Below, piece after piece: positions 1 to 64,000 of a stretch of DNA of 64,000 nt; within the stretch, counting starts at the first letter, position 1; each line of letters begins with the position of its first letter. Where the stretch lies: NCBI GenBank assembly GCA_017428265.1, contig JAFRRD010000033.1:23546-87545 (forward strand), given 5' to 3'. The notes under the pieces were generated by a model. That model saw nothing but the letters and a program-made list of their open reading frames with translations. It was not told the DNA's origin and did no database searches. Origin of the DNA: Lachnospiraceae bacterium. Lineage in GTDB: Bacteria; Bacillota; Clostridia; Lachnospirales; Lachnospiraceae. The position numbers and the translations under genes were made by a program.

Positions 1-75
1 GCAATAATGCAAGCCGTAAAAACTGAAAATTTGCTAAAAAGACTTCCCGGTGCTGCGTGATCATTTCAGGCATAA

Positions 76-104
76 AAGAAAGAGGCCCTGCGGCCTCTTC
101 TTTG
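76..104 (-). terminator. tmRNA terminator
   Basis: An 8-bp GC-rich stem, AAGAGGCC with GGCCTCTT around a 4-nt loop, is followed on the minus strand by a T-rich tail. It lies about 35 bases beyond the tmRNA 3' end. The plus strand also has a T-rich tail, so it could stop transcription entering from the left. Confidence 0.8.
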
Positions 105-140
105 TGATCACATGCCCGTCGAAACAGGGCTGAGGAAGTA

Positions 141-485
141 TGGAGCTGAGGGGAATCGAACCCCTGTCCGAAAGTCCATCCATACCAGGCTCTACCATCA
201 TAGTTTGTGCTTTGACATTCCCTCCGTCCGACGTTCACAAACAAACTGCGGATTTCAGTAGCTTCATTTTATCCATCCGGCCCGCTAAGCTTAAGGCCGG
301 CAGTTCCCCGACTTCATGATGCCGGTTGACCGGGGTGTCGAGTGGCCCCGGGCCGACAAGCCGCAATTAAGCGGCTAACGCAACGTTATTGTTGGCGTTT
401 ATATTTAATTCCGTTTTGATGCGCAGTCACGGTCTGCGAATGGCTCCTCGAATCTCAAAACCCCCGTCGAAACCAGTACAACCCC
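141..485 (-). ncRNA. ssrA: tmRNA (transfer-messenger RNA)
   Basis: Rescues stalled ribosomes, acting first as an alanyl-tRNA and then as template for a degradation tag. The 3' end has a T-arm with a TTCGATT loop and an acceptor strand (142-148) that pairs, with two wobbles, to 479-485 at the 5' end. A discriminator A sits at 141 and the terminal CCA appears not to be encoded. The conserved 5' segment CTGGTTTCGACGGGG lies just inside the 5' end. The tag frame (367-396) reads ANNNVALAA then TAA; the ALAA end is the classical protease signal. It has its own promoter and terminator. The exact mature 5' end is inferred from base pairing. Confidence 0.95.
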
Positions 486-520
486 CGGTTCGGCCTGAAG
501 GATCGGTTCAGGTCAAATAT

Positions 521-549
521 ACTATACGCCGTCGAGGCGCAGTTGTCAA
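521..549 (-). promoter_or_regulatory. tmRNA promoter
   Basis: TTGACA (544-549) and TATAGT (521-526) are separated by exactly 17 bases. Transcription would start near 514, leaving a leader of about 29 bases to be trimmed by RNase P. The -35 box overlaps the stop codon of plsY. Confidence 0.8.
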
Positions 550-1283
550 GATGACCGTTTTTCAGCCTTTTCTTCCTTCTTTTCGCGTCGGACCTCGCGT
601 CTTTCCTCCCTCTTCTCACCGCGTTTTTCGTCGCGTTTTTCAAAATAGGACGCCAGGAAGATCTTGTTCTCCTTCCCGGTCAGAAGACGCCCGATGTTTT
701 CCCGGTGCATGAAAACGGCCAGGCACCAGACAGTCCCGATCAGGATCGCTGCTTCCGTAAGAGATAAAACACCCATCGAAATGATCCCTCGGCTGCACAG
801 GACCAGGAACAGGATCGCATCTACAGTCACCATGATCAGGCTGGCCAGGGAGGCGTAACAGGTAAACCAGAGGATGCCGACGAACAGGACGAAGGCGACG
901 AGCCCGGTCCGCCAGTCCAGCAGCAACATCAGGCTTCCGCTCACCGCGATGCCCTTGCCGCCGTGAAAGCCCATGTGGAAGGGGAAATCGTGCCCCAGGA
1001 TGACGCCGAGACCGGTATACAGTTTCAGCAGGAGGATCAATTCGGGATGATTCCGTCCGAAGATCAGCCAGACGGCGAGGTAGGCCAGCATCATTTTGCT
1101 GAAATCCCCGAAAAAGGTCAGCACGCCCGCCTTGGATCCCATGACGCGAAGGGCGTTGGTCGTGCCGGCATTCCCGCTGCCGTGCTCGCGGATGTTCAGA
1201 CCCATTTTCTTCGCAATCAGGACGCTGGTCTCAAAATTGCCGAAAAGATAGCCGATGACAAGGGCCAGGATACGAGTGATCAT
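546..1283 (-). CDS. plsY: Glycerol-3-phosphate acyltransferase PlsY
   Basis: Integral membrane enzyme that transfers an acyl group from acyl-phosphate to glycerol 3-phosphate, the first step of phospholipid synthesis. Family motifs are visible: GSGNAGTTN near residue 36, GHDFP near 97 and FHGGKG shortly after, within several hydrophobic segments. At 245 residues it is longer than the usual 200 or so because of a C-terminal tail of about 35 residues made almost only of Lys, Arg and Glu. The start ATG overlaps the der stop codon by four bases, so it is translationally coupled as the last gene of the DUF512-der-plsY operon. Its stop codon overlaps the tmRNA -35 box. Confidence 0.95.
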
Positions 1284-2611
1284 GACTGCTCCTTTTCGTT
1301 ACGTTCCCGGACGATCATCTTGATGCTCGTTCCGGAGAAATCAAAGGCTTCGCGGATCTGATTCTCGATATAGCGCTGGTACGAGAAATGCATCAGTTCC
1401 TTATCGTTGACAAAGAGGACGAAGGTCGGCGGTCCGACCGCCACCTGGGTCATGTAGTACAGGCGCAGGCGCCGCCCCTTGTCCGAAGGCGGCTCGTGCA
1501 TGGCCACGGCCTGCGACATGATCTCGTTCAGGACGCCCGTGGAAACGCGCTTTTTGCAGTTATCCACAATGCTGTCGATCTTCGTGAACAGGCCGCCGAG
1601 GCGCTGACCGGTCTCCGCCGAGATGAACATGATGTCGGCGTAGTCGAGGAATGACAGTACCCTGCGGATCTTCTTGGTATGCTCCTTGACCGAATCGTTG
1701 GTCTTTTCGACCAGATCCCATTTATTGACGAGGATCAGGATGCCTTTGTTTCGTTCGTGCGCGATCCCGGCGATCTTCGCATCCTGCTCGGTCACGCCTT
1801 CCTGCGCGTCGATCACCAGAAGGACCACGTCCGCCCGCTCCACGGCGCTGACCGCACGGATGATGCTGTAGCGTTCGATATCCTCCTTGACCTTACTCTT
1901 CTTGCGCAGGCCGGCGGTATCGATCAGGACGTATTCCTTCTTATTGGCGCGGACGACGGTATCGATCGCATCGCGGGTCGTTCCGGCCACGTCGGACACG
2001 ATCACGCGCCGCGAGCCGGCCATCCGGTTCACGATGGAACTCTTGCCGACGTTCGGCTTGCCGACGATCGCGATCTTCGGGCGGGTATCCTCTTCTTCAT
2101 CCTCCGACACCGGCGGAAAACCGGCTGACACGGCATCCAGAAGGTCGCCGAGGCCGAGCCGCTCCGAAGCGCTGACGCCGATGGGATCCCCCATCCCGAG
2201 ATTGTAGAATTCATAGATATCGTTGCCGAACTTGCCGAAGTTATCCACCTTGTTGACGCACAGGACCACGGGCTTGTTGCTGCGGCGCAGCATGTCGGCG
2301 ACTTTTTTGTCATCGTCCGTCAGGCCTTCCTTCACGTCCGTCAGGAAAATGATGACGTCGGCGGTCTCCATGGCGATCTCTGCCTGCTCGCGCATTTGTT
2401 TCAGGATGATGTTCTGGCTGTCGGGCTCGATGCCGCCGGTGTCGATCAGCGTGAAACTGCGGTTCAGCCAGCTGCAGTCCGCGTAGATGCGGTCACGGGT
2501 CACGCCGGGCGTATCGTCCACAATGGATATACGCTCTCCTGCCAGCGTATTGAATAACGTCGACTTTCCCACGTTTGGGCGGCCGACAATGGCTACGATC
2601 GGTTTGCTCAT
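1280..2611 (-). CDS. der: Ribosome biogenesis GTPase Der (EngA)
   Basis: Essential GTPase with two tandem G domains, needed for 50S subunit maturation. The first domain shows GRPNVGKST at the N-terminus, DTPGVTRDR and a NKVD motif. The second shows GKPNVGKSS near residue 182, [11 protein letters not shown] and NKWD. A C-terminal KH-like domain follows. Length (443 residues) is typical. It overlaps its neighbours by four bases on each side (ATGA junctions), indicating tight coupling with the DUF512 protein upstream and plsY downstream, an order common in Clostridia. Confidence 0.97.
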
Positions 2612-3972
2612 TCTTCATTCTCCTTCGGTTCATACGGCCGGAAACGGCGCTGCGGCTCCCGTTCCTCCTTGCCGAGAAGGGCACGCACCAGGCCGGCGCC
2701 GTCGCAGCTCGTGGCATAGACCGGCAGGCCGAGCACTTCTTCGGCATCCGCGACGTGCAGGTCGTCAAGAAAGACATCTTCACCGCTTCTGAGCATTGTT
2801 TTCGGGATGAATATGATATCTCCGTTGTTCCTGTCTTTCAGTTGCGCGATCATGTCCTGACCGGTCAGCAGACCGGCGACCGTTACGCCTTCGCCGAAGA
2901 ACCGGTTGATGACGGGAACGACTTCCACCTGTACGGACGGGAACTTCGCGGAGAGAGCCCCGCATTTATCGCGGATCACCGGATAAGCCAGCGTTCCGGT
3001 TACGACTGTGATGCGCCGCGATTTCCGGCAGACCTTAAATCGCTTCAGAGCGGCGTCAAACTGATCCGAAAAGAGCCGGATCATGCCTACGCCGTTTTCC
3101 AGCTGCAGATAGCCGTCATACCGCGCTTCTTCGGGCAGCGGACGGCCGGCCAGCAGATAAAACTCATCACTTGCGTGAATAAAATGCAGCCCGTACTGCG
3201 GGTACAGTTTCTTCTGCCACGACTCGATGATATCGATTGTCTTCCCGGCTTCTTCCGGGGTGAACGGCCTTAGCGGCGTCAGCTTTTCGCGGTATTTCGT
3301 CAGGCCTACCGGCACGACCGACACGCTCTGCATCACAGGCAGATAACGGGACAGGTCCCTTATCGTTTCATCCAGCTTTGCGCCGTCATTCCAGTCCGGG
3401 CAGCAGACGATCTGGCCGTTCATCGTGATCCCGGCCTCATACAGCACGTCGATCTTCTTCAGCGCTTCGCCCGCGAAACGGTTGTGAAGCATTTTGCAGC
3501 GAAGTTTCGGATCCGTCGTGTGCACGGAGATATTGATCGGCTCCATGCGGTATTCGATGATGCGGTCGAGGTCCTTCTTCGACAGATTCGTCAGGGTGAT
3601 GTAATTGCCCTGCAGGAAGGAAAGGCGTGAGTCGTCATCCTTGAAGTAAAGCGTTTCGCGCATGCCCGGCGGCATCTGGTCGATGAAGCAGAAAATGCAC
3701 TTGTTTGTGCAGGAACGGTACTCGTCCATGAGGCCGTTTTCAAAAATAAGCCCCAGGTCTTCGTCCTCATCCTTGTCGATATCATAGAGGATCTGTTCTC
3801 CGTCCGCCGTCTCGACCAGGAGGTCGACGTGATCGGTCTCGCAGAAATAGTTATAATCGAAGATATCTTCTATCTCCCGGCCGTTCACACTCAGCACGAA
3901 GCTGCCGGGAGCGATCTCCAGTTCCTCTCCTGCCGACCCGGGCAGGACGTTTATGATCTTATGTTTTTTCAA
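2608..3972 (-). CDS. DUF512 family radical SAM protein with N-terminal PDZ-like domain
   Basis: Member of a conserved clostridial family found next to der; the reaction is not known. The N-terminal 60 residues resemble a PDZ domain ([19 protein letters not shown]). Next comes a cysteine motif, CTNKCIFC (C-x3-C-x2-C), typical of the 4Fe-4S cluster of radical SAM enzymes, followed by [11 protein letters not shown] and a TIM-barrel-like region (NISVHTTDP), with the DUF512 domain in the second half. The start is TTG at 3972, preceded by AAAGGA; no ATG gives a better N-terminus. The 3' end overlaps der by four bases. The family assignment is secure, the function open. Confidence 0.9.
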
Positions 3973-4008
3973 CGTGTGACACGTCCTTTCTGCCCTTCGA
4001 GCGCATTT

Positions 4009-4037
4009 ATTTTACCATATCTGCCTTGCCATTTCCA
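4009..4037 (-). promoter_or_regulatory. Candidate promoter of the DUF512-der-plsY operon
   Basis: TAAAAT (4009-4014) lies 17 bases from TGGAAA (4032-4037), a four-of-six match to the -35 consensus. The -35 box abuts that of the divergent prs promoter, so the two polymerases would compete for the same stretch. Confidence 0.45.
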
Positions 4038-4054
4038 CCCGAAAGTGATAAGAT
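4026..4054 (+). promoter_or_regulatory. prs promoter
   Basis: TTGCCA (4026-4031), 17-base spacer, TAAGAT (4049-4054). The start codon follows 34 bases after the -10 box, with AAAGGA as ribosome binding site. Confidence 0.7.
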
Positions 4055-4088
4055 TTGAGCGAGAACAGATCAGTGAAAGGATCCTCCC

Positions 4089-5291
4089 ATGAAAAACGAG
4101 CCGAACTTCATCTTCAAGAACCGCAATCCGATCGCGCCGCTCAAGATCATCGCCATGGAGAACTGCCGTCCGCTCATTGAAAAGGTGGACCGCACCATCG
4201 TCGACATGCGCAAGGGCTACATCAACAAATACGCGGAGATCGATCCTTCCGTACTGACCCGTGACTATGACACACCTTCCTATCTGGTCGAGGCCAGCTG
4301 CCCCCGTTTCGGTTCCGGCGAAGCCAAGGGCGTCATCCATTCGACGGTACGCGGCAGCGACCTGTATATCGTCAGCGACGTGACCAACAGTTCCATGAGT
4401 TTCAAGATCAGCGGCAGGACCCACTATATGTCGCCGGACGACCATTTCCAGGACCTTAAGCGTGTTGTCGCCGCAGCCATGACCAGCGCCTACCGCGTGA
4501 GTGTCATCATGCCGTTCCTTTATATGAGCCGTCAGCACAAGCGCGAAAACCGCGAATCGCTCGACTGTGCCGTCGCCCTGAACGAACTGAAGGACATGGG
4601 TGTTGCCAATATCATCACATTTGATGCCCATGACAACCGCGTCATGAACGCCATCCCGACCCACGACCTGGATGACTACTCTCCTGTCTATCAGCTTCTT
4701 AAGGCTTTGGAACGCAAGTTCGGCGGCCTGAAGATCGACAAGGACGATATCGTTGTCATAGCGCCGCACGAGGGAGCGATGAGCCGGGCAATTTTCCTTG
4801 CCAACAACATCGGCGTCGGCATGGGCATGTTTTATAAACGCCGCGACTATACCGTCACGCTTCCCGACGGCCGCCATCCGATGATCGCTCTGGAGTACCT
4901 CGGCCCCGAAGTCGAAGGCAAGAGCGTATTCATTCTGGATGATATCATTTCCACCGGTGCGAGCATGCTTGAAGCCGCTGAGGAACTGAAAAAAATGAAG
5001 GCCGCCCGCGTGATCATGGGGGCAACTTTCCCGCTCTTTACCGAAGGGAAAGAAGGCATTGCCAAATTTGACGAAGCTTACGAAAACGGATGGTTCGATC
5101 ATCTGGTCTGCACGAACCTTGTCTACCGGGATCCCGAGCTGTCCAATCGCCCCTGGTACATCGAAGCGGATCTGTCGATCTACATTTCCAAGATCATCGA
5201 TACCATGAACCACAACGTGGCCGTTACCAAGGTCATCACGCCGACGGGCAGGCTCCAGGATCTGGTCGCGAGGAACCGTAAGAATCTGTAA
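4089..5291 (+). CDS. prs: Ribose-phosphate pyrophosphokinase
   Basis: Makes PRPP from ribose 5-phosphate and ATP for nucleotide, histidine and tryptophan synthesis in the cytoplasm. The PRPP-binding loop is clear (ILDDIISTG near residue 280), as is a metal-binding HDNRVMNA segment near 180. At 400 residues it is longer than the classical 315-residue enzyme and has about 60 extra N-terminal residues, matching a longer clostridial form. It is a single-gene unit on the plus strand with its own promoter and a strong hairpin terminator. The start ATG is supported by AAAGGA upstream. Confidence 0.93.
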   Translation: MKNEPNFIFKNRNPIAPLKIIAMENCRPLIEKVDRTIVDMRKGYINKYAEIDPSVLTRDYDTPSYLVEASCPRFGSGEAKGVIHSTVRGSDLYIVSDVTNSSMSFKISGRTHYMSPDDHFQDLKRVVAAAMTSAYRVSVIMPFLYMSRQHKRENRESLDCAVALNELKDMGVANIITFDAHDNRVMNAIPTHDLDDYSPVYQLLKALERKFGGLKIDKDDIVVIAPHEGAMSRAIFLANNIGVGMGMFYKRRDYTVTLPDGRHPMIALEYLGPEVEGKSVFILDDIISTGASMLEAAEELKKMKAARVIMGATFPLFTEGKEGIAKFDEAYENGWFDHLVCTNLVYRDPELSNRPWYIEADLSIYISKIIDTMNHNVAVTKVITPTGRLQDLVARNRKNL

Positions 5292-5308
5292 AATACAAAC
5301 GATACCGA

Positions 5309-5355
5309 AACGCCTTCGGGCCGTGCTGAATCACGGCAGCCCGAAGGCGTTTTCA
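5309..5355 (+). terminator. prs terminator
   Basis: A 13-bp perfect stem (5309-5321 with 5339-5351; core CGCCTTCGGG) is followed by TTTTC. The right arm lies inside the last codons of the convergent yraN gene and encodes its AFGLP end. The left arm starts with AA, so there is little T-tail on the minus strand. Confidence 0.8.
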
Positions 5356-5750
5356 TAATGCGTGATATTTCCCGCTCCGTCGACCGAGACGACGTCAAAA
5401 CGGCAGGGACAGCGTTCACAAAGCCCTTCGCGAAGCAGATAATACTCTGCAACTTTGATGATCTTCTGCTGCTTCCGCCGGTCCACATGCTCTTCACCGC
5501 GGCCGCAATTTCCGGTGCTTCGGTATTTCACCTCGATGAACACCAGGGTCTCTTCATCGTCCATGATGAGGTCGATCTCCCCGCTGCGGATGCGGAAATT
5601 AGCCTCCCGCAGACGGAAGCCCTTCTGCTGCAGATAGATACAGGCCGCCTGTTCAAAGCGGCCGCCGATCTTTCTTTTATTCAATTCTTCCTTTCCGGGG
5701 GCAACGGTCTTGGAAAAAGCGGCGGCAGAGCCGGCCGTATCATTTGACAA
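5331..5750 (-). CDS. yraN: YraN family (UPF0102) nuclease-like protein
   Basis: Small protein of the UPF0102 family, predicted to have a restriction-endonuclease-like fold; its biological role is not established. The family core is visible: GRFEQAACIYLQQKGF near residue 29, then GEIDLIMDD and VFIEVKYR, which carry the Asp and Glu-x-Lys residues expected of that fold. About 26 extra residues precede the core. It is the last gene of the lepB-rbgA-lepB-rnhB operon, overlaps rnhB by 11 bases, and is commonly found beside rnhB in Firmicutes. Confidence 0.88.
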   Translation of the reverse strand: MSNDTAGSAAAFSKTVAPGKEELNKRKIGGRFEQAACIYLQQKGFRLREANFRIRSGEIDLIMDDEETLVFIEVKYRSTGNCGRGEEHVDRRKQQKIIKVAEYYLLREGLCERCPCRFDVVSVDGAGNITHYENAFGLP

Positions 5751-6375
5751 AATGGGTAATGAAGCTTCTGCGGTGGATCGTGCAGGGGCCGAACGTCTTC
5801 AGGGCTTCGATATGGGCGGCGGTGCCGTAGCCTTTGTGGCCGGCAAAGCCGTATTCGGGATACAGTTCATCCAGTTCGCGCATCATCCGGTCACGCGTGA
5901 CCTTGGCCACGATGCTTGCGGCGCCGATGGACAGGCTTTTTGCGTCACCCTTGATGATCGGGACCTGACGGATGCCTTCAAGGCCAGGAATCGTCACGGC
6001 ATCGACCAGCAGGAGGTCGGGCTTAAAGCACAGCGAACCGACGGCTTTCCGCATGGCCTCGAAGGTCGCCTGCAGGATGTTGATCTCGTCGATCCTTCCG
6101 GCGCTGACGATGCCGACGCCGACAGCCATCGATTTTTCGATGATCTCCGGATAGAGGGCTTCCCGCTTTTTCTCGCTCAGCTGCTTGGAATCGTTGATGC
6201 CGAGGATCTCGGCGCCGGGATACAGGATCACGGCTGCGGCAACGACAGGGCCGGCGAGCGGGCCGCGTCCGGCTTCATCGACGCCGGCGATCAGGCCTTC
6301 TCCGCCGTACTGCCGCTCATAACGCATCAGCGCGTATTCCCGGGCTCTCTCTTCTGCCAGTGTCCTCTTTGCCAT
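5740..6375 (-). CDS. rnhB: Ribonuclease HII
   Basis: Cleaves RNA in RNA-DNA hybrids and removes single ribonucleotides from DNA. The signature GVDEAGRGPLAGP near residue 32 holds two catalytic acidic residues; GINDSKQLSEKKRE, VDAV and GDAKSLSIGAASIVAKVTRD follow, the last carrying the family's DAKS-type motif. Length (211 residues) is typical. It starts seven bases after the upstream signal peptidase gene and overlaps yraN by 11 bases. Confidence 0.96.
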   Translation of the reverse strand: MAKRTLAEERAREYALMRYERQYGGEGLIAGVDEAGRGPLAGPVVAAAVILYPGAEILGINDSKQLSEKKREALYPEIIEKSMAVGVGIVSAGRIDEINILQATFEAMRKAVGSLCFKPDLLLVDAVTIPGLEGIRQVPIIKGDAKSLSIGAASIVAKVTRDRMMRELDELYPEYGFAGHKGYGTAAHIEALKTFGPCTIHRRSFITHFVK

Positions 6376-6382
6376 GACTGCC

Positions 6383-6958
6383 TCAGTTATCGATGATGCT
6401 GCCGAAACCGGACAGCGGCCATGCGCGGAACACGGCGCGGCCGGTGATCTGGCTGCGCTTTACCTTGCCGACCGCGTAGCGGCTGTCAATGCTGTTCGTG
6501 CGGTTGTCGCCGAGCACGAAATATTCGTCCTCGCCCAAAACGACGGGCTGTTCCGCGGAGCCGGCCAGGAAATAGACGCCTCTCCCGTAGTCTTCCTGCA
6601 ATTCCTCTCCGTTGATGTAGATCACGGAATTCACGATCTGTACGGTCTCACCGGGCAGGCCGATGACGCGCTTGATATAGTGCGTGCCGGGATCGTTTTT
6701 CAGCTTGAAGATCACGATCTCAAAACGTTTCGGATCGCGTACGAACTTATAAGTGAAAATATCCTCGACCAGCTGGTCTTTGTCATCCAGCGTCGGATAC
6801 ATGCTGGTGCCTTCCACGCTGACGCGGCTGCCGACAAAATTCAGGATCAGCAGACAGATCCCCACCATTACAGTCAGGCTGAGCAGGGTGGACAGCAGGT
6901 CCTTGATAAACGGTTTCTTCGGGCTGATCAGCTCGGGTTCCTGATCGTTCTTAGCCAT
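6383..6958 (-). CDS. lepB: Signal peptidase I (second copy)
   Basis: Membrane serine protease that removes signal peptides from exported proteins. One N-terminal transmembrane segment (about residues 20-42) precedes the catalytic serine in GTSMYPTL (Ser52) and the general-base lysine in YIKRVIGLPG (Lys95). The GDNRTNSIDSR box of the family is intact. It shares an operon with a more divergent signal peptidase on the other side of rbgA. Canonical motifs suggest that this copy is the housekeeping enzyme. Confidence 0.95.
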   Translation of the reverse strand: MAKNDQEPELISPKKPFIKDLLSTLLSLTVMVGICLLILNFVGSRVSVEGTSMYPTLDDKDQLVEDIFTYKFVRDPKRFEIVIFKLKNDPGTHYIKRVIGLPGETVQIVNSVIYINGEELQEDYGRGVYFLAGSAEQPVVLGEDEYFVLGDNRTNSIDSRYAVGKVKRSQITGRAVFRAWPLSGFGSIIDN

Positions 6959-6966
6959 ATTGCTCC

Positions 6967-7848
6967 TTATGCGGATGGTTCTTCGAGGGTGACGCGCCCC
7001 AACCGTCCTTTTCTCAGATCATCGATAAAACGTGCGGCAGCCTTCTCCGTGTCGGGCTCTCCGCCTTTTTTCAGCAGCTTGCGCAGCAGGGCGATCGCTG
7101 TCAGCGCTTCGTAGGGGTCCTCCGGCAGTTCGCCGTATTTTTCCGAAAGTGCCTGCGGATAGCGCCTGCGCATGAGTGAAATGCCTTCCGCGGCCAGATC
7201 TTCCACGGGCAGGATGTCGTCGCTGATGGATCCGGTCAGGGCCAGCCGGATGCCAACCTGCGGATCTTCGAATTTCGGCCAGAGGATACCGGGCGTATCC
7301 AGCAGTTCCAGGCTCTTTCCGAGGCGGATCCACTGGTTTCCTCTGGTCACGCCGGGCTTGTCTCCGGTCTTTGCGGAAGCCTTTCCCGCAAGGGAATTGA
7401 TGAGGGTGGATTTGCCGACGTTCGGGATCCCGGCGACCATGATGCGGGCGGGCCGGTTCACGATGCCGCGCGCCCTGTCTTTCTTTGCTTTCTCTTCAGA
7501 CACCTGATCCAGAAGGCGCCGGATCGTCTTCATCCCGGCGCTGCTGCGGGAATCGGCCGCCGCTGCCGTGACGTTCTGCCAGCTCAGGGTATCCATCCAG
7601 CGTTTCGTTGCCTCTTCATCCGCGAGGTCGGCCTTGTTCAGCAGAATGATGCGCCTCTTGTTCTTTCCCAGTTCTCCGATATCAGGGTTCAGGCTGGACT
7701 CCGGGATCCGCGCATCGCGGATCTCCAGGATCATATCCACCAGCTTCAGGTCTTCTTCCATGGCCCGTCTGGCTTTAGTCATATGTCCGGGATACCAGTT
7801 GATCGGCTCGGAAAGGTAAGGTGTTTCATTTTCAGGGAATTGTTTCAT
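6967..7848 (-). CDS. rbgA: Ribosome biogenesis GTPase RbgA (YlqF)
   Basis: Circularly permuted GTPase that assists late assembly of the 50S subunit. The permuted order is visible: G4 (LLNKADL, near residue 70) comes before G1 ([10 protein letters not shown], near 140) and G3 (DTPGI, near 185). The N-terminal NWYPGHMTKA segment is characteristic of the family. Length (293 residues) is normal. The start overlaps the upstream lepB stop by four bases. The rbgA-rnhB linkage is a common Firmicute arrangement. Confidence 0.96.
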   Translation of the reverse strand: MKQFPENETPYLSEPINWYPGHMTKARRAMEEDLKLVDMILEIRDARIPESSLNPDIGELGKNKRRIILLNKADLADEEATKRWMDTLSWQNVTAAAADSRSSAGMKTIRRLLDQVSEEKAKKDRARGIVNRPARIMVAGIPNVGKSTLINSLAGKASAKTGDKPGVTRGNQWIRLGKSLELLDTPGILWPKFEDPQVGIRLALTGSISDDILPVEDLAAEGISLMRRRYPQALSEKYGELPEDPYEALTAIALLRKLLKKGGEPDTEKAAARFIDDLRKGRLGRVTLEEPSA

Positions 7849-8429
7849 GATCCCTCCTTACCGGCCGGTTCACGGACGGAGCCGAAGCTGCTGAAAGGGG
7901 CACTGCGCAGCCAGACCGTTCCGCTGATCTGCTCCCGGCGGATGTTGCCGACTTCTGAATTACGTGAATCCTGGCTGGCATCCGGGCTACGTCCGATCAC
8001 GAAATACTCATCCGTGTCGAGATAGACCGGTTCCTCCGCAAGGCCCGCATTCGGGATGGAGAAAGCCAGCCGTTCATCCTCCAGCAGCTGATTGTTGATG
8101 TAGACTTTTCCGTCTTTGATCTGCAGCTTCTCACCGGGCAGGCCCAGGATAAGTTTCAGATAGACGCTGTCATCTCCCTCCAGCGTATACGCCGCAATGT
8201 CAAAGCGCTGCAGCGGGACCAGACGGCCCTTCGTGCGGTTGATCATGAGACTGTCTCCGCTTTCAAGAAGCGGCGTCATGGAATTGCCGAGCATTGTCAC
8301 ACGCGTGCCGAATGCCCAGGTCAGAAAGAAGGCAAGCAGCGCGACAAGGACGATATCGACGACCCAGGAAGTGATCATGCGGATCTGCTCTTCCAGGCTC
8401 ATCACTTCAAATGAACTCTTTTTGGCCAT
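7845..8429 (-). CDS. lepB: Signal peptidase I (first copy, divergent)
   Basis: Second type I signal peptidase in the same operon. It has one N-terminal membrane segment (about residues 22-40), a catalytic serine in GNSMTPLL (Ser50) and a lysine in YLKLILGLPG about 41 residues later. The GDNR box is altered to GRSPDASQDSR, and the Arg normally next to the lysine is Leu. These changes suggest altered substrate preference, though the Ser/Lys dyad is intact. It is the first gene after a good promoter and is preceded by AAGGAGG. Confidence 0.9.
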   Translation of the reverse strand: MAKKSSFEVMSLEEQIRMITSWVVDIVLVALLAFFLTWAFGTRVTMLGNSMTPLLESGDSLMINRTKGRLVPLQRFDIAAYTLEGDDSVYLKLILGLPGEKLQIKDGKVYINNQLLEDERLAFSIPNAGLAEEPVYLDTDEYFVIGRSPDASQDSRNSEVGNIRREQISGTVWLRSAPFSSFGSVREPAGKEGS

Positions 8430-8452
8430 GCTGCCTCCTTTCTTGAAATATG

Positions 8453-8481
8453 AGTATACCCGATTCCGGCTGAAATAACAA
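8453..8481 (-). promoter_or_regulatory. Promoter of the lepB-rbgA-lepB-rnhB-yraN operon
   Basis: TTGTTA (8476-8481), 17-base spacer, TATACT (8453-8458). It lies between the rplS terminator and the first lepB gene. Confidence 0.7.
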
Positions 8482-8525
8482 GCAGGAGGATCGCCGCTTT
8501 GCCGCGGTCTTTCTGCTTTCCGAAC

Positions 8526-8556
8526 AAAAGAAAAGAGCGCCCGCTCGAGCGCTCTT
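8526..8556 (-). terminator. Terminator of the ylxM-ffh-rplS operon
   Basis: Stem AAGAGCGC with GCGCTCTT around an 8-nt loop, followed on the minus strand by TTCTTTTG. It lies 14 bases after the rplS stop. Confidence 0.85.
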
Positions 8557-8569
8557 CATCACCCTTGGC

Positions 8570-8917
8570 TTACCTCCGGGCTTCTTTGACCTTCGCAGCC
8601 TTGCCGATCCGTTCTCTCAGATAGGTCAGGCGGGCACGGCGCACCTTGCCCTGGCGGATCACGTCAACGTGATCGATCACGGGGCTGTGCAGCGGCCAGG
8701 TCTTTTCGACGCCGACGCCGTTCGAAAGTTTGCGGACCGTAAAAGTCTCGCGGGCGCCGCCGTTCTGTCTCTTGATCACGATGCCTTCGAACATCTGGAT
8801 ACGTTCGCGGGCACCTTCTTTGATCTTGGCATATACCCGGACGGTATCGCCTACACGGAAATTGCCGACGTTCTCTTTGAGCTGTTCGTCTTCAATTTTC
8901 TTGATGATGTCGTTCAT
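8570..8917 (-). CDS. rplS: 50S ribosomal protein L19
   Basis: Ribosomal protein at the 30S-50S interface. The sequence is a full-length L19 (115 residues) with the family signatures [28 protein letters not shown] and [10 protein letters not shown]. It is the last gene of the ylxM-ffh-rpsP-khpA-rimM-trmD-rplS operon, the usual Firmicute order, and is followed by a strong terminator. A 73-base gap separates it from trmD. That leader contains a duplicated ribosome-binding-site-like 10-mer, described separately. AAGGAGG lies directly upstream of the start. Confidence 0.98.
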
Positions 8918-8924
8918 TACTTTC

Positions 8925-8979
8925 CTCCTTGAAAAGGACGTTCATACCGCCTGTAGCGGAAGCGGACCGCTCCTTGAAA
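8925..8979 (-). promoter_or_regulatory. rplS leader with duplicated Shine-Dalgarno-like 10-mer
   Basis: The 10-mer TTTCAAGGAG occurs twice on the minus strand, at 8970-8979 and 8925-8934. The second copy forms the rplS ribosome binding site. A GC-rich segment able to fold lies between them. Ribosomal-protein leaders in Firmicutes are often autoregulatory; whether this one is an L19 leader cannot be told by eye. Confidence 0.4.
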
Positions 8980-8990
8980 TGACACGCGGA

Positions 8991-9749
8991 TTAGTTTACC
9001 ATCTCATCCGCTTTAATGCAAGTGTTTTTTAAACTTTCGAGAAATTTTTTGTCTTTTTTGTCCAACTCGACGCTCTCAAGCAGCTCGGGCCGGGCTTCCA
9101 GCGTCCTTAAGAGGGACTGATCCCTTCTCCAGCGATCGATATTGGCGTGATGGCCGCTCTTTAAGACCTCAGGGACTTCTCTTCCCATGAAAACATCGGG
9201 GCGCGTATACTGCGGATATTCCAGCAGACCGTTCATGAAGGACTCCGTCTCGCCGGATTCTTCGTTCGAAAGCACACCGGGGACCATGCGGGATACCGCG
9301 TCGATCACGACCATTGCCGGCAGTTCACCGCCGGTCAGCACATAGTCGCCGATCGAAACGCGTTCCGCTCCAAGTTCCTCCAGCACACGCTCGTCGACAC
9401 CTTCGTAGTGGCCGCAGAGGATGACCAGATCCTCTTCTTTCGCGTATTCTTTTGCCATTGCCTGGTCAAAGACCCTTCCCTGCGGCGTCATGTAGACGAG
9501 CCGCGGCTTTTTGGCCATCCCGGCCGTGGCCGATTCCCAGGCCTCATAGATCGGGGGAGCCATCATGACCATGCCCGCACCGCCGCCGTAGGGATAATCG
9601 TCCACATGGCCGTAGCGGTCGTGCGCGAAATCCCGGATATTGACGGTCCGGAGCGTAATGATCCCCTGCGCAAGCGCCCGGCCGGTGATGCTCGTCCGGA
9701 CACCCTGCTCGATCATTTCGGGAAAGAGAGTCAGCACGGTGAAGTTCAT
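8991..9749 (-). CDS. trmD: tRNA (guanine-N1)-methyltransferase
   Basis: SAM-dependent enzyme that methylates G37 of tRNAs with a G at position 36, preventing +1 frameshifting. The N-terminus MNFTVLTLFPEMIEQGVRTSITGRA is diagnostic. The trefoil-knot SAM-binding loops include LCGHYEGVDERV near residue 112 and SIGDYVLTGGELPA near 132. Length (252 residues) is typical. The start overlaps the rimM stop by four bases, the usual rimM-trmD coupling. Confidence 0.97.
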   Translation of the reverse strand: MNFTVLTLFPEMIEQGVRTSITGRALAQGIITLRTVNIRDFAHDRYGHVDDYPYGGGAGMVMMAPPIYEAWESATAGMAKKPRLVYMTPQGRVFDQAMAKEYAKEEDLVILCGHYEGVDERVLEELGAERVSIGDYVLTGGELPAMVVIDAVSRMVPGVLSNEESGETESFMNGLLEYPQYTRPDVFMGREVPEVLKSGHHANIDRWRRDQSLLRTLEARPELLESVELDKKDKKFLESLKNTCIKADEMVN

Positions 9750-10267
9750 AGGTCCTCCAGCCCGTCCAGCATGTGGACGGTGATGATACCTGCCTCGATG
9801 TCGACCGAAAGCACGCAGCTTTCGATGTACGGGATCAGGATATCCTTAGCTTTGCCGTCCTTTTCGCCGCGGATGACGAGTACGTCGTTCGCACCGGTCT
9901 CCATGACATCCCGGACCTTGCCGAGTTCGCGGCCGTCATCGGTCACGGCGCGGCACTGCAGGAGGTCCGCGATGTAATAGCGGCCTTCGGGCAGCGGCAC
10001 CGCGTCTTCGCGCGCCACATAGAGCGACAGGCCCTTGTAAGGCAGCACGTCATCGATCGTGTCGAGGCCGCGCAGCTTCACGAGGACCATCTCTTTATGG
10101 AAGCGGACGCTTTCGACCGCCTCTTCCTTCATGCCGCTCTTCGTTTCAAAAAAGACGCGGGAAAGGGCCTTAAAGCGCGCAGGATCGTCAACGGTCGGAT
10201 AAACGCTGATCTCCCCCTTGATCCCGTGCGTCGAGGCAAATATGCCGACGCGAAGATACGGTACCAT
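9746..10267 (-). CDS. rimM: 16S rRNA processing protein RimM
   Basis: Assembly factor that binds S19 and assists maturation of the 30S head. The sequence has the RimM N-terminal signature (RVGIFASTHGIKGEISVYPTVD shortened here to its first residues, near position 6) and a PRC-barrel-like C-terminal half with YYIADLLQC near residue 99 and GKVRDVMETGANDVLVI. The length of 173 residues fits. It overlaps khpA by one base and trmD by four bases. Confidence 0.95.
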   Translation of the reverse strand: MVPYLRVGIFASTHGIKGEISVYPTVDDPARFKALSRVFFETKSGMKEEAVESVRFHKEMVLVKLRGLDTIDDVLPYKGLSLYVAREDAVPLPEGRYYIADLLQCRAVTDDGRELGKVRDVMETGANDVLVIRGEKDGKAKDILIPYIESCVLSVDIEAGIITVHMLDGLEDL

Positions 10268-10494
10268 CAGTCGATGTCCAGATTGGCGCGGACGTCATCG
10301 CGGACGGCCTGCGCCTTCAGGACGGTTCGGATCGCCTTGGCGATGCGTCCCTGCTTGCCGATCACCTTGCCCATGTCGGAGGGGTCGACGGTCAGGGTCA
10401 GACAGGTCTCTCCGTCGGTGATTTTTTCCGTGACAACAACGGCTTCCGGATGTGTCACCAGAGCCTTTGCGATCACTTCGACCAATTCTTTCAT
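10267..10494 (-). CDS. khpA: KH domain RNA-binding protein KhpA
   Basis: Small single-KH-domain protein (75 residues) that in other Firmicutes binds RNA together with KhpB and affects cell division and elongation. The GxxG loop is present as GKQG in VIGKQGRIAKAIRTVL, and the sequence opens with the typical MKELVEVIAKALV. It sits between rpsP and rimM, its standard position. Its own start has a short but adequate GGTGATCGG-type upstream sequence. Confidence 0.93.
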   Translation of the reverse strand: MKELVEVIAKALVTHPEAVVVTEKITDGETCLTLTVDPSDMGKVIGKQGRIAKAIRTVLKAQAVRDDVRANLDID

Positions 10495-10512
10495 TTCCGA
10501 TCACCTCGTGCC

Positions 10513-10755
10513 TTATTCAAGGCCGGCGATCTTCAGAAGCTTGGCAACGGTATCGGTAGGCTTTGCACCCTTCGCGATCCAGTCTTTAGCCTTTTCCGTA
10601 TCGATTTTGACAACGCTGGGCTCCTGGGTGGGATCATAGAAGCCGAGTTCATCGATGAATCGGCCGTCCCTGGGGGAGCGTTCATCCGCGACGATCACGC
10701 GGTAAGTGGGTTGTTTCTTCTTGCCCAGACGGGTCAGACGAATTTTGACTGCCAT
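10513..10755 (-). CDS. rpsP: 30S ribosomal protein S16
   Basis: Small-subunit protein needed for 30S assembly. The start is the ATG at 10755, giving [11 protein letters not shown] and 80 residues. The frame is open 15 codons further upstream, but GGAGG with good spacing supports 10755 and the product then matches S16 length. Family features are [20 protein letters not shown] and the conserved IDELGFYDP. It lies downstream of ffh and upstream of khpA in the standard operon. Confidence 0.98.
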
Positions 10756-10825
10756 AGTATTATTTCCTCCGAAAATGTTGGGCTTATGCCCTTTTATCAA
10801 AAGTCTGCTGACTTAAGAACCCTTG

Positions 10826-12175
10826 TCAGAAAGGGAGTTTGAAAGGCATGCGGCCTTTCTTTCCCTTTCCCAGATTGCCGCTCATCTGCTTCATCATCTG
10901 GCGGCTCTGGTCAAATTGCTTCAGCAATCGGTTGACGTCCTGGATCGTAGTCCCGGAGCCGTTTGCGATGCGGCGCTTGCGCGGCGGCGTGATCCTGTCC
11001 GGCCTGCGCCTTTCGTCGGGCGTCATGGAAAGGATGATCGCCTCGATGTGTTTCATGGACTTGTCGTCGGGCAGCTGCGTATTTTTCAGTTTGCCGCCCA
11101 TGCCGGGGAGCATCTTCAGGATCTCGCCGATACCGCCCATTTTGTTCATCTGGCGCATCTGCGTCAGGAAATCCTCAAGATCGAACTCGTTCTTCTTGAT
11201 CTTGCGGTAGGTCTCCTGGGCGGCCTGTTCGTCCAGATCGGCGTTTTGCGCCTTCTCGATCAGGCTGAGGACGTCACCCATGCCCAGGATGCGGTTCGCC
11301 ATGCGGACGGGATTGAAGGCTTCGAGGTCTTCGAGCTTCTCACCCATGCCGGCGTAGAGAATGGGCTTGCCGGTCACGGAACGGACCGAGAGCGCCGCGC
11401 CGCCTCTGGCATCGCCGTCCAGCTTCGTCAGGATCACGCCGTCGATGCCGATGCGGTCGTTGAAGCTCGTGGCGACGTTGACGGCATCCTGGCCGGTCAT
11501 GGCGTCGACCACCAGGAGGGTCTGCGTGACGGGAACGGTTTCCTTAAGGGCTTCCAGCTCTTCCATCATGGCGTCGTCGATGTGCAGGCGGCCTGCGGTG
11601 TCGAGGATCACCAGATTGTAGTGCTTGTCCTCCGCTTCCTTCATGGCCATGCGGGCAATGTCCGGGACCGCGAAGTTCGTGCCGGGGGCAAAGACCGGGA
11701 CGTTCAGTTTCTCACCGTTGCGCTTCAGCTGATCAATGGCAGCCGGGCGGTAGATGTCGCAGGCGACCAGCAGAGGGTTCCTGTCCTTTTTCTTCCGCAG
11801 CTGCGCAGCCAGCTTCGCACTGGAGGTCGTCTTGCCGGAGCCCTGCAGGCCGGCCATCAGGAAAACCGTGATCTCATTGCGCGGCTGCAGCTTGATCTCC
11901 GCCGGTTCGCCGCCCATGGACGCGATCAGTTCCTCGTTGACGATCTTGATGACCTGCTGGCCGGGTGTCAGGGAGTTCATGACCTCCGTCCCGACAGCAC
12001 GCTCTTCCACGCGCTTTACGAAGTCCTTGACAACCTTGTAGTTGACGTCGGCTTCCAGCAGGGCAAGCTTCACCTCCCGCATGGCGCTCTTGACGTCAGC
12101 TTCGGTCAAAAGGCCCTTGTCGGTCAGCTTTTTGAAGGTATTCTGCAATTTGTCGGCTAAGCTTTCAAATGCCAT
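10826..12175 (-). CDS. ffh: Signal recognition particle protein Ffh
   Basis: GTPase subunit of the signal recognition particle, which with 4.5S RNA targets nascent membrane proteins to FtsY. The NG domain has GLQGSGKTT near residue 107, DTAGR near 190 and TKLDGDARGG near 247. The Met-rich M domain follows (MGGIGEILKMLPGMGG) and ends with a short basic tail. The start at 12175 (MAFESLADKLQ) is chosen over an upstream in-frame start because it matches family N-termini and has a purine-rich binding site. ylxM is immediately upstream. Confidence 0.97.
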   Translation of the reverse strand: MAFESLADKLQNTFKKLTDKGLLTEADVKSAMREVKLALLEADVNYKVVKDFVKRVEERAVGTEVMNSLTPGQQVIKIVNEELIASMGGEPAEIKLQPRNEITVFLMAGLQGSGKTTSSAKLAAQLRKKKDRNPLLVACDIYRPAAIDQLKRNGEKLNVPVFAPGTNFAVPDIARMAMKEAEDKHYNLVILDTAGRLHIDDAMMEELEALKETVPVTQTLLVVDAMTGQDAVNVATSFNDRIGIDGVILTKLDGDARGGAALSVRSVTGKPILYAGMGEKLEDLEAFNPVRMANRILGMGDVLSLIEKAQNADLDEQAAQETYRKIKKNEFDLEDFLTQMRQMNKMGGIGEILKMLPGMGGKLKNTQLPDDKSMKHIEAIILSMTPDERRRPDRITPPRKRRIANGSGTTIQDVNRLLKQFDQSRQMMKQMSGNLGKGKKGRMPFKLPF

Positions 12176-12203
12176 TTTGTTCCCTGTCTCCTGCTTTCTG
12201 CCG

Positions 12204-12545
12204 TCAGCGTTCTTCGATCTGCCGTGCGAGCGCGGTGATCCGGTCAAGAAGCGAAATGTCGCCGGTGTTTCTGATCTCTTCGGCCAGTTCACGGATCTTC
12301 TGCACGTCTTTCCGGTCGCTCAGATACTTTTCCACCAGGCCGAGCTTGGCTTCGTAGGCCTCAAGTGCCTCATCCGTGCGGCGGATCATGTCATGGATTC
12401 CCTGGCGGCTCACGCCGTAGGCCGCAGCGGCTTCAGAAAGGCTAAGATCCCCGAACCGGACGTTCTCATAGATTTCCTGCTTTCTTTTCGTCAGCAGTTC
12501 GCCGTAAAAGTCGTATAAGAGGCTTTCTCTTCCCAGTTTGTCCAT
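12204..12545 (-). CDS. ylxM: YlxM/p13-like DNA-binding protein
   Basis: Small helix-turn-helix protein encoded beside ffh; in streptococci and mycoplasmas the homologue affects SRP function. The HTH resembles sigma region 4: LSLSEAAAAYGVSRQGIHDMIRR near residues 35-57. The start at 12545 (MDKLGRESLLYDFYGE) gives 113 residues, the family length. An upstream in-frame extension would overlap the promoter and is rejected. It is the first gene of the SRP/ribosomal operon. Confidence 0.9.
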   Translation of the reverse strand: MDKLGRESLLYDFYGELLTKRKQEIYENVRFGDLSLSEAAAAYGVSRQGIHDMIRRTDEALEAYEAKLGLVEKYLSDRKDVQKIRELAEEIRNTGDISLLDRITALARQIEER

Positions 12546-12579
12546 GTGTCTCCATCCGGCTGCCAACGCAGCCTTGCTT

Positions 12580-12608
12580 ACGTTAGCACAAAAGAAAAAG
12601 CCTGTCAA
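12580..12608 (-). promoter_or_regulatory. Promoter of ylxM-ffh-rpsP-khpA-rimM-trmD-rplS
   Basis: TTGACA (12603-12608), 17-base spacer, TAACGT (12580-12585). The -35 box lies inside the 3' arm of the pnp terminator hairpin. Confidence 0.75.
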
Positions 12609-12629
12609 GTGTTTTTTCTTGACAGGCTT
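12591..12629 (-). terminator. pnp terminator
   Basis: A 12-bp perfect stem, AAGCCTGTCAAG with CTTGACAGGCTT, encloses an A-rich loop and is followed on the minus strand by TTTCTTTTG. It begins 21 bases after the pnp stop and overlaps the next promoter. Confidence 0.85.
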
Positions 12630-12649
12630 CATTTATTATTCGGATCGGA

Positions 12650-14755
12650 TCAGACCGTTGCCTTCTCCTCTTCGGTCACGTCCTTGATGGACAGGTTCAC
12701 ACGGCCCATCTTGTCGATCTCGACGACCTTGACAACGACTTCGTCGCCAAGCTTCACGACGGATTCGACGGTCGGGACGCGCTTGTTGGACAGCTTGGAA
12801 ATGTGAACCAGGCCGTCCTTGCCGGGGCAGAGCGAAACAAAGGCGCCGAAATTCATGATCCGGACGACCTTGCCGCGGAAGATCTGGCCGACCTCGACGT
12901 CGTTCACGATCGTCTCGATGGTCTTGATGGCGCGGTTGATCATATCCATATCGGTGCCGCAGACAGACACGGTGCCGTCGTCTTCGATATCGATCTGGAC
13001 GCCGGTATCCTCGATGATCTGGTTGATGACCTTGCCCTGCTTGCCGATGACGTCGCCGATCTTGGACGGATCGATCGTGATCGAAACGATCTTCGGCGCC
13101 CACTTGCTGATCTCCGGACGCGGGCCGGGGATGGCCTTCGCCATGACCTCGTCCATAATGTACAGACGGGCTTCCTTCGTGCGGGCCAGCGCTTCCTTGA
13201 TGATCGCGGGGGTCAGGCCGTGGATCTTGATATCCATCTGGATCGCGGTGATGCCGTCATGGGTACCAGTCACCTTGAAATCCATGTCGCCGAAGAAGTC
13301 TTCAAGGCCCTGGATATCGGTCAGGACGACGTAATCGTCATCGGTCTCGCCGGTCACCAGACCGACGGAAATGCCGCCGACCATGGTCTTGATCGGGACA
13401 CCGGCAGCCATCAGCGCCATGCAGGAGGCACAGGTGGAAGCCATCGAAGTGGAGCCGTTGGATTCCATCGTTTCCGAGACGCAGCGGATCGCATAAGGGA
13501 AATCTTCCACGGACGGAAGCACCGGGATCAGGGCTCGTTCGGCAAGTGCGCCGTGGCCGATCTCGCGGCGGCCCGGTCCGCGGCTGGGCTTGGTCTCACC
13601 GACCGACCAACTCGGGAAGTTGTAGTGGTGCATGTAGCGCTTGCTGGTGACCTTGCGGTCCAGGCCGTCGATCTTCTGCGCTTCGCTCATGGGTGCCAGC
13701 GTGCAGGCATCGATGATCTGTGTCTGACCGCGGGTAAACATCGCGGAACCGTGGGCTCTGGGCAGGATATCCACTTCAGCCGCCAGCGGGCGGATCTGGT
13801 TCATGGCGCGGCCGTCGGGGCGCTTGCGGTCCTTCAGGATCATCTTGCGGACGGTCATCTTCTGGAATTTGTACACGGCCTCGCCGACGAAGGGCAGCCA
13901 TTCCTCATTTTCGGCATAGCGCTCGTTCAGCTTTTCGGTGATGGCCTTGATGTTCGCGTCGCGGACAGCCTTCTCATCGGTGAAAACGGCCTCTTCCATC
14001 GCCTCGGGGGTGATGAAGCTGACCATATCCTGATACATGTCTTCCGGGATCACGTGGCTCTCGTAAGCCTTCTTCGGCTTGCCGCATTCGTCCACGATCG
14101 TCTGGATGAAGGCGATGACCTTGCGGTTCATCTCGTGCGCAGCCATGATGGCGTCATACATGACGTCTTCGGGTACCTCGCCGGCGCCGGCTTCGATCAT
14201 GATGACCTTTTCCGCGGTGGAAGCCACAGTCAGGGCCAGGTCGGAAGCAAGGCGCTGTTCCTCGGTCGGGTTGAAGCAGAGCTCACCGTTCACGCGGCCG
14301 ACCATCGTCGCAGCGATCGGGCCGTCGAAGGGGATGTCGGAAATGCAGGTCGCGATGGAGCAGCCGAGCATGGCAACGACGTCGGGATTGCAGTCCGGAT
14401 CGACGCTCATGATGAGGTTGCTGAGTGTTACGTCGTTGCGGTAATCCTTCGGGAAAAGGGGACGCATCGGACGGTCGATGACGCGGCTTGCGAGCGTCGC
14501 ATGCTCGCTGGCCTTGCCTTCGCGTTTGTTGAAGCCGCCGGGGATCTTGCCCACGGAATACATTTTTTCTTCGTATTCCACGGTAAGCGGGAAAAAGTCG
14601 ATGCCGTCGCGGGGAGCATCGGAAGCCGTCGCGGTCGACAGCACGATGGTGTCGCCGTAATGCATGAAAGCGGCGCCGTTAGCCTGGGCGGCCACGCGTC
14701 CGATATCGACGCTCAGTGTACGGCCGGCCAGTTCCATTGAATAGGTTTTGTACAT
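12650..14755 (-). CDS. pnp: Polynucleotide phosphorylase
   Basis: Trimeric 3'-5' exoribonuclease that degrades RNA with phosphate. It contains two RNase PH-like domains (about 1-220 and 310-545), the second with the catalytic region DIQGLEDFFGDMDFKVTGT near residues 470-488. A KH domain with GxxG as GKQG near 570 and an S1 domain (VGQIFRGKVVRIMNFGAFV) follow. The start at 14755 (MYKTYSMELAGR) is set by AAGGAG and gives 701 residues. The rpsO-pnp order is the common one. The gene follows the rpsO terminator, so expression may depend on read-through or an unrecognised promoter. Confidence 0.97.
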   Translation of the reverse strand: MYKTYSMELAGRTLSVDIGRVAAQANGAAFMHYGDTIVLSTATASDAPRDGIDFFPLTVEYEEKMYSVGKIPGGFNKREGKASEHATLASRVIDRPMRPLFPKDYRNDVTLSNLIMSVDPDCNPDVVAMLGCSIATCISDIPFDGPIAATMVGRVNGELCFNPTEEQRLASDLALTVASTAEKVIMIEAGAGEVPEDVMYDAIMAAHEMNRKVIAFIQTIVDECGKPKKAYESHVIPEDMYQDMVSFITPEAMEEAVFTDEKAVRDANIKAITEKLNERYAENEEWLPFVGEAVYKFQKMTVRKMILKDRKRPDGRAMNQIRPLAAEVDILPRAHGSAMFTRGQTQIIDACTLAPMSEAQKIDGLDRKVTSKRYMHHYNFPSWSVGETKPSRGPGRREIGHGALAERALIPVLPSVEDFPYAIRCVSETMESNGSTSMASTCASCMALMAAGVPIKTMVGGISVGLVTGETDDDYVVLTDIQGLEDFFGDMDFKVTGTHDGITAIQMDIKIHGLTPAIIKEALARTKEARLYIMDEVMAKAIPGPRPEISKWAPKIVSITIDPSKIGDVIGKQGKVINQIIEDTGVQIDIEDDGTVSVCGTDMDMINRAIKTIETIVNDVEVGQIFRGKVVRIMNFGAFVSLCPGKDGLVHISKLSNKRVPTVESVVKLGDEVVVKVVEIDKMGRVNLSIKDVTEEEKATV

Positions 14756-14892
14756 TTTTTCTCCTTGTTTTTTGCCGCGGCAGCCGTTCGAAACCACAAA
14801 TAACGGTACATCACGGGCGGATGTGCAGTTGTTTGAAGTCTCGAAAAGCGCCTGCCGCCGATTTTGTCTGTGTTGCTGCTTTTCTTCTTACG

Positions 14893-14922
14893 GAAAACAG
14901 GGTGGAAAACTCCACCCTGTTT
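14893..14922 (-). terminator. rpsO terminator
   Basis: Near-perfect stem AAACAGGGTGGA with TCCACCCTGTTT around a 5-nt loop and a short T-tail on the minus strand. It lies 11 bases after the rpsO stop. In other bacteria the rpsO-pnp intercistronic terminator is leaky and lets pnp be expressed. Confidence 0.75.
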
Positions 14923-14932
14923 CAGGATCGTC

Positions 14933-15199
14933 TTACTTGCGGATGCCGAGTTTCTGGATCAGCGCACGGTATTCGTTGATGTCGTTCTTCTTGACGTACT
15001 CAAGCATGCCGCGGCGCTGGCCGACGAGCATGAACAGACCGCGGCGGGAATGGTGATCCTTCGGATTCACCTTCAGGTGTTCGGTCAGTTCACGGATCCT
15101 TTCGGAAAGTAATGCGATCTGGACAGCGGGCGAACCGGTGTCCTGTTCATTTTTGCCGAATTCCTTAACGATCTCGGCTTTTCTTTCTTTGCTGGTCAT
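14933..15199 (-). CDS. rpsO: 30S ribosomal protein S15
   Basis: Primary 16S rRNA-binding protein of the small subunit. The start at 15199 ([15 protein letters not shown]) gives 88 residues, the family length; GGAGG lies ten bases upstream. Family signatures are [31 protein letters not shown] and [14 protein letters not shown]. It has its own promoter and terminator. In other bacteria S15 represses its own translation through a leader structure; the 75-base leader here could do so, but no specific fold was established. Confidence 0.98.
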
Positions 15200-15280
15200 T
15201 TGACAGCCTCCTAAAATAATCTTACCTGATGCCGGGCCCCGGTCGGAGTGTCCAAAGGCTAAGCATAGGCGCACTGAAAG

Positions 15281-15309
15281 TTTATAGCATATTCCCGCTG
15301 ATACGTCAA
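15281..15309 (-). promoter_or_regulatory. rpsO promoter
   Basis: TTGACG (15304-15309), 17-base spacer, TATAAA (15281-15286). It lies between the ribF end of the upstream operon and rpsO. Confidence 0.75.
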
Positions 15310-15336
15310 GCGTTTTTTGCGCTGAGCCGGGTGATT

Positions 15337-17145
15337 TTATTTTCCGCTGTATTCGGAAAAGAATTTCCTGGCCTCTTCGATGTTCCGTTCGACCTCTTCT
15401 TTCAGTTCCTGCATGGTGGAAAACTTCTGTTCCGGCCGCAGGAATTGCAGAAGCCGCGTCTCAGCCATTATGCCGTAAAGTTCCGGCCCGCCCTCAAGAA
15501 GATGGGTCTCCAGACCCAAGTGAAATCCGGGACCTGCTGTCGGCTTCACGCCGACATTGGTGACAGCCGGCAGAGTGCGGCCTTCCGCTGCAAGAAGCGA
15601 GAAGTAAACGCCGTAGGGCGGGCAGAGTTTGCCGTCCGGAACGCGCTGATTGGCGGTCGGGATGCCGATGACCGTGCCGAGATGTTCGCCGTAGCCGATC
15701 CGCGCGCGGATGAAGTACGGATAGCTGAGGCACTCTTCCGCTTCTTCCATTCTTCCCTCTGCGATCAGGCTGCGGATCCGCGTGCTGCTGACGACTTCAC
15801 CGCCCCGGATCTCCTTCGGGATCACGGTGAGCGTGAAGCCGAGTTTTTCCGCACGGTCACGGAGCATTTCCACGTTGCCGCCGCGATTGTAGCCGAAGCA
15901 GCAGTCCGGCCCGGCAACGATCGAGCGCATGCCGAGCTGGCCGATCAGGATCTTCTCCAGGAAATCATCCGCCGGCATCGTCCGGATCGCATCGGTGAAG
16001 GGACATTCCACGAGGCGGTCGATGCCGAGATCTTTGGCCATCTGCTTCTTTTCGGGCGAAGACAGCAGCATCGCACGCGGTTCACCGGCATTCATCGGAT
16101 TGTCGCTGAAGGAAAAGAGAACGGTCTTCAGGCGGCTTTCAACAGCCTGGCGGCGCATCTCTTCGAAGATCTTCCGGTGGCCGACGTGCATGCCGTCGAA
16201 TTTGCCGATCGAAACGACCGAAGGCGCAGGTTCGCGCACACGCGCAGGTGCGGGATCCGGCAGCAGCATTACCGTCGGCCGGTATTTGCCGCCTTCCCGC
16301 CGGAACAGGCCGATCAGGAAACCGTCGGGCGCAGTCACGCGGACCAGGGCACCGTTTTTATCCTTTGCCGCCGTCTCAAAGCTGTCCGCGGGCAGGAAAT
16401 TGCCGTTCCGTGCCGCGGCCTCCGCTGAAGGCTTCAGAAGACGCTGAGGATAGTCCTTCAGGATGCTTTCGAGCGGCAGGACGGCTTCGGCCAGATGCCC
16501 GGTCAGCTTCATCGACTCGATCACGCCGAGCGGATATGCCTCACGCAGGGTAAAGCCCGAAGACTCTTCCCGGACCAGTTCCTCCATCAGTCCGCCGCAG
16601 CCGAGTTTCTGCCCGATATCGTGGCAGAGCGTGCGGATGTATGTTCCTTTGGAGCAGCGCACCCGCATCGATACGCGGGGCAGGCGGATGCTGAGGATCT
16701 CAAGTTCTTCGATGAAGATCTCGCTTTTTGCCCGCTCGGCTTCGATGCCCTGACGCGCCAGATCGACCAGTTTCCTGCCGTTGACCTTTCTCGCGGAATA
16801 CATCGGCGTCAGCTGGCTGCTCCGCCCCGCAAAGGACATCACCGCCTCCCTGACTTCATCTTCCGTCGAGGTCACGGAATGACGTGCCAGAACCTTCCCG
16901 CAGGCATCCTGGGTATCGGTCTCCGCGCCGAGATACAGCACGGTCCGGTAGACCTTGCTGCCCTCCGACAAAAGATCGGCCAGCCTGGTTGCCCGTCCCA
17001 GAAGCACCGGCAGTACGCCTTCCGCTTCCGGATCCAGAGTGCCCAGATGCCCGATCTTCTTCTGTCCGAAGATCCCCCGCAGACGCGCTATCGCGTCAAA
17101 AGAGGTGTATCCCTTTTCTTTATTGACAATCAGGACTCCGTCCAT
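15337..17145 (-). CDS. truB-ribF: TruB-RibF fusion: tRNA pseudouridine-55 synthase plus riboflavin kinase/FAD synthetase
   Basis: A single 602-residue reading frame joins two enzymes that are usually separate adjacent genes. Residues 1-295 are TruB, which makes pseudouridine 55 in t[14 protein letters not shown] at the start, [12 protein letters not shown] with catalytic Asp38, and [15 protein letters not shown] near 164-178. Residues 309-602 are RibF, which makes FMN and [13 protein letters not shown] (314-323), VSSTRIR near 452, and the flavokinase motif GIPTAN (494-499). The Pro/Arg/Ala linker contains no ATG, GTG or TTG codon directly before the RibF domain, which argues against two cistrons. 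The start at 17145 overlaps nrnA by 16 bases. A sequencing error cannot be excluded. Confidence 0.92.
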
Positions 17146-18098
17146 GCGTCGATAAGCTCCTTGATTTCTGCGGTAATGATTTTTGCCGATTCCTGCCACG
17201 GGCCTTTCATGCCGAAGCCGGCGGCGTGTTCATGGCCGCCTCCTCCGTGCGAGGCTGCGATGCCGGAAACGCTGATGTGCTGTGAACGCAGGCTGACCTT
17301 GTAATCATCGTCCTCCAGCGCATACAGAAAGGCAGCCGCCTCGGTCCCTTTTGTGATCCGCAGCTGGTCGATTACGCCGTCAAGGTCCTGCGGACTGAGG
17401 CCGAGGGCCTCCTGCTGCGGCTTCGTGACAGCGGCAATGATGAGTTTTCCGTCCAGTTCGAGATAGGAAGACTCCAGCGCCAGGCCGATGGCCTTGTTCT
17501 GCGCAAAGCTGCGCATGTAAAAGGTCTCGTCGATGATGAACTGGGCATCGCCCTTATCCATCTTTTCGAGGAGACGGCCGGCGATCGTCATCGTGCGGAG
17601 CGTCGTGGACGGATACTTGAACACCCCGGTATCGTGCACGATGCCGAGGTACAGGCAGCGCGCGCAGTCCCGGTCGATCTGCCGTTCATCCATCAGGGTG
17701 TACAGCAGTTCGCAGGTCGAACTGGCACCGCCTTCAATGAGATTTTCCTCGCCGTAACCTCTGTTCGTTTCGTGATGATCGATCACGATGCGTCGTCCGG
17801 CGCGTTCAAACATCGGCTCGAACACGTCAAGCCTGTCCTGCGCGGCGGCGTCAAGGGAAATGAACAGGTCATAAGTCTCATCCGACGGTTCGTGGAGGAT
17901 CCTCTTCTCTCCGTTCATAAACGAAAAAGACGAAGCATAGGTCCCGAGGTAAACATCTACCCGCACCTGCGGCATCGTCTTCCGGAGATAGTTCCACAGC
18001 CCGAGGCAGGCCCCGACGCAGTCGCCGTCGGGACGTACGTGTCCGCTGACGGCGACCGTTAACGCATCCCTTATCAGGGCATTGATCACTCCGCTCAT
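17130..18098 (-). CDS. nrnA: DHH/DHHA1 phosphoesterase NrnA (oligoribonuclease / pAp phosphatase)
   Basis: Cytoplasmic Mn-dependent phosphoesterase that degrades nano-RNA and 3'-phosphoadenosine 5'-phosphate in Firmicutes lacking Orn. Metal-binding motifs are SGHVRPDGDCVG near residue 18, SLDAAAQDR near 90, and the DHH motif in VIDHHETN near 115. The C-terminal DHHA1 domain ends with SHGGGGHEHAAGFG (GGGH motif). Length (322 residues) is typical. It overlaps rbfA by four bases and the truB-ribF gene by 16, its usual position between rbfA and truB. Confidence 0.95.
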   Translation of the reverse strand: MSGVINALIRDALTVAVSGHVRPDGDCVGACLGLWNYLRKTMPQVRVDVYLGTYASSFSFMNGEKRILHEPSDETYDLFISLDAAAQDRLDVFEPMFERAGRRIVIDHHETNRGYGEENLIEGGASSTCELLYTLMDERQIDRDCARCLYLGIVHDTGVFKYPSTTLRTMTIAGRLLEKMDKGDAQFIIDETFYMRSFAQNKAIGLALESSYLELDGKLIIAAVTKPQQEALGLSPQDLDGVIDQLRITKGTEAAAFLYALEDDDYKVSLRSQHISVSGIAASHGGGGHEHAAGFGMKGPWQESAKIITAEIKELIDAWTES

Positions 18099-18514
18099 AG
18101 ATCTTCCTCATCCTCCGGGACGGAAGCAACGGCTTCGCCCATCTCTGCGATCTTGGCGTTCTGCGCTGCCATGACTTCGTCGATCTTCTGCGACATTTCC
18201 GAGCCGTAGGCGATCGAATTATCCATGATGAATTTGATCTCCGGCGTCAGGCGGAGGTTCAGGTTGACCGCGACTTCGTGGCGGATGAAACCAGCTGCGC
18301 TTTTCAGGGCAGCCCTGGTCTCTTCGACCGTCTCGTCATCGCCGAGCACGCTGATGTAGGCCTTGCAGGTCTTCAGATCCGGCGCGACTTCGGCGCTCGT
18401 AACACTGATCATGATCGGGATGCGCGGGTCCTTGACCTCCTCGCGGAGAATGCGGGAAAGTTCCCGCTGCATCTCGGCATTGATCCGTTCGTTTTTTACA
18501 CTGTGTTTTTTCAT
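18095..18514 (-). CDS. rbfA: Ribosome-binding factor A
   Basis: Cold-shock-associated 30S maturation factor with a type II KH fold that binds near helix 1 of 16S rRNA. The start at 18514 (MKKHSVKNERINAEM) gives 139 residues and places it one base after the infB stop; an upstream extension inside infB is rejected. Family motifs are LSRILREEVKDPRI, AYISVLGDD and LRLTPEIKFIMDNSI. The acidic C-terminus is common. It lies in the nusA-infB operon. Confidence 0.95.
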   Translation of the reverse strand: MKKHSVKNERINAEMQRELSRILREEVKDPRIPIMISVTSAEVAPDLKTCKAYISVLGDDETVEETRAALKSAAGFIRHEVAVNLNLRLTPEIKFIMDNSIAYGSEMSQKIDEVMAAQNAKIAEMGEAVASVPEDEEDL

Positions 18515-18515
18515 A

Positions 18516-21500
18516 TCAGTCCTTATGGCTCGGGAGCTTGCGCGGCAGTTCCACCATGGCATAGGCTTCGATGGTGTCATCCACGTCGAAGTCACCGAAC
18601 TTCTCGAAGACCAGGCCGCATTCGTAGCCGGCCGCCACTTCCTTGACATCGTCCTTGAAACGCTTCAGGGAAGCCAGATTGCCGTCGAACAGCTGGTCCT
18701 TGCCGCGGGTGATGCGGCACTTGCAGCCGCGCTGCAGCTTGCCGTCGAGCACGAAGCAGCCGGCGATGTTGCCGATGCCGGAAGCCTTGAAGACCTGGCG
18801 TACCACGGCGTGGCCGATGATCTGCTCTTCGTATTCGGGTTCAAGCATGCCGAGCATGGCTGCCTCAACATCCTCGATTGCCTTGTAGATGACGTCGTAC
18901 AGGCGGATGTCGACCTTTTCCTGCTCCGCAACGGAACGGGCCTGCGCATCGGGCTTGACATTGAAGCCGATGATGATGGCGTTCGACGCCGATGCCAGCG
19001 TGACGTCGGATTCGGAAATGTTCCCGGCCGCGCTGTGGATCACCTTGACGGCGATCTGTTCGTTCGACAGTTTCTGCAGGCTGGTCTTGACGGCTTCCAC
19101 GCTGCCCTGAACGTCGGCCTTGACGATCAGGTTCAGTTCCTTCATATTGCCGCTCTGGATCTGGTTGAACAGATCGTCCAGCGACAGTTTGCTTCTGGTC
19201 TCTTCCAGCAGTTTCTTTCTGCCTTCGGCGATGAATGTCTCGGCATAGGCACGGGCATCCTTCTCGGCCTTCGTGGAAATGAAGACCTCGCCGGCGCCGG
19301 GCACGCTCGAAAGGCCGAGCAGCTCGACAGGCATGCCGGGCGTCGCTTCCTTGACGCGTTCGCCCTTGTCGTTCAGCATCGCACGGATCTTGCCGTAGCA
19401 GCCGCCCGCCGCGACGTTGTCGCCCACATGGAGCGTGCCCTTCTGGACGAGCACGGTCGCCACGGGACCGCGGGTCGGATCCAGCTGCGCCTCGATGACC
19501 AGGCCGCGGGCCGCTCTCTTCGGATCGGCTTTCAGTTCCTGCACGTCGGCAACCAGAAGGACCATTTCCAGCAGGTCTTCAATGCCGTCGCCGCGCTTCG
19601 CGGAAACAGGGACGAAGACGTTGGAGCCGCCCCATTCCTCACCGATCAGGCCGTATTCGGACAGTTCTTTCTTGACCTTGTCGATGTTGGCGCCGGGCTT
19701 GTCGATCTTGTTGATGGCAACGACGATCTCAACGCCGGCTGCCTTCGCATGGTTGATGGCTTCGACCGTCTGCGGCATGACGCCGTCGTCGGCCGCTACG
19801 ACCAGAATCGCGATATCGGTCGCCTGCGCGCCGCGCATACGCATGGCGGTGAAGGCTTCGTGTCCGGGGGTATCCAGGAAGGTGATCTTCCGGCCGTTGA
19901 TCTCGACCATGTACGCACCGATGTGCTGCGTGATGCCGCCGGCCTCGCCGGTGGTGACGTTGGTCTTGCGGATCGCATCCAGCAGGGAGGTCTTGCCGTG
20001 GTCGACGTGGCCCATGACGCAGACCACAGGCGGTCTGGGCACCATGTTCTCTTCCTTGTCCTCAACGGTATCCTTGAGGAGTTCGGCAATGACGTCGACG
20101 GTCTCTTCCTTCTCGGCAACGATGTCGAAATCGAGCGCGATGTCGGCTGCGGTGTCGTAATCCAGATCCTGATTGACGGTATAGACCTTGCCCTCCAGGA
20201 AGAGTTTCTTAATGATGGCGGCGGGCTGCATCTTCATGGCATCCGCCAGTTCCTTGAGCGTCAGTTTCTCGGGGATCGTGATCGTCTTGATCTGCGGTTC
20301 CTTCGGCTCGGCCTTCTGTTCCTTGGCCAGGCGGTCCAGATCCTTGATGCCCTTGCCCTTGGCGGTCTTGCCGCCGGGACGCCGCAGTTCGCCGGAATCG
20401 CCCTTGTTGTAGCGGGAATTCGCGGTCTTGCTGCTGCCCTGCTGCGTGCGGGTCTGTTTGGTATTCTTGCCGTTCTTGGACAGGCCGAGACCGCCGAAAT
20501 CGGCTCCGCTGCTGCGTGAACCGGCCGGTTTTCCGGCACCTGCTCCGGCAGGGCGGCGCGGTCTCTGGTCGTCGTCTTTATCCTTCATGAAGCCCTGGCT
20601 ACCGGTCGCTCCGGTGCGCTGGCTGTAGGTGTTGCCGGTACGCTGGTAGGTTCCGGTACCGCCGGAATGATAGGCGCGGGTCTCGCCGTTCGCATTCTGC
20701 GTATAGGCGCCGCGACCGGTCTGTCCGAAACGGCCCTGCGTACCCTGGCCGGGCCCGGCAGGACGGCGTCCTTCGGGGCGTGTGCCTGTGCCGCTCTTCG
20801 CGGCTTCGCGGCGTTCCTTCTGTTCCCGGGCCAGACGCTCGGTACGGTCCTTGGCTTCCTGTTCGGCCTGGCGCACCTTGCTCATATCGACAAAGCGGCG
20901 TACCGGCTTCGGCGGTTCTTCGACCTTGGGGGCTTCTGCTTCCGGCGCCTTGGTCTCAGGGGCTTTCACCTCAGCTGCGGCAGTTTCCGCTTTCTTCGTC
21001 GTTTTTCTGGCCGGCTTTTCGGCTGCGGTTTCTTTCCCGGCGGCCTTTGCCGGCTCGGCCGGTACGGTCTCGGCGGCTTCGGCAGGTTTTGCTGCAGGCT
21101 TGGTCTCCACCGCTTCTGCCGTTTTTTCCGCTGTCTTGGCGGCAGTCTTCGCCGGCTTGACAGCCTCTTCCGCAGGCTTCTTAACCTCGGCAGCCGTTTC
21201 CGCTGCAGGCGCAGCCTTTACGGGCTTCTCCGCCGCCTTCTCGGCAGGCTTCTCCGGTGCCGGGGCAGCCGGTTTTTTCGCTGCAGGAGCAACTGTTCCG
21301 GACGCTGCGGCAGGTCTTGCCGGCATCTTCGCGGCAGCAGAAGTCCCTGCAGGCGTTTTTCCTGCAGCTGAAGTTCCCGAAGCGGGTCTTGCAACAGATG
21401 AAGTGCCGGCAGGCTTCTTCGGCGCACCCGGCGTCTGCGGGCGCATCTTCAGACTGTTCTGCTGGCTGTTCTGCGCATGGAACACCACGCTCCATTTTTT

Positions 21501-21560
21501 CTTCTTCGGCTGTTCGCCTCCTTCGGAAGAGTTCATATTGACATTCTTTTCATTATCCAT
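18516..21560 (-). CDS. infB: Translation initiation factor IF-2
   Basis: GTPase that brings initiator tRNA to the 30S subunit. The length of 1014 residues includes a long N-terminal region (about 1-430): Ala/Pro/Lys/Glu repeats to about 220, then a Gly/Arg/Gln-rich stretch to about 400. The IF2_N motif ([15 protein letters not shown]) is near 430. The G domain starts with GHVDHGKTS at 517-525 and includes DTPGHEAF and NKIDKPGAN. Domains II-IV follow. The low-complexity region produces long open frames on the opposite strand that are not genes. It sits between ylxQ and rbfA. Confidence 0.97.
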
Positions 21561-21563
21561 GCT

Positions 21564-21890
21564 TTATTCTCCCCGGTTATCCGTAATTGTTTCTGCAGTG
21601 CGGCTGATCGCTGCCGCCAGCCCCTGATCCAGCACCGCGATGCAGGACCGTTCTCCTTTGCCGATCGCATGAGCGAGTTCCTGCTTCGTGCCGATGACAA
21701 GCAGCGGACAGCGGACATGCTCGCATTTGTCGCGGAATTGCTTCTTCGTGTTTGCCGACGCGTCTTCCGCGACGATGGTCAGCCATGCCTTTCGGGCTTT
21801 GAGCGCCTGCTCGGCGGCGAATTCGCCGCTCGCCAGTTTTCCGGCTTTGGCAGCGATACCGAGCAGTCCCAGTATTTTATTCTCCGACAA
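21564..21890 (-). CDS. ylxQ: L7Ae-family ribosomal-like protein YlxQ
   Basis: Small protein (108 residues) of the L7Ae/L30e/S12e family that binds kink-turn RNA; its exact role in Firmicutes is not settled. The N-terminal MSENKILGLLGIAAKAGKLASGE is typical, as is the VGTKQELAHAIGKGERSCIAVLD-like C-terminal half with a HAIGK element near residue 75. It lies between ylxR and infB, the standard order. The start overlaps the ylxR end by 14 bases. Confidence 0.9.
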   Translation of the reverse strand: MSENKILGLLGIAAKAGKLASGEFAAEQALKARKAWLTIVAEDASANTKKQFRDKCEHVRCPLLVIGTKQELAHAIGKGERSCIAVLDQGLAAAISRTAETITDNRGE

Positions 21891-22152
21891 GCGCCTTCAC
21901 CTCCGCCCGAAGCTTTTCCTGCGCCTCTTTCGGCACATGGGTCCTGAAGGAACGGCTGAGCGCCTCCGTACGGAAAGCCTTCTCCAGACAGGCGGCGCTG
22001 CGGCAGATGTAGGCGCCGCGGCCAGCCGCTTTTCCGCCGGGATCGACGAGATAATCGTCATCAGGCGTATGTACGATCCGGATCAGATCCTTTTTGTCTT
22101 TTTCTTCGCGGCACCCGACACAGGTGCGCTGCGGCTGCTTTCGTTCCTTCAT
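21877..22152 (-). CDS. ylxR: YlxR (DUF448) RNA-binding protein RnpM
   Basis: A 91-residue protein of the DUF448 family, recently associated with RNase P binding in Bacillus. The signature QRTCVGCREEKDKKDLIRIV (near residue 8) carries the conserved Cys-x2-Cys, and GRGAYIC near 45 is also family-typical. It lies between nusA and ylxQ as in most Firmicutes. The function in this organism is inferred only from family membership. Confidence 0.92.
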   Translation of the reverse strand: MKERKQPQRTCVGCREEKDKKDLIRIVHTPDDDYLVDPGGKAAGRGAYICRSAACLEKAFRTEALSRSFRTHVPKEAQEKLRAEVKALVGE

Positions 22153-22160
22153 GCTGTCAG

Positions 22161-23285
22161 TTATGCCTCTTCCTCGGGGACGTATTCCCCTTCTTCACTA
22201 TAGTCGTTGTTGTAGTCGTCGATGTAGCCGATCTCTTCGAACAGGCCGGACTCGCGCGCCTCGGTCTCGCTCTTGATGTCGATCTTGTAGCCGGTCAGTT
22301 TGGCGGAAAGCCTGGCGTTCTGGCCTGCTCTGCCGATGGCAAGCGACAGCTGGAAGTCGGGCACGATGACCAGGGCTTCCTTCTCTTCATCGTCTGCCAG
22401 GACGCAGATGACCTTGGCAGGGCTGAGGGCGTTCTCGATCAGTTCGGCGGAGTTGTCGCTCCAGTGAATGATGTCGATCTTTTCGCCGCCCAGTTCGTCA
22501 ACAACAGCATTCACGCGGACACCGTTCAGACCGACGCAGGCACCGATCGGATCCACGCCTTCGTCGTAGGACACCACGGCCATCTTGGTGCGGGAACCGG
22601 CTTCGCGGGCGATCGCCTTGATCTCGACGATGCCCTGCTGGATCTCGGCCACTTCGGCTTCGAAGAGGCGCTTGACGAGATCCGGATGGGTCCGGCTGAC
22701 CAGGATGTGCGGTCCGCGGGGCGTATCCTTGACTTCGAGGATCAGGACCTTGATGCGCTCGGTCGGGCGGTAATTTTCGGTCTTGACCTGTTCGTTCTCG
22801 GGCATGATCGCATCGGCCTTGCCCAGGTTGATATTGATATTCTTGCCGATATGGCGCTGGACCACACCGGTAATGATGTCATGTTCACGGGAATTGTAGC
22901 GGTCGTAGACCGACTTGCGCTCTTCCTCACGCAGCTTCTGCAGGATGACGTTCTTTGCATTCTGCGTTGCGATGCGGCCGAAGCTGGCGGAACGGATGTC
23001 CTCACGGACGACGTCGCCGACCTGGTAGATCGCGTTCTTTTTGCGGGCGTCTTCCAGCGAGATCTCCAGGGCAGGATCGGTCACGGTCTCCACCACGGTC
23101 TTTTCGGCATACATTTCATAGTCGCCGGTCTCGCGGTCCATATGGACGTGAATATTGTCGGCCTTGCCGAAATGGTTCTTGCAGGCCGTAAGCAGCGAGT
23201 TCTCGATCGCTTCCATGATCACTTCGCGGCTGATATCTTTTTCCTTTTCCAGTACGCTCAGGGCGTCCATCAGTTCCTTGTTCAT
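22161..23285 (-). CDS. nusA: Transcription termination/antitermination factor NusA
   Basis: RNA polymerase-binding elongation factor that modulates pausing and termination. The N-terminal domain ([19 protein letters not shown]) is followed by an S1 domain (about 130-200, starting near [14 protein letters not shown]) and two KH domains (about 230-350, with [10 protein letters not shown] and [11 protein letters not shown]). It lacks the C-terminal acidic repeats of the E. coli protein, as is normal in Firmicutes, and ends in a Glu/Tyr/Asn-rich acidic tail. It follows rimP in the operon. Confidence 0.97.
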
Positions 23286-23315
23286 TTTTCCGCTGTCCTC
23301 CGTCAGTTTCTATCG

Positions 23316-23795
23316 TCAAAAATCCGAAAAATCGATGTAGGGCCGCACCAGGGAAATGTCCCTGCGGGCGAAGGTCTTCGTTTCCCCTTCGCCGAAGGAA
23401 AGGGTCACGCTTTCGCTGTCGAATGCATCGAGCATCCCGATGTATTCCTTATTCTTATCGGCGTCAGGCTTGAACAGATGCAGTTCCACGTCATTGCCGA
23501 TGTTTCTCTGGTAATCTCTGTCCTTTTTGAAGGGACGGAGCAGTCCGGGCGAACTTACCTCGAGCGTGTAGGCTTCTTCAATGAAGTCCGCCTTGTCGAG
23601 TTCGGCCTCCCAGGCGCGGCTTGCGGCTTCGCAGTCGCCGATTTTGATCCCGCCTGCCTTGTCGAGGTAGGCCCTGAGATATCTTGTCGCCCCCTCCTTG
23701 ACGTATTCCACGTCCACGAGCTCCAGGCCCTGTGCCGCACAGATCGGCTGCAGCAGCTCTTCGGCTCTCTTTTCGCATTCTTCCTTTCGGATCAT
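23316..23795 (-). CDS. rimP: Ribosome maturation factor RimP
   Basis: Assists early assembly of the 30S subunit. The start at 23795 (MIRKEECEKRAEELL) is preferred because AAAGGGG lies upstream; an in-frame extension of 14 codons lacks one. The product has 159 residues. Family features are LELVDVEYVKEG, YLRAYLDKAGGIKIGDCE and LEVSSPGLLRPF near residue 80. It is the first gene of the nusA-infB operon, and a hairpin occupies its leader. Confidence 0.94.
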   Translation of the reverse strand: MIRKEECEKRAEELLQPICAAQGLELVDVEYVKEGATRYLRAYLDKAGGIKIGDCEAASRAWEAELDKADFIEEAYTLEVSSPGLLRPFKKDRDYQRNIGNDVELHLFKPDADKNKEYIGMLDAFDSESVTLSFGEGETKTFARRDISLVRPYIDFSDF

Positions 23796-23815
23796 TTCAT
23801 ACCCCTTTACAAAGC

Positions 23816-23845
23816 GGAAAGAGTGGCTTTCGACCACTCTTTTCC
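23816..23845 (-). promoter_or_regulatory. Leader hairpin upstream of rimP
   Basis: GGAAA(A)GAGTGG pairs with CCACTCTTTCC around a 7-nt loop, with one bulged A. It lies between the promoter and the rimP start, about 20 bases into the transcript. No long T-run follows, so it is more likely a protective or regulatory leader structure than a terminator. Confidence 0.5.
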
Positions 23846-23870
23846 AACAAAGTCAACTATCAACATTGGC

Positions 23871-23899
23871 ATTATAGGGGGCTTTTCAATAAAAATCAA
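23871..23899 (-). promoter_or_regulatory. Promoter of the rimP-nusA-infB-truB/ribF operon
   Basis: TTGATT (23894-23899), 17-base spacer, consensus TATAAT (23871-23876). A 6-bp inverted repeat, GGGCTT with AAGCCC, brackets most of the spacer. Confidence 0.8.
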
Positions 23900-23994
23900 G
23901 CCCTTTTTGTCAAATTTTTCGCTTTTTTTGACGAAAAACTGTCAAAAATTATTATTTTTCACCTGATAAAGGGAAAATATGCTTTCCTGCAGGC

Positions 23995-25524
<1,530 letters not shown>

Positions 25525-25544
25525 TTATGATCAGATAAATGCGG

Positions 25545-25580
25545 CAAAGCAGGGGCCTCCCGGAGGCTGCCCCTGCCGTC
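25545..25580 (-). terminator. recA terminator
   Basis: GCAGGGG (25549-25555) pairs with CCCCTGC (25570-25576), and the loop itself contains a CCTCC/GGAGG stem. The T-tail on the minus strand is short, so efficiency is uncertain. Confidence 0.6.
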
Positions 25581-25584
25581 ATTT

Positions 25585-26598
25585 TTACTCTTCGGCCTTC
25601 TTCACGGCTGGAAGTCCGTAGTGATCCCGGACCAGCGCTTCGACCTCTTCCAGGACCTCCGGATGCGCTTTCAGATAGGCTTTCGTATTGTCGCGGCCCT
25701 GCCCGATGCGGCTGCCCTGATACGAATACCAGGCGCCGCTCTTCTCAATGATCCCGACCTTTGCGGCCAGATCGAGAATGTCGCCTTCGCGGGAAATGCC
25801 GGTACCGAACATGATGTCGAATTCCGCCTCCTTGAAGGGCGGAGCCACCTTGTTCTTGACGACCTTCACGCGGACGTGGTTGCCGATCATCTCGCCGCCC
25901 TGCTTCAGGGACTCGATGCGTCGGACGTCCAGACGTACGGAACTGTAGAACTTCAGCGCGCGACCGCCGGTCGTCACTTCGGGATTGCCGAACATCACGC
26001 CGACCTTCTCACGCAGCTGGTTGATGAAAATGACCACGCAGCCGCTGCGGCCGATCGCCGCCGTCAGCTTGCGGCAGGCCTGGCTCATCAGGCGGGCCTG
26101 CTTGCCCATCTGCGCATCGCCCATGTCGCCGTCGATCTCGTCCTTCGGGACCAGCGCCGCGACCGAGTCGATGACTACGACGTCCATCGCCCCCGAGCGC
26201 ACCATGGTCTCGGCGATCTCCAGCGCCTGCTCGCCGTTATCCGGCTGTGAGACGTAGAGGTTATCCACGTCGACGCCGATAGCCTTTGCATATTTCGGGT
26301 CCAGGGCGTGCTCCGCATCCACGAAACCGGCAATGCCGCCGAGCTTCTGCGCTTCGGCGACAACGTGCAGGGCCAGGGTTGTCTTGCCGCTGGATTCCGG
26401 TCCGAAGATCTCGATGATGCGGCCTTTCGGAATGCCGCCCAGGCCGAGGGCTATGTCAAGCGAGACGGATCCCGTAGGGATGGTCTCGATATTCATGGCG
26501 GTATTGTCGCCAAGTCTCATGATAGAACCTTTGCCGTAATCTTTTTCGATCGCCGCAACAGCTGTTTCCAGTGCTCTTCTCTTATCTTCCTGATTCAT
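25585..26598 (-). CDS. recA: Recombinase RecA
   Basis: ATP-dependent strand-exchange protein and co-protease for LexA. Walker A is [10 protein letters not shown] near residue 65, Walker [11 protein letters not shown] near 140, and the L2 loop region [28 protein letters not shown] is intact (a well-known RecA signature starting at residue 190 or so). The protein is 337 residues with a shortened acidic C-terminus. The SOS box and promoter upstream show that it is damage-inducible. No recX follows. Confidence 0.98.
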
Positions 26599-26610
26599 GA
26601 TTCCTCCATT

Positions 26611-26624
26611 CGAACTTATGTTCG
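26611..26624. promoter_or_regulatory. LexA/SOS box
   Basis: CGAACTTATGTTCG is a near-perfect palindrome matching the Gram-positive LexA operator (CGAAC-N4-GTTCG). It lies just downstream of the recA -10 box and upstream of the start codon, well placed to block transcription. Confidence 0.9.
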
Positions 26625-26633
26625 ATTTCCTCT

Positions 26634-26662
26634 ATCGTATGATATTTTCCCGTACTTGTCAA
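26634..26662 (-). promoter_or_regulatory. recA promoter
   Basis: TTGACA (26657-26662), 17-base spacer, TACGAT (26634-26639). The SOS box covers the expected start point. Confidence 0.8.
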
Positions 26663-26769
26663 GCTTTTTTCCGTCATTTTCTGCATAAAAAACGGAAAAC
26701 AGCCTGCGCCATCTCCCGTTTCCCACTGTACAGGATAAGCCGCTTTCTGTCAAGCCCGCCGGAGAAAAA

Positions 26770-27612
26770 TCAGCGCTGCTCTTCCGGCTGCCCGGCCGTC
26801 ACATGCACGTGCGTGTACAGATGATCCAGGCAGTATTCCCGGCCGCCCGCGCACTTGCTGCAGTAGCGAAATTCCAGGTTCGGATCGTCCAGCTCGGTAC
26901 GGCCGCAGACTGCGCAGCGGTGCCTTGCGCCGCCGTATTTCACCGTCGGCTCCGCTGCCCGGATATTCTGCTGAAACTCCCGGCGCCGGACGAACTGCTT
27001 CACCCGCAGGATCGGCTTGCGGAGGAAAAGGAAAAAGATCGCAACGTTGACCAGGCTCGCAATGACCGAGAAACGAAGGCCCCAGTCTCCCAGCACGAGT
27101 TCCAGCCCCATGATGACCAGATAAAATATCCCCAGATACTTTGCCTTGACCGGAATGATCATGTAAAGATAGAAACGCATTTCCGGCACCGTCATGGCAA
27201 AGGCCAGCAGAAACGATATGTACAGATTGGACGCCGTAAAATACAGGTTCATGTGCCCGATCGTATAGACCAGGAAGGAAATGACGACGTTGGCCAGCAG
27301 GCCGATGAAGACATACAGATTGAAATAAAACGTCCCCCACATCTTCTCCAGGCTGCTGCCGAGCGACCAGAAAATGAAGCACTCAAGCAAAAACCACAGG
27401 ACCGAGGTGGACGGCGGATACATGATATAGGTAACGAGCCTCCACACCTGTCCCTTGAAGATCATGGACCAGTCGAGGCTGAGATACATTTCATAAAAGC
27501 CGGGCCTGAAATAAACGAGGGCAAAGCCGCCCACGTACAGGATGATCAGGTAGATCATCAGATTTCTGATGGCAAAACGGCCGAGTTTCCGTTCCAGTTT
27601 ATCTAAAGACAT
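26770..27612 (-). CDS. Rhomboid-like membrane protein lacking catalytic residues, with C-terminal zinc ribbon
   Basis: Predicted polytopic membrane protein of 280 residues. The order of hydrophobic segments (about 16-36, 70-92, 95-120, 125-150, 160-180, 185-205) and the WRLVTYI and GTFYFNLYVFIG elements resemble the rhomboid fold. The serine motif GxSG is replaced by TASN, and no catalytic His is found in the last membrane segment, so protease activity is unlikely. The C-terminus has a zinc-ribbon pattern, CAVCG then CSKC, about 17 residues apart, and further Cys/His residues. The start at 27612 follows AAGGAG and a perfect-consensus promoter; a longer upstream frame is rejected. The function is unknown. 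Confidence 0.8.
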   Translation of the reverse strand: MSLDKLERKLGRFAIRNLMIYLIILYVGGFALVYFRPGFYEMYLSLDWSMIFKGQVWRLVTYIMYPPSTSVLWFLLECFIFWSLGSSLEKMWGTFYFNLYVFIGLLANVVISFLVYTIGHMNLYFTASNLYISFLLAFAMTVPEMRFYLYMIIPVKAKYLGIFYLVIMGLELVLGDWGLRFSVIASLVNVAIFFLFLRKPILRVKQFVRRREFQQNIRAAEPTVKYGGARHRCAVCGRTELDDPNLEFRYCSKCAGGREYCLDHLYTHVHVTAGQPEEQR

Positions 27613-27636
27613 AAGCTCTCCTTTTCTGCTGATCCC

Positions 27637-27665
27637 ATTATAAAAAGCAGGCGGAACATTGTCAA
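27637..27665 (-). promoter_or_regulatory. Promoter of the rhomboid-like gene
   Basis: TTGACA (27660-27665), 17-base spacer, TATAAT (27637-27642): a perfect sigma-A consensus. It diverges from the rpsT promoter. Confidence 0.85.
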
Positions 27666-27696
27666 ATAAAAAGGCCGAAAACCTTTGACTTTTCGC

Positions 27697-27725
27697 TTGA
27701 CACGCGCGGAGAAAACCGCTAAAGT
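27697..27725 (+). promoter_or_regulatory. rpsT promoter
   Basis: TTGACA (27697-27702), 17-base spacer, TAAAGT (27720-27725). A leader of about 100 bases follows. It contains two GC-rich inverted repeats, one around AGGCGCCT near 27768 and one in the CCGCC/GGCGG segment near 27795, which could support S20 autoregulation. Confidence 0.7.
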
Positions 27726-27829
27726 ATACCTGCACGTCGGAAAGACCCGTGTCTTCTTTTCGGCAGGCGCCTACCGAAGGGCGGAATGACCCGCCGCCCG
27801 GCGGAATATGATGCGGAGGATAAGAACAA

Positions 27830-28093
27830 TTGGCTAACATCAAATCTGCGAAGAAGCGTGTTCTTGTTGCCGAGCGCGATGCGCAGCGCAACAAAGCGAT
27901 CAAGTCCCGCGTGAAGACCTACGTCAAGAAAGTTGACGCAGCCGTCGAATCCGGTGACAAGGCCGTAGCCGTGGCCGCCTTAAGGGAAGCTGAGATCGAA
28001 CTGAAGAAAGCGACCACGAAGGGCGTGTACCACAAAAACACCACTTCCCGTAAAGTTTCACGTCTGACCAAGATGGTCAACAAGATGGCCTAG
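27830..28093 (+). CDS. rpsT: 30S ribosomal protein S20
   Basis: Primary 16S rRNA-binding protein. The product is 87 residues and Lys/Arg/Ala-rich, beginning MANIKSAKKRVLV and containing GVYHKNTTSRKVSRL near the C-terminus. The start codon is TTG, preceded by GGAGGA nine bases upstream; no ATG lies nearby in frame. TTG or other weak starts are known for rpsT elsewhere and can serve autoregulation. It is a monocistronic plus-strand gene with its own promoter and a shared terminator. Confidence 0.97.
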   Translation: MANIKSAKKRVLVAERDAQRNKAIKSRVKTYVKKVDAAVESGDKAVAVAALREAEIELKKATTKGVYHKNTTSRKVSRLTKMVNKMA

Positions 28094-28130
28094 GAGCAAC
28101 ACCCTCTGTTCCCGAAACATCATGGATATC

Positions 28131-28166
28131 CAAAAAGGAGGACCCTGCAAAGGATCCTCTCTTTTT
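28131..28166. terminator. Bidirectional terminator between rpsT and recO
   Basis: An imperfect stem, GGAGGACC with GGATCCTC (one bulge), has TCTTTTT on the plus side and CTTTTTGG on the minus side. It can end both rpsT and the long era-recO operon. Confidence 0.75.
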
Positions 28167-28857
28167 ATGCTTCCTGATTCTCCGGCTTCGGTCTGACCGC
28201 CGCCTGCAGGGCCAGCGTCTCTTCCAGCACCGCCAGCGAGCGGAACTGCCTTTCGATGAAGGTCTGCTTCATCTGTTCTGCGGCTCTGCCGAAAGCGGCT
28301 TCCGCCTCCGGATCCAATGTGAAGCGGAAAAGCTGCTCCTGCGGCGTTTCCAGAACGTAATGCCAGGCTTTCCGCGCCGCTTCGGGAACTTCCGTCTTCG
28401 GCTCCTCGAAGTACTCTCCTTCCAGCTGCATCGCCTTCAGTTCGAAGACGCGGCGGATCAGCGGCCGTGACAGTTTATCGTTCTTCAGCGCCCGCAGGGC
28501 AAAGAACAGGAGTTTTATCGCTTCGCTCCCATCTAGGTTCTCGCGGCCGTAGTAATCGGTCAGTTCGGCGAAATAGGAGCCGTAGCACAGGGCTTCCATG
28601 TCGTTCGAGACCCATTCGAAATGCTCGCTGATGCGGGCGGAGCGCAGATTGTAGGCACTCCTTCCCTCGGACAGTTCGAATTCGCCGAAGGCAAAGAGGA
28701 CCGCCGCGCCGATCAGCGGGCTGTTCGGCCGCCGCGCGCCGCGGGCAAATACGCTGACCTTGCCGCATTCCCTCGTTTCGAGGAGCAGCCGCTTGTCATA
28801 TTCGCCGATGGGCATCGTGCTGAGCACGATGCCGGTTGCCGTTACGGTATCCTTCAT
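28165..28857 (-). CDS. recO: DNA repair protein RecO
   Basis: Mediator that helps load RecA onto SSB-coated DNA in the RecFOR pathway. The N-terminal OB-fold has ATGIVLSTMPIGEYDKRLLL and VFARGARRPNS near residue 38. The helical C-terminal domain includes FAELTDYY near 96. It is 230 residues, slightly shorter than average, and the zinc-binding cysteines present in some RecO proteins are absent. It follows era, the usual clostridial pair, and closes the 17-kb transcription unit. Confidence 0.92.
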   Translation of the reverse strand: MKDTVTATGIVLSTMPIGEYDKRLLLETRECGKVSVFARGARRPNSPLIGAAVLFAFGEFELSEGRSAYNLRSARISEHFEWVSNDMEALCYGSYFAELTDYYGRENLDGSEAIKLLFFALRALKNDKLSRPLIRRVFELKAMQLEGEYFEEPKTEVPEAARKAWHYVLETPQEQLFRFTLDPEAEAAFGRAAEQMKQTFIERQFRSLAVLEETLALQAAVRPKPENQEA

Positions 28858-28906
28858 CTGCCTGTCCTGTCTTCTGCCTTCCGCGGCGCCGCTGCCGCAG
28901 GAGGGT

Positions 28907-29803
28907 TCATTTCTTTGCCGAATAGCCGAAGCCCTTCAGCTGGCTCATGTCGTTTCGCCAATCCCTGCGCACCTTTACCCAGAGTTTCAGGCTGATGCGT
29001 GCGTCCATCAGGGCTTCGATCTCGAGGCGTGCCTCGGTGCCGATCTTTTTCAGCATTGCGCCTTTTTTGCCGATCACGATGCCCTTGTGTGATTCCTTCT
29101 CGCAGACGATCGACGCATCGACGTCGAAAAGTCCGTCAGGCCGTTCCGCCATCCGTTCGACCTCCACGGCAATGCCGTGCGGCACTTCGTCGGAAAGATT
29201 CCGGAGCGCCTTTTCCCGGATGATCTCCGCGGCGATCTGCCGCATCGGCTGGTCCGTCAGCGTATCCTCATCAAAGTACTGCGGTCCTTCGGGCAACGCC
29301 TCAAAGATCGCCGCCATAAGAGCGTCCGTATTTTCCCCGGTCAGGGCTGAGACACGGATCACCTTTTTGAAGGGATATTCCTTCAGGAACGCTTCCTCAC
29401 AGGCCGATACTGCTTCCGGCGCGGCTGCATCGATCTTGTTGATGACCAGATACACAGGCGTTTTCACGCCCTTCAACTTCTCGCGAACAAAAGCCTCTCC
29501 CTCGCCGAAATACGCCGACGGTTCGGCCAGCCACAGGATCAGGTCGACCTCCTTCAGCGTGCCTTCCGCCGCTGCGATCATATAGTCGCCCAGCTTGTTC
29601 TTCGCGTGGGTTATCCCGGGCGTATCGAGGAAAATGATCTGCCCGCGTTCATCCGTATAAACCGTTTCAATGCGGTTTCTGGTCGTCTGCGGCTTTTCCG
29701 AAGTAATGGCGATCTTCTGCCCGATCAGCCGGTTCATCAGCGTGGATTTGCCCACGTTCGGCCGGCCGATCAGGGTCACGAAGCCGGAATGAAATCCTTC
29801 CAT
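28907..29803 (-). CDS. era: GTPase Era
   Basis: GTPase that binds the 3' end of 16S rRNA in late 30S assembly. G1 is [10 protein letters not shown] near residue 13, G3 DTPGI near 60, and G4 NKID near 121. The C-terminal KH domain contains GIVIGKKGAMLKKIG near 241. Length (298 residues) is typical. The gene lies between the M16C peptidase gene and recO; the gap to recO is 49 bases and has no terminator. Confidence 0.97.
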   Translation of the reverse strand: MEGFHSGFVTLIGRPNVGKSTLMNRLIGQKIAITSEKPQTTRNRIETVYTDERGQIIFLDTPGITHAKNKLGDYMIAAAEGTLKEVDLILWLAEPSAYFGEGEAFVREKLKGVKTPVYLVINKIDAAAPEAVSACEEAFLKEYPFKKVIRVSALTGENTDALMAAIFEALPEGPQYFDEDTLTDQPMRQIAAEIIREKALRNLSDEVPHGIAVEVERMAERPDGLFDVDASIVCEKESHKGIVIGKKGAMLKKIGTEARLEIEALMDARISLKLWVKVRRDWRNDMSQLKGFGYSAKK

Positions 29804-29815
29804 AAGCAGCCTTTC

Positions 29816-32728
29816 CTACAGGGTCTCAGTGTGCAGGAACAGGTCACTGTCCGCATCAATGCCGGCAGCCGTTCCGAATACGCAGAAGTTGTTCTGCGCC
29901 AGCACGGCTTTGACGTAAGGCGCAAGCGCCTTCAGCGTTTCCGGCGTGCAGGCCAGGGCCTCGTCGCGTTCCTTCTGCAGGTCTTCCTGCGTGATGCCTG
30001 ACAGCCAGAGCCTGAAGTCTGTGCTTCCCTTCATCGACGGCGTGAGCGGTGAATCGAAACCGCCGCCGACCGTGGAGATGATGAAACCGTCCACGGCTTC
30101 CTGCGGCAGTTCGAGTTTCTCCAGCCAGGCCGGGATCGCCTCGTAGACTTCCTTGGTCTTCCGGACGTTCGGGTCCCGGTACGATACAAAGAAGGCGTCG
30201 CCGCCCATCGTGAAGCGGCACATGCAGCCGTACGCGCCGCCGAGCACACGGACATTCTGCCACAGATACCCGGCAGACAGAGCGGAACGCAGCACCGGAA
30301 GGGCGCCGGTATAAGGGCCGGCTTCCAGGAAACTCCCGGCCATTGCCACGTAGCCGACCGCACCGCTGGTCTTTACGCCTTCATTTTTCTTTTCCGGCGC
30401 GGGCAGGCGGAAGCAGTCTCCGGCTGTCTCCGGGAAAGCCTTTACAAAATCCGCAAGCAGGGCTTTGATGCGCGGATAGGCTTCCGCTTCCGACGTGACG
30501 TTCAGGATCATGCCGGAACGAGTATATATACGGCGAGCCGTCCCGGCGAGTTTTTCGGCGATCTCTTCCTTCCGGTTTTCCATACTGTTCTCCAGATCAC
30601 CTGCAAAGCGGAAGAATTCCAGACCGCCGGTCAGTTCACTGAGCAGGGCCTTGTCGTCATAATAGGACGAGGCGCGGCGCATGGCGGCCTGATGACCGGC
30701 ACCCATCAGCGTCTGGCGCAGGCCGGTCACGGTCTCGGCCAGGATCTCGCGGATGCGGTCCTCTTCATTGAAGCGGGCTTTCAGCAGGACCTCCTTCAGG
30801 AGTTCCAGCGCCGGCGCCAGCTTTTCGTCCAGTGCCTTCACCGAAACGGAGACCATCGGCGCCCAGCTGTTTTCGTGATAACGGGCGACGGTCTCGATCC
30901 CGAAGGTGATGCCGCCGGTCAGTTCCATGCCCATGTCATAGAGTTCGCGATAGTCGTGGTCTTCCGTCGATACCTGGTTGAAGCAGGATTTGTACAGGCC
31001 GAGCCAGGGGATGAGTTCTTCCGGCAGGTCCTTCAGCGGGAAGAACAGCTGCAGATAATCTATGCCCGAGGTCTTCTCGCTGCGATGGATCAGCTTCACG
31101 CCGCCGGCTTCATCCTCTTCGTTGTCGATATGCCGTGCTCTGCGGGAAAGGTCTGCGACCGTGATCTTCGGGACCTTCGCAAGGTCTTCCTCGCGGTCGG
31201 GCGTTTCCTGCCAGCGCTTCAGTTCGGCCGAATCTTCAACGAGCTTTTTCAGTTCCTCAGGCGTCATGGCGGCCTTGAGCGCAGCCATTTTCTCTTTCAG
31301 CGCGGCATCGTCCTTCTCTGCCTTTCCGGGCTCGGGAACCATTTCCAGCAGCGTGCAGTGCGGGTTCTCCAGGAAGATCTTACGGATCAGTCCTTCAAAA
31401 TAACCGTCTTCAACGTGTGCCTTGTAATATGCGCAATCGGCGTCGTAGCGCAGCGGGCGGAAAGGATCATCCAGGTCATAGAGCCAGTTGCGGAGGATCT
31501 CAAGCCCGAAGATCAGGCCCTTCGATAAGCCGCCGAAATCGGCTTCGCGGGTCTGGAACTCGCTGTTGCTGATCGCCGCCTTCAATGCGGTCCTGTTCAG
31601 GCCTTCCGAGGCCAGTTTTTCAAGTGTTTCACGGATCACACGGGCAAATTTCTCTTTTTTGCCCGACGGCGCATCCTTTGCCGTGACCGAGAAGAAGCCC
31701 TGCAGCATTTCCGGATCGTTCATGCCGGAAACATCCTTGCCGAGGCCGGCGTCCAGCAGCGCTTTCTTGAGCGGCGCACCGGGCGCGTTCAGAAGGACCT
31801 GCTCCAGGATGCTGAGCGCAGCCATCGTCTGGATGTCTTTCACTTCTCCGGTCACCCACTGCATCGAATAGCAGCTGCGGCCTTCCGGGTCCTCGTCGGA
31901 ACCGACGGGATAGGCAATGCTGAACGTCCTGGGCGCATCAAAGGCAGGCTGAAGCTTCAGCGCGGAATCGATCTCCTCGCGCTCGTAAGCGGCCAGATAG
32001 GCTTCGTCGATGAAGCGCAGACGGTCGTCCATGTCGCAGTTGCCGTACAGGTAGATCCAGGAATTGGACGGATGGTACAGCTTTTTGTGGAAGGCGCAGA
32101 ACTTCTCATAGGAAAGCGTCGGGATCGCTTCCGGAGCGCCGCCGCTTTCAAAACCGTAGGAGGTATCCGGAAACAGGCTGTTCTTCGCATAGCGGTCGAG
32201 CATCCCGTCAACTGAGGAAAATGCCCCTTTCATTTCGCTGTAGACCACGCCGTTCATCGTCAGCTCAGCGTCTTCGCTCTCCAGTTCATAACGCCAGCCT
32301 TCCTGGCGGAAAATGCGGCTGTCGCCGTGCAGCAACGGATGAAAGACCGCGTCCAGATAGACGTCCATCAGATTCGCGAAGTCCCTGTCGTTGCAGCTGG
32401 ACACGGGATAGACTGTCTTGTCCGGATAGGTCATCGCGTTTAGGAAGGTATTCGGCGAGGTCTTCATCAGTTCGACGAAAGGATCCTTGACCGGAAATCT
32501 GTCGCTCCCGCAGAGTACCGAATGCTCCAGAATGTGGGAAAGCCCGCTGTCGTCTATCGGCGGCGTGCGGAAAGCGATGGCAAAGACCTTGTTCGGATCC
32601 TCCGCCGGAAGGCAGATCACGCGGGCACCGGTCTTTTTATGGCGGAGCACATACGCAGTAAGTCCGAGCTCTTCCAGCCCGGACTCCTTCACAAGTTCAT
32701 AAGTTTCGGGAAATCTCATCTGTTCCAT
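29816..32728 (-). CDS. M16C (insulinase/PreP-type) zinc metallopeptidase
   Basis: Large 970-residue peptidase with the inverted zinc motif HxxEH as HILEH at residues 65-69, and the distal glutamate expected about 75 residues later in the region near GVVYSEMKG. The four-domain layout and length match the presequence-peptidase (PreP/Cym1) group, which degrades short unstructured peptides. No signal peptide is seen, so a cytoplasmic role is likely. It is common in Lachnospiraceae. It sits between the MltG-like gene and era with short gaps. Confidence 0.92.
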   Translation of the reverse strand: MEQMRFPETYELVKESGLEELGLTAYVLRHKKTGARVICLPAEDPNKVFAIAFRTPPIDDSGLSHILEHSVLCGSDRFPVKDPFVELMKTSPNTFLNAMTYPDKTVYPVSSCNDRDFANLMDVYLDAVFHPLLHGDSRIFRQEGWRYELESEDAELTMNGVVYSEMKGAFSSVDGMLDRYAKNSLFPDTSYGFESGGAPEAIPTLSYEKFCAFHKKLYHPSNSWIYLYGNCDMDDRLRFIDEAYLAAYEREEIDSALKLQPAFDAPRTFSIAYPVGSDEDPEGRSCYSMQWVTGEVKDIQTMAALSILEQVLLNAPGAPLKKALLDAGLGKDVSGMNDPEMLQGFFSVTAKDAPSGKKEKFARVIRETLEKLASEGLNRTALKAAISNSEFQTREADFGGLSKGLIFGLEILRNWLYDLDDPFRPLRYDADCAYYKAHVEDGYFEGLIRKIFLENPHCTLLEMVPEPGKAEKDDAALKEKMAALKAAMTPEELKKLVEDSAELKRWQETPDREEDLAKVPKITVADLSRRARHIDNEEDEAGGVKLIHRSEKTSGIDYLQLFFPLKDLPEELIPWLGLYKSCFNQVSTEDHDYRELYDMGMELTGGITFGIETVARYHENSWAPMVSVSVKALDEKLAPALELLKEVLLKARFNEEDRIREILAETVTGLRQTLMGAGHQAAMRRASSYYDDKALLSELTGGLEFFRFAGDLENSMENRKEEIAEKLAGTARRIYTRSGMILNVTSEAEAYPRIKALLADFVKAFPETAGDCFRLPAPEKKNEGVKTSGAVGYVAMAGSFLEAGPYTGALPVLRSALSAGYLWQNVRVLGGAYGCMCRFTMGGDAFFVSYRDPNVRKTKEVYEAIPAWLEKLELPQEAVDGFIISTVGGGFDSPLTPSMKGSTDFRLWLSGITQEDLQKERDEALACTPETLKALAPYVKAVLAQNNFCVFGTAAGIDADSDLFLHTETL

Positions 32729-32775
32729 ACTGTCTCCTCAGATGCGGATATTGTTTTCGGCGCGCGGCTCCGGGC

Positions 32776-33216
32776 CTATTGCTCCGGCGGCGTCGACATG
32801 ATGCGCAGCATCTCGTAGATGGTCTGCGACGAATTCAGCGTATAGGTCCCGGGCAGGATCTCGTAGCCGTAGATCTTTGCCTGGACGACGAAGACGGCTC
32901 TGTTCGCGGTCAGTCCGTTCTGGACAAGCTCCTCTCCGACCGAACGGAGCGACTGGCCTTCGAGAACCGTAAACTCGACATTGCGTCCGGGTGCCTGATC
33001 GACTGTCGGCGTCGTAAAGACCGAGTAGCCGAAGCGGTAGGCCCAGCGCATGCCGTAAAAGAGTGCCATAACAAACACAGCCGCAACGGCGATCTTGAAC
33101 ACGACGTGAAGTCCGTGTGTCAGGATCGACCGTGCTGCTTCCCGCTCTTCCCTGTCTTTTCGTTCCTCGTAGCGGTCCTGGACCGTATTACCGGAACTCT
33201 TTTCGGAAAAAGCCAC
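32776..33216 (-). CDS. MltG-like membrane protein lacking the catalytic domain
   Basis: Membrane protein of 146 residues with a basic, highly charged cytoplasmic N-terminus, one membrane segment (about 39-60) and an extracellular domain of about 80 residues. That domain resembles the LysM-like part of the lytic transglycosylase MltG: VLEGQSLRSVGEELVQNGL, then ILPGTYTLNSSQTIYEML. The catalytic YceG domain that should follow is missing; the frame stops soon after TPPEQ. It starts four bases after the RNase J stop. It may be a regulator or binding subunit rather than an enzyme. Confidence 0.75.
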   Translation of the reverse strand: MAFSEKSSGNTVQDRYEERKDREEREAARSILTHGLHVVFKIAVAAVFVMALFYGMRWAYRFGYSVFTTPTVDQAPGRNVEFTVLEGQSLRSVGEELVQNGLTANRAVFVVQAKIYGYEILPGTYTLNSSQTIYEMLRIMSTPPEQ

Positions 33217-33219
33217 TGC

Positions 33220-34869
33220 CTAGACCTCCATGATGATCGGAATGATCATCGGGCTCCTGCGCATGCGTTTCCACAGGAAGTCACCGAGATCGTCCTTCAT
33301 TTCCTGTTTAATCTTCGTCCAGTCGGCAACGCCGCGGCTGCGGCAGCTGACGATGGTGCCGTACGCGACTTCCTGTGCCTCCTCCATGAGTTCTTCGGAC
33401 TCACGGACGTAGACGAAGCCGCGTGTGATGATATCCGGTCCGGCAAGCAGTTCGCCCGTGCCGTGCTGGAACACGGATACCAGAATGATGATGCCGTGCT
33501 GCGCCAGCAGCTGGCGGTCGCGCAGGACGATGTTGCCCACGTCGCCGACGCCGAGACCGTCCACGAGGATACGGCCGTTCGCGACCTTATCCACAACGGA
33601 AGCGCCTTCCTCGTCCACCTCGAGCACGTCGCCCGCTTCCATCAGGAAGATGTTCTCGCGCGGAATGCCGAGATCGGCGGCGATGGACGCCTGCGCCTGG
33701 CGGTGGCGGTATTCGCCGTGCACCGGGATCGCGAATTTCGGCTTGCAGAGGGAGTAAATCAATTTGATCTCTTCCTGGCAGGCGTGGCCGGATACGTGCA
33801 CGTCCTGGAAAATGACCTTCGCGCCCTGGGCGGTCAGCTCGTTGATGATCTTAGCGACAGCCTTCTCGTTGCCGGGGATCGGCGTGGAACTCAGGATGAT
33901 GACGTCGGTCGGATCGATCGTGACCTTGCGGTGGATGCTCGCGGCCATGCGGGAAAGCGAAGCCATGCTCTCACCCTGGCTGCCCGTCGTGATCAGCACG
34001 GTCTTCTCACGAGGGAAGTTGCGGATATCCTCCAGTGAGACCAGCGTCTCCTCGGGAATATTGATGTAGCCGACTTCCGAAGCCGTGCTCAGGATGCGCG
34101 TCATGCTGCGGCCGTCCACGGCCACCTTGCGGTCGTAGCGTACCGCTGCGTTGATGATCTGCTGCACGCGGTCGACGTTAGAGGCGAAGGTCGCCACGAT
34201 GATGCGGCTGTTCTGGTTCTCGGCGAAGATATTATCGATCGTGCGGCCGACGGTGCTTTCCGACATCGTAAAGCCCTCGCGTATCGCATTCGTTGAATCG
34301 CAGAGGAGCGCCAGGACGCCCTGCTGGCCGAGTTCGGCGAAGCGGGCAAGATTGATCGGATCGCCGAAAACAGGCGTGTAGTCGACCTTGAAGTCGCCCG
34401 TATGCACCACGGTGCCGGCCGGGCAGCTGATGGCGAAGGCCGCCGCATCCACGATGCTGTGGTTCGTGCGGATGAATTCCACCTTGAACGAACCGGTCGT
34501 AACAGTCTGCCCGTAGCCGACGATCTTCCGGCGTGCGGTATTTTCCAGGCCCTGCTCCTCGAGTTTTCCTTCGATGAGCGCCATGGTCAGTTTGGTGCCG
34601 TAAATGGGAACGTTGACCTTTCGCAGGATGTACGGCAGCGCTCCGATGTGGTCCTCATGTCCGTGCGTTATGAAGAAGCCGCGCACGCGGTCGAGGTTTT
34701 CCTCCAGGTAGGTCACGTCCGGGATGACCAGGTCGATGCCGAGCATGTCGTCGCTCGGGAAGGCCAGCCCGCAGTCCACGACGATGATATCGTCTTCGTA
34801 CTCAAATGCAGTAATGTTCATCCCGATCTGGTCGAGGCCGCCAAGCGGGATAATGCGGAGTTTGCTCAT
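33220..34869 (-). CDS. rnj: Ribonuclease J
   Basis: Metallo-beta-lactamase/beta-CASP RNase with endonuclease and 5'-3' exonuclease activity. The zinc motif HGHEDHIG is near residue 70, with later motifs HTGDFKVDY near 160 and GHACQEE near 362. The C-terminal domain is present. Length (549 residues) is typical for a single RNase J. RNase Y and PNPase are also encoded in this window, so the main RNA-decay enzymes of a Firmicute are together here. Confidence 0.96.
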   Translation of the reverse strand: MSKLRIIPLGGLDQIGMNITAFEYEDDIIVVDCGLAFPSDDMLGIDLVIPDVTYLEENLDRVRGFFITHGHEDHIGALPYILRKVNVPIYGTKLTMALIEGKLEEQGLENTARRKIVGYGQTVTTGSFKVEFIRTNHSIVDAAAFAISCPAGTVVHTGDFKVDYTPVFGDPINLARFAELGQQGVLALLCDSTNAIREGFTMSESTVGRTIDNIFAENQNSRIIVATFASNVDRVQQIINAAVRYDRKVAVDGRSMTRILSTASEVGYINIPEETLVSLEDIRNFPREKTVLITTGSQGESMASLSRMAASIHRKVTIDPTDVIILSSTPIPGNEKAVAKIINELTAQGAKVIFQDVHVSGHACQEEIKLIYSLCKPKFAIPVHGEYRHRQAQASIAADLGIPRENIFLMEAGDVLEVDEEGASVVDKVANGRILVDGLGVGDVGNIVLRDRQLLAQHGIIILVSVFQHGTGELLAGPDIITRGFVYVRESEELMEEAQEVAYGTIVSCRSRGVADWTKIKQEMKDDLGDFLWKRMRRSPMIIPIIMEV

Positions 34870-34891
34870 TTGTTTTCTCCTGATTTATTTG

Positions 34892-35149
34892 TCAGAACTG
34901 CAGATCGATGTCGTCAAGCTGCTCGGCAAATACGCTGAGCAGATAGTCCAGGGCGCTGTCGTCGGTCACCGGCTCGTAGACCGCCTCCTCGCTCCCTTCC
35001 GGAGAAACATCCTTAAAGATGTAGCACTCTCCGTCTCCGGCCTCCACGTCCGAAGCCAGCAGATAATCCTCGCCGGCCAGCTTCGTCGTGTCGATCACAT
35101 ACAGTTCGATCTCTTCTCCGAGGTCTCCTTTAAATCTGATCTTCTCCAT
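34892..35149 (-). CDS. DUF1292 family protein
   Basis: Acidic protein of 85 residues from the DUF1292 (YrzB-like) family, regularly encoded with ireB and ruvX in Firmicutes. The recognisable pattern is an ELYVIDTTKLAGEDYLLAS core followed by CYIFKDV. It ends with a Leu/Asp-rich acidic segment. The start overlaps the ruvX end by 20 bases. The function is unknown. Confidence 0.88.
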   Translation of the reverse strand: MEKIRFKGDLGEEIELYVIDTTKLAGEDYLLASDVEAGDGECYIFKDVSPEGSEEAVYEPVTDDSALDYLLSVFAEQLDDIDLQF

Positions 35150-35576
35150 GCTTCACCTCCTCCCGTGAAATAAAGCTCTCCAGGATCAGTACGGCAGCCA
35201 GCTGGTCGATGACCTCCTTGCGGTCCTTCCGGGCAAAGCCCGTCTCGTCAAGGATCTCACCGGCTTCCAGCGTGGTCAGCCGTTCGTCTTCGTAGTACAC
35301 CGGAAGGCCTGTGCGTCTTGCGACAGCCTCCCCGAACTGCCGGGCCAGTTGCGCGCGTTCTCCTTCCGTATCATCCATGTTGAGCGGCAGTCCGACCACG
35401 ACGGCAGAGATCTCCATTTCGCGGCAGAGGGCTTCGATCCGCGCCAGCGTGCGGCGCAGTTTCTTTTCCTCTTTCCGGACGATCGTCTCCACCGGCTGGA
35501 CGGTCAGCCCCAGCGGATCGGTCGCCGCAGTGCCTACGGTCTTCGAACCGTAGTCAAGGCCCAGCAGGCGCCTCAT
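35130..35576 (-). CDS. ruvX: RuvX/YqgF family pre-16S rRNA nuclease (putative Holliday junction resolvase)
   Basis: RNase H-fold protein of 148 residues. The N-terminal [20 protein letters not shown] holds the first catalytic Asp. [17 protein letters not shown] near residue 58 and YYEDERLTT near 95 complete the active site, with a late Asp in [11 protein letters not shown]. Family members process pre-16S rRNA 5' ends in E. coli and were earlier proposed to be resolvases. It overlaps ireB by four bases, giving the conserved ireB-ruvX-DUF1292 cluster. Confidence 0.94.
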
Positions 35577-35845
35577 TGTTTTTCGATCACGTTCGCGATG
35601 TAGGCCCGGAGGATCTCCTCCAGGATCTCGTCGCGTTCCACCTGGGAGATCAGGTAGCGGGCGTCGCGGTAACTCGTCACGTAGGTCGGGTCGCCCGACA
35701 TGATATAGCCGACGATCTGGCTGACGGGGTCGTAGCCCTTGGTCTGCAGGGCACGGTAGACCTGCTCCAGCATCTCGTCGATCGGCAGGGTGCGTTCCTG
35801 GATCGGCTGAAAGCTCTTCGTCATTTTCAATTCGTTATCCGTCAT
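35573..35845 (-). CDS. ireB: IreB family regulatory phosphoprotein (UPF0297)
   Basis: Small protein of 90 residues. Its homologue in Enterococcus is phosphorylated by the PASTA kinase IreK and lowers cephalosporin resistance. The conserved block [21 protein letters not shown] is split here around residues 41-61, followed by [22 protein letters not shown]. An N-terminal Thr-containing segment could be the phosphosite. It overlaps ruvX by four bases and follows potCD by 26 bases. Confidence 0.93.
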
Positions 35846-35871
35846 ACTGTCCTCCTGAATAAGGCTGTAAC

Positions 35872-37773
35872 TCAGTTTCCTCTGAAGCGCTTCCAGTAGG
35901 AAGCCAGGATCAGATCGCCTTCTTTGCCCAGATAGTGGTACATATCGCAGAGATCGAGCGTCTCCTGGGAAGGGAACACATTCTCGTCTTCGCGGATATC
36001 CTCCTCGATCAGCTGCATGGTCGCTGCATTCGGCGTGGGGTAGGTCAAATAGTCAAAGGTGGCAAGGCCCGCTTCCGCATCCAGCAGGAAATTGATGAAC
36101 TTCTCGGCGCCTTCCTTGTTTTTGGCATTGGCCGGGATTACGAAGCAGTCGAACCAGACGTTCGTGCCCTCTTCGGGGATGACATAGTCAAGGTTCTCGT
36201 TCTCGTCCAGGCAGTAGAGGTATTCTCCGGAGTAGATCATGCCGAGGCCGGCGCTCTCCGTGATCAGGTCGTCGCGGGCCGTGTCGTTTTCATAGGCCTG
36301 CACCAGCGGCTGCTGCACGATCAGCAGTTCCACGACCTTCTGCAGTTCTTCCGGATCCTTGGTGTTCATGTCATAGCCGAGGATCTTTTCGGCGACCATG
36401 AAGGTGTCGCGCAGGCTGTCCATCATCAGGATGCCGTATTCGGCCAATTCCGGATCCCACAGATCCTTCCAGCTCGTGATGCGGCCTTCGGGGATCATCG
36501 TCTTGTTGTAGAGGATGCCCACGGTGCCCCAGGCATAGGGGATCATATACTGATTGCCCGGATCCGAGCGCGCCAGGATCTCCATGTAGGAGGGCTCCAG
36601 GTTCGCCGCGTTCGGGATGTTGTCGTAGTTGATCTGCTGCAGGAGCTTGTTCTCGATCATCTTCTCGACCGTATAGTCGCCGGCCACCACCAGGTCATAG
36701 CTGACCTGGCCGCCTTCAATGATCGGATACATGCTTTCGTTCGTGTCAAAGGTATCCATGACGACTGAAATGCCGGTCTCCGCTTCAAAGGCAGAGATCA
36801 GGTCCGGATCGATATAGTCGCCGTAGTTGTAGAAATAGATCACCTCGCCCTTGCCGGCCATTGCACCGACATAGGGGCTGGCCAGGATGCACACGGCAGC
36901 GACCGCCGCGGCAATCACGCCGTAGCCGACCTTCTTCGCTGTCCTGCGTTTCCGGCGCTGTTCGGGCGTCAGTTCGCGGCCTTCTTTCTCCGCCTTTTCC
37001 TTTGCCTTCTCTACTTTCTCCGGCAGGAAATTGGAGATCAGCAGCACGATCAGCACGATCACGAAGATGACCGTGGACAGGGCAAAGATCGTCGGCCGGA
37101 TGCCGACCTTCACCTGGCTGTAGACCAGCGTGGAGATCGTATTGATGCCGGCGCCGCGCGTGAAATAGGTGATGATGAAATCATCCAGGCTCATCGTGAA
37201 GGCCAGCAGGAAGCCGGAGAACACGCCCGGCATGATGTCCGGCAGCACGATGTGCAGGAAGGCATAGACCGGCGTCGCGCCGAGATCCTGCGCCGCTTCG
37301 AAATGGATCGTCCCGGTCTGCCGGAGCTTGGGCAGGACGTTCAGGATGACGTAGGGCAGACAGAAGGTGATGTGCGCAAAGACCACCGTGCCGAGGCTCA
37401 GGGAGATTCCGAACATGCCGAAGGCCAGAAGGAGCGCAACAGCCGTCACGATATCGGCGTTCAGCAGCGGGATGTTGGTCAGCTGCAGGACCGTATTCTT
37501 CTGCCGCTTGGACAGCGCCATGATGCCCACGCAGGCCACGGTCCCGACGACGGTCGAGACGACCGCGGCAATCAGCGCGATGAACAGCGTGTTGCAGAAA
37601 GCGTTCAGTACCTGCGGGTTGCTGAACATTTCCTGGTACCATTTCAGGGTGAAGCCCTTCCACACGCCCATGGTCTTCGTGTTGTTGAAGCTGAGCACGA
37701 TCAAAGTGACGATGGGCAGGTACAGGAACAGCAGGATGATGATAAGGTAAAAACGTTTGAGGAAGTTCTTCAT
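35872..37773 (-). CDS. potCD: Spermidine/putrescine ABC transporter permease-substrate-binding fusion PotCD
   Basis: A 633-residue fusion of the permease PotC and the polyamine-binding protein PotD. Residues 1-255 have six membrane segments and the coupling motif EAAQDLGA (159-166). A charged linker (255-280) and a further membrane segment (281-300) then lead to a PotD-type extracellular domain (308-633) starting [16 protein letters not shown], with ligand-pocket elements VPYAWGT-like (IPYAWGT near 422). This fusion is known from other Firmicutes and anchors the binding domain to the membrane. The start overlaps potB by four bases. Confidence 0.94.
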
Positions 37774-38585
37774 ACGATGGAGCCCTCCCCGTTTTTATCG
37801 AATTTGTTGAGCAGGGCCATACTGATCAGAATGAAGACCATCATGACGAGCGACAGGCCGGAACCGAGCTGCCGGTTGCCGTTTAAGGTGAATTCCTGCT
37901 CGATGATGTTTCCGATCAGGTAGATCTTGCCGCCGCCGAGGAACTGGGAGATCACGAAGGTGGTGACGGCCGGCACGAAGACCATCGTGATGCCGCTGAT
38001 GATGCCCGGCATGGAAAGCGGCAGGAGGACCTTCGTCAGCACGGTCTTGCCCGACGCGCCGAGGTCGTAGGCCGCCTCGATCAGGTTGTTGTCGATCTTC
38101 GCCATCACATTGTAGATCGGCAGGATCATAAAGGGCAAAAAGTCATAGACCATGCCGAGAACGACCGCAGCCGGCGTATTGATGATCCGGATCGGGTCGA
38201 GGTTCAGCGAGCCGAGGATGCCGTTTATAACGCCGTTGTTGGCGAGCAGAGCCTTCCAGGCGAAGGTGCGCAGCAGGAAGTTCATCCACATCGGCAGGAT
38301 CAGGATGAAGACCACAAAGCCTTTCTTTCCGCCGGCGTGTTTTCGGAGGATCAGCCCGACCGGGTAGGCAAGAAGCAGGCAGACTACCGTGCAGATGAGG
38401 GCCAGAAGAAGCGCCAGCCCAAGGGCTTTGGCATGCTCCTCATCAGCGATCGCCGTAATGTTGGCCAGCGTGAAATGCCCTTCCTGATCCGTGAAGCCGT
38501 AATAAACGATGGCCAGCAGCGGGATGACCGTGCCGCAGAGGATAAAGACAAGATACGGGGCCGTGAGCCATTTCTTCTTAAACAT
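37770..38585 (-). CDS. potB: Spermidine/putrescine ABC transporter permease PotB
   Basis: Integral membrane subunit of 271 residues with six predicted membrane segments, pairing with PotC to form the channel. The EAA coupling motif is present as [22 protein letters not shown] near residues 170-190, where PotA docks. It overlaps potA by eight bases and potCD by four, a tightly coupled potA-potB-potCD order. Confidence 0.95.
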
Positions 38586-39648
38586 CTACCACCACTGCCT
38601 CCTCGTCTTCCGATTCCGGTTTGTTCATGATCTGGATGTTGAAGGGATCCACGCTCAGGGAGACCGGCTGTCCTACGGGGAACATCGAAGTCGACTGCAC
38701 GAGCCATTCGAAACCGCCCGCCTGGACTTCCATCTCGTAATGGACGCCCTTGAAGATCAGATGGCTGACTACGCCGTCCATCTGGCCTTTTCCGGCCTCG
38801 CCGAGGATCACGTCCTCCGGCCGGATGACCACGTCTACCGGTTTGTTCTCGCCGAAGCCCGTATCCACGCAGGGGAAATCCACTCCGAGGATGCGGACCA
38901 GCTTGTCGCGCAGCATGATGCCGCCGAGGATGTTGCTGTCGCCGATGAAGGTCGCGACGAAGGCGTTCTCCGGCTCGTTGTAGATGTTCTCGGGCGTGCC
39001 CATCTGCTGGATATAGCCCTGGTTCATCACGACGACCGTGTCGGACATCGTCAGCGCCTCTTCCTGGTCGTGCGTCACGTAGATGAAGGTGATGCCGAGC
39101 TCATTTTTCAGTCGGATCAGTTCATACTGCATGTCCTGGCGCAGTTTCAGGTCGAGAGCGCCCAGCGGTTCGTCGAGCAGCAGGACCTTTGGCTCGTTCA
39201 CGATGGCGCGCGCGATCGCGATACGCTGCTGCTGGCCGCCGGAAAGCATGGTGACGTCGCGGTTCGCGTAGTCATCCATGTTCACGAGCTTCAGCGCGTA
39301 TTTGATCTTGTCGCGGATATATTCGTCGCTTTTCCCGCTGATCTTCAGGCCGAAAGCGATGTTTTCGCCGACGGTCATGTGCGGAAAAAGCGCATACTTC
39401 TGAAAGACGGTATTGAGTTGCCGTTTATTCGGCGGAAGATTCGTAATATCCTTTCCCTCGAACAGGACACGGCCCTGGTCCGGCGTAATGAAACCGCCGA
39501 TGATCCGGAGCGTTGTGGTCTTGCCGCAGCCCGAAGGCCCCAGCAGCGTCATGAACGTGTTTTCCTTGACTTCCAGGCAGAGGTCGTCCAGGACCAGGTC
39601 ATTGTCAAACTTTTTTGACACGTGCTGCAGTTCCAGAATATTGCTCAT
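38578..39648 (-). CDS. potA: Spermidine/putrescine ABC transporter ATP-binding protein PotA
   Basis: ATPase of the polyamine importer, 356 residues. Walker A is [10 protein letters not shown] near residue 37, the signature motif [14 protein letters not shown] near 135, Walker [13 protein letters not shown] near 155, and the H-loop is in [10 protein letters not shown]. The C-terminal TOBE domain (about 270-350) is present. It begins 12 bases after the YycJ-like gene and continues into potB. Confidence 0.96.
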
Positions 39649-39660
39649 CTCATTCTCCTT

Positions 39661-40455
39661 TTAAAAACAGATGATATGGGAAAGGCCGGTGCGCGGCGCC
39701 GCCGTGATCGGTACGGCCGCCGGATCGATGCCGTTTGTTTTCAGTTCGCTGATCATGGTCTGGACCGCAAGGTCCGGATAATTGTTCTCCCGGCTAAGGT
39801 GCGCCAGCAGGACTTCCTTCAGCCCGTCATGCCACAGCCGGATGAGAAGGGCCGCGGCATCGTCGTTGGAAAGGTGGCCGCTGCTGCTTTCGATCCGCAG
39901 CTTGAGCGGGTAGGGATAGGGGCCTGTCTCCAGCATCCGGATGTCGTGGTTGGCCTCCAGGCAAAGCACGGAAACGCCCTCCATGTCCTGCGCCAGATCT
40001 TCGGTCCAGCAGCCCAGGTCCGTGATGACCGCAAAGCTGCCGCCGTCCCTGTCGCCCCGCCAGGCGAGAGAACCGGGCGTATCGTGAGATGTCGGTACGG
40101 GGAGCAGGTCAAATCCCGCGGCTGAAATGTGCTCGCGCGGGCGTACCAGTTCAAATGCGCCTTTCTGCAGGCGAGGGAATATCTTTTCCCGGCTCAGGCC
40201 TTCATAAGTTCCGTACGAGGCAAAGACCGGCACATCCGGGTGATGTCTGATCCAGGCGGGCAGCCCGGAAACATGGTCCGCATGCTCATGCGTGAGCAGT
40301 ACGGCCTCTATCTCATCGGGCGAGCAGCCGAGTTCGGCCATTTCATCCCGAAGCGTTTTGTAGGAAATGCCGGCATCCAGCAGCAAAAGCCCGCTGCCGG
40401 AATCGGCCAGAAAGGCGTTGCCGCTGCTGCCGCTCGCAAGGGAAACGAGTTTCAT
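39661..40455 (-). CDS. MBL-fold metallohydrolase of the YycJ (WalJ) group
   Basis: Metallo-beta-lactamase-fold protein of 264 residues. Zinc ligands are in LLTHEHADHVSG near residue 57, in the aspartate of VITDLG near 144 and in the LEANHD segment near 166. The N-terminal SLASGSSGNAFL and the late SSGHLSND are typical of the YycJ group, predicted 5'-3' exonucleases encoded near the WalRK regulators in Bacilli. Here it is unlinked to a two-component system. It overlaps the exonuclease-CoaE gene by four bases. Confidence 0.85.
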   Translation of the reverse strand: MKLVSLASGSSGNAFLADSGSGLLLLDAGISYKTLRDEMAELGCSPDEIEAVLLTHEHADHVSGLPAWIRHHPDVPVFASYGTYEGLSREKIFPRLQKGAFELVRPREHISAAGFDLLPVPTSHDTPGSLAWRGDRDGGSFAVITDLGCWTEDLAQDMEGVSVLCLEANHDIRMLETGPYPYPLKLRIESSSGHLSNDDAAALLIRLWHDGLKEVLLAHLSRENNYPDLAVQTMISELKTNGIDPAAVPITAAPRTGLSHIICF

Positions 40456-42011
40456 GCAAGCTTGCCTTTCTCTTTCAGCGCCGCCATGGCCGCCGCAAGG
40501 GAAACTCTCGCTTCCTCTTCACTGCCGTTGTTGTTCACCTCGGCGTCGGCGATCCGGCGGAATTCGGCTTCGCTCATCTGCCGCCGCATGATGCTTTCGG
40601 TTTTTGCAAAGCTGTAGCCGCGGCCGAAAAACAGCCGTTCCAGACGTTCCTGTTCCGAGGCGTATACATAAAGCACGGCATCCGTGATCTCGTCGAAGTG
40701 CGCTTCTTCCGGGATCGCGGATTCATAGACGATCAGGTGTTCTTTTGCTTCGGCAATGCGGCGTTTGACCTCGGCCAGCGTATCCGGATGGACGATCGCA
40801 TTGACCTTCAGGAGAAGCGTGGGATCCGCGAAGATCAGTTCGCTCATCCGGCCGCGGTCGATCGTGCCGTCGGCGCGGAGGACGTCTTTTCCGAGAAGTT
40901 CCACCAACCTGTCAAAAGAGGCACCGCCGGGCTGCATCAGTTCTTCGGCCACGCGGTCCGCCTGCAGGATCAGGGCGCCGTAGTCCTCCTTCAGGAAAGA
41001 CAGGATCGTGCTCTTGCCGCAGCCGACGCCGCCGGTCAGGCCGATCACAGTCTTTTTGCTTCCTTCGGACGCTTTCTCCGCCCGTACCGCCTTATCTCCT
41101 GCAGCCGCAGCGGCCTGCTCTTCTTTCCAGGCATTTTTCGCACTTTCCGGAAAGCGCTTCAGCAGAGAATATATCTGGAGTTTTTCAAAATCCCCGTAGG
41201 CCTTTGCGGTATACAGGGTGGAAAACTCCGCTTCATTCAGGTCAAAATCAAGCGGCGCATGCTGCTCGATCTTTGCCAGGTCATAGCTCATCCGGGCCTG
41301 CGCCTCGTTTTCCGCAAGAAGCGTACGGACGCGCGCTGACTTAACTTCATCCAGGCGGCTGTAAAGGCTGTCCAGGTCGTGGAAGGTCCGGATCAGATCC
41401 AGCGCCGTCTTCTCGCCGACGTGCGGAACGCCGGGGATATTGTCGGAAGAGTCGCCCATCAGGGCCTTGACTGCGATGAATTCCTCCGGCGTCACGCCGT
41501 ATTCCGCGGTAAATTCCTCTTCCCGGTAGTATTCGGTCACCGTGACCTTGTTCCGCGTCCGCGGAATGCAGAGCGTGCAGTTCGGTGTGACCAGCTGGAA
41601 CAGGTCCCGGTCGCCCGACAGCATCAGGGCTTCCATGCCGTTTTCCTGTGCTTTCAGCGCGACGGTCCCGATCAGGTCGTCGGCTTCATAGCCGGGCAGT
41701 GTCAGGATCGGGATGCCTGAATCCTCCAGCAGCTGCTTCAGCATGGGCACCTGGCGCTTTAAGTCGTCGGGCATGGGTTTCCGCCCCGCCTTGTAATCTT
41801 CATATTGCAGGTGCCGGAAAGTCGGCTCATGCACGTCAAAGGCGACGGCGATGTGCGTCGGCTTCCGGTCGTCCAGAAGGCGCAGCAGGATGCCGTAGAA
41901 ACCGTAGATGCCGTTGGTCGGAAAGCCCTCCTTATTGCTCAGGAAAGGCACACCGTAGTAGGCCCGGTTCAGTATGCTGTATCCGTCAACGATCAGGATC
42001 CTGCCGCTCAT
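40452..42011 (-). CDS. Fusion of Pol I-type 5'-3' exonuclease domain with dephospho-CoA kinase
   Basis: A 519-residue frame joins two unrelated enzymes. Residues 1-290 match the 5'-3' exonuclease domain of DNA polymerase I: LIVDGYS (Asp9), AFDVHEPTFRH (Asp59), YEADDLIG (Glu109, Asp111, Asp112), SGDRDLFQL (Asp134, Asp136), GDSSDNIPG (Asp187, Asp190) and a helix-hairpin-helix (VGEKTA). The 3'-5' exonuclease and polymerase domains are absent. After an Ala/Lys/Glu-rich linker (about 291-320), residues 321-519 are CoaE, the last step of CoA synthesis, with P-loop GGVGCGKST (327-335). In many Clostridia polA precedes coaE, so an internal deletion could have made the fusion. An internal GTG at 41048 with an upstream GAAGGAAG might also start CoaE separately. 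Confidence 0.93.
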   Translation of the reverse strand: MSGRILIVDGYSILNRAYYGVPFLSNKEGFPTNGIYGFYGILLRLLDDRKPTHIAVAFDVHEPTFRHLQYEDYKAGRKPMPDDLKRQVPMLKQLLEDSGIPILTLPGYEADDLIGTVALKAQENGMEALMLSGDRDLFQLVTPNCTLCIPRTRNKVTVTEYYREEEFTAEYGVTPEEFIAVKALMGDSSDNIPGVPHVGEKTALDLIRTFHDLDSLYSRLDEVKSARVRTLLAENEAQARMSYDLAKIEQHAPLDFDLNEAEFSTLYTAKAYGDFEKLQIYSLLKRFPESAKNAWKEEQAAAAAGDKAVRAEKASEGSKKTVIGLTGGVGCGKSTILSFLKEDYGALILQADRVAEELMQPGGASFDRLVELLGKDVLRADGTIDRGRMSELIFADPTLLLKVNAIVHPDTLAEVKRRIAEAKEHLIVYESAIPEEAHFDEITDAVLYVYASEQERLERLFFGRGYSFAKTESIMRRQMSEAEFRRIADAEVNNNGSEEEARVSLAAAMAALKEKGKLA

Positions 42012-42032
42012 ATCTTCTCCGTTTTCTATGCT

Positions 42033-43520
42033 TTACCAGTTGATTGCGTTTAAAACTTCCTCGTATTCCGTAATGGGATGCTTTTCGCGCAGTTCGTTAA
42101 CAGCCGCCGTATAGGCCTCGTCCATCAGATCGCTCAGGACATCCAGGTGCCAGCCGGTGTCTGAGGAAACGAAATACATGATATGCGAGCCGGACTCAGT
42201 GTCAACGATGCCTGTATCGCCCGGCTTGCGAGCAGCATCGAAGCACCAGTTTTCGAACGGTTCGACCATTTCTCCGCGGTAGACATCCTCATACAGGCCG
42301 CCATCCGACGCGCTGCCGCCGTCCTCGGAATACTGCCTTGCCAGGTCGGCAAAGGAATCTTCCGTCTTCGTGCCGGCCTGCCACTTGGCATAGATCTCTT
42401 CCGCTTTTGCCCGCGCGGCTTCCGCGGACCCGAGGGTACTGGTCATAAGGAGAATGTGACGTACGTTGACGTAGGTCTCATCATCGCGGTACGGTGCTCT
42501 TTTCAGCAGATAGGCGTGCTGTGCCCCGTCATTCGCTTCGGCATCGACAAAGACGTCGCTGCTGCGCCCGTCGGAAAATGCCCAGTCCATCATATCGCTC
42601 TGAACGTACTGTTGCATCGATTTGGTGTTGGCCTTGATCAGTTCTTCCGCATACTTCAGCGAAGAACCGGCCTCCTTGATCGCTTCCTCATCAACGGTTT
42701 CGTCCACATAAAGGATAACTGCCTTCATGAAGGATGCTTCATCCGATGCCTCTTTAAACGCTTTGAGCAGTTCTTCCTTGTCGTTGTCCGTCAGTTTTTC
42801 GCCGTCCAGAAAATTGAGGTCCACATAGTCGATATAGGTAAATACCGTCTTTTTCTCTTCGAAATGCTGCTGAATGTCTTCTTCGCTGATCGCGGCTTCC
42901 AACTCGTCATTGACGGCATTGTAGCCCTTATCGGCAAGAAGCATTTTCCGCATCGACCCTTCCAGGATCTCCCAGTTGATATTCGTGCCGAAGATCTGCT
43001 CCAGATAGGTCTCGCTGTCCCATCCGTAGCCTTCCGCTTCCTCGGCGATCTCCGCCTTCTGCTGCGCAATATAATGCAGATCGTCCTGGTTCAGTTCAAG
43101 ACCGCGGTCCAGAGCTGCCTCGCTGAACAGCAGATAATTCCGGACATATTTCATGGATTCTTCCAGGAAAGCATCGAACCAGGTGCTGTCTTCCGTATAC
43201 TGCTGTTCTTTCAGCGAAACACTCGGATCCACGTTGAAATAGCTGAGATAAGAATAATAATTCTTGAATGTCAGCGCGAAAAAGTAGGACACTTCGCCTT
43301 TGGTAAAGGAGAAATGTTCCGATGTCGCGGCAACGGCGTCCGTGTCGGTCTGTTCGGCGATCAGGGCATAGGTCTCCTGCGGTGCGACAGATTCCGTCGG
43401 CGCGGCAGTACTGCTTTCCGCAGCGGTGGAAGGGTCAGCCGTGGAAGCCGGCGTGCTGCCGCAGGCAGTCAGGCCGAGGATCAGAGACACGGCAATAAGG
43501 ATAGCTGTTAACTTCTTCAT
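42033..43520 (-). CDS. PpiC-type peptidyl-prolyl isomerase lipoprotein (PrsA/SurA-like foldase)
   Basis: Secreted foldase of 495 residues anchored as a lipoprotein: the signal peptide MKKLTAILIAVSLILGLTAC has a lipobox with Cys20, followed by a Ser/Thr/Ala-rich spacer. A SurA-like N-terminal region (about 60-330) leads to a parvulin PpiC domain (about 355-465), recognisable by NVRHILLM, DSFADLARQYSEDG and a GGLYEDVYRGEMVEPFE segment. It probably assists folding of exported proteins after cleavage by the signal peptidases. It follows rpoD in the same transcription unit. Confidence 0.92.
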   Translation of the reverse strand: MKKLTAILIAVSLILGLTACGSTPASTADPSTAAESSTAAPTESVAPQETYALIAEQTDTDAVAATSEHFSFTKGEVSYFFALTFKNYYSYLSYFNVDPSVSLKEQQYTEDSTWFDAFLEESMKYVRNYLLFSEAALDRGLELNQDDLHYIAQQKAEIAEEAEGYGWDSETYLEQIFGTNINWEILEGSMRKMLLADKGYNAVNDELEAAISEEDIQQHFEEKKTVFTYIDYVDLNFLDGEKLTDNDKEELLKAFKEASDEASFMKAVILYVDETVDEEAIKEAGSSLKYAEELIKANTKSMQQYVQSDMMDWAFSDGRSSDVFVDAEANDGAQHAYLLKRAPYRDDETYVNVRHILLMTSTLGSAEAARAKAEEIYAKWQAGTKTEDSFADLARQYSEDGGSASDGGLYEDVYRGEMVEPFENWCFDAARKPGDTGIVDTESGSHIMYFVSSDTGWHLDVLSDLMDEAYTAAVNELREKHPITEYEEVLNAINW

Positions 43521-43561
43521 ATGTGTCTTCTTTCTTAATTCTTCAGTTATTTTCAGGCGCT

Positions 43562-44695
43562 TCAGTTCAGGAAATCGCGGATCTTCCGGCTGCGCACCGG
43601 GTTGCGGAGTTTCCTAAGGGCCTTTGCTTCGATCTGGCGGATACGCTCACGCGTCACATCGAACTCACGGCCGACCTCTTCCAGGGTCCTCGGATGGCCG
43701 TCTTCCAGACCGAAACGCCGGATGATGACCTGCTTTTCGCGGTCCTTCAGGTCATCAAGCAGTTCGTCGATCTGTTCACGCAGCATGACGCTCTCGATAT
43801 TGCTCTCCGGCGTTACGGCATTGTTGTCCGCCACGAAATCGCCGAGGTTCGAGTCATCCTCTTCACCGATGGGCGTTTCCAGCGACGCGGGTTCACGGGC
43901 GATCTGCATGATCTCCATCACACGCTCCTGAGACATGTCAAGATGCTCGGCCAGTTCGGCGATGGACGGTTCGTAGCCCAGTTCCAGCGTCAGTTTGCGC
44001 TGCATCTTGCTCATCTTGTTGATGGTCTCGACCATGTGGACGGGGACGCGGATCGTCCTGGCCTGGTCGGCCAGCGCACGGGTGACGGACTGACGGATCC
44101 ACCATGTCGCATAGGTGCTGAGCTTATAGCCCTTCGTATAGTCGAACTTTTCCACGCCCTTGATCAGGCCGAGGTTTCCTTCCTGCACCAGATCCAGGAA
44201 GCTCATGCCGCGGCCGGTATAGCGCTTCGCAATGCTGACGACCAGACGCAGGTTCGCCTCGATCAGGCGGTTCTTCGCATCTTCGTCGCCGTCGGCTTTC
44301 TTCACGGCCAGGTCCAGTTCCTCTTCAGGAGTGAGCAGCGGGATCGTGCCGATCTCCTTTAAGTACATACGGACCGGGTCCTCAGTCCCGACGCCTTCAA
44401 GCAGTTCCACGGCGTCCAGGTTGATGTTTTCTTCTTCGCCGAGCCCTTCGTCCGGCTCGAAGTCCTCTTCGTCTTCCAGGATCAGGGATTCGGTCTGGGA
44501 AAGTTCTTCGTTCATGGCACGCAGAACGTCCACGTTATGCGATTCGAGGAAAGTATAGACTTCTTCCAGCTCGCTGGGGGCAAGGTCCGTACCGGCGAAG
44601 ATCTCATTGATGTCGGCGACGTCCAAAACGCTCTTCTTTGCCCTGGCTTTGTCCAGCAGTTTGTTCATGCATTGGGTAAGCTGTGCTTTTTCCAT
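43562..44695 (-). CDS. rpoD: Principal sigma factor RpoD (SigA)
   Basis: Housekeeping sigma-70 of 377 residues. Region 1.1 is followed by region 1.2 ([11 protein letters not shown]), regions 2.1-2.4 ([32 protein letters not shown] near 205-212), region 3 and region 4.2 ([23 protein letters not shown], split around residues 335-357). It recognises the TTGACA/TATAAT promoters that recur in this window. dnaG, its usual neighbour, is not present; a CPBP protease gene lies three bases upstream, and the GAGGAGG ribosome binding site is inside the end of that gene. Confidence 0.97.
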
Positions 44696-44698
44696 AAA

Positions 44699-45613
44699 TT
44701 ACCTCCTCTGAATGCCGTCCGGCCGGTTTGACGCGGTTGCGGAAGCCTCTGCGGTCTTCCGGGGCCAGACGTATGTGACCATGATATAGAATGTAATGAC
44801 GAAGACCGCCGCGGCAATGACCGTCGCGATAAGGAACGCCGTATCGTCCTCATAGACGAAATTCAGCAGTTCAGTCTCGCTGATGATCACCGAAACGGTA
44901 TTCGCCCCGATGTGGATCAGGGTAGGGGCCAGAATGCTGTGGAAGCGTTCATAGGCAAAGGCCAGCAGCATGCCCATGATAAACGCGTAGATGCCCTGCA
45001 GCCAGTTGCCGTGTACGGCGCCGAAATACAGCGCCGACAGGATCATGGCCGGGACCGGCTTGATGTACCAGCGCATCCTGCGGTAAGCCAGCCCGCGGAA
45101 GATCAGTTCTTCCACGATTGGAATGATGACGCCCGCCACAGCGATCTCCAGGATGAGCTTGCCCTGGAACAGCAGGGAGGCCGTCTCCTCGTAGCTGTCC
45201 TGCAGCAGTTCGGTCAGGCGGCTGTAGATGAACAGGTGGTTGAGCGCCAGACAGACCGCCGCTCCCATGATCAGCACAATGATGAAGTGGAAAAACGGAA
45301 CATTTTCCCATTCTTCATGCATGCCGCAGCGTTTTTCCTTCCCGGTATCATAATGATACAGGTAGATCAGGATCGGCAGGGTGCAGAGGGCGCCGACTCC
45401 GGCGATCAGGCCGTAGTGCTCGTAGATCATATTCTGCAGCACAGCATAGAAACTGCTGCCGTTGACCGACGCTGCCAGTGATTCAAAATTGCCTGCAAGT
45501 ACAAGACTTCCGACCGCGATTGAGATCGCTGTCACGATCCCCTGATACAGCAGGAACGGGTATAAAAGGCCCCACAGCATGGTGAAAAAGCCGGGTTTTC
45601 TGTCAGGTCTCAT
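44699..45613 (-). CDS. CPBP family intramembrane glutamic endopeptidase
   Basis: Polytopic membrane protein of 304 residues with about eight hydrophobic segments. The CPBP (Abi) motif 1 EELIFRGLAYRRM is near residue 166, holding the catalytic Glu-Glu and Arg. Motif 2 is the FGAVHGNW stretch, and motif 3 the HIGAN segment near 240. Family members include Rce1-like proteases, bacteriocin-immunity proteins and membrane regulators; the substrate is unknown. The start has AAGGAG upstream. As the first gene of the unit it shares the promoter with rpoD. Confidence 0.88.
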   Translation of the reverse strand: MRPDRKPGFFTMLWGLLYPFLLYQGIVTAISIAVGSLVLAGNFESLAASVNGSSFYAVLQNMIYEHYGLIAGVGALCTLPILIYLYHYDTGKEKRCGMHEEWENVPFFHFIIVLIMGAAVCLALNHLFIYSRLTELLQDSYEETASLLFQGKLILEIAVAGVIIPIVEELIFRGLAYRRMRWYIKPVPAMILSALYFGAVHGNWLQGIYAFIMGMLLAFAYERFHSILAPTLIHIGANTVSVIISETELLNFVYEDDTAFLIATVIAAAVFVITFYIMVTYVWPRKTAEASATASNRPDGIQRR

Positions 45614-45642
45614 TCAGTCTCCTTTCCGAAGACGGGTGTAGG

Positions 45643-45661
45643 GCATACTGAATCAGTATGC
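45643..45661. repeat. Perfect inverted repeat in the CPBP-rpoD leader
   Basis: GCATACTGA and TCAGTATGC flank a single central base: a 19-bp perfect palindrome. It lies about 17 bases downstream of the -10 box, inside the 5' leader. It may be an operator or a short hairpin; no T-run follows on the minus strand. Confidence 0.7.
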
Positions 45662-45678
45662 ATAAATATACAACCTAC

Positions 45679-45707
45679 AATATAGAACAACACGGGTTTC
45701 TTTTCAA
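45679..45707 (-). promoter_or_regulatory. Promoter of the CPBP-rpoD unit
   Basis: TTGAAA (45702-45707), 17-base spacer, TATATT (45679-45684). It may drive the whole run of genes down to recO. Confidence 0.7.
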
Positions 45708-45776
45708 GCAAAAAATGCGTCTGAAGTATGAATGTTTCGTGAAAAATGACGAAAGAATGCCTCTGTTTCGCGAACA

Positions 45777-45799
45777 GAAAAAGGCGGCCGAAGCCGCCC
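45777..45799 (-). terminator. udk terminator
   Basis: GGCGGC-TTCG-GCCGCC is a 6-bp GC stem with a UUCG tetraloop, followed by TTTTTC on the minus strand. It lies 22 bases after the udk stop. Confidence 0.9.
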
Positions 45800-45820
45800 G
45801 CAACGGATACGGTGCCGCTG

Positions 45821-46453
45821 TCATTCCTGCCCGCGCTGTCCGGCAAGATGCCGCTCGATGCAGCCGATGATCATGTCAAGCGCGACTTTGTTCTTTCCGC
45901 CTTCGGGGACGATGATATCCGCGCATTTCTTGGACGGTTCCACGTACATTTCGTGCATGGGCTTGACCGTCTCCTGCCACTGGCGGGTGACGTTTTCCAC
46001 GGTCCTGGCGCGGTCGCGAACGTCGCGGACCACGCGGCGGCAAAGGCGGATGTCCGCATCGGTATCCACGAAGATCTTGATATCCATCTGTTCGACGAGT
46101 GCCGGCTCGGCAAAGATCATGATGCCTTCGACCAGGATGACCGGCCGCGGCTCGATCAGGACCGTTTCACTGCTGCGGTTATGCACGGTATAGTCATAGA
46201 CCGGGCAGTGTACGCTCCGGCCCATTTTGAGCAGGCGCAGATGCTCCGCCATCATCTCCGTTTCGAAGGAATCCGGGCAGTCATAGTTCAGGCGCGAACG
46301 TTCCTCATAGGTCAGATCGTCGTGCGCCCGGTAATAATTGTCGTGATGCACCACGGCGATGGCGTCGCCGAAGCGATCGATCAGTTTCTCGGTGAGCGTC
46401 GTCTTGCCGCTGCCGGAACCGCCTGCTACGCCTAAAACCAGAATATCCTGCAT
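45821..46453 (-). CDS. udk: Uridine kinase
   Basis: Phosphorylates uridine and cytidine in pyrimidine salvage. The P-loop is GVAGGSGSGKTTL near residue 8; HHDNYYRAHDDL, NYDCPDSFE and VPVYDYT-like (CPVYDYTVHNR) motifs follow, with VEGIMIF near 108. The start at 46453 (MQDILVLGVAGG) is set by GGAGG and gives 210 residues. It is a single-gene unit with a UUCG-loop terminator, divergent from a LysR-type regulator. Confidence 0.94.
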   Translation of the reverse strand: MQDILVLGVAGGSGSGKTTLTEKLIDRFGDAIAVVHHDNYYRAHDDLTYEERSRLNYDCPDSFETEMMAEHLRLLKMGRSVHCPVYDYTVHNRSSETVLIEPRPVILVEGIMIFAEPALVEQMDIKIFVDTDADIRLCRRVVRDVRDRARTVENVTRQWQETVKPMHEMYVEPSKKCADIIVPEGGKNKVALDMIIGCIERHLAGQRGQE

Positions 46454-46501
46454 GCCATACCTCCTCTTCTTTTCAGCAGGCCGCCGAAAAGCCATAGATT
46501 T

Positions 46502-46549
46502 TTGTTGTGTTTTTCATAAACAAATGATAATATATAAACAATTTATAAT
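46502..46549 (+). promoter_or_regulatory. AT-rich divergent regulatory region of udk and the LysR-type gene
   Basis: TTGTTG (46502-46507) and GATAAT (46526-46531), 18 bases apart, could serve the LysR gene; a second TATAAT is at 46544-46549. The 8-mer ATAAACAA occurs twice (46516-46523 and 46534-46541), 18 bases apart, on the same helix face within two turns, as expected for a LysR-type regulator site. Confidence 0.4.
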
Positions 46550-46587
46550 GCACCGGCAGTATCCATAACATCCACAAGGAGAATATC

Positions 46588-47535
46588 ATGTTCAGCAATC
46601 CCGAGTACGTCTACGAGGTCTACAAAGAGCGGAGCTTTTCCAAGGCCGCGAAGAACCTGTACATTTCCCAGCCTGCCCTCAGTGTTACGATCAAACGCAT
46701 CGAGAACCGCATCGGCACCCCGATCTTCGACCGCAGTACGAATCCGGTCGGACTGACGGAGTGCGGTCAGAAATACATTGAGGTCATCAAGCAGTACATG
46801 GACCTGCAAAACGGATTTCTGAACTACCTCAGCAATCTGGAGGAGCTCAAGGTCGGCAGCATCAACGTCGGCGGCAGCAACCTCTTTACGTCCTGCATCC
46901 TTCCGCCGGTCATCGCGCGCTTTGCCGCCCGCTATCCCAGCGTGGAGATCAATGTCGTCGAAGCCAATACACCCCTTCTGGACCAGAAACTCATGGACGG
47001 GAGCCTCGACCTCATCGTGGATAACTTCGTTTTCGACTCGGAGACGCACTCTTCGGTGCTTTACCGTATGGAGAACCTTGTCCTTGCCGTTCCGGCAGCA
47101 TTCCCGGTCAACAAAGCCCTCGCCGCTTACCGGATCACGGCGGACGACATCAAGAGCAAACGTTTCCTGAACGACGATGTTCCGGCCGTTCCCTTCGATG
47201 TCTTCGCGCAGGAGCCGTTCATCATGCTGAAAGCCGGCAACGATACCCGCGACCGGGCCATGCAGATCTTCGCCGCACACGATATCCGGCCGAACATCCT
47301 CCTGAGCCTCGATCAGCAGATGACCAGCTACAACGTGACCTGTTCCGGCATCGGGATCAGCTTCGTCACCGATACGCTCGTCATGAACACTTACGAGAAC
47401 CCTAACGTCATCTTCTATAAACTGGAGCCCGAATACGCGCACCGCGCTCTCTGTTTCTTCCACAAGAAAGGCAAATACGTCACGCGGGCGATGGAGGAAT
47501 TCCTCAGGATCGCTGCAGAGATTGCCCAGGAATAA
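46588..47535 (+). CDS. LysR family transcriptional regulator
   Basis: DNA-binding regulator of 315 residues. The N-terminal winged HTH has the LysR pattern: SFSKAAKNLYISQPALSVTIKRIENRIG is present near residues 14-41 (SFSKAAKNLYISQPALS core), followed by PIFDRS. The C-terminal effector-binding domain starts near VGSINVGGSNLF. The start ATG has AAGGAG eight bases upstream. No metabolic target gene lies beside it apart from udk, so the effector is unknown. It may control its own expression through the repeats upstream. Confidence 0.92.
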   Translation: MFSNPEYVYEVYKERSFSKAAKNLYISQPALSVTIKRIENRIGTPIFDRSTNPVGLTECGQKYIEVIKQYMDLQNGFLNYLSNLEELKVGSINVGGSNLFTSCILPPVIARFAARYPSVEINVVEANTPLLDQKLMDGSLDLIVDNFVFDSETHSSVLYRMENLVLAVPAAFPVNKALAAYRITADDIKSKRFLNDDVPAVPFDVFAQEPFIMLKAGNDTRDRAMQIFAAHDIRPNILLSLDQQMTSYNVTCSGIGISFVTDTLVMNTYENPNVIFYKLEPEYAHRALCFFHKKGKYVTRAMEEFLRIAAEIAQE

Positions 47536-47583
47536 GCTGCACAGCCGCGCAGGGCATCATCCGAACATTTCTGGCAGGGCCGG

Positions 47584-48261
47584 TCAGTCGTAATGTTTTT
47601 CGGCGACCTCGCCCTGCTTTTTGTATACATGATCGGCGGGCACGAAGCCGCGCACGAAGGACAGCGGATACAGATTGGTCTTCCGGCCGATGACGCTGCC
47701 CGGATTGCAGACCGAATTGCAGCCGAGATCGACCCAGTCGCCGAGAACGGCGCCCATCTTCCTGAGACCTGTCGGGACCTTTTCGCCTTCAAAGGCGATG
47801 GTCACGTTCTTCTTGTCGGCTTTGATGTTCGACAGGATCGAGCCTGCGCCCATATGCGCATGGAAGCCGAGTACGGAGTCGCCCACGTAGTTGTAGTGCG
47901 GCACTTCGCAGTTATCGAAAATGATCGCATTCTTGACCTCCGTGGAGTTGCCGATCACGCATTTTTTGCCGATCAGGGCGCTGCCGCGCACGAAGGCGCC
48001 CTGCCGCACCTCGGTCCCCTCGCCGATGACGCAGGGGCCGTTCAGCGAGGCTGTCGGGGCGACCTTGACGGTCTTGTGTACCCAGACTTCGGGCGCGATC
48101 TCATTGTATTCCTCAGGATCGAGGCTCTTTCCGTATTCAGCCACGAATTCCTTGATCTTCGGGAGGACTTCCCAGGGATAAACGACCGCTTTGAACAGGC
48201 TCGCTGCCGCGGTATGTTCAAGGTCCAGGAGGCTGCTGCATTTCAGGGCTTCGGTATTCAT
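47584..48261 (-). CDS. Left-handed beta-helix acyltransferase-like protein
   Basis: Hexapeptide-repeat protein of 225 residues. Imperfect repeats starting with Ile, Leu or Val (VKVAPTASLNG, CVIGEGTEV, ALIGKKCVIGN, AIIFDNCEV) form a left-handed beta-helix like that of the GlmU C-terminal domain. A short N-terminal helical part precedes it. No pyrophosphorylase domain is present, so a sugar or amino-sugar acyltransferase role is inferred only from the fold. It overlaps topB by four bases as the last gene of the sigma-factor operon. Confidence 0.8.
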   Translation of the reverse strand: MNTEALKCSSLLDLEHTAAASLFKAVVYPWEVLPKIKEFVAEYGKSLDPEEYNEIAPEVWVHKTVKVAPTASLNGPCVIGEGTEVRQGAFVRGSALIGKKCVIGNSTEVKNAIIFDNCEVPHYNYVGDSVLGFHAHMGAGSILSNIKADKKNVTIAFEGEKVPTGLRKMGAVLGDWVDLGCNSVCNPGSVIGRKTNLYPLSFVRGFVPADHVYKKQGEVAEKHYD

Positions 48262-50351
48262 GTTTCTTCCTCTGCTTTCTTTTCTGTCTTTTTCTTATTG
48301 GCTGAAGCCTTACGGCTTCCTTTTGTCTTCTTTTCCGTACCGGTCTCCTGCCATCTCGGATAAAAGCCGGCGGTGTGCGCAAAGGCGCTCCGCAGCCACG
48401 GGCGGTTGTCCGTTTCCTTGACGGCTTCGACACGGCGACGGATGAAATCGTCCAGTTTCGCCATGTATTCATCCGCGGTGATCGTCCCCTCGGCGGTCCG
48501 GGTCAGGCCCAACTCCCAGCTCGCGGTCAGTTCGGCGTTAAGGAGAGGTTTGATCGAGCAAAGGACCGTGTCGAAGATCATCTCGCCGAGCTGCGTGGGC
48601 TGGACGATCTGCGTCTTTTTTACCACGGACAGGTAGCGGTTCGTCTCGAGTTTTTTCAGGATCTCCGCGCGTGTCGCGCTCGTGCCAATGCCGGAGCCCT
48701 TGATCTGCGCACGCAGTTCTTCGTCTTCGATGAACTGGCCGGCATTTTCCATTGCGAGGATCAGAGAACCTGTGTTGTAGCGTGAAGGCGGCGTCGTCTC
48801 GCCTTCCTTGATGTCGATCCCGGCAGCCGGAAGTTTCTGCCCTGCTTTCAGTGAAGCGAGCAGCTCGCCGAGGCCGGCGGCATCCTGCTCCTCTTCCTCT
48901 CCGTCGGTCTTCTTTTTGTTCTGCCAGAGGCCGCTGACCGCCATGAAGCCTTCGCTCACGAGAGTCTTGTAGGAGGCAAAGAAATGTTCCGTGTCCATCT
49001 TTGCTTCCAGTTCGTATTTCTGGTATTCCGCGGGCGGATAGAATATCGCAAGGAAGCGGCGGACGATCTTTTCGTAGACACTGCGGGCCGTCTGGCTCAG
49101 AGACACCAGGTTCTGTAGCCCCTGCCCGGTCGGGATGATCGCATAATGGTCCGTGATCATTTTGTCGTTGGTGTAGCGGCTCTTCCCGATGCCCTTGTAC
49201 AGTCCGTTTTCGAGAATGTGCTGCGCAAAGCCGGCCACGTCGCCGATCTTCGCGAGGCCGCGGATGTTCCTGTCGATTTCCTTGGCGACTGCGCTTGAAA
49301 GCACGCGCGCATCGGTCCTCGGATAGGTGACCAGTTTCTTTTCGTAGAGTTCCTGTGCGATCTTCAAGGTCTCGTCCGGGCTGATCTTAAGGCTCCGCGA
49401 GCAGGTGTTCTGCAGTTCTGCAAGGTTGAACAGAAGCGGCGGATTGACCTTTTCTTTCTTCGATGTGAGCTTGACGATCTCCGCCTCGGCCGGCTGCGGC
49501 GCCATCAGATCCGCGGCCGTCTTTTCCGCGACCGCTCTTTCCTTAAAACCGTTGTTCCGGTAGAGATACGGCGCATCCTTATGCCGTGAATCGTCGGTCA
49601 CGCGCCACTCGGTATCGAGTGTCCTGCCTTCATCGCCTTCCGGTTTATGATGCAGGACCAGTTTGTAAAAGGGCGTCTTGACGAAACTCCTGATCTCGCG
49701 TTCGCGCCGCACCACCATGCCGAGCACGCAGGTCATGACGCGCCCGACTGCGATCTTCAGTTTCGGATCGCCGAGGAAATCCCGGATCTCGTAACCGTAT
49801 TTGACGCTGAGCAGGCGTGAGAAATTGATCCCCATGAGATAGTCTTCCTTGGCCCGGAGGTACGCGGCGTCGGACAGGTGGTCATATTCCGTTTCGTCCT
49901 TTGCCTCCTGAATGCCCCGGCGGATCTCCTCCTCGGTCTGCGAATCGATCCAGACGCGCAGCTGCTTCGTCGTCTTCGGGACGCCGGCCATCTGCGCGAC
50001 AAGACGGTAAATGTATTCGCCCTCACGTCCCGAGTCCGTGCAGACGTAGATGCGGTCAACGTCCTTCCGGTGCATAAGGGTTTTTACCGTATTGAACTGT
50101 TTCTTTACGGCGGGGATCAGTTCGTATTTGAATTCTTCGGGGATGAAGGGAAGGGTTTCAAGAGACCATTTTTTCAGGGCAGGATCGTAGACTTCCGGAT
50201 AACTCATGGTCACCAGATGGCCCACACACCAAGTGACGACGGCTCTCTCGCTTTCGAGGTAACCGTCGTTACGGGTCATGGGTTCATGCAGCGCCTTCGC
50301 AAATTCCTGCGCGACGCTTGGTTTTTCGGCAATGAAAAGGGCTTTAGCCAT
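48258..50351 (-). CDS. topB: DNA topoisomerase III
   Basis: Type IA topoisomerase of 697 residues that resolves single-strand-linked DNA, including recombination intermediates. The TOPRIM domain begins ALFIAEKPSVAQEFA, with the acidic DSGREGEYIYR near residue 116. The catalytic Tyr is in the TYPRTDAR motif near residue 340. The C-terminus is a short Lys-rich tail without zinc fingers. The start overlaps the GIY-YIG gene by eight bases. Confidence 0.95.
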   Translation of the reverse strand: MAKALFIAEKPSVAQEFAKALHEPMTRNDGYLESERAVVTWCVGHLVTMSYPEVYDPALKKWSLETLPFIPEEFKYELIPAVKKQFNTVKTLMHRKDVDRIYVCTDSGREGEYIYRLVAQMAGVPKTTKQLRVWIDSQTEEEIRRGIQEAKDETEYDHLSDAAYLRAKEDYLMGINFSRLLSVKYGYEIRDFLGDPKLKIAVGRVMTCVLGMVVRREREIRSFVKTPFYKLVLHHKPEGDEGRTLDTEWRVTDDSRHKDAPYLYRNNGFKERAVAEKTAADLMAPQPAEAEIVKLTSKKEKVNPPLLFNLAELQNTCSRSLKISPDETLKIAQELYEKKLVTYPRTDARVLSSAVAKEIDRNIRGLAKIGDVAGFAQHILENGLYKGIGKSRYTNDKMITDHYAIIPTGQGLQNLVSLSQTARSVYEKIVRRFLAIFYPPAEYQKYELEAKMDTEHFFASYKTLVSEGFMAVSGLWQNKKKTDGEEEEQDAAGLGELLASLKAGQKLPAAGIDIKEGETTPPSRYNTGSLILAMENAGQFIEDEELRAQIKGSGIGTSATRAEILKKLETNRYLSVVKKTQIVQPTQLGEMIFDTVLCSIKPLLNAELTASWELGLTRTAEGTITADEYMAKLDDFIRRRVEAVKETDNRPWLRSAFAHTAGFYPRWQETGTEKKTKGSRKASANKKKTEKKAEEET

Positions 50352-50589
50352 GAGCGATCAGTTCGAGTTTTTCCTTCCTTTTGAGCTTTTTCAGCGCGGC
50401 TTCGCGCTTCATCGCTTCTTCTTTGGAATTATACTCTTCCAGATGCACAAGTTCAACCGGCAAACGGGATTTTGTGTATTTTGCCCCCTTGCCGGCGTTA
50501 TGCATCATCAGGCGGTGCGCAGGATCGTTCGTCCATCCGGTATAGAGCGTCCCGTCGCCGCATTTCAGGATATAGACAAATGCAGCCAT
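50344..50589 (-). CDS. GIY-YIG domain protein (YhbQ-like)
   Basis: Single-domain GIY-YIG nuclease-like protein of 81 residues. The motif is seen as FVYILKCGDGTLYTGWTND near the start, with VHLEEYNSKEEAMKREAALKKLKRKEK (split around residues 48-74) containing the conserved Glu. Small free-standing members are widespread and of uncertain role. The ATG at 50589 lies four bases after the anti-sigma stop; a TTG further upstream is possible. It overlaps topB by eight bases. Confidence 0.88.
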   Translation of the reverse strand: MAAFVYILKCGDGTLYTGWTNDPAHRLMMHNAGKGAKYTKSRLPVELVHLEEYNSKEEAMKREAALKKLKRKEKLELIAHG

Positions 50590-50593
50590 CTTT

Positions 50594-51616
50594 TTATCTG
50601 TCCGCAATTATGCTGTCAAGGAGGCTGTTCAGTTCTTTCCTTTCTTCTTCCGACAGGCGGTATTCCCTGCCGTCCGCACTCAGAAGGCCTTCCTCGCTGT
50701 CATAATCGAAACGGTCTTCCCCGATCGCGAAAGCGATCGCATCATCGGACGTCACGGCATATTCCATGCTTGTTGCTTTTTCCGTCCCCGTCCCGTCTTC
50801 CGTGCAGGCCTCTGATCCGTCACGCCCATCCGGCTCCGCACTTTCCGGCAGATCGGTGCTTTCCGGCGATTCCGTACTTTCAGCGGGCTCAGTGTTTTCA
50901 ACCGGTTCCGCGCTCTCATCCGACTCGGTGTTTTCGGCCGGTAAAGACGCATCGGGATCTTCCGCAGAAACATCTTCCGGAACAGTAACTTCCTCCATGA
51001 GGCCTGTCATCGGGCTGACGATTTCGCAGATCTGTTCCAAAACGGATACCGGCAGTTCAGCCGTAACTTCAGACGCTTCCTCTGCCGTCTTTTCTGCGCT
51101 GCCGTCCTGTACATTCATATACAGCATAACTGTCGTTAATGCGTTGCTGATGCGGTATTCGGCCGTGCCGTAAATGACGCTGAAACTAAGATCTTCGAGT
51201 TCCCCTTCCATTCGCGCCGTCGTAACGGCTGTATCTGCCGTCGGGACATTCATATAATACGACGGGGCCTCCATTTCAGGTGCCGGTGTTTCGTTCGATT
51301 TGAGGTCCTGTTCGACGAACTCCAGAGCCGCGTTGTGCCCGGCATTGGCTTCGGTGACGCGGTCATTTGCCGAAGTTGGCTCGGATCTGTGATTATTGGG
51401 GACCACGGCAACGAGCAGTACGATCACTGCGGCTGCGGAGGCGATCCACCCGAGGTGCTTCAGCGGGAAGCGGCTGACCTTTGCAGGCGCCTCGGCTTCC
51501 GGTCCGGCCTTCTTTGCGGCTTCGGCGGCCTCGGCAGCTTTCACCGCCTCCATCAGGCGGTCATGCTGCTCCTCATCCAGCCGGATCCTGTCCATATAAT
51601 TCTTATAGGCTTTCAT
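50594..51616 (-). CDS. Probable membrane anti-sigma factor
   Basis: Single-pass membrane protein of 340 residues encoded directly after an ECF sigma gene, with a 14-base overlap. The cytoplasmic N-terminus (1-54) is charged and helical, as expected of a sigma-binding domain. The membrane segment is at about 55-72. The outside part includes a segment (about 212-281) dominated by Ser, Thr, Glu and Pro with repeats such as ESTES, ENTE and ESAEP, then a C-terminal domain ending in a short charged helix. No zinc-binding HxxxCxxC motif is present. The assignment rests on topology and operon position. Confidence 0.75.
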   Translation of the reverse strand: MKAYKNYMDRIRLDEEQHDRLMEAVKAAEAAEAAKKAGPEAEAPAKVSRFPLKHLGWIASAAAVIVLLVAVVPNNHRSEPTSANDRVTEANAGHNAALEFVEQDLKSNETPAPEMEAPSYYMNVPTADTAVTTARMEGELEDLSFSVIYGTAEYRISNALTTVMLYMNVQDGSAEKTAEEASEVTAELPVSVLEQICEIVSPMTGLMEEVTVPEDVSAEDPDASLPAENTESDESAEPVENTEPAESTESPESTDLPESAEPDGRDGSEACTEDGTGTEKATSMEYAVTSDDAIAFAIGEDRFDYDSEEGLLSADGREYRLSEEERKELNSLLDSIIADR

Positions 51617-52082
51617 CGCGTGCCTCCCCGTAATCCTTCAGCATGCCTTTCAGTTTCTCGCGTCCGCGGGCCAGCCTCGTTCTGACCGTGCTGACGTTTT
51701 CATTCAGGATCTGTGCGATCTCTGCGGTACTGTATCCTTCATAATAATAGAGGAAAATGGCTTCACGGTAGTTTTCGGGAAGCTTCATGACCTCTTCCAG
51801 AACGCTTTGTTCTTCCTCGTCCTCGGCCGGGTAGATGTCCAGCAGTTCGCAGGACAGGCGGTGAGCCGCCGACGTGACCAGGTTGCGGGAAAGGTTCATG
51901 ACCACGCGAAGAAGCCAGGCTTTTTCATGCTCGTCAGACTGGAAATCCGGCCGGCTGGTGATCCATTTGATGAAGGTCTCCTGAACCATGTCCAGCGCGT
52001 CTTCCCGGTTCTGCGTGATGGTGAGCGCGGCGCGATAGAGCAGATTTTCGTATTTGAGTACGATCTCTTCCGCTGTCTTCAC
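51603..52082 (-). CDS. ECF-type RNA polymerase sigma factor
   Basis: Extracytoplasmic-function sigma factor of about 159 residues. Region 2 shows ALTITQNREDALDMVQETFIKW (core DALDMVQETF near residue 28) and region 4 shows PENYREAIFLYYYEGYSTAEIAQIL (core GYSTAEIAQIL near 120) followed by STVRTRLARGREKLK. The GTG at 52082, with AAAGGA upstream, is preferred over a TTG at 52103, because the TTG lies before the expected transcription start of the ECF-type promoter. It is followed by the anti-sigma gene and has a divergent DUF4349 gene. Confidence 0.93.
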   Translation of the reverse strand: MKTAEEIVLKYENLLYRAALTITQNREDALDMVQETFIKWITSRPDFQSDEHEKAWLLRVVMNLSRNLVTSAAHRLSCELLDIYPAEDEEEQSVLEEVMKLPENYREAIFLYYYEGYSTAEIAQILNENVSTVRTRLARGREKLKGMLKDYGEARDESL

Positions 52083-52104
52083 TGGTTTTTTCCTTTCCGT
52101 CAAG

Positions 52105-52133
52105 AATACAAATGAGAAGGGCCAAACGTTTCA
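52105..52133 (-). promoter_or_regulatory. ECF-type promoter of the sigma/anti-sigma operon
   Basis: TGAAAC (52128-52133), 17 bases, TGTATT (52105-52110). TGAAAC followed by GTTT resembles SigW-type -35 boxes. The same architecture is found on the other strand upstream of the DUF4349 gene. Autoregulation is inferred. Confidence 0.65.
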
Positions 52134-52171
52134 GCCTCCGGGAAAGTATTTTAAACTTTTTTTCGCGCTTT

Positions 52172-52200
52172 TGCAACGTTTGACGCGACCCGATTGTATT
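52172..52200 (+). promoter_or_regulatory. ECF-type promoter of the DUF4349 lipoprotein gene
   Basis: TGCAAC (52172-52177), 17 bases, TGTATT (52195-52200). Both -35 boxes continue as AACGTTT, and spacing and -10 box are identical to the divergent sigma promoter. No good sigma-A promoter was found for this gene. Confidence 0.65.
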
Positions 52201-52255
52201 ATAGGCGAATCGGACTTTTCGTACGCTGAAAAAAAGCGCAAGGAGGATATTGATC

Positions 52256-53281
52256 ATGAAAAAAAGAATAACTTCAGTCATCGCCGTCCTGGCGGCCCTG
52301 GCCCTTCTGATTGCCGGCTGCGGAAGCAAAAAGGCGCCGGAATCTTCGGCCAAAAACCAAGGAAGCTATTACAGCAGTTCCCCGGGAGAGATGGAATTTG
52401 CCGCCGATGATATGCGTGACAGTTCTTACTATACCGTAATGACTTCCAACTACGGGAAGGCCGAGGCGGCGGAACCCGAGACAGAAAAGCCTGCCTCCCA
52501 GAGCAGCGCCTCAGACGGCCGCAAGCTCGTCAAGACGATGTCTTTCAATATTGAAACGCAGGACTTCGACAAGTCGACTGCCGATATCACCCTGATGGTG
52601 AACCGGCTCGGCGGCTATGTGGAAAACGCCAGCGTTTCCGGAAACAGTTCCCGCAAGTCCGATACCCGCACCGCGACATACGTGCTGCGCATCCCGGTCG
52701 CCTCTCTTGCTGAATTCGAAAACGGAGTCGGCGGCATCGGCAACATCACCTCCCGCTCCGAAAAAGTCCAGGACATCACGCTGACTTACACGGACACCGC
52801 CAGCCGTCTGAAATCCCTGGAGACCCAGCGCGACGCCCTGATTGAAATGATGGGCAAGGCAGACAAACTGGAAGACCTGCTGACCATCCAGGACCATCTG
52901 TCCTATATCCAGTACGAGCTGGAAAACTACGCTTCCCAGCTCCGTCTGTATGACAACCAGGTGGAATATTCTTCCGTTTCGCTCAAGCTGACGGAAGTCA
53001 AGGTCTATACCGAACCCGAAGAAGAGCCTGAGACCTTCGGCGAACGCCTGGCGGCCGCCTTCAAGGAAGGTCTGGAAGATGCCGGTGAGTTCTTCAAGGA
53101 TCTTATCATTTTCCTGGCCGGCAGCCTGCCCGTGCTGCTGATCTTCGTCGGCATCATCGTGCTGATTGTCGTGCTGATCAAACGCGCAATCAAAAAACGG
53201 CGTGCCCGCAAGGCCGCCGCAAGGAATGCGTATGCCGCCGCCCCGAATCTTCCGGACAGCGGAAACGCTGCAAAGGATTGA
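52256..53281 (+). CDS. DUF4349 domain lipoprotein with C-terminal membrane anchor
   Basis: Exported protein of 341 residues. The signal peptide ends in a lipobox LIAGC with Cys22. The DUF4349 domain (about 85-280) includes MSFNIETQDFDKSTADI, GGYVENASVSG and LTYTDTASRLKSLETQRDAL, with a coiled-coil stretch. A membrane segment (about 280-310) and a basic tail follow. The family is common in Firmicutes, is often linked with ECF sigma factors, and is not understood. The ATG at 52256 has AGGAGG upstream. Shared promoter architecture suggests it belongs to the regulon of the divergent sigma factor. Confidence 0.9.
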   Translation: MKKRITSVIAVLAALALLIAGCGSKKAPESSAKNQGSYYSSSPGEMEFAADDMRDSSYYTVMTSNYGKAEAAEPETEKPASQSSASDGRKLVKTMSFNIETQDFDKSTADITLMVNRLGGYVENASVSGNSSRKSDTRTATYVLRIPVASLAEFENGVGGIGNITSRSEKVQDITLTYTDTASRLKSLETQRDALIEMMGKADKLEDLLTIQDHLSYIQYELENYASQLRLYDNQVEYSSVSLKLTEVKVYTEPEEEPETFGERLAAAFKEGLEDAGEFFKDLIIFLAGSLPVLLIFVGIIVLIVVLIKRAIKKRRARKAAARNAYAAAPNLPDSGNAAKD

Positions 53282-53284
53282 TAT

Positions 53285-53950
53285 TTACGGTTGGCCGTAC
53301 TCCCGGAGGAAAGCCTCCCCGGCCGTGACGATCTCCGTTTCTCCGATAAGTTCAAGCTTTGCCCTGCCCGCGGAAGCATCACCGAGCGCAGCGGAGAACC
53401 CTTCCTCCCCGCCGGCGCTTAGGTACAGCAGCAGTTCCGCATTTTCGGCAAAGCTGCGTCCGCCTTCGTAAACGGACGGATCGTTGCGGATGAACTTATC
53501 CACACGTGCAAGGTCAGTGTAGCCGCAGGTCACACTGACCTTTTTTGCCGGAAGGACCAGGGCGGTCCCGGCCTTGTCCAGCGCGTCCTGCGAAGCCGCG
53601 GTATAGGCTCGTACCAACCCGCCCGTTCCGAGGAGCGTTCCGCCGAAATAGCGGGTCACGATAATGAGTGCGTCATGAATGTCCCGCCCGAGCAGGACCT
53701 CCAGGATCGGCTTTCCCGCCGTGCCGGACGGTTCGCCGTCATCGCTGAAGCGGACCAGTTCGCGGTTCGGACCGATCACATAGGCAAAACAGTGGTGCCT
53801 TGCATCGTAGGTCTTCTTCTTTTCGGCAGCAATCAGGGACAGAGCCTCTTCTTCCGTGCGGACGGGATATGCCGCCGCCGGAAAACGTGACCGTTTCTCT
53901 TCGTAATAACCGTATCCGGTCTCTGTCAGGATCGCATAAGGTTCTGCCAT
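53285..53950 (-). CDS. yigZ: YigZ family protein (IMPACT/UPF0029)
   Basis: Protein of 221 residues with an N-terminal UPF0029/Impact domain (about 1-125) and a C-terminal DUF1949 ferredoxin-like domain. Signatures are KKTYDARHHCFAYVIG near residue 45, SDDGEPSGTAGKPIL near 70 and IVTRYFGGTLLGTGGLVRAY near 97. The IMPACT homologue in eukaryotes regulates Gcn2; the bacterial role is unknown. It converges with the DUF4349 gene, leaving only three bases between stop codons and no visible terminator. Confidence 0.93.
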   Translation of the reverse strand: MAEPYAILTETGYGYYEEKRSRFPAAAYPVRTEEEALSLIAAEKKKTYDARHHCFAYVIGPNRELVRFSDDGEPSGTAGKPILEVLLGRDIHDALIIVTRYFGGTLLGTGGLVRAYTAASQDALDKAGTALVLPAKKVSVTCGYTDLARVDKFIRNDPSVYEGGRSFAENAELLLYLSAGGEEGFSAALGDASAGRAKLELIGETEIVTAGEAFLREYGQP

Positions 53951-53980
53951 GGTTCTGCCGCCCTTTCCTTTGTCCGCTTC

Positions 53981-54009
53981 AGCATAGCACGGCGGCGGAC
54001 TTTTGCCAA
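53981..54009 (-). promoter_or_regulatory. yigZ promoter
   Basis: TTGGCA (54004-54009), 17-base spacer, TATGCT (53981-53986). It lies next to the divergent PBP promoter. Confidence 0.6.
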
Positions 54010-54024
54010 GCGGATACTTTCCTC

Positions 54025-54053
54025 TTCCACATTTCCGCCGTTTCTGCTATAAT
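54025..54053 (+). promoter_or_regulatory. Promoter of the class A PBP gene
   Basis: TTCCAC (54025-54030), 17-base spacer, consensus TATAAT (54048-54053). The weak -35 box suggests modest expression or an activator. AAGGAGG follows the start site closely. Confidence 0.6.
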
Positions 54054-54074
54054 ATCACTTCAAGGAGGTGTCTG

Positions 54075-56762
54075 ATGACTTTTGATGCCGAAACTGTCGA
54101 ATATGAGCTGGAGCATGCGGCACACCGTTCGCGTAAAATGACGAGCCGCCTGATTCTCCATGCGCTGAAGCTCATTGTTCTGCTGGCCGTGCTGGCCGCA
54201 GCGATCGGCGGCAGCTTTCTTTACGGCACAATAAAAGGCATCGTTGACCAGGCACCCGAAGCGGAATCCCTGACCATCTCACCGCTCGGCATCGCTTCGA
54301 CCCTCTATGACAGGGACGGCAATGCGGTTGAGACCCTGATCAAATCCGGCTCGAACCGCGATCCGGTCGCCTATTCCGCCGTTCCCGAAAACCTCATCAA
54401 AGCTTTCGTTGCGATCGAGGATGAGCGTTTCTGGACGCATGAAGGCGTGGACATCCGCGGTGTCCTCCGTTCCATGGCCTCTCTTCTTCTGAAAGGAAGC
54501 ATCAACGGCGGCGCCTCCACCATTACCCAGCAGCTCATCAAGAACAACGTCTTCAACGGCGGCTCGGAAAAAGGCTGGGGCGCGCGCTTCATTCGCAAGT
54601 TCCAGGAGCAGTACCTGGCCATTAAACTTGAAAAGGAAGTGCCCAAGGAAGAGATCCTGATCAGTTATCTGAACTCGATCAACCTCGGGCAGAACAGCCT
54701 CGGCGTCCAGGTCGCGAGCCAGCGCTATTTCGGCAAGGACGTGGGCGATCTGACGCTTTCCGAATGCGCCTGTATCGCCGGCATCACACAGAACCCCTAC
54801 CGCTACAACCCGATCCGCTTCCCGGAAAACAACGAGCAGCGCCGTCTCTCGGTCCTGAACCACATGCTGGACCAGAAACTGATCACCGCCGATGAATATG
54901 CGGAAGCGCTCGCCGACACGGCTTCCCTTTATGAACGGATCGCCGAAAACAACCTCCGCATCCGTGAGAATTCCTCGACCTATACCTATTTCACCGACGC
55001 CGTCATCAATCAGGTCCTGAAAGATCTGCAGACCGAGCTCGGCTACAGTGAAGACGATGCCTACACGATGCTTTACAGCGGCGGGCTGAATATCCAGACG
55101 ACGCTGGACAGCAGCATCCAGGCCATCGTGGACGAGGAGGTCAACGATCCGTCGAATTATCCCGAAGACTGCTTTAAATGGTCCTTCACCTGCCAGATCA
55201 TGGCGGAAACCGCAGACGGATCCACAAAAACCTACAGTGAAAATCAGATCAAAAAAGAGTATCAGCTGAGCGATCTGGTCTTCGAAACCAAAGACGAGAT
55301 CGCCGCGCTCATCACGCAGTTCAAAAAAGACCTTGCAGCCGGCGGCTCATCCGTGATCGACGAAAAGGTCTACTATACGCTGCAGCCGCAGCTTTCCGCC
55401 GTCGTCATCGACCACACTACCGGCCAGGTCCTCGCCATCTGCGGCGGCCGCGGCGAAAAGAGCGTGAGCCGTTCCTTCAACCGCGCGACCGACACCTACC
55501 GTTCCCCGGGTTCCACCTTTAAGATCCTCTCCACTTTCGCTCCGGGGCTTGACAGCCGCGAGATCACGCTGGCCGACTGGCAGAACGATCTGCCTTTCAC
55601 CTATGAAGGCTATACCATGCGGAACTGGTGGGACAGCGACCTCTGGCTCGGCCGCTGCAATGCCCGGATGGCGATCGTTTATTCCATGAACGTCATTTCC
55701 GCCAATTTCATGGTCAACAAGATCGGCATCGAGCGGGCTTTTGATACGCTCAGCCAGTTCGGCTTCACCTCGCTCGTCCGCAAGGAGACCATCAACGGAA
55801 AAGTTTATTCCGACATCGGTCCTGCGCTTTGCATCGGCAGCCTGACCAAAGGCGTCAATCTGCTGGAACTGACCGATGCCTTCGCCGCACTGGCCAACAG
55901 CGGGACCTACATCGAGCCGACGTTCTATACCAGGATCACCGATCACAGCGGCAAGGTCCTTCTGGAACGCGGACAGGAAAGCCACCGCGTCGTCGAGCCG
56001 TCGACTGCCTGGCTTCTCGGCAGTGCCATGGCCGATTCGATGGTCGATCAGAAAGCCAAAGGGAAGGTCGGCACCAATTCCTCCATGGCGGCGCTTGACC
56101 GCGGCATGCCGGCTGCCGGCAAATCCGGCACGTCCACCGATTCGACCGGCAAGGGACGTGATTACTGGTTCATCGGCTATACCGGTTACTACACCATGGG
56201 TGTCTGGACCGGTTTTGATGACGGCGGCATTACGCTCACCGGCAACATCACCAAGAACCATTATCAGAAAGTCGTCTGGAAAAAGGTGATGGACCGCATT
56301 CATGCAGACAAAGAGGTCGTCCCGTTCATTCAGCCCGGAAATATCGTGAGCGCGCGCATCTGTCCGCTTTGCGGCAAGCTTGCCGTCTCCGGCCTTTGTG
56401 ACAAAGATACGGTCAATCCGCCGTACATCGAGTATTTCGCGATGGGTACAGAACCGACGGAGTACTGCGACTGTCACGTGCTGATCCGGATCTGCAATGA
56501 TTCCAAATGCGAAGCCGGACCGTGGTGCACCGATACCTATACCAAGCTCTATTATTCGATCCCGAAAACGTCTCCGGAGACCGTGGATTCCGCGAAGATC
56601 TACCAGTACGGCGTCAGCCCCAAAGTCTGCACCAGGCACAAGGAACCGGAAAAGAAGCCGGAGGAGACCGAAACCCAGCCTGTTGAGCAGTCTTCTGACG
56701 ACAGCGGCGAGCAGGCATCCGCGGATAACGCCGGCGGTCAGGCAGACGGCGGGCAGAACTAA
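54075..56762 (+). CDS. Class A penicillin-binding protein (PBP1A-type)
   Basis: Bifunctional peptidoglycan synthase of 895 residues. A membrane segment (about 28-50) is followed by a GT51 glycosyltransferase domain (catalytic Glu in AIEDERFW, Glu115; GGASTITQQL near 145) and a transpeptidase domain: SxxK as STFK (Ser480), SxN as SMN in YSMNVISANF and KSGTS near 690. The last 100 residues form a Cys-rich module (CPLC, CDC, CNDSKC) and an acidic Pro/Glu tail. The start at 54075 is fixed by AAGGAGG; a longer upstream frame lies before the transcription start. A bidirectional terminator follows. Confidence 0.95.
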   Translation: MTFDAETVEYELEHAAHRSRKMTSRLILHALKLIVLLAVLAAAIGGSFLYGTIKGIVDQAPEAESLTISPLGIASTLYDRDGNAVETLIKSGSNRDPVAYSAVPENLIKAFVAIEDERFWTHEGVDIRGVLRSMASLLLKGSINGGASTITQQLIKNNVFNGGSEKGWGARFIRKFQEQYLAIKLEKEVPKEEILISYLNSINLGQNSLGVQVASQRYFGKDVGDLTLSECACIAGITQNPYRYNPIRFPENNEQRRLSVLNHMLDQKLITADEYAEALADTASLYERIAENNLRIRENSSTYTYFTDAVINQVLKDLQTELGYSEDDAYTMLYSGGLNIQTTLDSSIQAIVDEEVNDPSNYPEDCFKWSFTCQIMAETADGSTKTYSENQIKKEYQLSDLVFETKDEIAALITQFKKDLAAGGSSVIDEKVYYTLQPQLSAVVIDHTTGQVLAICGGRGEKSVSRSFNRATDTYRSPGSTFKILSTFAPGLDSREITLADWQNDLPFTYEGYTMRNWWDSDLWLGRCNARMAIVYSMNVISANFMVNKIGIERAFDTLSQFGFTSLVRKETINGKVYSDIGPALCIGSLTKGVNLLELTDAFAALANSGTYIEPTFYTRITDHSGKVLLERGQESHRVVEPSTAWLLGSAMADSMVDQKAKGKVGTNSSMAALDRGMPAAGKSGTSTDSTGKGRDYWFIGYTGYYTMGVWTGFDDGGITLTGNITKNHYQKVVWKKVMDRIHADKEVVPFIQPGNIVSARICPLCGKLAVSGLCDKDTVNPPYIEYFAMGTEPTEYCDCHVLIRICNDSKCEAGPWCTDTYTKLYYSIPKTSPETVDSAKIYQYGVSPKVCTRHKEPEKKPEETETQPVEQSSDDSGEQASADNAGGQADGGQN

Positions 56763-56788
56763 GCCCGCATTCCCGTTTGTCAGGATAA

Positions 56789-56835
56789 AAAAGCCCCGGT
56801 CTGTTTCACAACAACAGGCCGGGTTCCTTTTTTTA
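56789..56835. terminator. Bidirectional terminator between the PBP and TIR genes
   Basis: CCCGGTCTGTT (56795-56805) pairs fully, with one G-T, with AACAGGCCGGG (56813-56823), then TTCCTTTTTTT on the plus side and GCTTTTTTATCC on the minus side. It serves both convergent genes. Confidence 0.9.
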
Positions 56836-56849
56836 TATCGTTTTGATGC

Positions 56850-57686
56850 TTAATTCTGGTCCGTCCCATCCGGGGCTTCGTTCACTCCTGCCGGATCCTC
56901 CCCGCTCACTTCCGTTTTCGGGGGATTTTTCTTCCGCCACAGATAAATGACCAGGCCCAGAGCCACGATGGCGATGGGGATAATGATCTTCCAGCGGCTG
57001 CCCAGAAGCACGATGATCAGAGCCAGTACCGCAATCACGGCCACGCCGACGGCGATGGGCAGCGGATTCACTTTTTTCTCCTGTACGCTCTCTACCACGA
57101 AGTTTTTCGCAGCCTTCGAGGTGGCTTTGCTGAAGTCCGAGATGGTACTGGCAGAGTTCTTTCCGATGGTTTTCAGCTTGTCTTTCGCGTTGTTAGTGAA
57201 TTCTGCGCGTTTGGCGGCGAATTCGGCCGAGCGGATGGCGGATTCCTTGGCGCGGTCTTTTGCAAAGACGTTCTCGATAAAGGAGTACAGACGCTCGAAG
57301 AAGCGGTCTGAATAGACCTGGATATAAGGGATGGCATTGAAATCATTCAGCCCTTCCAGACCTTCCGGCATGGTTTCGGGCCACTTGAAATCTTCCGATG
57401 TTACCGGGATCACTTCCAGCCCTTTCTCGATGGCGACGAGGATCTCCTTGCGAACCACATCATCAGGATTCACGCAGCGGTCCAGGGCGTTTTTCGAAAG
57501 GATCAGCACGAAGATCCTGCATTTATCAAGTTCCGAAACGATGTTTTCGTGAAAGTTCCCGACATTCAGCTTTTCTACATCCAGAAAACACTTGTAATTT
57601 TTCTCCAGTCTCAGCCGGTCATAGATCATGCGGGCCATGGTGCTGCCGGTGTCACGCCTGTAACTGATAAAGATACCCTGAGTCAT
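56850..57686 (-). CDS. TIR-domain protein with two C-terminal membrane segments
   Basis: A 278-residue protein. The N-terminal TIR domain (about 1-137) starts GIFISYRRDTGSTMARMIYDRL (core FISYRRD at 6-12), with LDVEKLNVGNF near 35 and an RKEI segment with Glu81, the position of the catalytic Glu in TIR NADases. An Ala/Lys/Asn-rich helical region (about 140-205) and two membrane segments (about 209-229 and 232-250) follow, then a Pro/Glu/Gly-rich tail. Stand-alone TIR proteins can be NAD-degrading immunity effectors, but no partner sensor lies nearby. It is monocistronic, with its own promoter holding a palindrome. Activity and role are inferred. Confidence 0.85.
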   Translation of the reverse strand: MTQGIFISYRRDTGSTMARMIYDRLRLEKNYKCFLDVEKLNVGNFHENIVSELDKCRIFVLILSKNALDRCVNPDDVVRKEILVAIEKGLEVIPVTSEDFKWPETMPEGLEGLNDFNAIPYIQVYSDRFFERLYSFIENVFAKDRAKESAIRSAEFAAKRAEFTNNAKDKLKTIGKNSASTISDFSKATSKAAKNFVVESVQEKKVNPLPIAVGVAVIAVLALIIVLLGSRWKIIIPIAIVALGLVIYLWRKKNPPKTEVSGEDPAGVNEAPDGTDQN

Positions 57687-57736
57687 TATTGTTCCTCCTC
57701 CTGCAGGATATTTACGGTTTCCGAACTAATAAACCG

Positions 57737-57765
57737 ATGTTAGCACAGAACATCTGTCAAGTCAA
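57737..57765 (-). promoter_or_regulatory. Promoter of the TIR gene
   Basis: TTGACT (57760-57765), 17-base spacer, TAACAT (57737-57742). A GGAGGAGG ribosome binding site follows before the ATG. Confidence 0.65.
57745..57757. promoter_or_regulatory. Candidate operator in the TIR promoter spacer
   Basis: ACAGA-ACA-TCTGT is a perfect 5-bp inverted repeat with a 3-base centre. It occupies the promoter spacer, and its centre (57751) coincides exactly with the spacer centre. A repressor bound there would block polymerase. No regulator gene is adjacent. Confidence 0.4.
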
Positions 57766-57846
57766 TTATCCCTGCGGCCTCATCAAAAATTTTCCGGAAA
57801 ATCTTCAGGTTCTTCGCCGCTGCCCGTTATATTTATCATAAACGGA

Positions 57847-59856
57847 TCAGCAGATCCTCGTTCCTTCGGGGACGCGGTCGTCCACGAAGATGACCTGCAC
57901 GCCGCAGGCACTGTTCGTCGCCGCGAGAAGCATCCCTTCGCTCGTCACGCCGGTAAGCCGCGCCGGCGTCAGGTTGCAGACCACGATGATCTTCTTTCCA
58001 ACCAGTTCCTCACAGCTGTATTCGTCCTTGATCGAGGATACGATCACGCGCTCCTTAATGCCGTCAAAGAGCGTCAGTTTCAGGTTGCTGCGCGCCTTGC
58101 GGATCTCCTGTGCCTTGACGATGCGGCAGACCCGAAGGTCCGTCTTCATGAAATCAGCCTTACTGATCTCGGGGGTATCGAACGGCGCCACCGGATCGGG
58201 CTCGCCGTAGACGCGTTCCTTTTTCACTTCTTCAGGCGCTTCCTCGAGCAGTTCCGGATGCAGTTCCGCCTCGGTCTTCGGCGCCGTGAAATCCAGGAGG
58301 GGAAGGATGTCCTCCGGCTTCATCGCATTCAGGAAGAGATAGAGGCGCGGGCCTCTCTCCTTTGCCAGAAGGAGCAGGTAGACCAGCTTGAAGAAGCGGC
58401 CCTGCACGGCCTTCAGGTTTGGCGCATCCGCCCCGTAAACTTCCTTCGGGATGTCGTAAAGTTTCGTATTCAGGTCATCGAGCGTATAGCCGCCGGCGGC
58501 GATGTACTGCCGCAGCAGCTCGATCTCCTTCTTCTCCTCTTCCGTCATGGACTCGTAAAGATCGAAATCGCGGGTCTTTCTCAGCTTGTTCGCCTGGTCG
58601 GGCGCGCACTGTTCCAGCCAATACCTGGCCAGTTCCAGCCGGTCATTGAAATCCTCGCGGGTGTAGGGCATGTTGATCTTTCTGAAGATCGTTTCCATCA
58701 GCGGAACGTCGAAATTGACGATCGAGCCGAGTTGGACAAGGAGGCTCATCGGCGGCGTCTTTAAGTGCGCGCCGCGGGTCAGGCAGTCTTCCATCGCGAT
58801 CGTGCCGTATTCATTGGTCCTGCCGGCCACATAGTCATTGTACTGCTTGTCAAATTCAAAATACTGCCGCAGGATCCCGTCGTCAAAGCAGAAATCGAAG
58901 GCTTTCGTCGGATCGCAGCGGGAATACAGCCACAGGAGGACCTCCGGCTGATAGATCTTCAGAAGCGTATCCGGGGTCAGGTTAAGGCCGCTCGAACCGC
59001 TCATCTTGCCGGTCGCGCCCTTGATGCCGATGAATTCGTAGCCCTGGAACAGCGGGGCTTCATAGCCGAAGATCTCCTTCGCGATCACTTTGCCGTTGTC
59101 GTAGCTGCCGCCGGGGCTCGCGTGATCCTTTCCGCCGGGTTCGAAATCCACGCCTTCATGGAGCCAGCGCATGGGCCAGTCGACCTTCCAGGCCAGCTTG
59201 CAGTTGAAATCCGTGTGGAAATCGAAGATCCCGTGATGGCCGCAGGCGCAGACGTATTCCGCCTTGTCGTCATCCGACAGGCTCAGGATCTTCGTTGTGT
59301 CGCGGTGACAGACCGGGCAGTAAATGCTGACCGGATAGTAGGCCTCGCGTTCGCCTTCCTGCGCATCCTGCGTGCGGAAGCTGTCGAGGATGTCGAAGAT
59401 GCGCCCGCGCTCATGCAGGGCATGCAGCACGTGCTCCTTATAGGCGCCGCTGCGGTACATTTTCGCCTGATAGCGGTAGTCGAGACTGATCCCGATCTTC
59501 TCCATCGAAGCGATGAATTCATTTTCAAAATAGGCTGCGTAGGACTCGGCGCCGGAATCGAAGGGATCCGGTACGTCGACGTAAGGATATCCCACGTACT
59601 GCTCGAAATCGTCGCGGACGGCCGACACGTTCTTCGGGACCTTCCTCAGGCGGTCGAATTCGTCCCAGCTGAACAGGAGCCGGGCCTTTTTGCCGGCGCG
59701 CTCCAGGGCTTTGACCACGAAATAACTCGTGGCGATATCACGGAAATTGCCGATATGGATCGAACCGGAAGGGCTGATCCCGGCGGCACAGACATATTCT
59801 TCCTTGTCCGGACGGCGGGCAATGATCTTTGCCGCCACCTCATCTGACCAGTGCAT
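57847..59856 (-). CDS. lysS: Class I lysyl-tRNA synthetase with C-terminal tRNA-binding domain
   Basis: Charges tRNA-Lys with a class I fold. The HIGH-type motif is HIGN (34-37) and the KMSKS-type loop is KMSGS (284-288). A zinc knuckle, CPVC (180-183) with CACG (203-206), lies between. Helical anticodon-binding regions extend to about 540. After an acidic linker, residues about 563-669 form an EMAP-II/Trbp111-type OB-fold (ISKADFMKTDLRVCRIV, ISSIKDEYS-like, GVTSEGMLLAA), as in the C-terminus of MetRS. Most Firmicutes use class II LysRS, so this is unusual. It has its own promoter and a leader too short for a T-box. Confidence 0.95.
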   Translation of the reverse strand: MHWSDEVAAKIIARRPDKEEYVCAAGISPSGSIHIGNFRDIATSYFVVKALERAGKKARLLFSWDEFDRLRKVPKNVSAVRDDFEQYVGYPYVDVPDPFDSGAESYAAYFENEFIASMEKIGISLDYRYQAKMYRSGAYKEHVLHALHERGRIFDILDSFRTQDAQEGEREAYYPVSIYCPVCHRDTTKILSLSDDDKAEYVCACGHHGIFDFHTDFNCKLAWKVDWPMRWLHEGVDFEPGGKDHASPGGSYDNGKVIAKEIFGYEAPLFQGYEFIGIKGATGKMSGSSGLNLTPDTLLKIYQPEVLLWLYSRCDPTKAFDFCFDDGILRQYFEFDKQYNDYVAGRTNEYGTIAMEDCLTRGAHLKTPPMSLLVQLGSIVNFDVPLMETIFRKINMPYTREDFNDRLELARYWLEQCAPDQANKLRKTRDFDLYESMTEEEKKEIELLRQYIAAGGYTLDDLNTKLYDIPKEVYGADAPNLKAVQGRFFKLVYLLLLAKERGPRLYLFLNAMKPEDILPLLDFTAPKTEAELHPELLEEAPEEVKKERVYGEPDPVAPFDTPEISKADFMKTDLRVCRIVKAQEIRKARSNLKLTLFDGIKERVIVSSIKDEYSCEELVGKKIIVVCNLTPARLTGVTSEGMLLAATNSACGVQVIFVDDRVPEGTRIC

Positions 59857-59885
59857 AAAGACACCTCTGATTCAAAATATATGTG

Positions 59886-59914
59886 AGTATAGCATTTCAG
59901 CAAAAGAAACTCAA
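59886..59914 (-). promoter_or_regulatory. lysS promoter
   Basis: TTGAGT (59909-59914), 17-base spacer, TATACT (59886-59891). The start codon lies about 30 bases downstream, so the leader is very short. Confidence 0.75.
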
Positions 59915-59929
59915 GTATTTGCTTCGATT

Positions 59930-59973
59930 GTCATCCTGAGCGACGTACCCGCAGGGTACAAGCGAAGGATCTT
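59930..59973. repeat. REP-like palindromic element
   Basis: Starts GTCATCCTGAGCGA and ends AGCGAAGGATCTT, with a GTACCC-GC(A)-GGGTAC hairpin in the middle. The outer arms also pair (ATCCT with AGGAT, plus CGC with GCG). The ends resemble a short intergenic repeat seen in many unrelated bacterial genomes. It lies directly after the xth stop and upstream of the lysS promoter, where it may act as a transcript-end hairpin. Confidence 0.65.
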
Positions 59974-59974
59974 C

Positions 59975-60727
59975 TTACTTCAGCACCAGTTCCACCGGAC
60001 AGTGGTCGGAGCCGAAGATCTCCTGGTGGATCGAAGCCGACGCCATGCGTTCCGCGAGCCGCGCCGAGACGATGAAATAGTCGATGCGCCACCCGGCGTT
60101 CCGCTCCCTGGCCTTCATCCGGTAGGACCACCAGCTGTATTCGCCGGCCTTATCCGGGTAGAAATACCGGAACGAATCCACGAAACCGGCGGCGAGAAGT
60201 TCGGTCATCTTGCCCCTTTCCTCGTCGGAAAAGCCCGCGTTCATATGGTTCGTTGAAGGATTCTTCAGGTCGATCTCCTCGTGCGCCACGTTCAGGTCGC
60301 CGCAGAGAATGACCGGCTTTTTCGCATCCAGGCTGACCATGTAATTCAGCAGGGAATCTTCAAAGCGGCAGCGGTAGTCCAGCCGCCGCAGGCCGTCCTG
60401 CGAGTTCGGCGTGTAGCAGCAGATGAGGAAAAAATCCTCGAATTCCAGCGTGATCACGCGGCCTTCGTGGTTATGTTCCTCTTCCGGCAGGCCGTAGCTG
60501 ACCGAAAGCGGCGGGATCTTCGTAAAGACGGCTGTCCCGCTGTAGCCCTTCTTCTCCGCGCAGTTCCAGTACTCCTGATACTCCGGCAGGTCCATTTTGA
60601 CCTGGCCTTCCTGCAGTTTCGTCTCCTGCAGACAGAAAATATCCGCGTCGAGCGCGGCAAAATCTTCCGTGAAATTCTTTCCCAGAACGGCTCTGAGACC
60701 GTTCACATTCCATGAAATAAGCTTCAT
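59975..60727 (-). CDS. xth: Exodeoxyribonuclease III / AP endonuclease
   Basis: Mg-dependent base-excision-repair enzyme of 250 residues. Motifs are LISWNVNGLRA at the start, FCLQETKLQ near residue 32 (catalytic Glu), GDLNVAHEEIDL near 145 (Asp and Asn), and GSDHCPVEL at the C-terminus (Asp-His). The start at 60727 is favoured by AAAGG seven bases upstream; ATG codons at 60730 and 60742 are alternatives. It has its own promoter, and a REP-like element follows the stop. Confidence 0.95.
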   Translation of the reverse strand: MKLISWNVNGLRAVLGKNFTEDFAALDADIFCLQETKLQEGQVKMDLPEYQEYWNCAEKKGYSGTAVFTKIPPLSVSYGLPEEEHNHEGRVITLEFEDFFLICCYTPNSQDGLRRLDYRCRFEDSLLNYMVSLDAKKPVILCGDLNVAHEEIDLKNPSTNHMNAGFSDEERGKMTELLAAGFVDSFRYFYPDKAGEYSWWSYRMKARERNAGWRIDYFIVSARLAERMASASIHQEIFGSDHCPVELVLK

Positions 60728-60757
60728 CATGCAGCCTTTCAAAATCTTGTTACGACG

Positions 60758-60786
60758 ATTGTAGCAGAGGTTCCTGCTGTTGTCAA
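60758..60786 (-). promoter_or_regulatory. xth promoter
   Basis: TTGACA (60781-60786), 17-base spacer, TACAAT (60758-60763). It starts about 20 bases after the rny terminator. Confidence 0.8.
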
Positions 60787-60804
60787 AAAGGAGGTTCTTT
60801 CACA

Positions 60805-60844
60805 GGAAAAGACCCCTATCCGTTTCCGGAAAGGGGTCTTTTCA
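60805..60844 (-). terminator. rny terminator
   Basis: AAAAGACCCCT pairs with AGGGGTCTTTT, with an inner TTCCG-GAAA-CGGA stem-loop and a T-rich end on the minus strand. It starts seven bases after the rny stop. Confidence 0.9.
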
Positions 60845-60850
60845 GGGTAG

Positions 60851-62446
60851 TTATTTGGCATAATCGACGGAACGGGATTCCCGGATCACGCTCACCTTGA
60901 TCTGACCGGGGTATTCCATCTCATCCTCGATCCGCTTGGCGATGTCATGCGCCAGAATGGTCATGGCGTCGTCGTTTATCTGTTCGGGGACGACCATCAC
61001 GCGGACTTCACGGCCTGCCTGGATGGCAAAGGACTTGTCCACGCCCTTGAAGCCGTTCGTAATCTCCTCGAGCTGGCTCAGGCGGTTCGTGTACGCCTCA
61101 AGCGTCTCGCGGCGCGCACCGGGCCGTGCAGCGGAGATCGCGTCTGCCGCCTGCACGATGCAGGCGATCAGGCTGGTCGCTTCCACGTCGCCGTGGTGCG
61201 ATTCCACCGAATTGATCACAATGGCGTTCTCATGGTACTTGCGGCACAGATCTGCGCCGATCTGCACGTGGGAACCTTCCATGTCGTGGTCCAGGCTCTT
61301 GCCGATGTCATGCAGCAGACCTGCACGCTTCGCCAGGCGAACGTCCAGTCCCAGCTCTCCGGCCAGAAGCCCCGACAGATGCGCGACTTCGATCGAATGC
61401 TTCAGCGCGTTCTGCCCGTAGCTCGTGCGGAAATGCATGCGGCCCAGAAGCTTGACGAGTTCCGGATGGATGCCGTGCACGCCCACCTCGAGAACGGCGG
61501 CTTCGCCCTGTTCCTTGATGAATTCTTCGACTTCCTTGCGGGATTTCGCGACGACTTCCTCGATGCGGGCCGGATGGATCCGGCCGTCCAGGATCAGCTT
61601 TTCCAGGGCGATGCGGGCGATCTCGCGGCGCATCGGATCGAAACCCGAAAGCACGACGGCTTCCGGCGTATCGTCGACGATCAGGTCCACGCCCGTCGCC
61701 TGCTCCAGCGCACGGATGTTGCGGCCTTCGCGTCCGATGATGCGGCCCTTCATTTCATCGTTGGGAAGCGGCACCACGGAAATGGACACTTCGGCAACGT
61801 GGTCGGCGGCACATTTCTGGATGGCGGTGACGATGTATTCCTTCGCCTTCCTTGTGGCGTCTTCCTTGGCCTGTGCGTCGATTTCCTTCAGCTTCTTCGC
61901 GATGTCGTGTCTGGCGTCTTCCTCGACACTGCGGATGAGGTATTCCTTGGCTTCCTCTTTCGAAAAACCGGAGATCTGTTCCAGCATGCTCTGCTGCTGG
62001 TCGATGATCTCCTGGACTTTCTGGTCTTTGCGTTTCAACTGTTCGTCACGGGCCTGAACGCTCTGTTCCTTCCTCTCCAGGGATTCGATCTTCTTATCCA
62101 GACTTTCTTCCTTGTTCTGCAGGCGGCGTTCGGTCCTCTGTAATTCGGCTCTTCTTTCCTTGGTCTCCCGCTCCAGGTCGTTCCTGGCGGCGAGATTTTC
62201 TTCCTTGGCTTCCAGAAGAGCTTCCCGTTTCTTTTCTGCTGCTGTCTTAATGGCTTCATCTATGATCTCACGCGATTTCACCTCGGCCGTTCCCACCGTT
62301 TCCTCGAAGACTTTCTTCTGGTGGTTGGCGGAGAGGATCCACGCGCAAACAGCTGCAATGATGGCACACCCGACGGCAATGCCGATCCAGAGAATGGGGA
62401 ACGGCTTTGCAGGGCCTGCCGCAGCGATCATCATAAGTTGCGTCAC
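60851..62446 (-). CDS. rny: Ribonuclease Y
   Basis: Membrane-anchored endoribonuclease that initiates mRNA decay in Firmicutes. The N-terminal membrane segment (about 17-38) is followed by a long Glu/Lys/Arg-rich coiled coil (about 45-200), a KH domain ([19 protein letters not shown] core near 230-245) and an HD domain with HDIGKSLDH near 375. Length (531 residues) is typical. spoVS, which often follows rny in spore formers, is not present. AAGGAGG precedes the start. Confidence 0.97.
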
Positions 62447-62517
62447 AGGAGCACCTCCTTTATTGAATTTTCATGGTACGGAATATGTTAACAGTGATGA
62501 ATAAACACATTCGATTT

Positions 62518-62546
62518 ATTTTAACGAAAATAAAAGGGACTGTCAA
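62518..62546 (-). promoter_or_regulatory. rny promoter
   Basis: TTGACA (62541-62546), 17-base spacer, TAAAAT (62518-62523). The -35 box overlaps the 3' side of the tyrS terminator hairpin. Confidence 0.8.
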
Positions 62547-62574
62547 GGGAAACTTTCCCCCGACAGCCCTTTTC
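62531..62574 (-). terminator. tyrS terminator
   Basis: AAAAGGGCTGTC pairs with GACAG(T)CCCTTTT, one base bulged, with an inner GGGAAA-G-TTTCCC stem and a TTTTATTTT tail on the minus strand. It lies about 42 bases after the tyrS stop. Confidence 0.85.
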
Positions 62575-62615
62575 ATCCAAACTATATTGCGTCTTTCCCG
62601 ATGCTCAGCGGAAAA

Positions 62616-63836
62616 TCACAGTTTCACCCGGCAGAAGTTTTTCTTGCCCCGCTTCAGCAGGATGCCGTCGCCGGAAAGTTTGTCCGCTGTCAGCACCGCC
62701 TTGACGTCCGCGACTTTCCCGCCGTCCACGGAGACGCCGCCCTGCTCGATGGCGCGCCTGCCCTCGGAACGGGTCGGGACCAGGCCGGCCTTCACCAGCA
62801 GCGTGATCACGTCGACGCCGCCTTCCGGGATCTCGTCAGCCGCAAGCACACAGGTGGGCACATCCGCCGCAGCGCCGCCGGCAAAGAGCGCACGGGACGC
62901 CGCCTTCGCCTTCTCCGCCTCTTCCTCGCCGTGGACCATCTTCGTCAGCTCGTAAGCCAGGATCTCTTTGGCTTCGTTCAGCTTGCTGCCTTCCCACTTT
63001 TCCATCTCTTCGATCTGTTCAAGCGGCAGGAAAGTCAGCATGCGGATGCATTTCAGGACTTCGGCATCGCCGACGTTCCGCCAGTACTGGTAGAATTCGT
63101 AAGGCGAGGTCTTGTTCGGATCGAGCCACACGGCATTGCCCGCGGTCTTGCCCATCTTGTTGCCGTTCGAATCGGTCAGCAGCGTGATGGTCATCGCGTG
63201 GGCATCCTTGCCGAGCTTGCGGCGGATCAGTTCGGTACCGCCGAGCATGTTGCTCCACTGGTCGTCCCCGCCGAATTCCATGTTGCAGCCGTATTTCTGA
63301 TACAAATAGTAGAAATCGTAACTCTGCATGATCATATAGTTGAATTCCAGGAAGGAAAGGCCTTTTTCCATCCGCTGCTTATAGCACTCCGCGCGCAGCA
63401 TATTGTTAACGGAAAAATGTGCGCCGACCTCACGCAGCAATTCCACGTAGTTGAGCTTTAGCAGCCAGTCGGCGTTGTTGACCATCAGCGCTTTTCCCTC
63501 GCCGAAGTCGATAAACCTTTCCATCTGCTTTTTGAAGCAGGCGCAGTTATGTTCAATGGTCTCGGGCGTCATCATGGAGCGCATGTCCGTCCTGCCGGAG
63601 GGATCGCCCACGTAGCCCGTGCCGCCGCCGATGAGCGCGATGGGGCGGTTGCCCGCCATCTGCAGGCGCTTCATCAGGCACAGCGCCATAAAATGTCCCA
63701 CGTGCAGCGAATCGGCGGTGGGATCGAAACCGATATAGAATACCGCTTTCCCGTTGTTGACAAGCTCGCGGATCTCTTCTTCATTCGTCGTCTGCGCGAT
63801 CAGGCCGCGCGCAGTCAGCTCTTCATAAATCTGCAT
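62616..63836 (-). CDS. tyrS: Tyrosyl-tRNA synthetase
   Basis: Class I synthetase of 406 residues that charges tRNA-Tyr. The Rossmann domain has [16 protein letters not shown] near residue 35 (HVGH is the HIGH-type motif), [16 protein letters not shown]-like ([14 protein letters not shown] near 183) and the KMSKS-type loop KMGKT near 228. The C-terminal S4 RNA-binding domain (about 340-406) includes [17 protein letters not shown]. It begins 26 bases after the stop of the membrane-protein gene, with AAAGGAAAG upstream and no T-box leader, so it is probably cotranscribed. Confidence 0.97.
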
Positions 63837-63862
63837 GGATCTTTCCTTTCAGATGCAAAAGA

Positions 63863-64000
63863 TTATTGTCGTATTACGTCAAACACCAGCCCTGCGATGC
63901 CGAGGTCCAGCAGCATCGTAAACCCGACGACGCACACCAGGACCAGCACGGCGATCACCATCTTCACGCTGCCGTAGCCGTATTCCTTTTTGTCCGCAAA
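63863..64000 (-). CDS. C-terminal end of an unidentified membrane protein (partial)
   Basis: An open frame enters from the right edge and stops with TAA at 63863-63865. The visible 45 residues contain a charged Lys/Glu/Tyr/Gly segment (DKKEYGYGSVK), then a strongly hydrophobic stretch (MVIAVLVLVCVVGFTMLL) and a short tail ending DVIRQ. The codon pattern is coding-like and spacing to tyrS suggests one operon. The family cannot be identified from this fragment. Confidence 0.65.
   Translation of the reverse strand, partial: FADKKEYGYGSVKMVIAVLVLVCVVGFTMLLDLGIAGLVFDVIRQ

Follow-up and report, generated by a model that had tools for sequence, protein, structure and literature searches.

A candidate ECF sigma promoter class shared by a sigma/anti-sigma operon, a divergent DUF4349 lipoprotein gene and, in sister species, lipoprotein serpin genes

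The window analyzed here, a 64,000-nucleotide stretch of a Lachnospiraceae contig, carries a module made up of an ECF sigma factor gene, an overlapping gene for a putative membrane anti-sigma and a divergently transcribed gene for a DUF4349 lipoprotein (Table 1). The sigma open reading frame was first listed at 166 amino acids, with Sigma70_r2 and Sigma70_r4_2 both above cut-off. The GTG start used here is accompanied by a Shine-Dalgarno-like sequence and aligns with the start codons of the orthologs, among which this column is conserved. A TTG at 52103 was rejected as the start, because it lies one base past the -10 element described below (52105) and so could not serve a transcript from that promoter, and because it falls off the conserved start column. 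With regions 2 and 4 only and a length in the class of about 160–190 amino acids, the protein is an ECF sigma factor. Assignment as a SigW, SigV or SigM equivalog was rejected, as the NCBIfam scores were far under the cut-offs (SigW 82.4 bits, cut-off 209; SigV 80.7, cut-off 190; SigM 75.4, cut-off 190); the sole family passed among the 25 listed was the generic sigma70-ECF superfamily, TIGR02937.

The putative anti-sigma has a conserved, cytoplasmic N terminus and one transmembrane (TM) helix, as judged from five orthologs that are partial at the ends of their loci. Its ectodomain is hypervariable, rich in Ser, Thr, Glu and Pro, and disordered-looking. The protein gave no Pfam match, anti-sigma domains included, and no NCBIfam match. 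A gene for a GIY-YIG domain protein lies directly downstream of it. In the DUF4349 protein, a lipobox (LIAGC) is located near residue 21 and a hydrophobic helix at the C terminus, both anchors being judged by eye; in the accessible part of a study of tail-anchored proteins, a Methylobacterium DUF4349 protein that likewise has a lipobox and a C-terminal helix was among the candidates (PMC10924467).

Table 1. Coordinates of the features of the module, of other genes in the window and of related loci; single positions are those of the window, and positions with an L prefix are those of separate loci
Feature	Position	Strand	Details
Putative ECF-type promoter, sigma/anti-sigma operon	52105..52133	-	TGAAACGTTTGGCCCTTCTCATTTGTATT; -35 TGAAAC 52128-52133, N17, -10 TGTATT 52105-52110
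Putative ECF-type promoter, DUF4349 gene	52172..52200	+	TGCAACGTTTGACGCGACCCGATTGTATT; -35 TGCAAC 52172-52177, N17, -10 TGTATT 52195-52200, then AT
Sigma-A-like promoter	52148..52176	-	TTGCAA 52171-52176, N17, TAAAAT 52148-52153
ECF sigma factor gene, 159 aa	51603..52082	-	GTG start 52082; Sigma70_r2 and Sigma70_r4_2 (Pfam)
Putative membrane anti-sigma gene	50594..51616	-	14-base overlap with sigma gene
DUF4349 lipoprotein gene	52256..53281	+	PF14257, E = 8.6e-63
GIY-YIG domain protein gene	50344..50607	-	PF01541
PPIC-type lipoprotein gene	42033..43520	-	PPIC-type prolyl isomerase domain
Bifunctional penicillin-binding protein gene	54075..56762	+	Transgly and Transpeptidase
TIR-domain protein gene	56850..57686	-	TIR_2, E = 1.8e-11
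Sigma-coupled serpin locus C8, own genome	L199:2517-4504		
Sigma-coupled serpin locus C41, own genome	L200:2943-4403		
Sigma-coupled serpin locus C35, own genome	L201:2682-4199		
Sigma-coupled serpin locus C2, own genome	L202:2810-4899		
Locus of ECF sigma and zf-HC2/TM/DUF4349 protein	L036:1456-2670		downstream of ECF sigma
Locus of ECF sigma and zf-HC2/TM/DUF4349 protein	L040:1006-2220		downstream of ECF sigma

The sigma/anti-sigma operon and the DUF4349 gene are each preceded by an exact copy of TGMAAC-N17-TGTATT, the two copies being divergent and lying 22 and 55 bases, respectively, from the start codons. The pair had been picked out by reading in the original prediction, and both boxes are present where they had been placed. 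In 100 dinucleotide shuffles of the window the expected number of exact matches was 0.00. When two mismatches were allowed, six matches were found against 3.73 expected, and 20 of the 100 shuffles reached six, so that only the exact pattern is informative. A genome-wide search, proposed with the original prediction as a check, returned four exact matches in the window's own genome (2.16 Mb, 52 contigs) and none with the reversed-pattern control. Besides the two boxes of the window, one match (L003) lies 40 bases upstream of the start of a gene for a LytR-CpsA-Psr (LCP) protein, which matches LytR_cpsA_psr at E = 1.6e-19 and PASTA weakly, below cut-off. The fourth (L004:1501-1529; G000:C38:139899-139927) was rejected as a promoter, since it falls within a PrsW-protease coding region (PF13367), and is probably a chance match; in Bacillus subtilis, PrsW acts as site-1 protease on the anti-sigma RsiW.

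Some other genes of the window were also inspected. No exact box was found upstream of the penicillin-binding protein gene, two genes from the module, or upstream of the gene for the PPIC-type lipoprotein, a protein that presumably resembles the PrsA-type secretion foldases. The TIR-domain protein, with C-terminal TM helices recognized by eye, is possibly the product of a defence or signalling gene.

A further promoter-like sequence faces the sigma operon. Its hexamers are TTGACA-like and TATAAT-like and their spacing falls within the 16–18 bases of sigma-A promoters, so that the earlier view that neither gene has a good sigma-A promoter had to be given up for the sigma operon. TTGCAA is a palindrome and has five bases in common with the -35 element of the DUF4349 ECF box. 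On the sigma strand, TTGCAA-N17-TA[AG]AAT recurs in 6 of 10 orthologous divergent regions, compared with a mean of 0.003 regions and a maximum of one in 300 rounds of dinucleotide shuffling, the pattern having been picked after the sequences were viewed and some of the ten regions coming from close relatives. The sigma-side ECF box is present in all four regions that lack this site, and G011, which is among them, has another loose sigma-A-like site; the four regions in which the ECF -35 element has been lost all carry the sigma-A-like site. Going by the distribution in these ten related regions, the sigma-A and ECF promoters may divide the transcription of the sigma operon between them, and the sigma-A-like sequence probably serves basal sigma expression in the window species and its nearest relatives.

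Conservation was assessed in 16 genomes of the genus, which, where matched to named records, are metagenome assemblies. Orthologs of the sigma are present in all 16, the other 15 at 56–86% identity. The DUF4349 gene was found in ten, divergent from the sigma gene in every one and in every one preceded by a box of the form GCAAC-N17-NGT[AT]TT. A sigma-side box of the class, with exactly N17, precedes 12 of the 16 sigma orthologs, a count that includes variants such as TGCAGC, GGTATA and GGTGTT; in the other four (G005, G006, G009 and G014) the -35 element has been lost and the -10 element is wholly or mostly retained. Alignment of 22 sites shows invariant G, A and C within the -35 core GNANC, and invariant G, T and T within the -10 core GTNT. 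The LCP orthologs of three relatives also retain the site, with a -35 element that ranges from good (G006) to poor (G009). Drift of the -35 element was seen at sigma, LCP and serpin promoters of five genomes (TGAGCC, CGGGAC, TGAGAC, TAAGAC and TGAAGC in G000, the window's own genome, G005, G006, G009 and G014), in which the -10 element and the 17-base gap are mostly stable and the DUF4349 -35 element is unchanged.

The comparison across relatives, which had likewise been proposed as a check, thus found the motif kept, and the fixed 17-base spacing, the conservation in orthologs and the promoter-like distances to start codons argue for ECF-type promoters, as predicted. Membership of the DUF4349 gene in the regulon is likely in view of its invariably present box. 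Autoregulation of the sigma, also part of the original prediction, is likely where the box precedes the gene, but with four of the 16 -35 elements lost it would not be universal. In five of the six genomes that lack DUF4349, a UPF0029 gene, which in the window lies beyond DUF4349, is directly upstream of the sigma gene (G002 has other sequence there), which indicates that DUF4349 was gained or lost as a single gene. As these six genomes have kept the sigma, DUF4349 is dispensable.

To search the genus for further boxes, strict and relaxed patterns as well as a sequence-only model were used. The strict pattern TGMAAC-N17-KGTATTRT gave 24 matches in the 16 genomes and none with the reversed control. 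When the gap between TGCAAC and GTATTRT was left free (6–30 bases, 25 lengths), 21 of 31 matches fell at the gap equivalent to N17; the reversed control gave eight over all gaps, as counted from the listing, and two of the ten off-gap matches were second readings of sites also hit by the model. The model, R1, was built from 22 sites (nine DUF4349, 11 sigma and two LCP sites) and contained no serpin site. The G005 DUF4349 and G008 sigma sites were left out as near-identical to included ones, and the sigma sites of G005, G006, G009 and G014 and the LCP sites of G009 and G014 were left out for their degenerate -35 elements. At E ≤ 10, R1 gave at least 76 hits in the 16 genomes, and a simple script assigned a gene downstream of 75 of them; since 150 first-look candidates were scored per genome, R1 counts are lower bounds, and 4 of the 24 strict matches are absent from the R1 hits. 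Subtraction of the 22 training sites and two near-identical orthologs from the 75 left at least 51 independent sites, spread over 14 of the 16 genomes. Among the matches listed, G014 and the window's own genome contribute no independent site, the R1 matches in the own genome being the sigma, DUF4349 and LCP sites only.

Among the matches listed, the largest share of the 51 independent targets falls to serpins (PF00079; 20 genes), followed by lipoproteins other than serpins and vWA types as recognized by a lipobox rule (14, one of them doubtful and stomatin-like), LCP proteins (seven, all confirmed by Pfam) and vWA-type lipoproteins (three, two of which were checked by Pfam). The remaining seven comprise four proteins with a TM or signal segment and three without; one of the four, G013:C66, looks like a lipoprotein missed by the rule. 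As background, the lipobox rule selected 3 of 56 open reading frames of the window, a set that includes artefacts. Because R1 has seen no serpin promoter, the serpin targets are an independent prediction, and the envelope module originally proposed has gained a predicted envelope regulon in sister genomes from a model blind to those genes. G013:C73 (L139), a membrane protein that has the box but no Pfam match, was rejected as a serpin, having no serpin match and having joined a single-linkage cluster via a 97-amino acid stretch only. This stretch is 70% identical to the N-terminal part of the serpin lipoprotein G010:C60 (L148), and is perhaps an unnamed envelope domain.

In 149 genomes from the family's other genera, the strict pattern again exceeded the control, though less strongly (60 matches against 23), and sigma homologs there were at most 48% identical among the matches listed. 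This remaining excess suggests that related sigmas may read similar boxes, and the box class possibly predates the genus.

Serpins were then tabulated across the genus. PF00079 matches number 87 and occur in all 16 genomes, with eight in the window's own genome; three were dropped as lacking upstream sequence or a start, and the other 84 were classed as lipoproteins (39), sigma-coupled (29) or other (16, several with miscalled starts), the sigma-coupled class missing pairs in which the sigma or the start went unrecognized, such as G000:C41 and G014:C5. A box (PWM score ≥17) precedes 20 of the 39 lipoprotein serpins, and 9 of the 19 without one occupy the second or third place in a serpin tandem. 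As sigma-coupled serpins are themselves second genes, the corresponding comparison was made at the start of the sigma gene, and no box was found within 250 bases of the start of any of the 29 serpin-coupled sigma genes (best score 9.8). In the window's own genome, the C38 serpin pair is led by a lipoprotein gene whose -10 element is good and at the right distance but whose -35 element (CGGGAC) is poor, and no box lies upstream of the C13 serpin, leaving direct serpin control in this genome uncertain.

The hinge of inhibitory serpins, P15–P8, has small residues, with the consensus GTEAAAAT. All 37 lipoprotein serpins listed carry GT[RK]AAA[VA]T or GVEAAAVT and would, by this sequence, have a hinge of the inhibitory type. 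Among 25 sigma-coupled serpins examined, GTRAAA[VA]T was found in four; the rest are mostly of the DEEGVxAASYV or NEEGVRAVSFT types, with small residues at most positions and a bulky one near P9.

The sigma-coupled serpins form operons of their own. The window's own genome has four ECF sigma genes, on C8, C41, C35 and C2, that are each followed by a gene for a membrane-anchored serpin, the serpin gene overlapping the end of the sigma gene by 4–11 bases. In all four serpins a cytoplasmic N-terminal stretch leads into a TM helix, beyond which lies the C-terminal serpin domain found by Pfam; the sigma domains were identified by Pfam for C8 and C2 and by a Sigma70_r4_2 search for C8, C35 and C41. 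These serpins occupy the position of an anti-sigma, as if the serpin domain were its ectodomain. A fifth serpin with a TM segment (C9, L203) has no sigma gene seen next to it. When named genomes were scanned with an alignment of the membrane serpins, 232 relatives were found, of which the best 80 were kept; in 52 of these 80, the serpin is immediately preceded by a sigma-like match (tblastn, E ≤ 1e-3). The window's genus contributes about 11 of the 80 loci and eight of the 52, and the others are titled Lachnospiraceae, Oscillospiraceae or other Clostridia, many being of ruminant gut origin and some belonging to named isolates. Records with the titles Flavonifractor sp. AGMB03687 and An112 (L257, L285) are among those with serpin-coupled sigmas, and these organisms may be culturable. 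The layout of an ECF sigma with a membrane serpin recurs in gut Clostridia. By eye, the promoters of the sigma-coupled serpin operons and of other paralogous ECF operons often read TGTTAC or TGTCAC with CGTTTC, CGACT or CGTATT; TGTTAC with CGTTTC or CGACT is frequent in the serpin operons, and the paralogous sigmas have -10 elements of the CGTATT type.

DUF4349, which the original prediction took to be a regulon member or a sensor, occurs in a comparable position. In 2 of 20 loci outside the genus, from two genomes of other families of the same taxonomic order, a protein composed of zf-HC2, a TM segment and DUF4349 is encoded directly downstream of an ECF sigma. Considered with the serpin operons, this layout indicates that DUF4349 and serpin domains each occur in two settings, in presumed sensors and in lipoproteins whose genes carry the box.

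From these observations, the two boxes of the window are probably promoters of a TGMAAC-N17-KGTATT class that are read by polymerase with the neighbouring ECF sigma. In the proposed mechanism, the membrane anti-sigma would release the sigma, which would then direct transcription of its own operon, of the divergent DUF4349 gene and of distant envelope genes carrying the box, namely the LCP gene with the PASTA-like tail in the own genome and, in sister species, many lipoprotein serpin genes together with those for other lipoproteins and LCP proteins. The stimulus would be an attack on the cell surface, plausibly one in which proteases cleave the exposed anti-sigma ectodomain; the products of the box genes would be protective, and serpins would be part of the response. 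We infer that the local sigma reads the boxes, that its partner is an anti-sigma and that release follows damage to or cleavage of the ectodomain, and we are less confident of proteases as the stimulus than of the promoter assignment. In sister species, the box-bearing genes most likely form an envelope and anti-protease regulon of the local ECF sigma.

What the regulon responds to could also be read more broadly, as general envelope stress such as peptidoglycan or teichoic acid damage, with serpins as one part and no signal from proteases. We consider this a serious contender, if somewhat short of an even chance, given that the box is common to LCP genes and to those for vWA and other lipoproteins and that LCP genes belong to the SigM and SigX regulons of Bacillus subtilis. 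Against it stand the position of serpins as the largest single class of independent targets among the matches listed and the inhibitory-type hinge of the lipoprotein serpins listed.

A different assignment of the reader, by which the boxes are ECF promoters recognized by one or more other ECF sigmas of the genome and the local sigma is merely one target, seems unlikely. There are 12 Sigma70_r4_2 matches over cut-off in the own genome, and the fact that the strict pattern exceeds its control beyond the genus as well would fit such a reader. However, the paralogous ECF operons that were read by eye have different -35 and -10 elements, the serpin-coupled sigma genes do not score above 9.8, and the local sigma is present in all 16 genus genomes and is preceded by the box in 12. 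With the sigma in every one of them, the genus offers no genome in which absence of the sigma could be compared with absence of the box.

We give still less credence to the possibility that an AACGTTT-like sequence shared by the boxes is the operator of a repressor or activator, with transcription starting from sigma-A promoters. The palindrome AAACGTTT is indeed present in the sigma-side box, and most of the divergent regions have the sigma-A-like site, but outside GNAAC the palindrome gives way to ATTT, AAAC and TTTC variants, in contrast to GT.T further downstream and the spacing of 17 bases, which are both retained, and the distances to the start codons fit a promoter. Coincidence, a concern for a match first spotted by eye, is refuted by its absence from shuffles, its conservation in orthologs and the genus-wide count of 24 against 0.

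With assignment to the local sigma preferred, a wider scheme can be sketched, which we put forward tentatively, as one that may well prove wrong. It envisages a protease-defence network in gut Clostridia in which the anti-sigma ectodomain is either a disordered bait, as in the window, or a protease-sprung serpin, as in the sister operons, and in which the released sigmas would turn on lipoprotein serpins and envelope repair. The palindromic TTGCAA would be shared as a -35 element, by sigma-A in one direction and by the ECF sigma in the other, which would make basal sigma synthesis and DUF4349 induction mutually exclusive.

The serpin theme was absent from the original prediction and alters the likely meaning of the module. 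Gut bacteria are exposed to host and microbial proteases, and to our knowledge the question of how they sense them is largely open. Serpins are known mainly as inhibitors; a box that foretells lipoprotein serpin genes throughout a genus, together with operons of an ECF sigma and a membrane serpin, would link serpins to transmembrane signalling in bacteria. The outcome is a testable promoter class with a specific sigma and a list of targets, and DUF4349, a domain without known function, gains a regulatory context.

The closest known counterparts of the module are SigW, SigX, SigM and SigV of Bacillus subtilis, which have an autoregulated sigma/anti-sigma operon, a TGAAAC-type -35 element, a CGTA-type -10 element and an envelope regulon. 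The module is alike in its operon structure with predicted autoregulation, in its -35 element and in its predicted envelope regulon. It differs in the KGTATT found in place of the CGTA-type -10 element, in the serpin-rich regulon predicted in sister species and in an anti-sigma without a named domain. Secreted serpins of gut or anaerobic bacteria are also known, namely the siropins of Eubacterium siraeum, the cellulosomal PinA and a Bifidobacterium serpin, for none of which the accessible portions of the reports describe ECF control or a sigma-coupled membrane serpin (PMC5127057, PMC12484212, PMC10059941). Among the matches listed from the open-access literature, none was on the topic of a serpin-linked sigma, anti-sigma or ECF system by title and start of abstract, and nothing was found there on DUF4349 with a sigma factor. 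The zf-HC2/DUF4349 proteins resemble the module in linking DUF4349 to an ECF sigma, but carry it as an ectodomain within the presumed anti-sigma itself, whereas in the window it is a separate, divergently encoded lipoprotein. For sensing by such an ectodomain, the SigI/RsgI systems of Clostridium thermocellum offer a precedent, since, going by the parts of the reports available, the ectodomains of their membrane anti-sigmas sense extracellular polymers and control matching genes (PMC12484212, PMC3990059). As far as those parts go, the sister operons would share with SigI/RsgI the use of an anti-sigma ectodomain as an outside sensor and differ in having a serpin in place of a carbohydrate-binding ectodomain and ECF sigmas in place of SigI, and the window differs again in the disordered-looking ectodomain of its putative anti-sigma.
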